This document shows, piece by piece, positions 1 through 34,725 of a DNA stretch of 34,725 nucleotides (position 1 is its first letter; the number at the start of each line of letters is the position of its first letter). Origin of the DNA: a virus. The stretch covers positions 1-34,725 of IMG/VR virus record IMGVR_UViG_3300020219_000009; one strand, written 5' to 3'. The position numbers and the translations under genes are program-made. A model generated the notes under the pieces. It made no database searches. It was not told the DNA's origin and saw only the letters and a program-made list of their open reading frames with translations.

Positions 1-127
1 ACTGAAATGCTAATGACTGAGCAGGCTAAGTTTAGTCCACAGTTCCTTGGAAAGCTTGTCATGCTTCCACAATTTCCGATGTTCTTCAAAGATCCTATGT
101 TGTCTCAAATGCTAGGGATGGCTACCG
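1..127. repeat. Terminal direct repeat, left copy (contig closure)
   Basis: Bases 1-127 are identical to 34599-34725. The repeat lies entirely inside the portal coding sequence and keeps its reading frame, so joining the ends restores one gene. A length of exactly 127 equals a common maximum assembler k-mer, which fits a circular assembly-graph artefact better than a true packaging repeat. The unique genome length is therefore 34,598 bp. Confidence 0.93.
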
Positions 128-222
128 GAATGTCAGCTCAGGTTCAAGCTTTAGAAGCGGCACCACTACAAGCGACGATGACGCCGGACCAAGCTCCTAT
201 TGAACAGGGAGCTATGCAATAA
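1..222 (+). CDS. Portal protein, C-terminal part (gene broken by contig ends)
   Basis: Open from base 1 (Thr-Glu-Met...) to TAA at 220-222, giving 73 residues. This is the C-terminus of the portal gene that starts at 32757; with the 127-bp overlap collapsed the full protein is about 687 residues. The tail is rich in Met, Pro, Gln and Ala (QALEAAPLQAT, DQAPIEQGAMQ), like the flexible C-termini of large portal proteins. A hairpin follows at 229-251. No independent start needs to be invoked for the ATG at 7: it is simply an internal Met. Confidence 0.9.
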   Translation, partial: TEMLMTEQAKFSPQFLGKLVMLPQFPMFFKDPMLSQMLGMATGMSAQVQALEAAPLQATMTPDQAPIEQGAMQ

Positions 223-228
223 AGTACT

Positions 229-251
229 AAGCTGGACCAATTCCAGCTTTT
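229..251 (+). terminator. Hairpin after portal gene
   Basis: Perfect 7-bp stem AAGCTGG / CCAGCTT with loop ACCAATT, followed by a short T-rich tract (TTTTCCTT). It lies 6 bases after the portal stop and about 90 bases before the scaffold gene. It may be a weak terminator or an mRNA-processing hairpin that adjusts portal against scaffold and coat expression. Confidence 0.55.
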
Positions 252-339
252 CCTTCGCACAAATCTATTTCGGGTTGCTCAATAAGGCTACGGCCAAAAC
301 AAAGCGTACGTCAAGAAAGACACGCAAGAAAGGGCAACC

Positions 340-1539
340 ATGAGTGACTCAGGAACACCAACAACAGGAGCGGCACCAGTCGCAACACCAATAGTAGTTA
401 ACGGGGGAGATTCGCCCCTGTTATTCGATGATATGGAGTTTAGTCTAGCTAGACCCATAAAGGCTAGTAAGCCTAAGGTCGAAAAAGAAGAAACTAAGGC
501 TGACACAGAATCAAAGGATAAAAAGCCCGCAAAGGAGCTGACCGCCAATGATGAAGTAAAAGAGACCAAAGAATCAGGAAAAGAAAAAGAAAAAGAAAAG
601 CTGGCAGAAACGAAGGATAAAGAAGCCGCCGTTCAACGTAAAACGCATAAGGCAAAGTGGGATAAGAGCGAGTGGGACCTAGACGATGAAGCGGAGCTGA
701 CTGTAAAGGTTAACGGCCAAGACGTACCTGTAAAGCTTAACGAATTAATGTCTAATTATTCCGGTAAAACTAACTGGTCTAAAAAGTTTCAAGACCTATC
801 GGTAAAAGAAAAAGAAGTATTAGCAGTAGATCAAAGGCTTAAATTAGCTAATGACAAGCTGAAAGCCGTGTACTCAGAAGCCGATCCTCAGAAGCGTATT
901 TTCTTAATGTCTGAGATGGCTGAAATGAATCCGATGGAGTTTCGGGCTAAGTACCTAGACGAGAATTTAAAAATGCTTGAAAAGTATTCTGTAATGACAG
1001 ATGATGAGCGCAAGGCTGATGCAACTGCGTTTGAAAACGCTTACTTAAAGCATCAGATGGGCACCAGAGCCACTACCGATAGCCGTAATCAAGCTTTACA
1101 GCAATTACAGCAAAAGGTTGAAGGACTTCTGACAAGTCACAAAATCACACAGGAAGAATTTCAAAAGCAAGATCAAGTTTTAGAAGAAATCTTTAAAAAA
1201 CAAGATCTAGATTTGAAACAAATCACCCCTGAATTCGTGATAGAAACAATAGAAAAAGATAAGTTATGGTTTGCTTCTCACTCGGTCTTTGAAAGTTTAC
1301 AACATCAAATGTCACAGCAAGATATGGTCAGTTTCGTAGACAAAGCATTTGCTTCAGGTTTGGAAGTTGAAGATATCCCAGACGTAATTGATGGATTGTA
1401 TGGAAAAGGCAGAGCTAAGCAAATAGCAGAGCAAAAACAAAAACAAGCTCAAGAATTTAAGACTGGTGTGAACCCGTCTAATGTAAAACCAAAGCCTCAG
1501 GACGATGGCATTTGGTCTTTTGAGCAAATAATTAACTAA
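340..1539 (+). CDS. Putative scaffolding protein
   Basis: 399 residues between portal and coat, the usual place for a head-assembly scaffold. Residues 1-45 are low complexity (Gly, Thr, Ala, Pro). About 45-105 is a highly charged Lys/Glu stretch, and from about 150 on it is largely predicted helix with coiled-coil character. There is no transmembrane segment and no enzyme motif. The C-terminus holds a basic, Gln-rich helix (about 365-378), and scaffolds of P22-like phages bind coat through a basic C-terminal helix. ATG 340 has a GGG-type ribosome site in AAGAAAGGGCAACC. The role is inferred from order and composition, not from a recognised domain. Confidence 0.7.
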   Translation: MSDSGTPTTGAAPVATPIVVNGGDSPLLFDDMEFSLARPIKASKPKVEKEETKADTESKDKKPAKELTANDEVKETKESGKEKEKEKLAETKDKEAAVQRKTHKAKWDKSEWDLDDEAELTVKVNGQDVPVKLNELMSNYSGKTNWSKKFQDLSVKEKEVLAVDQRLKLANDKLKAVYSEADPQKRIFLMSEMAEMNPMEFRAKYLDENLKMLEKYSVMTDDERKADATAFENAYLKHQMGTRATTDSRNQALQQLQQKVEGLLTSHKITQEEFQKQDQVLEEIFKKQDLDLKQITPEFVIETIEKDKLWFASHSVFESLQHQMSQQDMVSFVDKAFASGLEVEDIPDVIDGLYGKGRAKQIAEQKQKQAQEFKTGVNPSNVKPKPQDDGIWSFEQIIN

Positions 1540-1569
1540 ACAAAATAACTCCAACGGAGGGAGTACAAA

Positions 1570-2760
1570 ATGCCAGCATTTAATTTAACAAGTCAATCGG
1601 CTCTATTTAAAACTAAGTTCGGAAAGCTTTCTGAGAACGCTTACAACTCAGCTAACGTGATGTTAGGAACTATGAAAAAAGAATATAACTTTACTGGTGA
1701 AGACATGAAGGTAGCAGTACCTACATTTTTCGCGGGTGGAGTCGGAGCAGGAACTTTGCCAACGGCAAATCCAGCAAGCGCAGCAAAAGCAACTCTTACC
1801 GCAAAGCGCGTATACTCTGTAACTGAAATTGAGCGCGAAGCCTTAAAAGCCTCTTCAAATGACGAAGGTGCGTTTGTTGAAGCTATGAAGTGGAACGTAC
1901 AAAAGTCGGTTGAGTCTTATAACCGTTTTGCATCTTTCATCATGTTTGGTGATGGAACAGCGGCTTTAGGAACAGCTAACGCTAACGCTACGAATTCAGC
2001 GGCGGCTCCTTATATCGTGATTTCTTCGGCTACTTGGAAAGAAGGAAACTGGGAAGAAAACGATTACATCAATTGGGGCACAGATGCTTCTGTCTTCCGA
2101 ATTGACATTGTAGTTCCAGCGACTCGTCAAATTCGTATGACTCGTATTTCTGGAACTTTAGATTTAACTACTGCTGGATCAGGCGTAATTGCTTACATGC
2201 AGAATTCTAAAGACAAAGTTCCAAACGGCTTAAAAGGTGTTTGTGACGCGACAAGTGGAAATCTTTACGGAGTGGCTGTAGCTCGTAGATGGCAAGCGGC
2301 GCAAATTGCTGCTGGTGGCGCTGGTGTGTCTGCTGACGTACTTAATGAGCTTATCATTCGAGTACAAGCACGATGCGGCAAAGCTCCTAAAAAGCTTGTT
2401 ACTTCTTTCACTCAGTATCGCAAGATTTTAAACTTCTTAGAAAACCAAAAGGTTTACATGGTTGACCCTCGTGCTTCAGAATTAAAAGGCAAAGTGTCTT
2501 TTGCTGGTATCGAGTATATGTCTAACGCTGGACCTATCGGTATTTTCTCTGATCGTATGTGTGAAGATGACCGAGTTTACGCTGTAAACACTGACTTCAT
2601 TACCGCTTACCACAGACCTGACTTCGGTTGGTTTGATGATGACGGTACTGTTTTCTTACGGCTTGAAGGCTCAGATGCTTACTCAGCTCGTTACGGCGGG
2701 TACTATGAGAATTACATCATCCCTTCTTTCCAAGGTGTTGTTACAGGACTATCAATTTAA
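1570..2760 (+). CDS. Major capsid (coat) protein
   Basis: 396 residues, no signal peptide, with the mixed alpha/beta composition expected of an HK97-fold coat subunit. It follows the scaffold candidate at 30 bases with a strong ribosome site (CGGAGGGAG, 6-7 bases before ATG), as expected for the most abundant virion protein. It is followed by the most stable hairpin of the late region (2768-2801). The Gly/Ala-rich segment at about 55-75 and the long helix around 85-125 fit an N-arm and spine helix. The HK97 fold is inferred; placement and expression signals are direct. Confidence 0.82.
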   Translation: MPAFNLTSQSALFKTKFGKLSENAYNSANVMLGTMKKEYNFTGEDMKVAVPTFFAGGVGAGTLPTANPASAAKATLTAKRVYSVTEIEREALKASSNDEGAFVEAMKWNVQKSVESYNRFASFIMFGDGTAALGTANANATNSAAAPYIVISSATWKEGNWEENDYINWGTDASVFRIDIVVPATRQIRMTRISGTLDLTTAGSGVIAYMQNSKDKVPNGLKGVCDATSGNLYGVAVARRWQAAQIAAGGAGVSADVLNELIIRVQARCGKAPKKLVTSFTQYRKILNFLENQKVYMVDPRASELKGKVSFAGIEYMSNAGPIGIFSDRMCEDDRVYAVNTDFITAYHRPDFGWFDDDGTVFLRLEGSDAYSARYGGYYENYIIPSFQGVVTGLSI

Positions 2761-2767
2761 TAATCAG

Positions 2768-2801
2768 AGAGAAACGACCGTCTAAAAAGCGGTCTTTCTC
2801 T
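2768..2801 (+). terminator. Strong hairpin downstream of coat gene
   Basis: Stem AGAGAAA-(C)-GACCG pairs with CGGTC-TTTCTCT around loop TCTAAAAAG, 12 paired bases with one bulge. There is no long T tract beyond the stem, so partial termination or 3-prime-end protection of the coat mRNA is as likely as full termination. Confidence 0.7.
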
Positions 2802-2817
2802 ACACAGGGGGTAAAAT

Positions 2818-3162
2818 ATGGGAACAGCGATGCAAGCGAAGGCAGTAGTTTGTCCACAACAACAGGTCTCAATCTTGAGCGTGTTAGTGACTGGGACTGG
2901 AACTGCTTCTGTGTCTGGAACGTGTAGCTTTAATGTGTCTCTGGTAGATAATGGAGATGGTGACTATACTCTCACCTTTTTGCAACCATTTGCTAGAGTG
3001 CCACAGGGGGTAGCTACGGCGGTGACTGACAATATTTATTGTAAAATAGGAACTACTACAGTGTCCACAATGCAAATTTTAACTGAGAACTTATCCGGCG
3101 TGGCTACAGATGCGATCTTTCATCTTATAGTAGTCGGATCAAATTCAATAGATCAAATCTAA
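2818..3162 (+). CDS. Small beta-sandwich protein, H-type-lectin-like (copy 1)
   Basis: 114 residues, mostly beta-strand forming. Shares a pattern with the next gene: LTFLQPF...P, then a DN, then TT, LSG.A and IVVGSNS near the end. The sequence F..PF...P followed by an alternating V/T strand resembles H-type lectin and related phage host-binding beta-sandwich modules. Directly after the coat gene it could instead be a head decoration protein. The start is preceded by CAGGGGGTAAAAT. The fold is inferred from pattern, and the function is not established. Confidence 0.5.
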   Translation: MGTAMQAKAVVCPQQQVSILSVLVTGTGTASVSGTCSFNVSLVDNGDGDYTLTFLQPFARVPQGVATAVTDNIYCKIGTTTVSTMQILTENLSGVATDAIFHLIVVGSNSIDQI

Positions 3163-3172
3163 GGGGGGTTTT

Positions 3173-3520
3173 ATGGCAGAACCAGGAACTTCAAATATGA
3201 GATTCGCGTTAACAGGTCCACAGTACAAGCAAAGGCTTATTGCTTTTGAATCTACTTCCGGAGCGTTAACACAAGGGCAGTTTGACGCAGTTTTATCAAG
3301 CGGTGGAACTGGGATCTATGTAATTACTTTTAATGAGCCTTTTTTATTGGCTCCCGAAGTGGCGGTTACTTGTGAAACTGACAACAGGTTCGCAAGAGTA
3401 ACTAGCTCGACTACTTTGGCAGTAACTATAGAAACTCAAGACCTCTCAGGCGGCGCAGCGGCGGACTCTGACTTTATGGCTATAGTTCACGGAACGGACA
3501 GCGCAAACGCAATTAAATAA
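3173..3520 (+). CDS. Small beta-sandwich protein, H-type-lectin-like (copy 2)
   Basis: 115 residues, paralog of the preceding gene (10 bases apart): ITFNEPF..AP, ETDNRF, SSTT, TQDLSGGAA.DSDF and IVHGTDS align with copy 1 in the same order and spacing. Ribosome site AAGGGGGG lies 5-6 bases before ATG. Two tandem copies suggest duplication of a virion surface or receptor-contact module, either capsid decoration or fibre-tip lectin. No signal peptide, no membrane segment. Confidence 0.5.
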   Translation: MAEPGTSNMRFALTGPQYKQRLIAFESTSGALTQGQFDAVLSSGGTGIYVITFNEPFLLAPEVAVTCETDNRFARVTSSTTLAVTIETQDLSGGAAADSDFMAIVHGTDSANAIK

Positions 3521-3585
3521 TTAGGCGGTGCTTATGGATGAGCGCCAATCCTACTAAGAACTAGCAAAAGCTAGGGAGGGGAAAT

Positions 3586-5028
3586 ATGTCTACAAAAGGC
3601 TATCCATCACAGAAGAAACTTATCGCACCACTAGCGGGTGTTACGGACAAATCCACAAAAGAGCAGTTTGGAACATTCCAACAAAACTACTCTGACAAAG
3701 TCGGCCAAGATGTCGTATCAAATGGATACTACAGACTTACGGCGGCAATAACGGTTACAACGGCCTCAACAGCTTTTCCAAAAAGAACCTTTACTTCTAC
3801 GGCTCACGGCGGGGCAATAGGTGACATGGTTCGTTTTGAATCACTAGCGGCAAACCCAGGTTTTGAGGCAATAATTATAGATGTTCCAGATGCGGACACT
3901 ATAGTTTTGGGTTCTGAAACTCCTGCTAACATAGTCGCTACAAACGGCTTTTTTATATTACGGTCGGTCTCAGCACGGCTTGATGCTTCTGGTGCGACGA
4001 TTTCGGTAAGCACTTCGGCACCTATTCAATTTTCTTTAAACGGAACTGATACTACAGTTTCTCAAGATACTGGGACTCCTGCTAATTCAAGGCCTCTGCC
4101 TACTCGGTACCTAAACACTATTGGGGTAACTACTGATTTATCGACCCTAGCAGAGCAACAAACCCAAACCACAGCTATGAACGCGATTAATACAGCGGTT
4201 CAGATAATGGATGACTGGGACGAGTCGGATCGGGCTAAAGTAAACCCTATAGTCGGTCAAGCTGGTGTTCAGGGTAATACTGGAACAGTCACGGCAAACA
4301 CTCAAAGAGTAGTTCTAGCCACAGACGTGGCATTACCTGCGGGCACGGCGATCATAGGCGCTCTATCAAACAATCAATCAACTAATATTTCACAGATGAA
4401 TGGTGTAACTGTAAGCATGGCCTCTGGGACTTCTGACACAGGAACTCAAAGAGTAACCTTGGCCACAAACGTGGCGCTGCCTGCTGGTACGGCGATCATA
4501 GGCGCACTTTCTGCGAATCAATCAACAAATATTTCACAGATGAATGGTGTAACTGTAAGCATGGCCTCTGGGACTTCTGATACAGGAACTCAAAGAGTAA
4601 CCTTGGCCACAGACGTGGCACTACCTGCTGGTACGGCGATCATCGGGGCCTTGTCAAACAATCAATCAACAAATATTTCACAGATAAACGCTGTGACTGT
4701 ACTTATGGGCGTAGGTCCATCGGGAACAGGTGCTCAGCGAATGACGATTGCAAACGTAGCAGCGGCAACAGCAGCGAACGTAACAAGCTCAGCCTCAAAC
4801 GTAACGCTTTTGGCTCTTGCTGCGGGACGAATGGGTGCCACGTTTTACAATGATTCTACTGCTATACTTTACTTAAAACTTGGTGCTACAGCTTCCACGA
4901 CTTCTTACACTGTACAGCTTCAATCGAATGGTTATTACGAACTCCCTGGTGGTGGCGCTTGTTTCTCAGGAATCATTGACGGTATTTGGTCTTCAGCAAA
5001 CGGCTTTTGCCGCGTAACAAGTTGGTAG
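3586..5028 (+). CDS. Putative tail fibre or spike protein with 48-residue repeats
   Basis: 480 residues, rich in Thr, Ala, Ser and Val, typical of fibrous beta-structured virion proteins. Residues about 1-215 form a non-repetitive N-terminal part. About 239-382 consist of three copies of a 48-residue unit containing TLAT.VALPAGTAIIGALS, NISQMNGVTV and ASGTSDTG. The C-terminal 100 residues (TFYNDSTAILYLKLG, then a Gly-rich strand) look like a compact tip domain. Strong ribosome site GGGAGGGGAAAT. The arrangement of N-terminal anchor, repeat shaft and tip supports a fibre role, but the exact family is not recognised. Confidence 0.6.
   Translation: MSTKGYPSQKKLIAPLAGVTDKSTKEQFGTFQQNYSDKVGQDVVSNGYYRLTAAITVTTASTAFPKRTFTSTAHGGAIGDMVRFESLAANPGFEAIIIDVPDADTIVLGSETPANIVATNGFFILRSVSARLDASGATISVSTSAPIQFSLNGTDTTVSQDTGTPANSRPLPTRYLNTIGVTTDLSTLAEQQTQTTAMNAINTAVQIMDDWDESDRAKVNPIVGQAGVQGNTGTVTANTQRVVLATDVALPAGTAIIGALSNNQSTNISQMNGVTVSMASGTSDTGTQRVTLATNVALPAGTAIIGALSANQSTNISQMNGVTVSMASGTSDTGTQRVTLATDVALPAGTAIIGALSNNQSTNISQINAVTVLMGVGPSGTGAQRMTIANVAAATAANVTSSASNVTLLALAAGRMGATFYNDSTAILYLKLGATASTTSYTVQLQSNGYYELPGGGACFSGIIDGIWSSANGFCRVTSW
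4300..4731 (+). repeat. Three tandem 144-bp in-frame repeats
   Basis: Units begin at 4300, 4444 and 4588 (each starts ACTCAAAGAG), exactly 144 bp apart. Units 1 and 2 are nearly identical across their second half; unit 3 diverges after the shared AATATTTCACAGAT. A fourth degenerate beginning (GCTCAGCGAATGAC) follows at about 4732. The array keeps frame, so copy number can change by recombination without disrupting the protein. Confidence 0.93.
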
Positions 5029-5034
5029 GTTTAT

Positions 5035-5682
5035 ATGCCTTTAGTTAATCCTCAAAGAATGACATTACAAACATTTACGACTGGCTCAGGCACTTACACG
5101 ACGCCTGCGGGCACTCGATATATTACAGTGAAAATGGTTGGTGGCGGCGGTGGCTCTAGCGGTTCAGGTACGGCTTCAGGCGGCGCTGGCGGTGCGGGTG
5201 GCAATACTACTTTTGGTACTACTTTACTTGCTGCAAATGGCGGTAACGGCGGTGTGTTTGCTGCCTCGCCACTAGCTGGTGGAACTGCATCTTTAGGCAC
5301 TGGGCCTGTGGGCATTGCGCTGACGGGCGCATTTGGTCAAGGTGGTTGTGGAGCAGGTACGGGTGCGGCGGCAACAATGGGTGGCACAGGCGGAGCTACT
5401 CCTTTCGGTGGTGGCGGTGCAGGCTGGGGCGCTGGCCCATCTGCATCAGGGCAAGCGAACACAGGGGCTGGCGCTGGCGGTGGCGGTTCTCAATCAGTCG
5501 TGAACTCAGTGTCAGGTTGTGGTGGTTCTGCGGGCGGTTACGTTGACGCACTTATAACTTCACCTTTAGCTACTTACGCATACGCTGTCGGCGCAGGCGG
5601 TACTTTAGGTTCTGCGGGTACAAGTGGAACAGCGGGAGCTGGTGGTGGTTCAGGTATCATTATCGTTCAGGAATTTTACTAA
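5035..5682 (+). CDS. Glycine-rich tail adhesin-like protein
   Basis: 215 residues. Residues 10-35 carry the strand pattern seen at the start of many phage glycine-rich tail domains (FTTGSGTYTTPAG, then VKMVGGGGGS). About 35-210 are extraordinarily Gly/Ala/Ser/Thr-rich with repeated GG.GG segments. Such regions in phage adhesins (for example gp38-type tips of T-even phages) form polyglycine-II bundles that display receptor-binding loops. It follows the fibre gene by 6 bases and probably forms its partner or tip. The domain type is recognised by pattern; the receptor is unknown. The stop overlaps the next start (TAATG). Confidence 0.65.
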   Translation: MPLVNPQRMTLQTFTTGSGTYTTPAGTRYITVKMVGGGGGSSGSGTASGGAGGAGGNTTFGTTLLAANGGNGGVFAASPLAGGTASLGTGPVGIALTGAFGQGGCGAGTGAAATMGGTGGATPFGGGGAGWGAGPSASGQANTGAGAGGGGSQSVVNSVSGCGGSAGGYVDALITSPLATYAYAVGAGGTLGSAGTSGTAGAGGGSGIIIVQEFY

Positions 5683-5897
5683 TGACTATTATCAGTGATA
5701 AAACAAGTGTCACTATTAGTCTAGTTCTTGGTTTGGTGGGTGGAGCTTTTTGGCTTTCATCGGTATTCTTCGAGGTGAAAGCGCACTCAAAAGATATTGA
5801 CCATATAAAAACACAACAACAAGATGAAATGCAGATTTTGATAGAGATTAGAGAAAGAATTATTAAACTTGAAACAGAAATTAAAAGGAAGTTATGA
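5682..5897 (+). CDS. Small membrane protein with coiled coil, lysis candidate
   Basis: 71 residues: one transmembrane helix at about 9-30 (TISLVLGLVGGAFWLSSVFF) and then a charged heptad-like helix to the end. An N-terminal membrane anchor followed by a periplasmic or cytoplasmic coiled coil is seen in inner-membrane spanins and in some holin-like proteins. Its start overlaps the adhesin stop by TAATG, and its own stop overlaps the next start by ATGA. A lipoprotein gene and a peptidase gene lie within 1.6 kb, which supports a lysis cassette. The specific role is inferred. Confidence 0.5.
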   Translation: MTIISDKTSVTISLVLGLVGGAFWLSSVFFEVKAHSKDIDHIKTQQQDEMQILIEIRERIIKLETEIKRKL

Positions 5898-6637
5898 GTA
5901 AATTAAAAGAAGAATTACATAAAGTAGTTGAGGCAGCATCGGAGCAGCTTGAGCAGATTTGCATAGCAATGGCTAGTGAATACGCAACAGCTCAATTAAA
6001 ACTCCAAGCAAAGCAGATTTCAAAAGTCTTAGAGCAAAAGCATCCAGAGTTATACGCTGATGCGGCGATAGATTCAATTTTACCGGAAGTTGTTGGGGAT
6101 ATTGCTGAAGACATTAAGACTGTTGAAGAAGCGGCTGTTATTAAAGCAGAAGAAAATTTATTAGTTGAGCCACTGATTGAGCCAGAAGTTATTGAGGAGG
6201 TCGTAGTTCTACCTATTCCAGAAGTAACTATTGAGCCTATGCCGACTCCTGAACCAGTAATAGAACCAGTAATTGAACCTGAACCAGTAGTAGAGCCTGA
6301 AGCTCCAATTGAGGAACCAGTAGTAGAGCCTGCAATAGAGCCAGTAGTTATTGAACCTGAGCCTGTTATTATTGATCCTGTTATTATTGATCCTGTTATT
6401 ATTGAACCAGTTATTGAACCAGTAGTAATAGAACCTGAGCCAGTTATTGAGCCTGTTATTGAGCCTGTAATAGAGCCTGTAATAGAACCTGAGCCAGTTA
6501 TTGAGCCTGTTATTGAGCCTGTTATTGAGCCTGTTATTGAGCCTGTTATTGAGCCTGAGCCAGTAGTAGAACCTGAAACCGTAGTTATTAAACCAGAAGC
6601 TCCAATTGAGGAGCCTGTTACAGAAGGAAACATATAA
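5894..6637 (+). CDS. Pro/Glu-rich VIEP-repeat protein
   Basis: 247 residues. Residues 1-90 are helical and soluble-looking (no signal peptide). About 95-240 are an acidic Pro/Glu/Val/Ile rod built from PVIEP and PEPV motifs, with about 25 repeats of a 4-residue theme. Such sequences make stiff, extended, highly acidic spacers. Starts with an ATGA overlap and ends with TAATG into the next gene, so it is co-translated with the small membrane and helical proteins around it. It could be a spacer that spans the periplasm, an interaction scaffold, or a virion appendage. No family is recognised. Confidence 0.65.
   Translation: MSKLKEELHKVVEAASEQLEQICIAMASEYATAQLKLQAKQISKVLEQKHPELYADAAIDSILPEVVGDIAEDIKTVEEAAVIKAEENLLVEPLIEPEVIEEVVVLPIPEVTIEPMPTPEPVIEPVIEPEPVVEPEAPIEEPVVEPAIEPVVIEPEPVIIDPVIIDPVIIEPVIEPVVIEPEPVIEPVIEPVIEPVIEPEPVIEPVIEPVIEPVIEPVIEPEPVVEPETVVIKPEAPIEEPVTEGNI
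6247..6595 (+). repeat. Short tandem coding repeats (12-bp theme) for VIEP units
   Basis: Degenerate 12-bp units of the form GTTATTGAGCCT or GTAATAGAACCT recur in tandem, densest at 6430-6560. They encode Val-Ile-Glu-Pro. Third-base variation among units (ATT/ATA, GAG/GAA, CCT/CCA) shows the peptide pattern is selected rather than the DNA alone, while runs of identical units suggest recent slippage. Confidence 0.85.
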
Positions 6638-6858
6638 TGAACTTAAAACCAGTTTTAGAGATAATCGAGGCGTTAGTCGTTGAGCAAATCGAATTGAAGC
6701 AAGACGCGCTTGTTGATAACGTGTTAGCTAAGTTAGCGGCGCTTATCCCAGGCAAGCTTGACGATATGCTTTTAGCTCAAGTGGCACCATTGATTAAAGA
6801 AGAATTGAAAGCAGAGGCTTTAAAGCTAGCTGACAAAATTGATGGCGAAGTAGGATAA
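6637..6858 (+). CDS. Small helical protein, unknown
   Basis: 73 residues, nearly all predicted amphipathic helix (repeated L, A, I with K, E, D), no Cys, no membrane segment. The start overlaps the preceding stop (TAATG) and the next gene begins directly after its stop, so it belongs to the same translationally coupled cassette. It may pair with the helical N-terminus of the VIEP-repeat protein. Not recognised. Confidence 0.6.
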   Translation: MNLKPVLEIIEALVVEQIELKQDALVDNVLAKLAALIPGKLDDMLLAQVAPLIKEELKAEALKLADKIDGEVG

Positions 6859-7047
6859 GTGGACGTAAAGGCTTTGATTTTAAAGTATGGCTACCAGGCG
6901 GCTTCCTATCTCTATAATAAATTTAGAGACTGGTTTGACGATAAAAAGCTATTTGCCGACAAAGAAAAAGCCTTTGAAGAAGCTCTGAAAAAAGAAAACT
7001 TACCCGAGGAGGAACTTCGTGCAGCTCACAAAGATTTTCTTAAGTAG
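6859..7047 (+). CDS. Small charged protein, unknown
   Basis: 62 residues, GTG start immediately after the previous TAA with TAGGATAA as ribosome site. The N-terminus is aromatic and mildly hydrophobic (LILKYGYQAASYLYNKF), followed by a Lys/Glu-rich helix. It overlaps the lipoprotein gene by 29 bases in another frame. Two overlapping small genes with the second a lipoprotein recall embedded spanin pairs, but this protein lacks a convincing transmembrane segment. Confidence 0.5.
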   Translation: MDVKALILKYGYQAASYLYNKFRDWFDDKKLFADKEKAFEEALKKENLPEEELRAAHKDFLK

Positions 7048-7297
7048 TTTTCTTTTTTGGTCTTGTGCTCAATATAAGCCTGTTGAGGTCTTTGTCATAG
7101 ATAACAAAAAGCAAATTGCCTATGTTTACTCGGTCAAAGGCGTCAACAAGCGCACAGGTGAGTTTCAGCTTGAAGACAGGCCGATACAAAGCCTAGGGAG
7201 CGCAAAGTTTCAAAACGCTGTTTGCACGTCATACAAAGACTATAATTATTTAAACTACTTATGGAAAAGATACTTTTGGAATGTTAGCAACAATTAA
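7019..7297 (+). CDS. Putative small lipoprotein (outer-membrane), spanin candidate
   Basis: 92 residues. GTG start chosen because GAGGAGG lies 5-7 bases upstream, inside the preceding gene. The N-terminus is basic, then a hydrophobic stretch (IFLSSFLFWSC), with Cys16 as probable lipidation site. The Trp at -2 of the lipobox is unusual, so confidence is limited. The mature part has no long Pro-rich region as in Rz1. Embedded start, lipoprotein signal and adjacent peptidase make an outer spanin or an entry-exclusion lipoprotein plausible. Confidence 0.5.
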   Translation: MQLTKIFLSSFLFWSCAQYKPVEVFVIDNKKQIAYVYSVKGVNKRTGEFQLEDRPIQSLGSAKFQNAVCTSYKDYNYLNYLWKRYFWNVSNN

Positions 7298-7874
7298 AGC
7301 AAAGCTATTTTCCCTTTTAAAGCCTGTACAAAAGCTTATGCAACGTCTTGGCGCTAGAGAAAAGGTAATTACGGCGTTTCATGTGAACCAGATTCTTTCT
7401 ATGGTTAAGCCAGGTGATATTCTTTTAAGCTACGAAGCACAAAGATTTACAAGCGTTTTTATACCAGGAAAATGGGACCATGCCTCTATTGTTACAGAAC
7501 GGCTGGACGTAATGGAGGCCGTAGGCGACTTTTATATAAAAGGCGAAAACAAGGGCGGCGTTAGGCGTGTACAATTGATTGAGTGGCTTTACAAAAAAGA
7601 TCATGTGTCATTGATTAGGCCTCTGTTTGAGGACCCTTTAATCAATTTTAAAGCAGGGGAAAATGCAAACCGATATGAGGGGGAGGGATACGATTATTCG
7701 TTTTCTCTCAATAATGAAACTATTTATTGTTCTGAGCTGGTTTATCTTTGTTATCAGCCTCTAGACTCTTGTTTTATGAACCATATAACCAAAGAAATTC
7801 TACCACAGGACTATTTAAAGGCTTGTTTTTTTAAAGAGGCTAAGTTCGTGCTTCTGTATTCGACAAGAGTCTAG
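7281..7874 (+). CDS. Permuted papain-like hydrolase (YiiX/C92-like)
   Basis: 197 residues with the layout of circularly permuted NlpC/P60 enzymes: GDILLS at 45-50, His67 in KWDHASIV, a YDYSFSL segment at 137-143 and the nucleophile Cys150 in IYCSELVYLCY. In this family His precedes Cys, as here. Known members cleave amide or ester bonds in peptidoglycan peptides or lipids. No signal peptide; residues 1-25 form a basic amphipathic helix. The location at the end of the small membrane/lipoprotein cassette suggests a lytic enzyme for lysis or for wall penetration at entry. The start overlaps the lipoprotein gene by 17 bases with only a weak ribosome site. Confidence 0.75.
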   Translation: MLATIKAKLFSLLKPVQKLMQRLGAREKVITAFHVNQILSMVKPGDILLSYEAQRFTSVFIPGKWDHASIVTERLDVMEAVGDFYIKGENKGGVRRVQLIEWLYKKDHVSLIRPLFEDPLINFKAGENANRYEGEGYDYSFSLNNETIYCSELVYLCYQPLDSCFMNHITKEILPQDYLKACFFKEAKFVLLYSTRV

Positions 7875-7935
7875 CCTGTAAGCATGATTTGACTCGTATT
7901 GATTATTATTTACAATTTTAACTAGGGGTGAACTT

Positions 7936-8289
7936 ATGAATTCAAGATTAACAACGGAAGTCATGACGACTTTCAATAATACAACTGCGTTTAGCTCAGC
8001 CATTGATATTACTTCTTTCAATGGGGCGGCAATTGCTGTCTTAGTAACTGGGACGAGTGGCGCAGGCAACATGAAACTACAGGCCTCGCTAAACCCTGGT
8101 GATGATACAGCGTGGTTTGATGTCCCTGCGACTTTGGGCGGGGCAACAGTGTCTCAAACTATTACGATAGCGGCGCAGCACTACCTAAACACTGGCAACA
8201 TTGCTTTTTATCCTTCAGTTAGGGTTTCAATAACTTCTACCAACACAAACCCAATAGTCTGCACAGTAAAAGCTATGGGTAAGGGGTAA
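7936..8289 (+). CDS. Small beta-rich structural protein
   Basis: 117 residues, alternating Thr/Ser/Val pattern with strands such as AAIAVLVTG and MKLQASLNPGDDTAWFDVP, resembling a jelly-roll or Ig-like virion module. Preceded by ACTAGGGGTGAACTT as ribosome site after a 61-base gap that holds no other gene. It lies next to head-completion genes, so head decoration or tail attachment is possible. Family not recognised. Confidence 0.55.
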   Translation: MNSRLTTEVMTTFNNTTAFSSAIDITSFNGAAIAVLVTGTSGAGNMKLQASLNPGDDTAWFDVPATLGGATVSQTITIAAQHYLNTGNIAFYPSVRVSITSTNTNPIVCTVKAMGKG

Positions 8290-8291
8290 GT

Positions 8292-8762
8292 ATGAGTGAT
8301 TCTTTTCAGTTTCCTAGTTACACAAAAAGCAAAATTAGTATGTATGCCGATGATCAACCAGAACGGTCATACGTTAATTTGGCTGATAAAATAGGTAATC
8401 CAATCTCAAACGTAAAAAACTACACTGGTGGAGGGTTTACGGGAAACGAGCTTTCAAAAACTTCCTCTGGTAATTCTGGAATGAGTTTAACGACTTCGCC
8501 AAACATGGGCTTAGAAGACTATTCTCCTGCTGCCTCTGGTGGTGGTGGTGATGCTCTTGGCATGGGCGCTCTTGGTGCGGCTGGTGGTGCAAACCCTTAT
8601 GTGTTGGGCGCTATGGTGGGCCTTTCTTTAATGAAGCAACAGGCAGAAGATGACCGCGCAAAACGCGAGAAGCTGGCTTCTATCGAACAGAACAAAGGCC
8701 AGAACGAGGCTAATATTTTAAACAATATGTCAAACTATTATGGAAGGGCTTTATTACGATGA
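8292..8762 (+). CDS. Small Gly/Ala-rich virion-type protein
   Basis: 156 residues. The N-terminal half is polar and Ser/Gly-rich. About 80-115 is a hydrophobic Gly/Ala segment (ALGMGALGAAGGANPYVLGAM), followed by a charged helix (about 118-140) and an Asn-rich end. Hydrophobic Gly/Ala segments next to helices also occur in the three ejection-type proteins at 13475-17818, so this may be a minor internal virion protein. The stop overlaps the next start (ATGA, 8759). No domain is recognised. Confidence 0.5.
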   Translation: MSDSFQFPSYTKSKISMYADDQPERSYVNLADKIGNPISNVKNYTGGGFTGNELSKTSSGNSGMSLTTSPNMGLEDYSPAASGGGGDALGMGALGAAGGANPYVLGAMVGLSLMKQQAEDDRAKREKLASIEQNKGQNEANILNNMSNYYGRALLR

Positions 8763-9046
8763 AAAACAAAAAAGAAGCAATGACGATGATGAAAAAAGCA
8801 ATGGCAATGATGGAAGAAGAAAACTATCCGGCTGATGCTGGAGAACAAGAGTCTGCTGAATTAGTCCAAAATGCTATGGACATGGGTATGCAATCTCCTA
8901 ACGCTCCCAATGGAGAAGATGATGCGGCGGCAAAAGACCAAGGTGGATTTGTTTCCCAAAAAGTAGCAAACGGCCAAGGTCAGTCTGAAGAACAAAAGAG
9001 AGCCTTAAGAAAGCAAATGTTTATTGCTTCAATGAAAAAAGGTTAA
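8759..9046 (+). CDS. Small Met/Glu-rich protein, unknown
   Basis: 95 residues. The N-terminus is Met/Lys-rich (EAMTMMKKAMAMMEEE), the middle is acidic and disordered-looking, and the C-terminus basic (QKRALRKQMFIASMKKG). Starts by ATGA overlap with the preceding gene and lies 3 bases before the adaptor gene. Possibly an assembly chaperone or minor virion protein; no family is recognised. Confidence 0.5.
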   Translation: MKNKKEAMTMMKKAMAMMEEENYPADAGEQESAELVQNAMDMGMQSPNAPNGEDDAAAKDQGGFVSQKVANGQGQSEEQKRALRKQMFIASMKKG

Positions 9047-9049
9047 GCC

Positions 9050-9955
9050 ATGAAGCGAGTTGAATATCTAATAGATCCGGTGAGGAAGCTCAGCGGTAAT
9101 ACTCGCTATGATGCTAATAGCGGTATAGGTCAGGACATTATGAGTCTTTACCTAAATAATGCGCAAGATGAAGTTACAAAAGAAATGGTTAACTCAAAGA
9201 CAAAGTTTCTGCAAAAGACCGCCTCTGTAACCGTGGTAAACGGTCAACAAGAGTACAGTTATCCGGCTGACATCTTTATGCAAAACTTTGACACTATTCA
9301 ATGGACTCAGAACGGTCAGGATTACATTAACCTTCAGCGTGGTTATACAAAGTATAGAACTAACGTACAGAACGGCTATCCTTACGGCTACTTTACTCAG
9401 AACTCTGGGATTGTGGTGACTCCTCCTCTGACCAGCGGAACCTTACTATATAATTACATGAAAAACCTGCCAAAGCTTGCGACCAGGTCAGGACAAATAA
9501 CGTCTGTTACTATCGCCTCAGGAGTGGTCACGGCGCTTGAGGTCTCTACAACTGGGACATTTAACGCCGCTGAAATAGCCTCTGACAACTTTTTATGTGT
9601 TGTCGGTTACCTTGGTAATATAAAAGCCAGGGCCATCCAGTACACAGGTCAAACAAGTGGTATTTTTGGGATAGTGGCAACAACTTTAGGGACAGGTGAG
9701 ACCATAGCCTCCGGTGACTATATTGTGATCGGAAAGAACGCCTCTAACATTGCGGAGCTTCCTGACATCTGTGAGGGGTTTTTAATTCAGTATGCTTATT
9801 ATCAAGTTAAGTACGGAGACGCATCACAGTGGTCAAAAGCTGTTGCTGATAACGTGTCTATAACTCTTAGGTCGCTGGTTGATTCAATTGGTTCTAATAA
9901 CGATGATCTGAGCCAGGTGATGATAACTAATTACGATTATTTAAATTTGGGGTAA
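9050..9955 (+). CDS. Head-to-tail adaptor-like protein
   Basis: 301 residues. The N-terminal helices (IMSLYLNNAQDEVTKEMV) followed by a strand region with a GQQEYSYPADIF motif match the pattern of podovirus adaptor or tail tubular A proteins, where a helical bundle binds the portal and a beta region contacts the nozzle. About 140-230 is a beta-rich insert with Thr/Gly repeats, making it longer than P22 gp4 (about 166). The very large beta-rich gene directly downstream (3 bases) is the expected nozzle partner. Function inferred from pattern and order. Confidence 0.65.
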   Translation: MKRVEYLIDPVRKLSGNTRYDANSGIGQDIMSLYLNNAQDEVTKEMVNSKTKFLQKTASVTVVNGQQEYSYPADIFMQNFDTIQWTQNGQDYINLQRGYTKYRTNVQNGYPYGYFTQNSGIVVTPPLTSGTLLYNYMKNLPKLATRSGQITSVTIASGVVTALEVSTTGTFNAAEIASDNFLCVVGYLGNIKARAIQYTGQTSGIFGIVATTLGTGETIASGDYIVIGKNASNIAELPDICEGFLIQYAYYQVKYGDASQWSKAVADNVSITLRSLVDSIGSNNDDLSQVMITNYDYLNLG

Positions 9956-9958
9956 AAT

Positions 9959-12910
9959 ATGAAACTCGACAAGCATTATTCCGATGTGGCTGGCCTTGAT
10001 ACTAGAAGCAATGAGCTTGTCCAGCCCGCTGATTCTGCTCGTCGTGGCTCAATAAATTGGCGCTATAACTTTCAAGATGAATTGCAGCAGGCTAACGGCT
10101 GGCAACATAAAGCTTCTAATCTTCCTTCGACTCTTTCGGGGCTAGTAGAATATAAGTACAGAGACATTAATTCAGGCCTTTCAAGGTCTCAAATCCTAGC
10201 AGTTTGTGCCAATGGTAATTTATACCGAAAAAAGGCTGTCTATTTAAAGTTTACAAACATCTCTAGCTACACTAGCTATTCATTTTTTTACAACGCTGTA
10301 AGCGACAGGTGGAACTTTGTTTTGAACACTGGTTTAACTCCATCGGTTGTCTTAGATCCCTCTATTTCAAACACGATTACGGACCTTAGAGATAACATTA
10401 ATGGCGGCTCTAGTGCGGTTTGTGTTGTTGTGGATGACGAGGGTGTGGTTGTTCCTGCCTCTACAGAGCTGGCTTATCTTTCCAATACTGTTATCAACTA
10501 TGCGCTAACCGTGAATGAAGTTATTGATGGGGCTTCTTCTTGGTATTGGGAGCTGGTGGTCTGTCCGAGTGCAGGGGACTCTTTCCCAGCGCTCCCTTTT
10601 CCTATTACTCAGGCACACTTTGGAACCTCTGCTTATGAAGGAATTAGTTACATAAACCAAAGCAATGCTGTCTTTATCACAGACGGCGGCTTTCCTATGA
10701 AATATGACGGCTACCAGGTTTATAGAATGGGTATGCCTAGGATGCTTTATAATATTAATCGTGTCTTTGGCGGTACGCTTCTCGGTTCTGTTAATTTCTC
10801 TGGCTTTTCTATAGACGGAAGAAGGGTTCTTACTCCTTCTGCTAGTTTAACTCCTGGGACCTATGGATATTTAATGCAGTTCGGTTTTGTTGACTCTAGT
10901 GGGGCTACTACTTTGGGCGCTATAGAGGGTGGGGAAAACGGAGCTTTGAGTCAAACTTTAGTAAGCTCTAACGCTGGACGAATAACGCCTGGCTACTTAG
11001 AGGCCGGAACCAATTTTCCTGCATGGTCGGCTAATGTTAGCGGCTTTCAAAATTTAACTTTATCCGGTGGAACGATAACAGTAAGCGGTGGCCACAATAT
11101 AAAAGTAGGGATGCTCCTTAGAATCCCTATTAGCAATCTTGTTAACGCTCGTGGTGGTTTTTCTTATATAATGAGTTACGTTTCTGCTGTGGCCGCCTCT
11201 AGCGTGACGGTTGATTTTGGTGTGGCTCCTGATTCTGGCGCGCCTTATCAGAAGGTCTATCCTTTTCAACCAACAATAGCGGCTTGTACTGGCACTATTA
11301 CGGGTGGATCAAACACTATTACGGGTGCGGCTGGACCTGGTACGATTTCGGCTGACTTAATAGGCTTTCACATAATTAGTTCGCTCTTTGCTTTTGGAAC
11401 CACGATCACGGCTGTGGCTGGCACTACACTGACCCTTAGCAATAACGCGACTGGTGGCGGTGGTGCTTTTGACCTACAAATGGTGCCTTATTTACTTGCT
11501 GACGGACAAACCTTGCAAGCTGGTTACGCCTCAAATTTATATAAAAATACAATAACCGATATTATTAATGGTGAGGAGTGGTCTCCGGCTATTCACTTTG
11601 GCGCTTTTATTAGAATCTTTAGAACTGGTGACGATGGCACAGTTTTTTATAAAGTTTTCGATATTGCTCTTTCTCACTTAGGAACGACTCTAAAGGTGAT
11701 GGATAACATTGCTGACGCGGGCTTAACTATCCCTTTTGACGCTGGTACTGGTGGGGAGCTTCCTCGTGCCTGTAAGTATTTAAACGTATGGCAAAATCAA
11801 ATCATTCAAGCGGGGCGGCCTGTTGATCCTAGTGTTATAAATAGTGCATATCCTTCGGTCTCTAGTGTTGTGACTTCGGTGAATCAATGGGGACTTGTTC
11901 CTAACACTTACTTTGGGCGTGTATACTCGGAGGCTGGCATTTGTGACTTCCAATCTTTTTACTGGAATGATCCAACAAACCCAGAGGGCTTCCCTTCTAG
12001 TGGCCTTTACGAGAACCTGGTCGAATCTCCTTTTAATGACAAACTAAAAGGAATAGGCACCAACAAAGATGCGCTTTTTGCCTTTAAAGAAAAAACAACT
12101 GCGATCGTTACAGGCACACTATCAATAGGCGATCTTACTCAAGAGCTTTTTGAAGACGATATTGGGTGCGCAAACCATAGAACTATTCAACAAGTTGACG
12201 GCGCGGTGGTTTGGTTAGACCCAATTAATGGCTTTTATTCGTGTGTGGCTGGACGTTTGCCTGTGCCTATCGGTTACTCAATTGTCGATGAGTTTAAGGA
12301 AAATCCTGACAATCTGGACTTTAGCAAGTCTTTTGCGCAGAACTATGAGGCTGAAAATTTGTATTTCTGCAAGGTTGATACTAAGCTTTTCGTACTAGAT
12401 TATGCAAAAACATCAAATAACTCTTCTCGTTTGTCTTGGTATTTATGGGACGGCCTTTCTGCTAATTCGTTTCTAGCCGATGCTAACGGCAATATGCTTT
12501 TTGGCGACTCAGTTAAAACTTGGAAACTAAAGACTACAAATTCAAAATACGACATGAGCAATCATATTACGGCTGTAAACTTTGCTTACTTAACGGCTTG
12601 GCAAACATACGGAGCACCCACGATTGACAAGCATTTTGTCAGGGTATGGTTAAACTCAGTACAGGGCGACTTCACTCTTGGCTTAAATGAATACGTCAAT
12701 TTCAAGGCGGCTTCTGTAGCTGATATTTCAGTTTCTTTTCCGGTGCCTGCTGATTCTGCCACTGTCAAACAAGAAATAAAGTCTAGTTATTCTAAAGCCT
12801 CTGGGTATTCGTTAGGATTTTCTAATTCAACGGTTAACTCTTACGTTAGGTTGCAGGGGTTTGAAATAGAGCTTGATGGCGAATACAGCCAAGCGGAGCC
12901 AAAGAAATGA
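9959..12910 (+). CDS. Tail nozzle / DNA-stabilisation-like large beta protein
   Basis: 983 residues, no signal or membrane segment. N-terminal residues 1-80 (QPADSARRGSINWRYNF, then NGWQHKA) and repeated strand blocks with NQWG, WQNQIIQAG and GLYENLVESPF resemble beta-propeller nozzle proteins (P22 gp10, T7 gp12 class), which close the portal channel after packaging. A Thr/Gly-rich insertion (about 290-520) may be a surface-exposed domain. Order (adaptor, nozzle, needle-like, ejection proteins) matches P22. Larger than P22 gp10 (about 472), so it may combine nozzle and spike-like parts. The last 4 bases overlap the next gene. Confidence 0.62.
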   Translation: MKLDKHYSDVAGLDTRSNELVQPADSARRGSINWRYNFQDELQQANGWQHKASNLPSTLSGLVEYKYRDINSGLSRSQILAVCANGNLYRKKAVYLKFTNISSYTSYSFFYNAVSDRWNFVLNTGLTPSVVLDPSISNTITDLRDNINGGSSAVCVVVDDEGVVVPASTELAYLSNTVINYALTVNEVIDGASSWYWELVVCPSAGDSFPALPFPITQAHFGTSAYEGISYINQSNAVFITDGGFPMKYDGYQVYRMGMPRMLYNINRVFGGTLLGSVNFSGFSIDGRRVLTPSASLTPGTYGYLMQFGFVDSSGATTLGAIEGGENGALSQTLVSSNAGRITPGYLEAGTNFPAWSANVSGFQNLTLSGGTITVSGGHNIKVGMLLRIPISNLVNARGGFSYIMSYVSAVAASSVTVDFGVAPDSGAPYQKVYPFQPTIAACTGTITGGSNTITGAAGPGTISADLIGFHIISSLFAFGTTITAVAGTTLTLSNNATGGGGAFDLQMVPYLLADGQTLQAGYASNLYKNTITDIINGEEWSPAIHFGAFIRIFRTGDDGTVFYKVFDIALSHLGTTLKVMDNIADAGLTIPFDAGTGGELPRACKYLNVWQNQIIQAGRPVDPSVINSAYPSVSSVVTSVNQWGLVPNTYFGRVYSEAGICDFQSFYWNDPTNPEGFPSSGLYENLVESPFNDKLKGIGTNKDALFAFKEKTTAIVTGTLSIGDLTQELFEDDIGCANHRTIQQVDGAVVWLDPINGFYSCVAGRLPVPIGYSIVDEFKENPDNLDFSKSFAQNYEAENLYFCKVDTKLFVLDYAKTSNNSSRLSWYLWDGLSANSFLADANGNMLFGDSVKTWKLKTTNSKYDMSNHITAVNFAYLTAWQTYGAPTIDKHFVRVWLNSVQGDFTLGLNEYVNFKAASVADISVSFPVPADSATVKQEIKSSYSKASGYSLGFSNSTVNSYVRLQGFEIELDGEYSQAEPKK

Positions 12911-13473
12911 TGAAGAATAAGCTAGCTCGATTAGCAAAACTTAGACAATGGGACGGTAAAGAAGCAGAGGAGCTAGAGGTCTTTGTACGGGACGGGTTTC
13001 GTCAAAATATGCTAGCCATAGAGTCGGCGATCAAGTCCTTATCTGTTCCTAATAACTTTCTGAGCTGTCAACTTTCTTCTCTTAACGTAGTTCATCCATC
13101 TACGGCTTTTTTTACTTTTGCTTTCTATGTCCGGTCCACAAATAACAACAACACAACAAACAGTGAATATTTGTGTAAAGAAAACGGCAACTATAGATTC
13201 ATGATAAATCTTTCTAAGGTTTATGTGGATGGGGCTAAAAATTGTTTGGCGGTTATTTACAAAAACGGCAAGGTACTAACCTCGACTTCTATCCTAGAAA
13301 CGGACTCGGTTGATCAGTTTTACATTCCTTTCACATGGATAAATGAATTACAATTAAAGGCTAACGATGTGATCAAGTTTGGAGTCTCGAATTCAGGGGC
13401 TTCATCGACAGCGGTCACGGTCGCTTACGGTTATTTAGAAATTAAACAATTAACTCAAGGAATAGAGGATTAG
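12907..13473 (+). CDS. Tail needle-like protein with C1q/TNF-like knob candidate
   Basis: 188 residues: an N-terminal helical part (about 1-50, KLARLAKLRQWDGKEAEELEVFV) and a C-terminal all-beta domain. The beta part shows a C1q/TNF jelly-roll-like order: FFTFAFYVRS, YRFMINLSKVYV, a turn, FYIPFTWINELQLKANDVIKF and YGYLEIKQL at the end. The tail needle of phage Sf6 carries a knob of this fold, and this gene sits where P22 gp26 would be, between nozzle and ejection genes. The helix is much shorter than a full needle, so it may be a short plug. Start overlaps the previous stop (ATGATGA). Confidence 0.5.
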   Translation: MMKNKLARLAKLRQWDGKEAEELEVFVRDGFRQNMLAIESAIKSLSVPNNFLSCQLSSLNVVHPSTAFFTFAFYVRSTNNNNTTNSEYLCKENGNYRFMINLSKVYVDGAKNCLAVIYKNGKVLTSTSILETDSVDQFYIPFTWINELQLKANDVIKFGVSNSGASSTAVTVAYGYLEIKQLTQGIED

Positions 13474-13474
13474 T

Positions 13475-14227
13475 ATGTCGTGGTTAAGTAGTTTTGTTAA
13501 AAATCCTGGTGCCGCAATCGGAAACTTAGGTAATAACGCTAAAAGAGAAGTCAGCAACAATCGGGAAAACTTAAACTATCTCGTTAATCCTATTGGTGCC
13601 GCGACAAAACAGCCGATGTTAGACCCTATGGGGCAAATGAGGCAAAACATGGTCGGTAACGCCTTAGATGGTGCTGGCATGGCGGCGCCTCTTGGTGACA
13701 TGAGCGGGTTAGGCGGTTCTGCCGCTTCTAGTCGTGACGCTGATATGTTGGCAGGAAGAAAGCGCGGCGCTGAAGTGTTTGACGCGCCAGATATGTTATC
13801 GCGACAAGCGCGGAAAGACGATCTGTCTAAGGGTTATACCGGACAAGAACTAGGGGCATTAAAAGGCCAGGCGATGAGTGATATTCAAGGCCAAAGAGCA
13901 GGATTTACTCAGCAACTAATGGGGAACCTGGCTCGTCAAGGTGTTGGCGGCGCTCGTGCAGCGGCGGTGCGTGGATCTGCTGACCAAGGTTATAATAAAA
14001 ATCTAACAGACTTTCAAAGAAAGCTTACGGCTGACAATGCTGGTTTAGTTAGACAGGGCGAACAAGAAGCTACAGATTTCGCAATGAAAAGAAAGTACGG
14101 CGGCTTATCAACTGAACTCGGTTACGCACAGCTTGGCGTAAATGAAAGAACGGCAGCAAACGCGGCGGCGGCGACAAAAGAAAAGCCAGGGTTTAATTTA
14201 TTCAACCCTACTTCGTGGTTTGCATAA
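13475..14227 (+). CDS. Putative ejection (internal virion) protein, gp7 position
   Basis: 250 residues, start 2 bases after the previous stop. Alternates helical, Arg/Gln-rich segments with Gly/Ala/Met stretches (AGMAAPLGDMSGLGGSAAS). About 130-185 is a helix-rich Gly/Ala/Gln/Arg segment (GQRAGFTQQLMGNLARQGVG). Size and position equal those of P22 gp7 (about 229 residues), the first of three pilot proteins ejected with DNA. No enzyme motif. Assignment rests on synteny and composition. Confidence 0.55.
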   Translation: MSWLSSFVKNPGAAIGNLGNNAKREVSNNRENLNYLVNPIGAATKQPMLDPMGQMRQNMVGNALDGAGMAAPLGDMSGLGGSAASSRDADMLAGRKRGAEVFDAPDMLSRQARKDDLSKGYTGQELGALKGQAMSDIQGQRAGFTQQLMGNLARQGVGGARAAAVRGSADQGYNKNLTDFQRKLTADNAGLVRQGEQEATDFAMKRKYGGLSTELGYAQLGVNERTAANAAAATKEKPGFNLFNPTSWFA

Positions 14228-14228
14228 T

Positions 14229-15458
14229 ATGGAAGATTTAAAAAGATACTTAGCGAGCGTCCCTGATGAAGAGCAAGAAGATAGTTTTCTAGCAGCATTG
14301 CAAGACCGACTATCTGTTGAAGAGCTGGCTCCCTCTGCTCCTGAAAACTTCGGTATGGTGTCCCCTTCAAAAAAAAGAAGCCTTGAGTCTGGCAGCAGGC
14401 TTAGCCCTGCTGAAATGGAGCGGTACGGCTGGACATCAAGACCCGCTGAGAACTCAACGGAGTACAGCGAGGCTATAGATATGCAGCTTCGTTCTTTGGA
14501 ATCTCAACGGCGAGAAAATGAATTAAAGAACGATAAGATAATGGCTGAAAGACAGGGCATCAAGAAATACGAGTCTAATCCTTTTGATCAAATCCTTGGC
14601 GCCATGGTGCCGCTTGCTGTTGGGTTTCTTGGTGGCGAGGCTGGTGCTTTATCTCAAGGAAAAGCTTTTGATAATTATCGTGGGTATTTAAAAGAAGAAG
14701 GCGCTACAAAACAAAATGAGTATGAACGACTAATCAAAGAGAACGACTTAAGACTTAGAGGAACACAAACAGAAAGAAGTCGCCTGGCTAATAAAAAAGA
14801 CGACCTCATGGGTGACGGCGCTTTCAAAGCTATCACTTTACAACAACAGCAAGCCAATAAAGACCAGGATTTTTCTTTCAAAAGAGAAAAGTTAGAGGCT
14901 GATTCAAGAAACTCTATAGTAAAAGGCCAAGAGAAAAAAACAAAAGAAGCTGAAAACACTAAAAAAGCAGGGTTTAAAGACGCCTCTATGTTGCGCAGAG
15001 AGTTTTTCGGCAAGCCTCAAGTAAAAAACTTTAAAGAAATCAGGTCTTCTTACGACAAGCTGCAATCTTTAAAGAAAAACCCAACGGCTGTGACTGACTT
15101 AGGGGTAATTTTCGCTTACATGAAACTTCTAGATCCTCCTTCAACAGTAAGAGAGTCAGAGGCGGCGACAGCGGAAAACGCAAGGGGTGTTCCTGCTACT
15201 ATTAGGAACTTGCAGAATAAGATCCTAGAGGGAAGAAAACTAGAAGCTGATCAAATTAAGAATTTTATAAACGCTTCGGGAGCCTTATTTAATGCGCAGC
15301 TTTTAAGTTATAATGATGAAAAAAAGATTTACGATGACTTAGCGGTTGAGTACGGCGTTGACCCTGGTTTGGTGACTGGCTCTGTACAGTTTGAAGAAAA
15401 GGGTAACCGGATTAATAAATTAAAAAAAGAATTAGAATTACGCAATAAAAAAAGGTAG
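14229..15458 (+). CDS. Putative ejection (internal virion) protein, gp20 position
   Basis: 409 residues from ATG 14229, which follows the previous stop by one base; an upstream in-frame ATG at 14142 lies deep inside the preceding gene and is rejected. The central part has a hydrophobic Gly/Ala stretch (about 130-150: GAMVPLAVGFLGGEAGAL) followed by a very long charged coiled coil (about 160-260). Soluble helical segment, membrane-active segment and coiled coil are typical of podovirus ejection proteins. Size is close to P22 gp20 (about 471). Ribosome site weak. Confidence 0.55.
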   Translation: MEDLKRYLASVPDEEQEDSFLAALQDRLSVEELAPSAPENFGMVSPSKKRSLESGSRLSPAEMERYGWTSRPAENSTEYSEAIDMQLRSLESQRRENELKNDKIMAERQGIKKYESNPFDQILGAMVPLAVGFLGGEAGALSQGKAFDNYRGYLKEEGATKQNEYERLIKENDLRLRGTQTERSRLANKKDDLMGDGAFKAITLQQQQANKDQDFSFKREKLEADSRNSIVKGQEKKTKEAENTKKAGFKDASMLRREFFGKPQVKNFKEIRSSYDKLQSLKKNPTAVTDLGVIFAYMKLLDPPSTVRESEAATAENARGVPATIRNLQNKILEGRKLEADQIKNFINASGALFNAQLLSYNDEKKIYDDLAVEYGVDPGLVTGSVQFEEKGNRINKLKKELELRNKKR

Positions 15459-15463
15459 GTCTC

Positions 15464-17818
15464 GTGGACGATTTTTCAAACCTAACAGATGAACAGATTG
15501 TTGAAGAAATTAAAAGGCTTGAGGCAGAGCAAGATCCAGCAGAATCAAGTGCTGAACCTTCTTCTATGTCTACCGAAGAGATAGAAAAAGAGATTACCGC
15601 AAGCGAGCAGCAGCTCCCTGAAATTAGTCCGGTCGTTTCTGGTGTTAGAAAATTTGCTCAGGGCGGTTTTCCGCTGTCTGACGAATTAGCTGGTGGAATG
15701 GAAGCGGCGGGCAGAGTCCTTGGTTTTTCTGGTGTCGGCTCTAAAGCCTCTGGTATTACTAGAAATAGTGGACCTACTTTAAACCCTTCTGAACTTATGG
15801 CGGTATACGAAAAGGCAAGGGACCAAGAAAGACAGGCTCTTAAAGTTGACTCAATTCAAAATCCAAAAACTTCTATGGCAATGGAGTTTTCTGGTATGGC
15901 GGCCTCTCCCCTTAATAAATTAGTAAAGGGTATGTCAGGACTAAAAGCTGGTGCCGCTATGGGTGGTATTTACGGTTTTGGTCAATCTGAATCTGACAAT
16001 GTTGTAGATATGGCGGCTGATACTGCTATGGGCGTAGGAGTCGGGGGTTTGTTTGGTAAGTTTCTTGATCCTATGACGGCTCCGAAGCTTGGTGTGGCGG
16101 CTGGTGGTCTTATTGGTTTAAATGAGGCCAACAAAACGGAAAAGGCTGATACGGCTGAAATGGTCGCGGCTGGTGTGGCGCTTGGCCTAGGCGCTGGCTA
16201 CGGAGCAAAGTTTTTAACTCCTTACGCTAAGCAAATTGGGACCTCGCTTGCGACAAAAGCAGGGGAGGGTATGCGGTCCGCTGGTGACAGGGCAGCTTTT
16301 AAAGCTCTTGGTGGATCTTTGGCAGATTTTAGAAATAATCCAGATTTTAAAGCAAAACAGATAGGCCGCTGGTTATTGGATAACGGCTTAGTAAGGTTTG
16401 GCGATACTGTGGAAAGCATTGCAGGTAAGGCGCAGGCATATAAAGACAAAGTCGGCTTGGTCCTAGATGACGTTTACACAAAAGCGGAGGAGTATTTTGC
16501 GAGAAACTCCACCGAAGTAGGATTTAATCCTAGAACAGACAAAGCGGCAATGATGGCAGAAGCAAAGAAGAACCTGGGTTTTGCTGTTGATACTAAAGAC
16601 GTTTTAAGGCGTTACGAAGAATATTTGAATTTTTTAATTCAGCGGTTTGAAGACCCTAGTTTTACAAAGAGCGCTCTGAAGTACAGTGAAGAAAAGAAAA
16701 AGTTTTTGTCTGACGTTTTGCAATATAGAAAAGACTTAAAGGCTTACAGAAATCAAATCGGCTCACAAGACATAGATCAAGCGTTGTTGCCTGGGTTTGT
16801 TGATGACGGTCAGCGCACAGGAAGCAAAAATATAGACGTGGAACTTCACGGACAGCCTCCCAAGCAAATGGTTGAGGAGCCATACGATGTTTTCACGCAA
16901 AACGAATTAACGCCTCTACCACAAAGGCCACCACCAGTTTTTAATGAACCTCGCGGTGACGACTTACTCCCTGTTGCTCAGCAAATGCGCCTAGATCAAA
17001 ACTATAAAGAAAAGATCGGTGACGGCTACCAAAGCGAAGTGTTTCAGGTTGGTAACACTCCTAGAGCTTTTGGGAGTGGACCACAAACCAGTCTTGATCA
17101 GCAATCCGGACAGGGATCTTTTTCAATGCCTCCAACAAGGCCAACGCGTCCAGCGCCGCAATCTTCTTCTTCTCCTAGAGAGGCTCAAGATATTAAAATA
17201 GCAATGGACGATGAGATAAACTATTTGAGCAATCCTTTTTTAAAACAAAATTCTTCAGAGACGGCTTTTTCAGCAGGACGAAGGTTTGTAAATGATAAAA
17301 TTCTAAACATGATTCAATCTGTTGATGACTCTTTACGGCCTCAGCTAGAAAACGCCAATAAAGAATACGGACTTGCCGCCACCGCTTCTCGAATTGCTAC
17401 AGATAAAATGGCAAGAAACAACGCTTCTAATTTTATGGGTATTACCGACACAATGGCGGCTGGTGCGGCTGGTGTTTACTCTATCACGTCTGGCAACTTT
17501 GTTCAGGGCTTGATGGCAATCGCTGCCAAAAAAGGTTTTGATCACTACGGGCGGGCAGCAATGGCTTCTATAGCTGATTCTGTTGGCAGAGGATTATTAA
17601 GAAGTCCTGAAATCTTGGCTTTTGCTAAGATGTCACCTGCTGGCTTCCAGGCTATGGTTTTAAAGGCTGTAGATAGCCTTCCACAAAACGACCCTGTTTG
17701 GCAAATGGCGCTTCCTAACCCTGCTCAACAGTCGCAACAGATACAAGGCGATCCGACCACGTCACCGACTCAAAAGGCCTTACTGTTAAAGCAGATTTAT
17801 TCTCAGCCTCAACAGTAA
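15464..17818 (+). CDS. Putative large ejection (internal virion) protein, gp16 position
   Basis: 784 residues, GTG start with AGGTAGGT 3-5 bases upstream. Residues 1-55 are acidic; about 155-260 have several Gly/Ala hydrophobic blocks (AGAAMGGIYGFG, MGVGVGGLFG, LGVAAGGLIGLNE, AGVALGLGAGYG) that could insert in membranes. About 290-430 is a charged helical region, 480-580 is Pro/Gln-rich and disordered, and 650-720 is again hydrophobic. Third in the gp7-gp20-gp16 like order and the last late gene. No lysozyme or transglycosylase motif seen. Ends 7 bases before the convergent - strand operon. Confidence 0.55.
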   Translation: MDDFSNLTDEQIVEEIKRLEAEQDPAESSAEPSSMSTEEIEKEITASEQQLPEISPVVSGVRKFAQGGFPLSDELAGGMEAAGRVLGFSGVGSKASGITRNSGPTLNPSELMAVYEKARDQERQALKVDSIQNPKTSMAMEFSGMAASPLNKLVKGMSGLKAGAAMGGIYGFGQSESDNVVDMAADTAMGVGVGGLFGKFLDPMTAPKLGVAAGGLIGLNEANKTEKADTAEMVAAGVALGLGAGYGAKFLTPYAKQIGTSLATKAGEGMRSAGDRAAFKALGGSLADFRNNPDFKAKQIGRWLLDNGLVRFGDTVESIAGKAQAYKDKVGLVLDDVYTKAEEYFARNSTEVGFNPRTDKAAMMAEAKKNLGFAVDTKDVLRRYEEYLNFLIQRFEDPSFTKSALKYSEEKKKFLSDVLQYRKDLKAYRNQIGSQDIDQALLPGFVDDGQRTGSKNIDVELHGQPPKQMVEEPYDVFTQNELTPLPQRPPPVFNEPRGDDLLPVAQQMRLDQNYKEKIGDGYQSEVFQVGNTPRAFGSGPQTSLDQQSGQGSFSMPPTRPTRPAPQSSSSPREAQDIKIAMDDEINYLSNPFLKQNSSETAFSAGRRFVNDKILNMIQSVDDSLRPQLENANKEYGLAATASRIATDKMARNNASNFMGITDTMAAGAAGVYSITSGNFVQGLMAIAAKKGFDHYGRAAMASIADSVGRGLLRSPEILAFAKMSPAGFQAMVLKAVDSLPQNDPVWQMALPNPAQQSQQIQGDPTTSPTQKALLLKQIYSQPQQ
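17780..17818. other. Inverted repeat at convergent gene ends
   Basis: TTACTGTT (17780-17787) and AACAGTAA (17811-17818) are perfect 8-bp inverted repeats 23 bases apart, the right arm ending exactly at the stop codon. It lies where late + transcription meets the end of the long - operon. Loop length and lack of a T run make it a weak terminator; it could also be chance. Confidence 0.25.
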
Positions 17819-17825
17819 TATTTAA

Positions 17826-18074
17826 TTAGTGTAGGTCTTCCGAAATCTGGTCGAAGAAGTTTGGCATCTTTTCGTCCAGTCTAGTGCGCTTCCTGGCTTC
17901 TTTGTAGAACTCTCTCATTTGGCACAGAAACGAATACTCGTCTAAGTTTAGATGTTTTTTAAGTGATTCATAATTATGGTCACAGAAGCGCATGGTAACG
18001 ATCCAGCTCCAACCCTTTAGACAATGGTCGTTTAAGGTCCTAAACAATCTCATGCGATCAGGCCGGATGCTCAT
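17826..18074 (-). CDS. Small protein, unknown (last gene of - operon)
   Basis: 82 residues, rich in Arg, aromatic residues and Cys, mostly helical (SLKKHLNLDEYSFLCQMREF). Starts by ATGA overlap with the preceding gene. It is the distal gene of the endolysin-containing group, so it could have a lysis-time or virion role. No motif is recognised. Confidence 0.55.
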   Translation of the reverse strand: MSIRPDRMRLFRTLNDHCLKGWSWIVTMRFCDHNYESLKKHLNLDEYSFLCQMREFYKEARKRTRLDEKMPNFFDQISEDLH

Positions 18075-18376
18075 GACTGGCCTTTATAGCGAAAATAGCC
18101 ACTGGCTGGGTTTACTATCACTTTGTCGCTATCTAAAACTAGGTTAGACACTTCTTTTTTCTTTTCTTCTTGGATCTCGCCTGTCTCAATCTTTTCAAAC
18201 AGGGTATCAATTACGGCGCAGGCCATAATTTTAAGCTGTGGGAGTGGTTTTTGACTAATGCCTGTACCATAAATAGTAAGTCCATCTTTAACGGCCTGGA
18301 TCAGAAAAGCGGTCAAGTAGGCGCGTTTTTGTTTCTTAATAAACTTCTTTGCTTGTTCTGGTGTGTCGATATCCAT
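18071..18376 (-). CDS. Small helical protein, unknown
   Basis: 101 residues, ribosome site AGAGGT 6 bases before ATG. Lys-rich N-terminus, a moderately hydrophobic helix (AYLTAFLIQAVKDGLTIYG, about 19-37) and a charged C-terminal half. The hydrophobic stretch is borderline for a membrane segment. Being directly after the CHAP-like enzyme gene, a holin or enzyme-partner role is possible but not shown. Confidence 0.5.
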   Translation of the reverse strand: MDIDTPEQAKKFIKKQKRAYLTAFLIQAVKDGLTIYGTGISQKPLPQLKIMACAVIDTLFEKIETGEIQEEKKKEVSNLVLDSDKVIVNPASGYFRYKGQS

Positions 18377-18379
18377 AAT

Positions 18380-19021
18380 CTACCTCTCGTTAGTGTCAAG
18401 GAGCCAAGAGACGACATCTACAGATCCAAGGTAACGCTTTGTAAGTGTCCCCTCTTGCGTTCTCTTGTAAATGTAATTGCCGTCTCCCTCTGTGCTACCT
18501 TTTAAATTAGTATTATATTCAAATGTCTTTTGATTGCCTTGGTCTTCGTCTTCAATATGAAGATAAGCATGGCCTAGTCTTGGCTTTTTAATGTCTTGCA
18601 AAATACCAATATCACCTTTTTTTGCAGACTCGCCTTTGGGTATTTTATATTTGTCGTAACTCTTTTCCCAAAATTCTTGTGTGCTAGCGGTCATCCAAAC
18701 AGTGTTACTTAGTTGAAGGCTGTCACACAGAGGATCAATTACCCTAAAATACAGCGCAGTTAGGCAATAAGGCGATCCCATAGGGACCATCATTTTTCGA
18801 TTAACTTCATCAATCAAAGCTGACCTGTTGCGCCCGTTAGTTTCTTTCTTGCCGCTATCTTCAAGCGCAAGCTCTACCAGCATATTGCGCATAAGCATTT
18901 CTTTATCTGCTCGATCAAGCTCTTGCGGCTTAATTGCTTTGCTTGTTGTTATCTTGGAACCAAAGGCCGCTAGTGTTTCTAGCAACCATTTACTTGCTTC
19001 GTAGGTGCCTGGTAGCTTCAT
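18380..19021 (-). CDS. CHAP-like peptidoglycan hydrolase, endolysin candidate
   Basis: 213 residues. N-terminal 50 residues helical, then a CHAP/NlpC-P60 type core: GRNRS at 63-67, GSPYC with nucleophile Cys86, GDIGI at 136-140, LGHAYLH with His151, and EYNTN with Asn170 as third residue, followed by the usual Gly-rich turn (STEGDGNYIYKR). This order is that of CHAP amidases and endopeptidases, which cut peptidoglycan peptides. No signal peptide, so a holin or ejection would be needed for access. The start has AAGGAAACAA before ATG and overlaps the small ribbon-helix-helix gene. Second lytic-type enzyme besides 7281-7874. Confidence 0.7.
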   Translation of the reverse strand: MKLPGTYEASKWLLETLAAFGSKITTSKAIKPQELDRADKEMLMRNMLVELALEDSGKKETNGRNRSALIDEVNRKMMVPMGSPYCLTALYFRVIDPLCDSLQLSNTVWMTASTQEFWEKSYDKYKIPKGESAKKGDIGILQDIKKPRLGHAYLHIEDEDQGNQKTFEYNTNLKGSTEGDGNYIYKRTQEGTLTKRYLGSVDVVSWLLDTNER

Positions 19022-19163
19022 TTGTTTCCTTGTTAAGAAGTATTAATTTCTTGATTTGTCTCCTTAAAAAGTCAGCCGTCAAAAGCTTGTTCTTCTTAAG
19101 ATATTTATAGTCAACTTCTTCAATTCTAAAGTTTATCTGTCTGCTTTTATTTTGTTTGTCCAT
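18990..19163 (-). CDS. Ribbon-helix-helix (Arc-like) small DNA-binding protein candidate
   Basis: 57 residues, found by reading the - strand between genes. ATG has AGGTGAAAT directly upstream. Pattern: basic N-tail, strand SRQINFRI (7-14), helix EEVDYKYLKKNKLL, short turn and helix TADFLRRQIKKLILL, the size and order of Arc/MetJ-type RHH repressors, which bind operators as dimers through the paired strand. The last 32 bases overlap the endolysin start in another frame, so the two are tightly linked. Function inferred from pattern; a helical non-RHH protein remains possible. Confidence 0.5.
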   Translation of the reverse strand: MDKQNKSRQINFRIEEVDYKYLKKNKLLTADFLRRQIKKLILLNKETNEATRHLRSK

Positions 19164-19205
19164 ATTTCACCTGTATTTGCCGCCATGTTTCAGGCGCCCC
19201 GATTG

Positions 19206-19376
19206 TTATATTTTTTTAAGAATGGCTAGCTTTAATTCAGCAGAGCATTTGCTTAGCGCTTCAAACATGATTTTAATTTGTTCCCTTTGTTGTCCTGCGT
19301 TTAGAACATTAACCTTGTTCTGTTTTTTTGCCATTAAAGACAATAGTTCATTCTGTTCTTTTTTTGATAGTGTCAT
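19206..19376 (-). CDS. Small helical protein, unknown
   Basis: 56 residues, start supported by AAGGAG 7 bases before ATG at 19376. Entirely predicted helix with Lys, Gln and Leu; single Cys. Overlaps the preceding gene by 29 bases. No motif recognised. The opposite-strand reading frame here is a shadow. Confidence 0.6.
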   Translation of the reverse strand: MTLSKKEQNELLSLMAKKQNKVNVLNAGQQREQIKIMFEALSKCSAELKLAILKKI

Positions 19377-19533
19377 CGTGTAGCTCCTTAATTTTTAGTT
19401 GTTGTTTCAGTTCTTCTATTCGTTTTTGTACATAAATTAATTCTTCACTTAGCTTTTTCGTTTTCTTGTAAATGTGCGCTCGCTTACGCTGTAGAAATAG
19501 AAACTCTTTAACTCTAATTTCTATTTTTGACAT
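19348..19533 (-). CDS. Small coiled-coil protein, unknown
   Basis: 61 residues, Lys/Glu/Leu-rich with heptad spacing from about 20 to 50 (KKTKKLSEELIYVQKRIEEL). Start overlaps the previous stop as TAATG. Together with the following gene it looks like a pair of small helical proteins that might interact. Not recognised. Confidence 0.55.
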   Translation of the reverse strand: MSKIEIRVKEFLFLQRKRAHIYKKTKKLSEELIYVQKRIEELKQQLKIKELHDDTIKKRTE

Positions 19534-19877
19534 TAGTTGTTTTCAACCTCTCTAAATTTTGTGGTGCGAACAAACCCCGCATGATGGATTCCAGCGTCTG
19601 CCGCTAGCTCTGCTGACGCGTGATATATATAATATTGAAGACCTGTAGGCAGCTCGTGAGTATTAACCCAAATTTCCTGTGGCTCTTCGATGAGTGTGAA
19701 TATTGTTGCACCGGGACGGAACAAATCAACTCGTCCGTTTTGATCTTTCAACCAAAAAGCATCTTCTTCATCATCATAGCCGATGACTTTAAAAGAATCG
19801 CATGGCTTAACGTCATCTTTTACTTTATAACCAAACTTTTCGCCTTGTGCCTTGTGTATCTCTTTTAGTGTTTTCAT
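19533..19877 (-). CDS. MKTLKEIH-family small protein, long copy
   Basis: 114 residues. The N-terminal 65 residues match the preceding gene (MKTLKEIH.xQ.E..GYKVK, KVI.YD, then FR...T.FTL), followed by an extra C-terminal segment (VNTHELPTGLQYYIYHASAELAAD, then FVRTTKFREVE). The first 23 coding bases are identical between the two copies, indicating recent tandem duplication. Beta-rich, no Cys cluster, no membrane segment. Probably an early host-interaction protein, but no known function. Confidence 0.6.
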   Translation of the reverse strand: MKTLKEIHKAQGEKFGYKVKDDVKPCDSFKVIGYDDEEDAFWLKDQNGRVDLFRPGATIFTLIEEPQEIWVNTHELPTGLQYYIYHASAELAADAGIHHAGFVRTTKFREVENN

Positions 19878-20074
19878 TGGTTTACTTTCTCAAGCGTGAA
19901 ACACGTTAAAGTTGAACGAAACCAATCGGGTTTATCGTCATTTATATTTATTAAAAAGAAAAGATCGTAATCAGAATCGTAACTGATGACCTTCATAACC
20001 TCGCCACTTTTACTTTTCACCTTGTAACCAAGATTTTCATCCTGTGACTCGTGTATCTCTTTTAGTGTTTTCAT
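19874..20074 (-). CDS. MKTLKEIH-family small protein, short copy
   Basis: 66 residues, equivalent to the N-terminal domain of the following gene and lacking its C-terminal segment. Ribosome site GAGG in the end of the preceding gene; the start follows that stop directly (TAAATG). ATGA overlap with the long copy makes the two a coupled pair. Not recognised. Confidence 0.6.
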   Translation of the reverse strand: MKTLKEIHESQDENLGYKVKSKSGEVMKVISYDSDYDLFFLININDDKPDWFRSTLTCFTLEKVNQ

Positions 20075-20233
20075 TTAATCCTCAACCTCTGCCATTAGTT
20101 CAAATTGATCTGTGTAAGCTTGCCACCGCCAAATATCCCCGTTATCAGACAACCAATAAAGATGCCAATTTTCGAACCTATCGTCGATTAAAAAAACATA
20201 ATCATCAATGTACGGATACCAATATATTTTCAT
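20075..20233 (-). CDS. MKIYW-family microprotein, copy 4
   Basis: 52 residues from ATG 20233; a longer reading from 20263 is rejected because this ATG overlaps the preceding stop as ATGA and aligns with the start of the paralogs. Motif MKIYWYP.IDDYVF at 1-14, then WLSDNGDIW and a C-terminal F-E segment. Acidic, aromatic and beta-rich. Member of a family of at least three, probably four, small proteins in this operon. No function known. Confidence 0.65.
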   Translation of the reverse strand: MKIYWYPYIDDYVFLIDDRFENWHLYWLSDNGDIWRWQAYTDQFELMAEVED

Positions 20234-20325
20234 AATACGCCGATGTAAATTAAACCGACCCAATTTTTGTCCTCAGCAATTTGAATTATGTCTAGTCTGT
20301 AATTGTAATAAACATAGATTTTCAT
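20230..20325 (-). CDS. MKIY-family microprotein, short or decayed copy
   Basis: 31 residues (MKIYVYYNYRLDIIQIAEDK at the N-terminus), with GAGGTAGT directly before ATG and ATGA overlaps at both ends. It shares MKIY and the aromatic N-terminus but lacks IDDYVF. Either a degenerate paralog kept for translational coupling or a divergent functional microprotein. Confidence 0.5.
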   Translation of the reverse strand: MKIYVYYNYRLDIIQIAEDKNWVGLIYIGVL

Positions 20326-20462
20326 ACTACCTCGCATATAAATTCAAAGTCTCTTGTGTATATTTGCGCATACCATGTCTTGCCAGTATCGGACAGCGCA
20401 TAACCGTAACAGGCGTATATAAAAACATAATCGTCGATTATCGGATACCAATATATTTTCAT
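20322..20462 (-). CDS. MKIYW-family microprotein, copy 2
   Basis: 46 residues, MKIYWYP at 1-7 then IDDYVF at 9-14, ALSDTGKTW in the middle and DFEF.CEV at the end. ATGA overlaps on both sides (20462 with the upstream zinc/HTH gene, 20325 with the short copy). Shares the first ten or so codons almost exactly with copies 1 and 4 at DNA level. Not a known family to me. Confidence 0.65.
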   Translation of the reverse strand: MKIYWYPIIDDYVFIYACYGYALSDTGKTWYAQIYTRDFEFICEVV

Positions 20463-20749
20463 AATATTCCTCGCTTAGTGCAGCCCCTAGATAACCAAGA
20501 CCTAGCGACCCCAAGCTTTTTAGCAATGTCCGATTTTGTCATATATTTTGATCTTAAATATATTACTTGGTCCCAATCTAGTTTAGACGGCCTACCCTTG
20601 TAAGTAGTTCCGTTTAGCTGCGCTTTTTTACTTGAAGCTTGTCCATTTAAAACTTTTATTTGTACGATTTTCTCATGTACTTCTTTTGTAATTGTTCGCC
20701 TGCATTTCGGGCAAGGCTTTCCGATGTTGTTTTTATCCGATAGGTTCAT
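20459..20749 (-). CDS. Small HTH DNA-binding protein with CxxC pair
   Basis: 96 residues from ATG 20749, which overlaps the preceding stop (ATGA); four extra upstream residues are rejected. CPKC at 13-16 is half of a possible zinc site. Residues 52-90 (GRPSKLDWDQVIYLRSKYM, then SDIAKKLGVARSWLSRG) form a Hin/resolvase-type helix-turn-helix (HTH_7-like), with no recombinase catalytic domain. Probably a regulator or a DNA-binding nuclease accessory. It sits between two MKIYW-family genes in one coupled chain, suggesting shared regulation or function. Confidence 0.65.
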   Translation of the reverse strand: MNLSDKNNIGKPCPKCRRTITKEVHEKIVQIKVLNGQASSKKAQLNGTTYKGRPSKLDWDQVIYLRSKYMTKSDIAKKLGVARSWLSRGCTKRGIL

Positions 20750-20904
20750 TTTACCCCACATATAAATTCAAGCTTTAACGAGTCAAAAAATGGCGCTAAC
20801 CATACTGTGCTGTCAGTATGCCGATCATACGAGTAGTAAGCCCGATCAAATTCACCATAATCAAAAACGTAATCGTCGATATATGGACTCCAGTATATTT
20901 TCAT
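20746..20904 (-). CDS. MKIYW-family microprotein, copy 1
   Basis: 52 residues: MKIYWSP.IDDYVF at 1-14, tyrosine- and aspartate-rich middle, LEFICGVK end like copy 2 (FEFICEVV). GGAGGTAGAAG precedes ATG; the start overlaps the previous stop. The opposite-strand frame at 20790 is a shadow. Function unknown; the family is acidic and small, properties shared with many phage inhibitors of host enzymes, but that is only an analogy. Confidence 0.65.
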   Translation of the reverse strand: MKIYWSPYIDDYVFDYGEFDRAYYSYDRHTDSTVWLAPFFDSLKLEFICGVK

Positions 20905-21149
20905 TCTTCTACCTCCTCATAAATCTCTTCAAAAATGTAAGCCTTGCAGGGATATATTTCTCCTTTAATCCCTTGAATAATATAATCGCCTGCATACCCT
21001 TTCATCTCGCCCTCTAGTGTTTTTATCACGCAAAAAGACTCCGTGGTTAGTATTTCCAAAGTTTTAGTTTTATCTGTAAACCACTCAGGCTTTGGATCGA
21101 ACCCATATCTAAAGGCTTCAACGACCATTGGTATTTTTCTGTATTTCAT
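20901..21149 (-). CDS. Conserved small phage protein (PGDYIIKG-type family)
   Basis: 82 residues from ATG 21149, which overlaps the preceding stop; the longer form from 21182 is rejected. The N-terminal KYRKIPMVVEAFR and C-terminal GDYIIQGIKGEIYPCKAYIFEE motifs belong to a small protein family widespread in tailed phages, usually unannotated. Alpha/beta, no membrane segment. Function unknown. Part of the ATGA-coupled early chain. Confidence 0.75.
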   Translation of the reverse strand: MKYRKIPMVVEAFRYGFDPKPEWFTDKTKTLEILTTESFCVIKTLEGEMKGYAGDYIIQGIKGEIYPCKAYIFEEIYEEVEE

Positions 21150-21376
21150 TCTTCTGCCTGCTCGTTTATTTTTATTCCGCAAATAGTTGTAGGGCAGGCA
21201 CGACCTGTGGGGATATAAAAAGAAGGTCCCGAATTGTAAGCTACATACTCAATTGCTCGTTTTGCTTCCTTGGTTACTGTTATTGCTAAAATCCCAGAAC
21301 CGCAAGAGAGTTTATCAACCTCGTTCTTTAGTTCAAGTAATGCCTCTATGAGGCCGCTGATGTTACTTCTTTTCAT
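21146..21376 (-). CDS. Small protein, unknown
   Basis: 76 residues: an N-terminal helix (SGLIEALLELKNEVDKL) then an Ile/Ala segment and a C-terminal PTTICGIKI. Three Cys. ATGA overlaps at both ends. No recognised family. Confidence 0.55.
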   Translation of the reverse strand: MKRSNISGLIEALLELKNEVDKLSCGSGILAITVTKEAKRAIEYVAYNSGPSFYIPTGRACPTTICGIKINEQAEE

Positions 21377-21612
21377 ACGCCCATCGCTAATAAACTAAAC
21401 ACGACTCGCTCCGCATCTATTGGATAGACGTCACCGATTTTGAAATATAAGTCAGTAACGTCTGTAACATACAAACCGTCTCGAACAAGATGTAAAGTAA
21501 CCGTATCACCTTTTTGAAAAGCTCTGTCGTTAACTCTAATTTCAAAAGTCTTAGTGCCTGCTGCTACGTTGTTGTAATGCTCCGGTGCTATTTTTAAATT
21601 ATGATGATTCAT
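21373..21612 (-). CDS. ASCH-like / DUF3850 small protein
   Basis: 79 residues matching the compact DUF3850/ASCH pattern: HNLKIAPEHYNNVAAGTKTF, EIRVNDR, FQKGD, then strands ending VVFSLL. ASCH/PUA-like domains are predicted RNA or nucleotide binders; phage DUF3850 proteins are common early genes with no proven role. Starts and ends with ATGA overlaps. Confidence 0.8.
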   Translation of the reverse strand: MNHHNLKIAPEHYNNVAAGTKTFEIRVNDRAFQKGDTVTLHLVRDGLYVTDVTDLYFKIGDVYPIDAERVVFSLLAMGV

Positions 21613-22055
21613 ACTATTCCCTTCATTCTGGTGTCTAGTTTAACAAGAGCGTTGCGTGCGTGATTAATATCGTCGTCGGGTGGCCAGGATTTAGTTTCTC
21701 GGTAGAAATACAGATCATCGACTATGTTGTCGAATATCGAAAGTGTTTGTACAAGTAAGTCTTTAAGCCCTACAAGTTTCTCAGACTGTAAACAGTAATG
21801 ATCAAAAGATTCTGCGTTTACTTTTTTTAATTCTTTATTCTCTGTTTCAAGCTCTATAATTTTCTCTGGGTTTTTCCAGAATTGCTTTTTATCATGTAAA
21901 TAAGAAAATTTTCTCTCCACTTGTGGCTCTGCGCATGGCCTATTCTCGTCATTCCATAAAACCCTAACCAACACATCTTTAATCTGAACCTCAGCCGATG
22001 TTTCGTCGTATTTTATAAGAATCCCAGAATGTTCACCGTTAGTTGTAGTTGTCAT
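21609..22055 (-). CDS. Early protein with coiled coil, unknown
   Basis: 148 residues. Residues 1-60 are beta-rich (HSGILIKYDETSAEVQIKDV), and 62-105 a helical coiled coil with Leu/Glu/Lys. C-terminal helix with WPPDDDINHARNAL. Ribosome site AAGAGGG. A hypothetical early protein; the neighbouring gene also has a coiled coil and a related YFY segment. Confidence 0.6.
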   Translation of the reverse strand: MTTTTNGEHSGILIKYDETSAEVQIKDVLVRVLWNDENRPCAEPQVERKFSYLHDKKQFWKNPEKIIELETENKELKKVNAESFDHYCLQSEKLVGLKDLLVQTLSIFDNIVDDLYFYRETKSWPPDDDINHARNALVKLDTRMKGIV

Positions 22056-22056
22056 T

Positions 22057-22320
22057 CTATCCCTCTTTATATTTCTTTAATGCTGCACAAGCGACTCGGC
22101 CCTGATCTTGGTCGAAAAATACATACTGTTCATCATGGTCTGTGTAGTTAGCTGCATGATGGCAATAAAAGTAAAGGGCTTCGGTTAGGTCTTCATTTTG
22201 TTTCTTTAACTCTGCAATTTTGTCTTCTTGATCCTGTGCGAACTTTGCAGAGTTTTGCATTTCATCAAGCAGGGCAGCGAGTCTTTGCTCTATGGTTTTT
22301 GGCTTTGGTCTAAAACCCAT
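22057..22320 (-). CDS. Small coiled-coil protein, unknown
   Basis: 87 residues, ribosome site GAGAGAGG. Coiled coil at about 9-48 (ALLDEMQNSAKFAQDQEDKI), then an aromatic, His-rich segment (YFYCHHAANYTDHD). Stop is one base before the next start. Single Cys pair at 53 and 77. No family recognised. Confidence 0.55.
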   Translation of the reverse strand: MGFRPKPKTIEQRLAALLDEMQNSAKFAQDQEDKIAELKKQNEDLTEALYFYCHHAANYTDHDEQYVFFDQDQGRVACAALKKYKEG

Positions 22321-22340
22321 TTAAAGCCTCTCTCTATATT

Positions 22341-22691
22341 TCACTTGTAACTACTTTGACTAGTCCACGTTGCTATAATTGCAACCCCACAATGGAGGCA
22401 CTTATAAGCCCCATCAAAAGGGTTACATGGCTCATGCTTACATGGTATTTTAGGGGCCTCTTTTATAAATAATAATTTAGCTTCGTATGTCGCTGTTACT
22501 GGTAAATCTCCCCAAAAGCGTTTCAAATTCCATGTAATGCCAACCGCGTCTGGCTTTCCGTCGTATGTGTAAACAGTGGGCGCAACTCTGACTAGGTTTG
22601 CTAGTTTTTCATTAACAAAATTGGCACAAGCTTTGGCCTGGTCATCAAATTCTACGTATTCATTAAAATCTTCTTGGGTAAATAGTTTCAT
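22341..22691 (-). CDS. Small zinc-ribbon-like protein, unknown
   Basis: 116 residues. Residues 1-80 are alpha/beta (FNEYVEFDDQAKACANF, then WNLKRFWGDLPV). C-terminal CKHEPC (84-89) and CLHC (98-101) form a likely zinc site. Ribosome site GAGAGGGATTGA overlaps the stop of the 20-residue membrane peptide. Nucleic-acid or protein binding is possible, but no family is assigned. Confidence 0.6.
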   Translation of the reverse strand: MKLFTQEDFNEYVEFDDQAKACANFVNEKLANLVRVAPTVYTYDGKPDAVGITWNLKRFWGDLPVTATYEAKLLFIKEAPKIPCKHEPCNPFDGAYKCLHCGVAIIATWTSQSSYK

Positions 22692-22754
22692 TCAATCCCT
22701 CTCAAACATCCAGAATATAAAAGCTACTCCCAAAACAAAAAGTAAAATGCTCAT
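22692..22754 (-). CDS. 20-residue membrane microprotein
   Basis: 20 residues, ATG 22754 overlapping the previous stop as ATGA, with AGAGG just upstream; its TGA is followed directly by the next ATG. The peptide is one hydrophobic helix (SILLFVLGVAFIFWMF) ending in ERD, long enough to span a membrane. Both boundaries are coupled, which argues for real translation, though it could also serve only as a coupling leader. Confidence 0.5.
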   Translation of the reverse strand: MSILLFVLGVAFIFWMFERD

Positions 22755-22960
22755 CGTCGCCTCTTGCTTTCAAGAGCTTCAACCCTTCGGCTTAGTTCAA
22801 AATGCTTGTTCTGCAAATTCTCTATGGAAAAGTTAATTTGTCGGTATTCGTGCATACTGTTATGTACTGCACGAAGCCAATATAAAAACTTAACGATTAA
22901 GACTGACCAAAGAATTAATGCGCTTACTAAAAGCGTGGCTGTTAATATGTTCAGTTCCAT
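22751..22960 (-). CDS. Membrane-anchored coiled-coil protein
   Basis: 69 residues: transmembrane helix at about 5-30 (LTATLLVSALILWSVLIVKF), then a helix with heptad pattern to the Arg-rich end (ESKRRR). Same architecture as the protein at 5682, and of many inner-membrane spanins or exclusion proteins. Ribosome site TAGGAATC. Lies directly after a lipoprotein gene, which would suit an inner/outer pair. Opposite-strand frames here are shadows. Confidence 0.6.
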   Translation of the reverse strand: MELNILTATLLVSALILWSVLIVKFLYWLRAVHNSMHEYRQINFSIENLQNKHFELSRRVEALESKRRR

Positions 22961-22961
22961 T

Positions 22962-23198
22962 TTAATAGATTCCTATGATCACGTTATTAGCGCACAGGAT
23001 CTCACTCACTCGACGATCGAATCCATTGATGTTAACGATACAGTCACGCAATTGAACGCCGCACGGCGCAACTTGGTAACTATTGCAGCGATACGAGAAT
23101 CCATCATTAAGCATGGTGGTTATTTTCTTTGGTTCTTCAGCTTTTGAACCAAAGCACGAAGTAAATAGCATAGTAGAAATTAGTAGTAGAGCTTTCAT
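22962..23198 (-). CDS. Small Cys-rich lipoprotein
   Basis: 78 residues: signal peptide MKALLLISTMLFTSC with Cys15 as lipidation site (L-F-T-S-C lipobox). The mature part has four Cys (YRCN, PCGV, RDCI, LCAN), likely two disulfides, and beta-strand character. Start overlaps the previous stop (TAATG). An envelope role such as superinfection exclusion or outer spanin is plausible; nothing more specific can be said. Confidence 0.65.
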   Translation of the reverse strand: MKALLLISTMLFTSCFGSKAEEPKKITTMLNDGFSYRCNSYQVAPCGVQLRDCIVNINGFDRRVSEILCANNVIIGIY

Positions 23199-23446
23199 TA
23201 ATCACACGCTTTCTTTTGCGGTTTAGGCATAGGGTTTGACGGAAGTTCAATAGTTTGTCCTGTTGCCAAGTCATAATATTGAAAATTCTTTTTCTTGAAA
23301 ATTACAGTGTCAGCGTTTGAGTGAACCCGCTCGCCCGCTGTTCTTTTTGGATTATTTGCTTCGTTGAAAGAGATCACACCAGCGATCCCGACAAGCCATA
23401 ATACAATAATAATCCCACCATCAATAAATCCATTTTTCTTTTTCAT
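23198..23446 (-). CDS. Small single-pass membrane protein
   Basis: 82 residues: basic N-terminus, transmembrane helix about 9-27 (DGGIIIVLWLVGIAGVIS), then a 55-residue polar domain with Pro at the end (SNPMPKPQKKACD). The C-terminal Pro/Lys end recalls small exported phage proteins. AAAGGAGTTAT precedes ATG. Part of the cluster of six envelope genes. Confidence 0.6.
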   Translation of the reverse strand: MKKKNGFIDGGIIIVLWLVGIAGVISFNEANNPKRTAGERVHSNADTVIFKKKNFQYYDLATGQTIELPSNPMPKPQKKACD

Positions 23447-23462
23447 ATAACTCCTTTTGTTT

Positions 23463-23642
23463 TTATCTTTCGTCTAATTTTAATTCTTGCGTTCTTTCAC
23501 ACTTGTAAACTGAATTGCCAATTTGAAAACTTGTGCCGTTCTCTATATAAGAATCATGTGTGTAAATTTCACTGACAATTAAAGCGAGCATGAACATACC
23601 GATAACCATTCCTGCCACAAAGTAGTCTGCTTTATCTTTCAT
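23463..23642 (-). CDS. Small single-pass membrane protein
   Basis: 59 residues. Start overlaps the previous stop by ATGA. Transmembrane helix at about 7-27 (YFVAGMVIGMFMLALIVSEI), then a polar tail with one Cys (VYKCERTQ). No known family; neighbours of the same kind on both sides suggest a functional set. Confidence 0.6.
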   Translation of the reverse strand: MKDKADYFVAGMVIGMFMLALIVSEIYTHDSYIENGTSFQIGNSVYKCERTQELKLDER

Positions 23643-23785
23643 TTGTTTCTTTCTGTGTTGCTATGTATAACACCTTTGGCCTCTAAAGCAATAAAAACTG
23701 CACCCGTTTGCGCGGCGAGTAGTCCGATTAAGACCATGCAAATATAAATAAAAATTGCTTTTTCTGTGATGTCAGAGCTTTGCAT
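23639..23785 (-). CDS. Small membrane protein
   Basis: 48 residues from ATG 23785, chosen because AAAAGGAATAAA lies just upstream and because the longer frame to 23872 would run inside the preceding gene. Hydrophobic segment 9-33 (KAIFIYICMVLIGLLAAQTG). First of the run of envelope genes. Confidence 0.6.
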   Translation of the reverse strand: MQSSDITEKAIFIYICMVLIGLLAAQTGAVFIALEAKGVIHSNTERNK

Positions 23786-23786
23786 T

Positions 23787-24056
23787 TTATTCCTTTTCTT
23801 TTCTGTAGCGTTTTGAATATAGAAGCTGACCGCAATCTGGACACTTGGACCTAGTTTCAAAAATATTTTCAAACTTTAAAACTTTTGCAAGCGTGCGCCG
23901 GATCTTAGAAGGGGAGATTATTTCGCAACAAGCTTGTGAAGTGCAAAACCAGTTATAGGTAACTTTGGTTTTGCTTGCTGCAAGCGATCCATAATCTTCA
24001 GTGCTGTAATTTGTTAGTCCGTTATTGAATTGCTTAGCTTTACCGAATTTGACCAA
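23787..24056 (-). CDS. Small zinc-binding-like protein, unknown
   Basis: 89 residues, TTG start with AAGGAG 6 bases upstream (no ATG is available nearby). Cys38, Cys43/44 and CPDC at 72-75 could form a zinc ribbon; in between is a basic helix (KIRRTLAKVLKF). Follows the annealing protein by 83 bases. Possible DNA-binding or translation-related early protein; no family is assigned. Confidence 0.6.
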   Translation of the reverse strand: MVKFGKAKQFNNGLTNYSTEDYGSLAASKTKVTYNWFCTSQACCEIISPSKIRRTLAKVLKFENIFETRSKCPDCGQLLYSKRYRKEKE

Positions 24057-24073
24057 AGTTACTCCTTAAAGTT

Positions 24074-24096
24074 CCTGGTGCCGCATCGCTGCCAGG
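24074..24096 (-). other. Hairpin between annealing-protein gene and downstream gene
   Basis: CCTGG and CCAGG flank a 13-base loop with further partial pairing. No T tract, so it looks more like an mRNA stability or attenuation element than a terminator. It sits in the largest gap (83 bases) of this operon. Confidence 0.3.
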
Positions 24097-24139
24097 CCAA
24101 CGTCTTACTAGGGAGGGACGACTTGCGACTAGTTAAAAT

Positions 24140-25069
24140 TTACAAATCTTGAAGCTGTGCCGCTATAATTTCGTCGTCGCTTGGATTATGCACAGGCTCA
24201 TTAAAAAGTTCTGTTCTCGGTGACTTTAAATATTGAGTAGCCATAAAATGGTATTCTGCTGCCTTGCCGCTTAGCGGTTTTGCAGACTCCTTAACTCCTT
24301 TATCTAAGTAGGCGATCATTCCTAAGTGATCTTTGTCTGTGAAGTCATGCAGCTTTTTATTCATCATTTTTTTACCAAACCCGATAACATAATTATCTAG
24401 TTCTGATTGCGGCGCATTTTGAACTAAAGGCTCTGGCTCCTGCTCTTGAGCGTTTTCGCTTTTAATTAAAATAGGACTTGGGACCAGCTCCTCTATTTTT
24501 GAATTACCAAAAGCGTTGGGCATTTGTGGGTTCTGCGTGGCTTGAATTGATGCTTCTGAAATTGTGTCAAATTCTGATTCGTCGATAACACCAAGACCGG
24601 ATATGGCTAAGGTCACTCGCCGCTTGGCTTTAGTAACTGCTTTCATCCTAGCATTAGCTAACGGAAGTCCTGTAAGCCGCTTCCCATACTTATCGAATAA
24701 ATAGAGTGAACTAATGTCTTCATCGGTCCGGCCGTGCTTATCCATTGCTCTAACGTGTACCTCGTAATAATCATCCGACTCGGTCCGGCTAACTATTTGA
24801 ATACTAACAGAGTTTATTTTTCGCAATTGCTCTGAGCACTCTTTTCTAGCGTACAGCGTGAGCTTTCCGTCTAATATAATATATGCAAAAGGTTGTGTTA
24901 ATGGGTTTAAGCCTACGGACTGGCATACAGCATTGTAGTAACTAATGCGCTGGCCTGTGTCTAGCTTGCTCAAGTCATTCATCGCTAGAGCACTCTCTAC
25001 CGCTGACAAGTGATTTTGAGAAACTAGCGCCATGATGCCTTTTTGTGGAAGTGTTATTTCTTTAGCCAT
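24140..25069 (-). CDS. RecT/Bet-like single-strand annealing protein
   Basis: 309 residues. Residues about 45-175 follow the RecT/Bet core: YNAVCQSVGLNPLTQPFAYI, a KLTLYARKECSEQLRKI strand-helix, SIQIVSR, the KHGRTDED turn, and the helix ANARMKAVTKAKRRVTLAI ending GLG.IDESEFD, equivalent to the MKA...R..GF.G..D.DE region of Bet. Such proteins anneal complementary single strands and drive phage recombination or concatemer formation. The C-terminal 130 residues are acidic, Pro/Gln-rich and probably bind a partner. No exonuclease is recognised beside it; the Gp157-like gene overlaps upstream. Confidence 0.75.
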   Translation of the reverse strand: MAKEITLPQKGIMALVSQNHLSAVESALAMNDLSKLDTGQRISYYNAVCQSVGLNPLTQPFAYIILDGKLTLYARKECSEQLRKINSVSIQIVSRTESDDYYEVHVRAMDKHGRTDEDISSLYLFDKYGKRLTGLPLANARMKAVTKAKRRVTLAISGLGVIDESEFDTISEASIQATQNPQMPNAFGNSKIEELVPSPILIKSENAQEQEPEPLVQNAPQSELDNYVIGFGKKMMNKKLHDFTDKDHLGMIAYLDKGVKESAKPLSGKAAEYHFMATQYLKSPRTELFNEPVHNPSDDEIIAAQLQDL

Positions 25070-25607
25070 TTGTTACTTCTTTCGTTTTTTGTTTTTTGTC
25101 TGGAAGGTTTGGAAAGACACGAATTGATTGCGCAATCTTAAGCTCTGCTCCCTCAACCTTTTCGCCACGCTTTAACGCTGCCTTAACTTCATCTTTTTTA
25201 ATTTCAGTGGTGATCACTTCTGTTTTGAATTCTACAGGAACCATTTCAGGATCATTAATAACTAATGACCCGGCTGAATTCGTAAGTTTAAAACGAATTT
25301 CAGAACCTTTGATTTCAGACTGGCCTAGTTCGTTCATTGCGTAAATTAGATTTAACTTTAAACGCTTTGCTGCGTTTTCACATTGCACAGCTACTTTATT
25401 ATAGAATTCGGCTTGTTGTTCGTAAAAGGATTCTAGCATTTCAAAGCGGTCTAAAATTGTGCTGTAGCCATCTACTTTTAAAGCCAGCTCAGAGGCATTA
25501 ATTTGTAAAAAAGATTCAATGTCGGGAGTCATTTCGCCGCCTGACTCGACCAGCATTTGTTCAATGTTGGCCGTCTCTGAAATTATAGTAACAAGTGATT
25601 TGTTCAT
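25062..25607 (-). CDS. Gp157-like protein
   Basis: 181 residues with the typical Gp157 layout: an N-terminal helix and coiled coil (about 40-100, ending KRLKLNLIYAMNELG), then IKGSEIRFKLTNSAGSLVI, DPEMVPVEF, and the KKDEVKAALKRGEKVEGAEL helix. Family members are found next to phage recombination genes; a role in protecting phage DNA or in resistance has been suggested, but the biochemistry is unclear. Start by TAATG overlap; it overlaps the annealing gene start by 8 bases, so the two are coupled. Confidence 0.85.
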   Translation of the reverse strand: MNKSLVTIISETANIEQMLVESGGEMTPDIESFLQINASELALKVDGYSTILDRFEMLESFYEQQAEFYNKVAVQCENAAKRLKLNLIYAMNELGQSEIKGSEIRFKLTNSAGSLVINDPEMVPVEFKTEVITTEIKKDEVKAALKRGEKVEGAELKIAQSIRVFPNLPDKKQKTKEVTNG

Positions 25608-25882
25608 TAAGTTAAGCCCTCGATTTCTAGATCGTTTAAAATTATGTTTTTAATACTAGTCTCGGCTTTGTCAGAGTAAGCGTCTGATATGTCTGTAAGT
25701 CCGCAAAGCAATAAGCAGTAAAGCTCTACCTTTATTATAGAGAACGAATTTTCTGGTTTTGTCTGTAGTCCGTAAAACTTGTAAGTGATAAAAAGATTTT
25801 CACGCTGAATTTGTTTTGTAAAAGATTGCTCTTTTTTATATTTATCTAAATTTTGGAGATACTGTTCGTACGTATTAAACAC
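25607..25882 (-). CDS. Small early protein, unknown
   Basis: 91 residues from GTG 25882, chosen because AGGAGG lies 6-7 bases upstream; a TTG-start version (25918) would overlap the preceding gene by 35 bases and has no ribosome site. N-terminal helix is Lys/Gln-rich (NTYEQYLQNLDKYKKEQ), middle has KFYGLQTKPENSFSI. No motif is recognised. Confidence 0.6.
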   Translation of the reverse strand: MFNTYEQYLQNLDKYKKEQSFTKQIQRENLFITYKFYGLQTKPENSFSIIKVELYCLLLCGLTDISDAYSDKAETSIKNIILNDLEIEGLT

Positions 25883-25883
25883 C

Positions 25884-26093
25884 TCAGGCCTCCTGTCCGT
25901 TAAGGTCTTCGGTTTCAAAAGTTATTGATACGCTGCCGCCTGGCCCTTCAAAATCATAGTTGAGGCCAACGTCAAAGATTAGATTCGCAAGCTTTGCGCG
26001 TTCTTGACAGTCAATTTGTCTCAGTACTGTGTAAGCTTGTTGGTAAGCCGCTTGGTTTAGAGTGCCTTTTGTTAGTTGCAATTTGATGATCAT
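25884..26093 (-). CDS. First gene of the left early operon, unknown
   Basis: 69 residues, ATG with GGGAGAAAGAA upstream. N-terminal strand then helix with Gln/Ala/Tyr (NQAAYQQAYTVLRQIDCQE), acidic Gly-rich C-terminus (EGPGGSVSITFETED). Expressed from the divergent region 26100-26206 under the shared operator. As first gene it may be a regulator, but there is no DNA-binding motif. Confidence 0.6.
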   Translation of the reverse strand: MIIKLQLTKGTLNQAAYQQAYTVLRQIDCQERAKLANLIFDVGLNYDFEGPGGSVSITFETEDLNGQEA

Positions 26094-26123
26094 TTCTTTC
26101 TCCCTGTGTTTGTAAGTTCCAAG

Positions 26124-26151
26124 AGAATACCTGAATTATTTTGTTATACAA
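26124..26151 (-). promoter_or_regulatory. Candidate promoter of left early operon
   Basis: On the - strand: TTGTAT (26151-26146) as -35 and TATTCT (26129-26124) as -10 with 16 bases between. The -35 is inside the TTGTTATACAA operator box, so a bound regulator would block it. Expected start about 26116, giving a leader of roughly 20 bases before ATG 26093. Confidence 0.5.
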
Positions 26152-26192
26152 TAATTATTCTTGATTTAATGCGCTTTGTTATACAATAATTA
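26140..26192. promoter_or_regulatory. Two direct operator boxes in divergent region
   Basis: The 18-mer TTTGTTATACAATAATTA occurs at 26140-26157 and again at 26175-26192, 35 bp apart. Its core TTGTTATACAA is an imperfect palindrome. Variants recur upstream of another early transcript (29142-29176). Confidence 0.75.
26160..26187 (+). promoter_or_regulatory. Candidate promoter of the + strand early gene
   Basis: CTTGAT (26160-26165) as -35 and TACAAT (26182-26187) as -10, 16 bases apart. The -10 lies inside the second operator box. Expected start is about 26194, close to the ribosome site AAGAGGTG, giving a very short leader. Confidence 0.4.
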
Positions 26193-26206
26193 GAAAAGAG
26201 GTGATT

Positions 26207-26530
26207 ATGACGTGGGAAACTTACAATACTTGCTTAACGCCGCTGATTAAGCGGTTTGGTTCATTTACTAGGCCCGAGATTGACAGAGGCTTCTTTGTTT
26301 GGCGAGAAGCGACTCAGGAGGCCTTTCTTGCTGAGATCGAGATAGCAATCAGCACAAACAAGCGACTCGATATAACTAAGCTTAGATCGAAGCCTAGGCC
26401 CTACCACGCTGCCTTCAAAGAACTAGATGAACGCATCATGTCAGACGATTGTCTAGATAGTATGCTGAAGGATAACGAGTGTGCCAGTTTATTAGATTTA
26501 GTTTTTAAAAAGAAGAATAAAAAAGTCTAG
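26207..26530 (+). CDS. Lone + strand early protein, possible loader or regulator
   Basis: 107 residues from ATG 26207 with AAGAGGTG upstream (a GTG at 26201 is part of that site). Helical: LTPLIKRFGSFTRPEIDRGF, FVWREATQEAFLAEIEIAI, then KRLDITKLRSKPRPY. The pattern of FG/YG, aromatic-W helix and acidic helix faintly recalls small phage helicase-loader or replication-accessory proteins, but not enough to assign. It is the only rightward gene in the early region and is controlled by the same operators as its divergent neighbour, so an autoregulatory role is a reasonable alternative. Confidence 0.55.
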   Translation: MTWETYNTCLTPLIKRFGSFTRPEIDRGFFVWREATQEAFLAEIEIAISTNKRLDITKLRSKPRPYHAAFKELDERIMSDDCLDSMLKDNECASLLDLVFKKKNKKV

Positions 26531-26532
26531 TG

Positions 26533-26565
26533 AAAAAAGAAAGCCTTGGTTTTTACACCAAGAGG
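26533..26565 (-). terminator. Rho-independent terminator of right early block
   Basis: On the - strand: GCCTCTTGG, loop TGTAAAAA, CCAAGGC (one bulge), followed by TTTCTTTTTT. Lies between two convergent genes, ending the - strand transcript that includes 26589-27125; it can also fold in the + transcript of 26207-26530. Confidence 0.75.
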
Positions 26566-26588
26566 CAATCATATAGTTTTGTATAAAT

Positions 26589-27125
26589 CTAATGATTAAG
26601 AAGAGCTCTTTCAATTCTAATTTTCCTTATAATCGAGTTGCGAACTCTTTTGTTCATCTTTCCTTTGGGAAAATCACTAGATTTACGTATTTCCGATATG
26701 ACGAATAACAATCTATCCATATCAAAGTTTTTAACTCTATAAGTTATAACGCTATGATTTTTTAAATGAATTGAATCTCTTAGTAAATCCTTCTTTTTTT
26801 GAATATCATCGTCGTGATATTCTCCATCAATCTCTAAAGCTATTCTTTTGCGTTTAAAGTAAAAGTCGAAGCGGCTAAACCTGAAAATGTGTTCTCTAGA
26901 GTAAAACAATCCATTCTCGGTTAACACCTTGTCCGCCCACACTTCCCCGGGTGTTCTTTTTTCTAATGCAGTCGCTTTGTACTTTTTTTGTTTTATTTTA
27001 CGTTCAGTATTTTTTGCATCCGAGTCATTCGATCGTTTAGATCTACAAACTTCAGAACAACATCTTGTCCACTCGTTAGTAGCTAGATACTCAAGTTTGC
27101 AATGCTTGCATTTCTGTGGCCCCAT
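26589..27125 (-). CDS. Zinc-ribbon + PD-(D/E)XK nuclease (DUF559/Vsr-like), homing-type
   Basis: 178 residues. N-terminal zinc site: Cys6, Cys9, Cys22 or 23 and Cys27 (CKHC, then CCSEVC). Central basic linker 34-56. Nuclease core: GEVWADKVL helix (about 60-68), RFDFYF with Asp87, then IALEIDGEYH with Glu98 and Asp100, as in DUF559/Vsr-fold nucleases, which make DNA nicks or double breaks. The basic C-terminus may bind DNA. GAGGG lies 9-10 bases before ATG. Such free-standing nucleases are often mobile. It neighbours an HNH nuclease across a 603-bp non-coding stretch. Confidence 0.75.
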   Translation of the reverse strand: MGPQKCKHCKLEYLATNEWTRCCSEVCRSKRSNDSDAKNTERKIKQKKYKATALEKRTPGEVWADKVLTENGLFYSREHIFRFSRFDFYFKRKRIALEIDGEYHDDDIQKKKDLLRDSIHLKNHSVITYRVKNFDMDRLLFVISEIRKSSDFPKGKMNKRVRNSIIRKIRIERALLNH

Positions 27126-27466
27126 GAATTAATACCCTCGCCCATGCAAAAGAACCCCCCTCCCCCACTAGATAAGAGGGTTGAAAGTTCGATTAATTAA
27201 TACCACTCGGGAGGTTTCCTACCTACCACGGAGCAATGAAGTAACCGTTTCTCTTTTGCCTTAATTGGCCCAGTGGACGTAGGGACTTCACACCCGGCAG
27301 AAGAAGCTTTAGGGCCTCTTTTCGATACATCTGCCCCCCCATATCTTGCCACAGCTCGCCTTGTTACAGGTTGCGGGTAAATCCCTCTAGGGACAAACCA
27401 CTTCAGTCTGCTCAATGTGCAGTCCTGGAATTGATACGTTCTTGGCTACTGGAGTAAAAAAAGATG

Positions 27467-27557
27467 TTGTTTTTTGGAGAGAGTATGGTAGTTTCTGGTA
27501 GTCGAAACTTTGCCTTTTTCTCCGCGAAACACCGTCCATCAAGGCGGTTTTTCTTTT
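27467..27557 (+). ncRNA. Candidate small structured RNA
   Basis: Reading rightward: GGAGA (27476-27480) pairs with TCTCC (27519-27523), enclosing AGTTTC/GAAACT (27490-27495, 27504-27509); then ACCGTC/GGCGGT (27531-27536, 27543-27548) followed by a T-rich tract is a convincing rho-independent terminator. A weak promoter, TTGATA (27431) with 18-base spacer to TAAAAA (27455), would start the RNA near 27467, about 90 nt. No + strand gene lies upstream within 900 bases that needs this terminator. The start is a guess; the terminator is solid. Confidence 0.4.
27531..27557 (+). terminator. Rho-independent terminator, + strand
   Basis: Six-pair stem ACCGTC/GGCGGT (one G-T pair), loop CATCAA, then TTTTTCTTTTT. 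Orientation is opposite to the flanking nuclease genes, which indicates a separate rightward transcript in this region. Confidence 0.75.
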
Positions 27558-27728
27558 TGTACTTCAAACAACATAGTTTTTTGACTCGTTCTAATCAATA
27601 AAAAAAGATGCTTATTTTAAAGAAGACGCTTTTAGTGATAAACCTGACTTGAGCTACTATGTATAGACCTTAAGAACGCGCTGAATTATTGATTATCTAT
27701 CAATATATTTTGTTGGTCAAATGATAAG

Positions 27729-28172
27729 CTATTTTAAGTGCTTCCATCGAATGTCATTTTTGATTCGTCTAATAGCCGTATGGCTAACACCAAAGATCTT
27801 AGCTAAGGCTTGTTGTGTGCCTGGCATGATTCTTATTTGTCTAACTTGTGATTCTGTCAATTTTGCCTGGGCGTTCCTAGCCCCTTTTCCTGAACGTCCA
27901 GCGTTAACCATATCTGTCATATTTAGTGCATGGCTGCCTTCATACAAATGGTTTGGATTTATACAAGAAGGATTGTGGCATTTATGTAAAATAAGAAGCT
28001 CAGGATTTCGTCCGTTGGCAATAATCCAGCTCACTCGGTGAGTTCTGCGCATCTTACCATTGAGTCCAATCTGACCATAACCATCTTTGTCTTTATACGC
28101 CAACCAGTTCCAACACTCCCCAGTCTTATCGACTTTTTCCCAGAACCTAGCTAAGAATTTATCATCAAACAT
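27729..28172 (-). CDS. HNH endonuclease with C-terminal HTH
   Basis: 147 residues. CWNW at 20-23 and a GYGQIGLNGK strand begin the HNH_3-type domain; HKCHNPSCINPNHLYEGS at 63-80 holds the HNH core (His63, His66, Cys70, Asn74-His75) with the metal and zinc ligands. Residues 104-141 (LTESQVRQIRI, then QALAKIFGVSHTAIRRI) are a helix-turn-helix as in mobile phage HNH enzymes (NUMOD-like site recognition). Likely a free-standing homing endonuclease. AGGTGAT precedes the ATG and overlaps the previous stop. Confidence 0.88.
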   Translation of the reverse strand: MFDDKFLARFWEKVDKTGECWNWLAYKDKDGYGQIGLNGKMRRTHRVSWIIANGRNPELLILHKCHNPSCINPNHLYEGSHALNMTDMVNAGRSGKGARNAQAKLTESQVRQIRIMPGTQQALAKIFGVSHTAIRRIKNDIRWKHLK

Positions 28173-28177
28173 ATCAC

Positions 28178-28477
28178 CTACTTTTTCTTTTTCTGAGACT
28201 TTAACTTATCAATTTCTTCTTTACAAAGAAAACTGATAAAGGGACTAATACAGCCATGCCTGCGTTCGAACTTTGCAGCATATTCGCACGGCCTATCGGC
28301 GTTAAACATCTTTTTTCGGTCTATCTCGTTACAATGATCGGGCTCTTTCAAACCACAGGCTGAAAAGAATACAATCGTAAGCCCGTAGCATACAATTTTA
28401 ATAAGCATATCAAAACCAGTCCGAGGCTTGCAGAAAGTTTGAAGACCATTCATAATTTTGTCGTTTGAATTAGTCAT
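28178..28477 (-). CDS. Small lipoprotein, unknown
   Basis: 99 residues from ATG 28477 (AAAGGATAATTAAA upstream). A hydrophobic stretch IVCYGLTIVFFSAC ends in Cys41, a good lipobox (F-S-A-C). An internal ATG at 28408 would give a normal-length signal peptide (MLIKIVCYG...) but has no ribosome site; either start may be used. The mature part is Cys-rich (HCN, PCEY, GCIS, LCKE) and basic at the end. Envelope protein, possibly exclusion-related. Confidence 0.55.
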   Translation of the reverse strand: MTNSNDKIMNGLQTFCKPRTGFDMLIKIVCYGLTIVFFSACGLKEPDHCNEIDRKKMFNADRPCEYAAKFERRHGCISPFISFLCKEEIDKLKSQKKKK

Positions 28478-28493
28478 TTTAATTATCCTTTAA

Positions 28494-28970
28494 TTAACAC
28501 AATGTTATAGGTGCGCCGCTTACACTCGAGAACGAGCAGATTTCACAATACCCGCTATCTTCCAGACATTGCTTGGCCTGGCCTAGCGCAAAGTCCATAT
28601 TGTAGTTTTCATCTTGCGCAAACTTATCAAACTTTGTTAAAAATTCTGTGATTTCTTTGTCTGTGTACTTGTTCATTCTATCCCCCTTAATTCGGTTAAA
28701 AAACAATTTGAAAGCATTACGTCGGGTCGCAATAATTGCAGAAGCTTTTTTGATTATATCACTCGCCGCATTGATCATGTAAGAGGCTTGTGCGAAAAGT
28801 GAAGCCATGTGAGACTCAAACAAATCATCGACCCTTGACTCTAACAATTCATTACGTCTGTAAATTAAAGAATCCACGCAATATTCTTGTCCGTTCGCTA
28901 GTTGTCCATCATTAGCGATAATTTGATTTAGTAAGTGTAAAGGGATATTCGTGCAATTATACTTTACCAT
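28494..28970 (-). CDS. Small protein with strong internal start, unknown
   Basis: 158 residues. Residues 1-98: N-terminal polar part then a helical, Ala-rich stretch (SHMASLFAQASYMINAASDI). At residue 99 an in-frame ATG (28676) is preceded by AAGGGGG, a much stronger ribosome site than the main start has, and from there the protein changes character (MNKYTDKEITEFLTKF, then CEICSFSSVSG). Either two former genes fused, or one gene makes a long form and a 60-residue short form. Not recognised. Confidence 0.5.
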   Translation of the reverse strand: MVKYNCTNIPLHLLNQIIANDGQLANGQEYCVDSLIYRRNELLESRVDDLFESHMASLFAQASYMINAASDIIKKASAIIATRRNAFKLFFNRIKGDRMNKYTDKEITEFLTKFDKFAQDENYNMDFALGQAKQCLEDSGYCEICSFSSVSGAPITLC

Positions 28971-28971
28971 T

Positions 28972-29115
28972 TTAAACCGCTTCCAGATTATCTAAGTGAT
29001 TTAAAACTTTTCTTAGTGATACGTCGAACCAAGACCGAAAAGCTGTCTGGCTAGTCTCGTCGTTTATAACGCCGTACTTTTCTTTTAAAATAACTGTCTT
29101 TGGTATTGTTTTCAT
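28972..29115 (-). CDS. 47-residue early protein under operator control
   Basis: 47 residues, ATG with AAGGGACAAA upstream. Mixed polar, with TVILKEKYGVINDETSQTAF and a C-terminal helix (SLRKVLNHLDNLEAV). First gene after the operator-bearing gap 29116-29201. Ends one base before the next ATG. Could be a small regulator; no motif. Confidence 0.55.
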   Translation of the reverse strand: MKTIPKTVILKEKYGVINDETSQTAFRSWFDVSLRKVLNHLDNLEAV

Positions 29116-29141
29116 TTTGTCCCTTTGGTTAGTAAGTGAAT

Positions 29142-29176
29142 ATGTTATACATTGCCTTTACTGGATTGTATAACAA
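29142..29176 (-). promoter_or_regulatory. Operator pair and promoter candidate
   Basis: ATGTTATACAT (29142-29152) and TTGTATAACAA (29166-29176) are variants of the box at 26141 and 26176. Read leftward, TATACA (29172-29167) and TATAAC (29149-29144) are 17 bases apart and could be -35 and -10, each inside one box. A bound protein would cover both elements of the promoter for the genes from 29115 on. Confidence 0.6.
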
Positions 29177-29201
29177 ATAATTCACAAAAGGAGCTAGTGC
29201 G

Positions 29202-29498
29202 TTATTTCTTGAGCTTATTAAATGCCTGGTAAAGATTAACTATGTTGTCAGCTATAAAATTTGAAAAAGTTTCACAAAATATTTCTTCTGTCTCTAAGTT
29301 GCGATTGGCTTGATATAAGCCCGTACGATGCCAAAATGCATGTCCGAGCTCGTGGCACATTGATTTGAACTTTTGAGGATCATCTGGCCGTATCGTTATA
29401 AGCCCGAGCTCGTGCTCGAACTGCGCCATTATATTTTGGTCTTCTATGTTCTTAATTTTAACCGTGATCTTTTGGCCTAAAACGCAAAACTTTTTCAT
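29202..29498 (-). CDS. ImmA/IrrE-like zinc metalloprotease
   Basis: 98 residues from ATG 29498, which overlaps the previous stop as ATGA (six extra upstream residues are rejected). HELGHAFWH at 45-53 is the HExxH zinc motif; EEIFCETFSNFIADN downstream supplies the third ligand Glu and helix. This is a minimal ImmA/IrrE-type protease; relatives cleave XRE-type repressors to trigger induction. No such repressor is recognised here, so it may act on a host or rival-prophage regulator. Coupled to the phosphoesterase upstream. Confidence 0.65.
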   Translation of the reverse strand: MKKFCVLGQKITVKIKNIEDQNIMAQFEHELGLITIRPDDPQKFKSMCHELGHAFWHRTGLYQANRNLETEEIFCETFSNFIADNIVNLYQAFNKLKK

Positions 29499-30202
29499 GG
29501 TAGAACCCCAGTCCACCTGCCAAAATTGTTAATTACCATAGGGACTAAAATTGGATGACCGTTACGAATAACCGTGCAGCCCAAAATTGGCTTATCTAGG
29601 ATCAAGCGTCCATAGTCAAATGCCATTGCTTTGTAGTCGACCAAACAGCCGCTAGTAACGCCAAAATATAAGTCCAGGCTATTAGCCCAGTATTGAATGG
29701 TGAATTTAGAATGATGGTGCCCTTGTACAAAGCTCATGCTCTTATTCTTTGAATTTTTAAGAGCATCCGAGGAAAGACCGTGGCAAAAGTAAATAGGCTT
29801 TTTATTACTTCCGTAGAGCACCAGATCCTTGTGCCAGCGCCAACCATTAGGCGCTTCGAGGATTGCGTTGTAGCTAAGTAATACCCTTTTAGGTAGTCCA
29901 TTAGCCTCAGCCCTTCTGTACGCAAGGGAGCCGTGATTACTCTCCATTACATCGACATTAGGAAAGAGTCGATATAAGTACTTTAAACCCTGAATGGCCA
30001 ATCCTAGTTCATCGTGCGGACTAGGTAGATTCGGACTGTGATTATGCATACTAAACGAATGAGCGTCGATTTCGTCGCCAAGATTTACAACCTTGTCTGG
30101 CTTGTATTTCTTTTTAACTGCCTTTAAAAAACGTAAGATATCGACATGATGATAAGGATAATGTTGATCTGGGATAACGAGAATTGACTTGTATGTTTTC
30201 AT
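29495..30202 (-). CDS. Calcineurin-like metallophosphoesterase
   Basis: 235 residues from ATG 30202; a GTG at 30220 would add six residues and cannot be excluded, since neither has a clear ribosome site. Motifs in family order: PDQHYPYHH (Asp, His), GDEID, SNHG (Asn, His), a HGLS turn and GHHH. Such enzymes hydrolyse phosphate esters or phosphodiesters with two metal ions; phage members may dephosphorylate proteins or process nucleic acid ends. First gene of the right early block, divergent from the late promoter. Substrate unknown. Confidence 0.8.
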   Translation of the reverse strand: MKTYKSILVIPDQHYPYHHVDILRFLKAVKKKYKPDKVVNLGDEIDAHSFSMHNHSPNLPSPHDELGLAIQGLKYLYRLFPNVDVMESNHGSLAYRRAEANGLPKRVLLSYNAILEAPNGWRWHKDLVLYGSNKKPIYFCHGLSSDALKNSKNKSMSFVQGHHHSKFTIQYWANSLDLYFGVTSGCLVDYKAMAFDYGRLILDKPILGCTVIRNGHPILVPMVINNFGRWTGVLP

Positions 30203-30280
30203 AAATTCATGCTGGATCACTATTTCATTTAAGATAATTTAAGAATTCAAAGCTGCCTTTAAACTGGACTTTTATCTGTG

Positions 30281-30308
30281 TTGACTTATTGCCTGTCTTG
30301 TTTATGCT
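30281..30308 (+). promoter_or_regulatory. Promoter of late region
   Basis: TTGACT (30281-30286), 16-base spacer, TATGCT (30303-30308): a good sigma70-type match, about 30 bases ahead of ATG 30341. It is well placed to read terminase, portal and the rest of the late block. No other strong promoter was noted before 340. Confidence 0.6.
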
Positions 30309-30340
30309 TTTGTAAACCCGTTAAAAGGAAATACTAAATT

Positions 30341-30643
30341 ATGGCTAAGTCACTAGAAGAATTACTAGGCGTTATTCAAACTTTTCCCGAGTCTTTCAGA
30401 GATCGCTTTGGAAGAAAAGTGAAAAAGAGTGAAATTATCGTCGCGCTTAATCTGAAAATAAATTCGGCACAAACTAAACAACTTGGAACTCTGTTTGATA
30501 ATTACGAACCTAGTGCTTTAAAGGCTGCAATCGGGCTTTTGCAAAACGAGTCATGGGACTCTATAGATGATGATTTAGAGACCAAAGTCGAGACTAAAGT
30601 AGATGTAATAGAAGAAAACGATAAGCCGAATAAGTGGTTCTAA
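30341..30643 (+). CDS. First late gene, small helical protein
   Basis: 100 residues. N-terminal and central helices (SLEELLGVIQTFPESFRDRF, then KKSEIIVALNLKINSAQTK, ALKAAIGLL) suit a small all-alpha DNA- or protein-binding domain; the C-terminus is acidic. Ribosome site AAAAGGAAA is rather far (about 11 bases). As the gene before a terminase small subunit candidate it could itself be part of the packaging complex. Not recognised. Confidence 0.6.
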   Translation: MAKSLEELLGVIQTFPESFRDRFGRKVKKSEIIVALNLKINSAQTKQLGTLFDNYEPSALKAAIGLLQNESWDSIDDDLETKVETKVDVIEENDKPNKWF

Positions 30644-30675
30644 ATGATAATCGGTATCAATTACAAGAGGGCTAA

Positions 30676-30756
30676 ATGAGACCTAAAATCAATTGCGGCG
30701 AAGTATATACCTATTTTCAGGGATTTAGCAAAGTTCACAAAAAAGGTAATTTATGA
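30676..30756 (+). CDS. 26-residue coupled microprotein
   Basis: 26 residues (MRPKINCGEVYTYFQGFSKV start), AAGAGGG upstream. It begins by ATGA overlap with an 11-residue frame (30644-30679, MIIGINYKRAK) that follows the first late gene directly, and ends by ATGA overlap with the next gene at 30753. The chain of overlaps suggests translation through; function unknown. The 11-residue frame is probably only a coupling leader. Confidence 0.45.
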   Translation: MRPKINCGEVYTYFQGFSKVHKKGNL

Positions 30757-31157
30757 GCCAGCTCCCCAGCAATCTACGCCGTTCGACTCTTGCAATGCGC
30801 TTTCTCTTAGAGGAAAGAGGGATTGATTTAATTGAGATGCAAATGGCCGTTTATAGAAAAGCCATGGATAGTTACGACTCCCAACGTGGCCTAACAGAAA
30901 AGAACGACCCAGGAGCGGCCTACTTAAGCGTAGCAAATCAAGCGGTCGCAACCCTTGTGAGATATGCATTTCCGACCCTTACTAATATTAAACCCGTCTC
31001 TGAAAGTGACGAAGTTAGTAGAAAGATCCTTGATGCTTCTGAGGTTAGGCGCCTGGTGCTTGATGATCCTTTTGCTAAGGCTGTAGTGGCGGCGGTGCTT
31101 ACTCCTCAGGATACAGGCCTTCCGGTCCTCACAATAGGGATTAAAAAGAATGAGTGA
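30753..31157 (+). CDS. Terminase small subunit candidate
   Basis: 134 residues, helical (MRFLLEERGIDLIEMQMAVY, then YLSVANQAVATLVRYAFPTL) with a C-terminal Val-rich end. It sits immediately before, and overlaps by 8 bases, the large terminase gene, the usual position of the small, DNA-recognising subunit. No clear HTH is visible, so this rests on position and size. Start by ATGA coupling to the microprotein. Confidence 0.5.
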   Translation: MSQLPSNLRRSTLAMRFLLEERGIDLIEMQMAVYRKAMDSYDSQRGLTEKNDPGAAYLSVANQAVATLVRYAFPTLTNIKPVSESDEVSRKILDASEVRRLVLDDPFAKAVVAAVLTPQDTGLPVLTIGIKKNE

Positions 31158-32517
31158 ATCATTAGCGCTTGCTGAGATCCTGCGGGGACTGCATAAAAAC
31201 TGGACGCCGCATCAAAAGCAGATAGACATAGGTCATGCGCTGTTTTATTTAAACGCTAAAAACATCTTTATATGTGCTGGAAGGAACTTTGGTAAAACTG
31301 AAATCTCAGCCTATTGTACTTGGCGGTGGGCTATGCAGAACCCAGGCTCACAGAATTACATCTTTGAACCATATGCCAAGCAAGCAAGAGAGATCCTCTG
31401 GGTTTCTAATAGGATTCAAACATTCGGGCCTTCTTCGTGGATTGAGTCCCTGAACAATACTGAAATGCGAATTACGTTTAAGAATGGTTCGTTCATTAAG
31501 CTAGAAGGCAGCGACAATGTGGCAGCTATTGCGGGTATTAAGCCAAAAGGCCTTATTGTTTACGATGAATTCAAAGACCATAGGATTCAATCTATAAACA
31601 ACTTTGAGCCTAACCGTGCAGCTTTTGATGTTCCAGCGTTGTTCATTGGAACGCCGCCTATCATTCACAATCATTTCGTAGAGTACGCAGAAATGGCCCA
31701 GGCTTCTGCTGACTGGTCTTATTTTCATGCGCCTACGTCTAGCAACCCACATATCAAAAACGCTTGGCTAGAGCGTATGAAACGTCAGATGGAAGGCATG
31801 GGAGAACTTGAGGAATACATGAGGTCCTACGATGCTGTCTTTGTTCGTGGCGGCAAGGCTAGTATCTTCCCTTGGATTAACGGATATAGTCCTTTACCTT
31901 TACTAAGCCTTCAGCCTAGAGACCTTAATAAATGGATCTTGCTAGTTAGCTTTGATCCGGCTTCCAGCTCTGTCTTTGCTGCAACCTTTATTCTACATAA
32001 TCCACACACTAAAAAAAGCATCTTGCTGGACGAGATATATCAGTCAGAAATGGCTCTAATGACTACGTCCGAGATATGGAAAGCTACACTTCAGAAGCTT
32101 GATCCTTGGTATAAACGAGTCAGATCAATCGAATACATATACGACGAAGCGGCCTTATGGTTCGCAAACGAGATGAGTGAAATTGCGCCTAAAGTATACT
32201 TCCAGCCTAGCCAAAAGGCCAAGTTCGGAGTCGATGGATATATCACCTTGCTACGTAATATCATGAGATCTGGCTATCTAGAGATTGTAGATTCATGCGA
32301 GAAGACAGTCTGGGAACTACAGAACTATGTCAAAGATAGCAAAGGCAAGATACCAAAGCGCCACGATCACATCATCAACGCGTTAAGCTACGGTCTTGGA
32401 TCATTAGGATATGACTTTACTGACGATCCTGAATTCATTCCAGATCCAGCCGATGTTCGTCGGGCGTACCGGATGGAAGATGATTTGACCGCTCGCAATC
32501 CTTATGCAGAAATATAA
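31150..32517 (+). CDS. Terminase large subunit (DNA-packaging ATPase-nuclease)
   Basis: 455 residues. Walker A CAGRNFGKT (42-50), Walker B LIVYDE (135-140), and the coupling motif FIGTPP (165-170) form the ATPase. The C-terminal RNase H-like nuclease has Asp269 in FDPASS, Asp332 in YDEAALW and Asp406 in RHDHIINALSYG. This enzyme pumps DNA into the prohead and cuts it. Length is typical. Only unit with both motors complete, so the phage is packaging-competent. Preceded by the small-subunit candidate, followed 21 bases later by a small membrane peptide. Confidence 0.95.
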   Translation: MSESLALAEILRGLHKNWTPHQKQIDIGHALFYLNAKNIFICAGRNFGKTEISAYCTWRWAMQNPGSQNYIFEPYAKQAREILWVSNRIQTFGPSSWIESLNNTEMRITFKNGSFIKLEGSDNVAAIAGIKPKGLIVYDEFKDHRIQSINNFEPNRAAFDVPALFIGTPPIIHNHFVEYAEMAQASADWSYFHAPTSSNPHIKNAWLERMKRQMEGMGELEEYMRSYDAVFVRGGKASIFPWINGYSPLPLLSLQPRDLNKWILLVSFDPASSSVFAATFILHNPHTKKSILLDEIYQSEMALMTTSEIWKATLQKLDPWYKRVRSIEYIYDEAALWFANEMSEIAPKVYFQPSQKAKFGVDGYITLLRNIMRSGYLEIVDSCEKTVWELQNYVKDSKGKIPKRHDHIINALSYGLGSLGYDFTDDPEFIPDPADVRRAYRMEDDLTARNPYAEI

Positions 32518-32538
32518 ACAAAACAGGAGAATCACAAA

Positions 32539-32760
32539 ATGGAACTAACTGCAATCATTCTAAGCTCAATAGCCCTTGTGCTGTCTATGGCTTCAATCAC
32601 TTGGCTACTAGCAAAGCAATTGTCGTCACACACGATTACTTATGCGCCGCTAGAGCAAGAGCTTGCCAACCAAAATAAGCAAGTCACAAGCTTTTTAGAT
32701 CAGTTTAAAGAGATAGGCGATCGTAGTCCTAAGCCTAAGCCTATTGGAGATGACACATGA
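32539..32760 (+). CDS. Small membrane protein before portal
   Basis: 73 residues, AACAGGAGAATCACAAA before ATG. Transmembrane helix at about 4-26 (TAIILSSIALVLSMASITWLL) then a polar, Gln-rich tail ending in Pro/Lys (SPKPKPIGDD). It ends by ATGA overlap with the portal start, so it is produced with it. Membrane proteins between terminase and portal are unusual; holin or envelope roles are possible. Confidence 0.6.
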   Translation: MELTAIILSSIALVLSMASITWLLAKQLSSHTITYAPLEQELANQNKQVTSFLDQFKEIGDRSPKPKPIGDDT

Positions 32761-34725
32761 GCTATTCATTTGACGAGTTACAAAATGCAAACCTGGCTGA
32801 CAATCAAAAGTCTTTCTTTGAGCTAGACCTTAATAATGAAAACGATATTCTGGACTGGCTAAACCGTGAGCTTGGCAACCTGAAAGCTTCCTCTTGGACT
32901 AGACTAGAGTCTGTTAAGAACAACTACTTACGCTATAAATGTGTGCAGTATCAACAGCAAGTTTATACGCCGAGAGACGTGTTAGAGACTCAAAAGACTT
33001 ATCAGCCACAGATTGTTATCCCGTTTATTCGTGACGTAGTTGATGAAAAAGTAGCAAGGCTTACAGAATACGATCCATACATTTACCCAATGCCTACGCA
33101 TGATGAGACCAAAGACAAGAACGATGCGAAGATCGCTAAACGATTTCTTGATCATATTAAGTATACTAAGGATATGCCTTCAAAGATTCGTAAGTTCATT
33201 AGAAACTCTAAGGTTGGTGGGGAGTCTTATCTGTGGATTACCTGGGACCCAGACCAAGGGGAGCCAGTCCAGTTTGTTAAAAAAATGATGGATCAAAATG
33301 CACCCTATACGGAAGACCAGCCTATGCAAGAAACTACAATGCAAGGTGATGTCTCTATCAAGAATAAAACACAATTCTTTGTCTACCGTCCAGAAAAGGA
33401 CTGGGAAGATACGGACTATGTGTTTGTTATCGAATGGGCTGAGACCGCGAAGCTTAAGGCTGAATATCCGGCTAAGCGTGATTCAATTCAGTCCGAGACC
33501 CAGGAACCCTTCTTTGACTTTAATTCGCTTACTGAGCAATTCGTGACTAATCAGTGCCGCAAGATTTATTTCTATCACAAGAAAACTAAGTTCTTACCAG
33601 AAGGATATGAGGCTTGTTTTGTGCCTACAGCTTTACTTAAAAAGGGAAGGTTATCGTACGAGCATGGCTTATTACCAATAGTTCCTTTATTAGACTGTGA
33701 GAACCCAGACGAACACAGAGGAATCCCACTAATTGAATACTTAAGGGCTTTGCCAGCGGCTTTAAACAACGCTTTAAATGCTACCGTGAAAGCCTTTATG
33801 TTGGCGGGTAACCCTAAATGGTTTGTCCAGAGCAACTCCATAGATGAGCAGCAGCTTACCAATGATGTCGGTATCGTGAAGGTCAAAATGGGAGCGACTG
33901 AGCCTAAGCTAATGCAAGCTAATCCAATTAGTGGTCAGTTCCAGCAATTCTTTGGGCTTATGAAGGAGCTTTATTATCAGATGTCTAGGACTAATTCGAT
34001 AAGTCGTGGAGATATGCCTCAAGGTGTTACTGCTAACGTGGCTTTGCAATTCGTGTCTGAGTCCGAAAACCGTAGGTCCGCCGAAGAAACAAGAAAAGTT
34101 CAAGAAGCTATCAAAGAAGCTTACACACTAATTTTAAAGACCTGTGGCCAGTATTACAAACCAGAAGACGAGCGCACTATGCAAGTCGTAGGGTCTGATA
34201 ACAAGTACGCGCTAGAGGATTATGATGTTGCAGCGATAGCAAAGCCGTATCATTTAATCTTGCAAAACGTCTCAGGGCTTCCGGAGTCTAAGGCTTTAAG
34301 AACACAGTTTGTTATTGATATGTCTAACGCTAGACCTGGTCTTTTCCCTGACGAGCAAGTCAATGAAATGCTAGGCTTTGGTCAGACTGAGAAATATATG
34401 GACCTGGCTTCTATCGCAGCAAGGGCCGCAGAAGACGAAAATGAAATGATGATGAATACGGGCCAGTATGTTGAGCCTGCCGAGTATGAAGACTTAATCA
34501 CTCATTGGAGAATTCATATCCAGCCACTACAAGCGGTCGGGTTTAAACTTAAATTGCCTAAAGATAATCAGGACATGATGAAGTCTCACATCTTAGCTAC
34601 TGAAATGCTAATGACTGAGCAGGCTAAGTTTAGTCCACAGTTCCTTGGAAAGCTTGTCATGCTTCCACAATTTCCGATGTTCTTCAAAGATCCTATGTTG
34701 TCTCAAATGCTAGGGATGGCTACCG
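32757..34725 (+). CDS. Portal protein, N-terminal part (continues at base 1)
   Basis: Open from ATG 32757 to the window end with no stop, continuing in frame into 1-222 (about 687 residues in all). Contains P22-type portal features: an N-terminal helical part with RDVVDEKVARLTEYDPYIYP, the wing region, GIPLIEYLRALPAALNNAL (crown/stem helix), a MSRTNSISRGDMPQGVTAN segment, and the long helix SESENRRSAEETRKVQEAI. Portals form the 12-subunit ring through which DNA passes and which binds terminase and adaptor. Position after terminase and before scaffold and coat confirms it. The 127 bases from 34599 duplicate the left end. Confidence 0.9.
   Translation, partial: MSYSFDELQNANLADNQKSFFELDLNNENDILDWLNRELGNLKASSWTRLESVKNNYLRYKCVQYQQQVYTPRDVLETQKTYQPQIVIPFIRDVVDEKVARLTEYDPYIYPMPTHDETKDKNDAKIAKRFLDHIKYTKDMPSKIRKFIRNSKVGGESYLWITWDPDQGEPVQFVKKMMDQNAPYTEDQPMQETTMQGDVSIKNKTQFFVYRPEKDWEDTDYVFVIEWAETAKLKAEYPAKRDSIQSETQEPFFDFNSLTEQFVTNQCRKIYFYHKKTKFLPEGYEACFVPTALLKKGRLSYEHGLLPIVPLLDCENPDEHRGIPLIEYLRALPAALNNALNATVKAFMLAGNPKWFVQSNSIDEQQLTNDVGIVKVKMGATEPKLMQANPISGQFQQFFGLMKELYYQMSRTNSISRGDMPQGVTANVALQFVSESENRRSAEETRKVQEAIKEAYTLILKTCGQYYKPEDERTMQVVGSDNKYALEDYDVAAIAKPYHLILQNVSGLPESKALRTQFVIDMSNARPGLFPDEQVNEMLGFGQTEKYMDLASIAARAAEDENEMMMNTGQYVEPAEYEDLITHWRIHIQPLQAVGFKLKLPKDNQDMMKSHILATEMLMTEQAKFSPQFLGKLVMLPQFPMFFKDPMLSQMLGMAT
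34599..34725. repeat. Terminal direct repeat, right copy
   Basis: Identical to bases 1-127. See left copy: it closes the contig into a circle within the portal gene. Confidence 0.93.

Follow-up and report, generated by a model that had tools for sequence, protein, structure and literature searches.

The locus analyzed here raises the question of what a chain of very small proteins sharing one N-terminal motif does in a phage operon, and of how several versions of the same protein came to stand so close together. It lies in IMGVR_UViG_3300020219_000009, a 34,725-base IMG/VR record of an uncultured tailed phage, which was analyzed over its full length and is referred to here as the window. The plus strand of the window carries the terminase and capsid genes. 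An early-type operon with some 39 predicted genes occupies the minus strand from 30.2 to 17.8 kb, and we take it to be expressed early because of its position and gene content. The major capsid protein (1570-2760, plus strand) has at least 128 relatives in IMG/VR, and a tblastn search found no match for it among 50,697 cultured phage records; the best listed matches of the terminase are about 25% identical. Judged from sequence, this capsid lineage is an uncultured phage lineage.

Several other features of the window deserve mention. Amid the structural genes on the plus strand, a YiiX/YaeF-type permuted papain-like amidase is encoded at 7281-7874 (Peptidase_C92, E 8.3e-15). The gene at 5894-6637 in the same region and on the same strand specifies a protein that consists mostly of EPVIEP repeats; the 213-aa antisense open frame opposite to it (5992-6633) is probably a by-product of the repeats. 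In the early-type operon, a gene for a 309-aa protein (24140-25069, minus strand) adjoins a Gp157-like gene (25062-25607, E 4.8e-25), a position that is the usual site for a recombination protein, and the 309-aa protein was without a match in Pfam, PHROGs, and PDB. A scan of the window for Rfam families and tRNA genes revealed none.

A narrow family of undescribed microproteins

The cluster of interest extends from position 20904 to position 20075 on the minus strand. It begins with C1 (20746-20904, 52 aa), which is preceded by a strong Shine-Dalgarno sequence, GAGGAGG, and has its best relative in another phage record, L009 (8558-8710). C1 is followed by the gene for a small CPKC/helix-turn-helix protein outside the family (20459-20749), hereafter the HTH gene, whose product measures 96 aa from the ATGA start and would measure 100 aa from an in-frame upstream ATG at 20761. 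Next come C2 (20322-20462, 46 aa), similar to C4 and to a gene of the record L004; C3 (20230-20325), a 31-aa open reading frame that starts with MKIY and has an ATGA overlap at each end; and C4 (20075-20233, 52 aa), similar to C2 and C1. C1, C2, and C4 are the three proteins of 46 to 52 residues starting with MKIYW.P.IDDYVF that an earlier note on this DNA had described. The chain of overlaps that it reported is likewise borne out, every junction from 20904 to 20233 being an exact 4-nt ATGA overlap (C1/HTH, HTH/C2, C2/C3, and C3/C4, plus the junction upstream of C1), while C4 meets the next gene as TAA-ATG and not as ATGA. Directly downstream of C4 lies a pair of tandem paralogues (19533-19877 and 19874-20074, minus strand), both carrying MKTLKEIH..Q.E..GYKVK and 84% identical across the first 61 nt; sequence comparison gave no support for considering this pair as kin of the MKIYW proteins.

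The similarity among C1, C2, and C4 is far beyond chance. In searches within the record, C4 matched C2 at 58% identity (E 4.4e-10) and C1 at 42% identity (E 1.4e-5), and none of 500 shuffles equalled the score of any pair of the three. The earlier note had counted C3 as a fourth MKIY copy, but this frame agrees with the others only in MKIY, and homology to the family could not be demonstrated. Its shuffle z scores (3.2 against C4, 2.1 against C2, and 0.2 against C1) derive mainly from the MKIY start, its protein scores were reached by 6 of 500 shuffles for C4 and by 21 of 500 for C2, and its DNA showed no significant similarity to any of the copies. We also considered whether a frameshift had turned a fourth copy into C3, whose 3' end resembles that of C2 (TTTAATTTACAT-CGGCGTATTATGA), but the likeness was not convincing upon shuffling (P 0.08). 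C3 is possibly a degenerate copy of the family gene.

Profile searching, as proposed in the earlier note, confirmed single copies in four other IMG/VR phage records, labeled L004, L009, G030, and L397, compared with three in the window. The 60-aa member in L004 (6001-6183) was found by searching IMG/VR with the three window copies (profile E 2.4e-12), and the 50-aa member in L009 (8558-8710) by scanning for the motif as a DNA pattern. A profile search of the records with related capsid or DUF3850 genes yielded the 59-aa member in G030 (E 4.6e-9 with a model built without G030), and a looser DNA pattern yielded the 55-aa member in L397 (E 9.5e-8 with a model built without L397). The stricter pattern scan of viral DNA recovered only L009 and L004; the looser scan added L397 and found G030 again. 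In the seven proteins, which range from 46 to 60 aa, M1, I3, Y4, W5, D11, Y12, F14, W35, E45, and V50 (C4 numbering) are invariant. The family signature, defined as a start with MKIYW or MRIYW, D11-Y12-x-F14, a Trp at position 30 to 44, and E-x-x-x-x-V near the C terminus, is present in all seven and missing from C3. All seven proteins are acidic (pI 4.0 to 5.5), and 17 to 28% of their residues are aromatic. The earlier note had made the status of these frames as genes depend on the recurrence of the motif in related phages and on conservation between the copies at the protein level. The motif is found in four other phages, including the nearest capsid relative of the window, and dN/dS values of about 0.3 to 0.4 indicate protein-level conservation, from which we conclude that the frames are genes.

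The suspicion that no described family has this motif was equally well founded. Pfam, PHROGs, and NCBIfam gave nothing above cut-off or with E <1e-3 (best E 0.11), the family was unmatched among the solved structures in the PDB, tblastn against cultured phages and plasmids produced chance-level matches only, and a literature search for the motif found no mention of it. Among bacterial genomes, a related-locus search revealed no relative, and neither 369 genomes of one class nor 297 of one phylum yielded a member when searched by profile; these profile negatives say little, and the bacterial sampling comprised strict patterns and these two groups only. A scan of bacterial DNA for the pattern returned 60 stretches, of which the best profile match, a 35-residue Flavobacterium frame without an MKI start, was taken as chance. 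Taken together, the MKIYW family is real, undescribed, and narrow, while its kind, that of phage early accessory microproteins, is familiar.

Distribution and origin of the copies

The family is patchily distributed. Among 84 records with a related capsid gene (80) or a related DUF3850 gene (4), only G030 carries a member, many of the 80 capsid-sharing records being fragments. G030 is the nearest capsid relative of the window, with a capsid protein that is 73% identical. In L009 and L397 the terminases are unrelated to that of the window and the amidase genes also differ, and the gene set of L004 is different as well. The neighbors of the family gene also change from phage to phage. In L009 it is flanked by genes for a DUF3850 protein and a membrane-type peptide, in L004 it lies beside a relative of the window gene at 22341-22691, and in G030 and L397 its neighbors are unnamed genes. 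As to the HTH gene that the earlier note had seen interleaved with the copies, there is indeed one, in the gap between C1 and C2 only, but none of the four other phages has a counterpart of it beside its family copy. Given this patchy presence and these varying neighbors, the MKIYW gene is best regarded as an independent accessory gene and not as part of a fixed two-gene system. None of the genes adjoining the cluster was recognized as having a known counter-defense or take-over function.

Two further observations concern these phages. The window contains a DUF3850/ASCH gene (21373-21612, minus strand) that is 83% identical to that of L009 (8707-8943, minus strand), which directly precedes the L009 MKIYW gene. 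Such identity across phages points to a recent exchange of early genes among them. In L004, the coding region at 8139-8351 (plus strand) contains an array of 9- and 12-nt repeats (CAGCAGAGT/CAGCAAGGT types), and long open frames exist there in several registers.

The earlier note explained the copies by repeated duplication in place. In its full form, this explanation holds that a tandem duplication was followed by divergence, that the HTH gene was caught between the copies, and that the copies diversify against a changing host target. It is not without merit: three copies lie inside 830 nt, C2 and C4 are 58% identical and have 25 identical nt in common that span the start and include four upstream of the ATG, and the adjoining MKTLKEIH pair has clearly arisen by tandem duplication (84% identity over 61 nt). 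However, C1 is nearer to the L009 protein (alignment score 134; 50% identity, E 1e-13) than to C2 (95) or C4 (80), and the tail of C4 shares 20 exact nt with the G030 gene and not with C2. C2 itself scores about equally with C4 (121) and with L004 (118), the identity to the latter being 45 to 60%, depending on the alignment. A tree in which the window copies were forced into one clade had a poorer fit (p-AU 0.02 with 54 columns, a test of little power); in the tree of all seven sequences, with about 50 aa and long branches, no branch was supported and the order of duplication was not resolved. In view of these similarities across phages, in-place duplication as the main process appears doubtful, and we consider that the versions accumulated by exchange or gene conversion, alongside which C2 and C4 possibly arose by duplication.

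The proposed diversification of the copies fares no better. Pairwise dN/dS, calculated only for pairs with measurable dS, was 0.30 for C2-C4, 0.39 for C1-C2, and 0.32 for C1-L009, that is, below 1 wherever it was measured. Even in the fast-evolving middle part of the same pairs, pN (0.44 to 0.52) remained below pS (0.63 to 0.74), synonymous sites being near saturation, which limits the power of these estimates. No sign of diversifying selection, as suggested in the earlier note, is seen among the copies; constraint is strong at the N terminus and looser in the middle.

Conserved gene ends and probable translational coupling

Protein-level conservation is highest at the two ends of the MKIYW genes, and these ends are conserved at the DNA level too. 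The 18 nt GAATTTATATGCGAGGTA (20328-20345, minus strand) specify the C-terminal EFICEV of C2, include GAGGT, a Shine-Dalgarno-like sequence for the gene that follows, and are identical in L004 and L009; the counterpart at the end of C1, before the HTH gene, is GAATTTATATGTGGGGTA (20752-20769, minus strand), with 2 mismatches. At the other end, ATGAAAATATATTGGTAT, the conserved 5' end of C2 (20445-20462, minus strand), is identical in C4 (20216-20233) and L009. The start ATGAAAATATAYTGG and the end GAATTTATATGCGAGGTA(AAAT) constitute exact stretches of 16 to 22 nt that are common to different phages and are among the longest exact DNA matches in the regions compared. Identical codons numbered 111 at the N-terminal end versus 77 expected from codon usage and 60 at the C-terminal end versus 38, an expectation that ignores shared ancestry, which may account for part of the synonymous identity there.

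Within the C-terminal codons of both C2 and C1, a GAGG- or GGGG-type sequence is found at the usual spacing to the next start. The conservation of the C-terminal end is sufficiently explained by this arrangement, because the GAG GTA codons provide the next gene with its Shine-Dalgarno-like sequence. In bacteria, ATGA pairs have been established as sites of termination-reinitiation, which an intragenic Shine-Dalgarno sequence often aids (PMC6728339). The MKIYW genes resemble these pairs in their 4-nt stop/start overlaps and in the Shine-Dalgarno-like sequence within the upstream gene, and no clear difference is apparent. The arrangement is common across this operon: ATGA overlaps, which the earlier note had treated as a special feature of the cluster, occur at 13 of the 38 junctions of the early-type operon, and the unbroken run that holds C1 to C4 extends upstream by a further three junctions.

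It has also been proposed that phage mosaicism is driven by conserved boundary sequences where genes adjoin (discussed in PMC3029335), and the MKIYW genes are comparable in that short identical end DNA occurs in otherwise different phages while the interior has diverged. Conceivably, the ends ATGAAAATATAYTGG and GAATTTATATGCGAGGTAAAATGA could act as joints that combine a translation-coupling signal with a recombination arm, by which phages would swap and stack versions of a host-targeting microprotein in an early-operon array of cassettes with interchangeable middles. We regard this as a long shot. In contrast to the boundary sequences, the ends here are coding and under protein-level constraint, so that recombination is not required to account for their conservation. 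Elsewhere in L009 (7314-8023, minus strand), a 55-nt element occurs at three gene junctions, where it joins a gene end ..ECGE to the next start, with MWRN.MK in two of the three; in this it recalls the ends that recur among the MKIYW genes.

Possible function and comparison with known systems

Structure prediction, another check proposed in the earlier note, yielded five beta strands in C4 (2-5, 13-16, 24-28, 35-38, and 45-49), with moderate confidence only; the best model of C4 that AlphaFold built with the seven sequences had a pLDDT of 67 and a pTM of 0.44, and the other four models reached 47 to 53. Fold searches with the C4 model gave nothing at E 0.001 or better. The nearest matches were small uncharacterized phage proteins, such as the small all-beta phage proteins in BFVD (e.g., A0A6H0X746, TM 0.62/0.59), which are alike in length and overall model shape, but at a non-significant E of about 1. 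WW and SH3-like domains share an aromatic beta hairpin with the predicted structure. The profile match to the WW-domain protein Prp40 (E 0.21) and the SH3 folds among the matches are both non-significant; the former is weak and isolated, and with a Trp spacing of 25 to 39 and no fixed Pro, a WW domain was rejected, while the comparison with an SH3-like barrel rests on the five strands predicted at pLDDT 67. A match to Cas12b was treated as chance, as it concerned only 32 residues of C4 (15 bits, E 0.0019) and left C1 and C2 unmatched. No catalytic pattern is visible in the family proteins.

The reading that we prefer, with a probability of roughly one half, is that the MKIYW protein is a small, acidic, aromatic, predicted all-beta early protein encoded by a laterally moving single gene, versions of which have been collected in this phage, and that it is likely a host-directed binder. 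The gene would move between phages as a self-contained unit without a constant partner, and the copies in the window would owe their presence as much to lateral exchange or gene conversion as to in-place duplication. They would be translated by coupled termination-reinitiation, the conserved C-terminal codons doubling as the Shine-Dalgarno sequence of the next gene. The product might then bind a host protein early in infection, in host take-over or counter-defense, with the conserved W, Y, F, D, and E residues serving as a scaffold or contact face and specificity residing in the variable middle. Binding to a host protein is the step of which we are least sure; operon position and composition make it the most plausible role, as this is a small acidic beta protein from an early-type operon, patchy in occurrence and without a fixed phage partner.

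A role internal to the phage, for instance as a subunit or regulator of its own replication or transcription, would suit the early-operon position and the acidic aromatic composition of an adaptor equally well. Yet the gene is absent from almost all capsid-sharing phages and present together with different core genes, so that no fixed phage partner is evident, and we consider such a role unlikely.

Less probable still is an anti-CRISPR-like operon, in which the microproteins would inhibit a host defense system and the HTH protein would be an Aca-type autorepressor. An early operon in which a small HTH gene adjoins genes for small acidic proteins of an undescribed family fits this arrangement, which is used in guilt-by-association searches (PMC11065993). 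The HTH protein matches Pfam HTH_7 (E 1.7e-5, 25.3 bits versus a cut-off of 23.8). However, it has no NCBIfam match near cut-off, its gene sits inside the operon without a counterpart beside the family in the four other phages, and PADLOC scores were at chance level only. A seed search of IMG/VR and a search of cultured phages revealed no relatives of the HTH protein, and its AlphaFold model (pLDDT 47) was uninformative. It was also considered as a serine-recombinase remnant and rejected as such, since only the HTH_7 domain matches and a catalytic part is lacking. A toxin-antitoxin or other two-gene module of microprotein and HTH protein, suggested by adjacent coupled small genes of which one has an HTH domain, is highly improbable in view of a microprotein that stands alone among four different sets of neighbors in the other phages. 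What weakens both explanations is that the HTH gene does not accompany the family in the other phages.

In conclusion, with the MKIYW proteins the dark portion of phage early operons gains a small, well-defined, and undescribed family, whose clean sequence signature and relatives in distinct phages make it searchable and testable. Should the proteins be host directed, the versions found in nature, in which the frame is fixed and the middle varies, would form a ready set for finding the host target of each. The stacked copies, moreover, illustrate how early accessory genes accumulate within one phage. The early regions of tailed phages carry small accessory genes for host take-over or counter-defense, such as those for T7 Gp2 and anti-CRISPRs. 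The MKIYW family, known from sequence alone, differs from these in that no sequence relation to them was found, but it is like them in being small, encoded in an early operon, patchy in distribution, and represented by few relatives in otherwise different phages.
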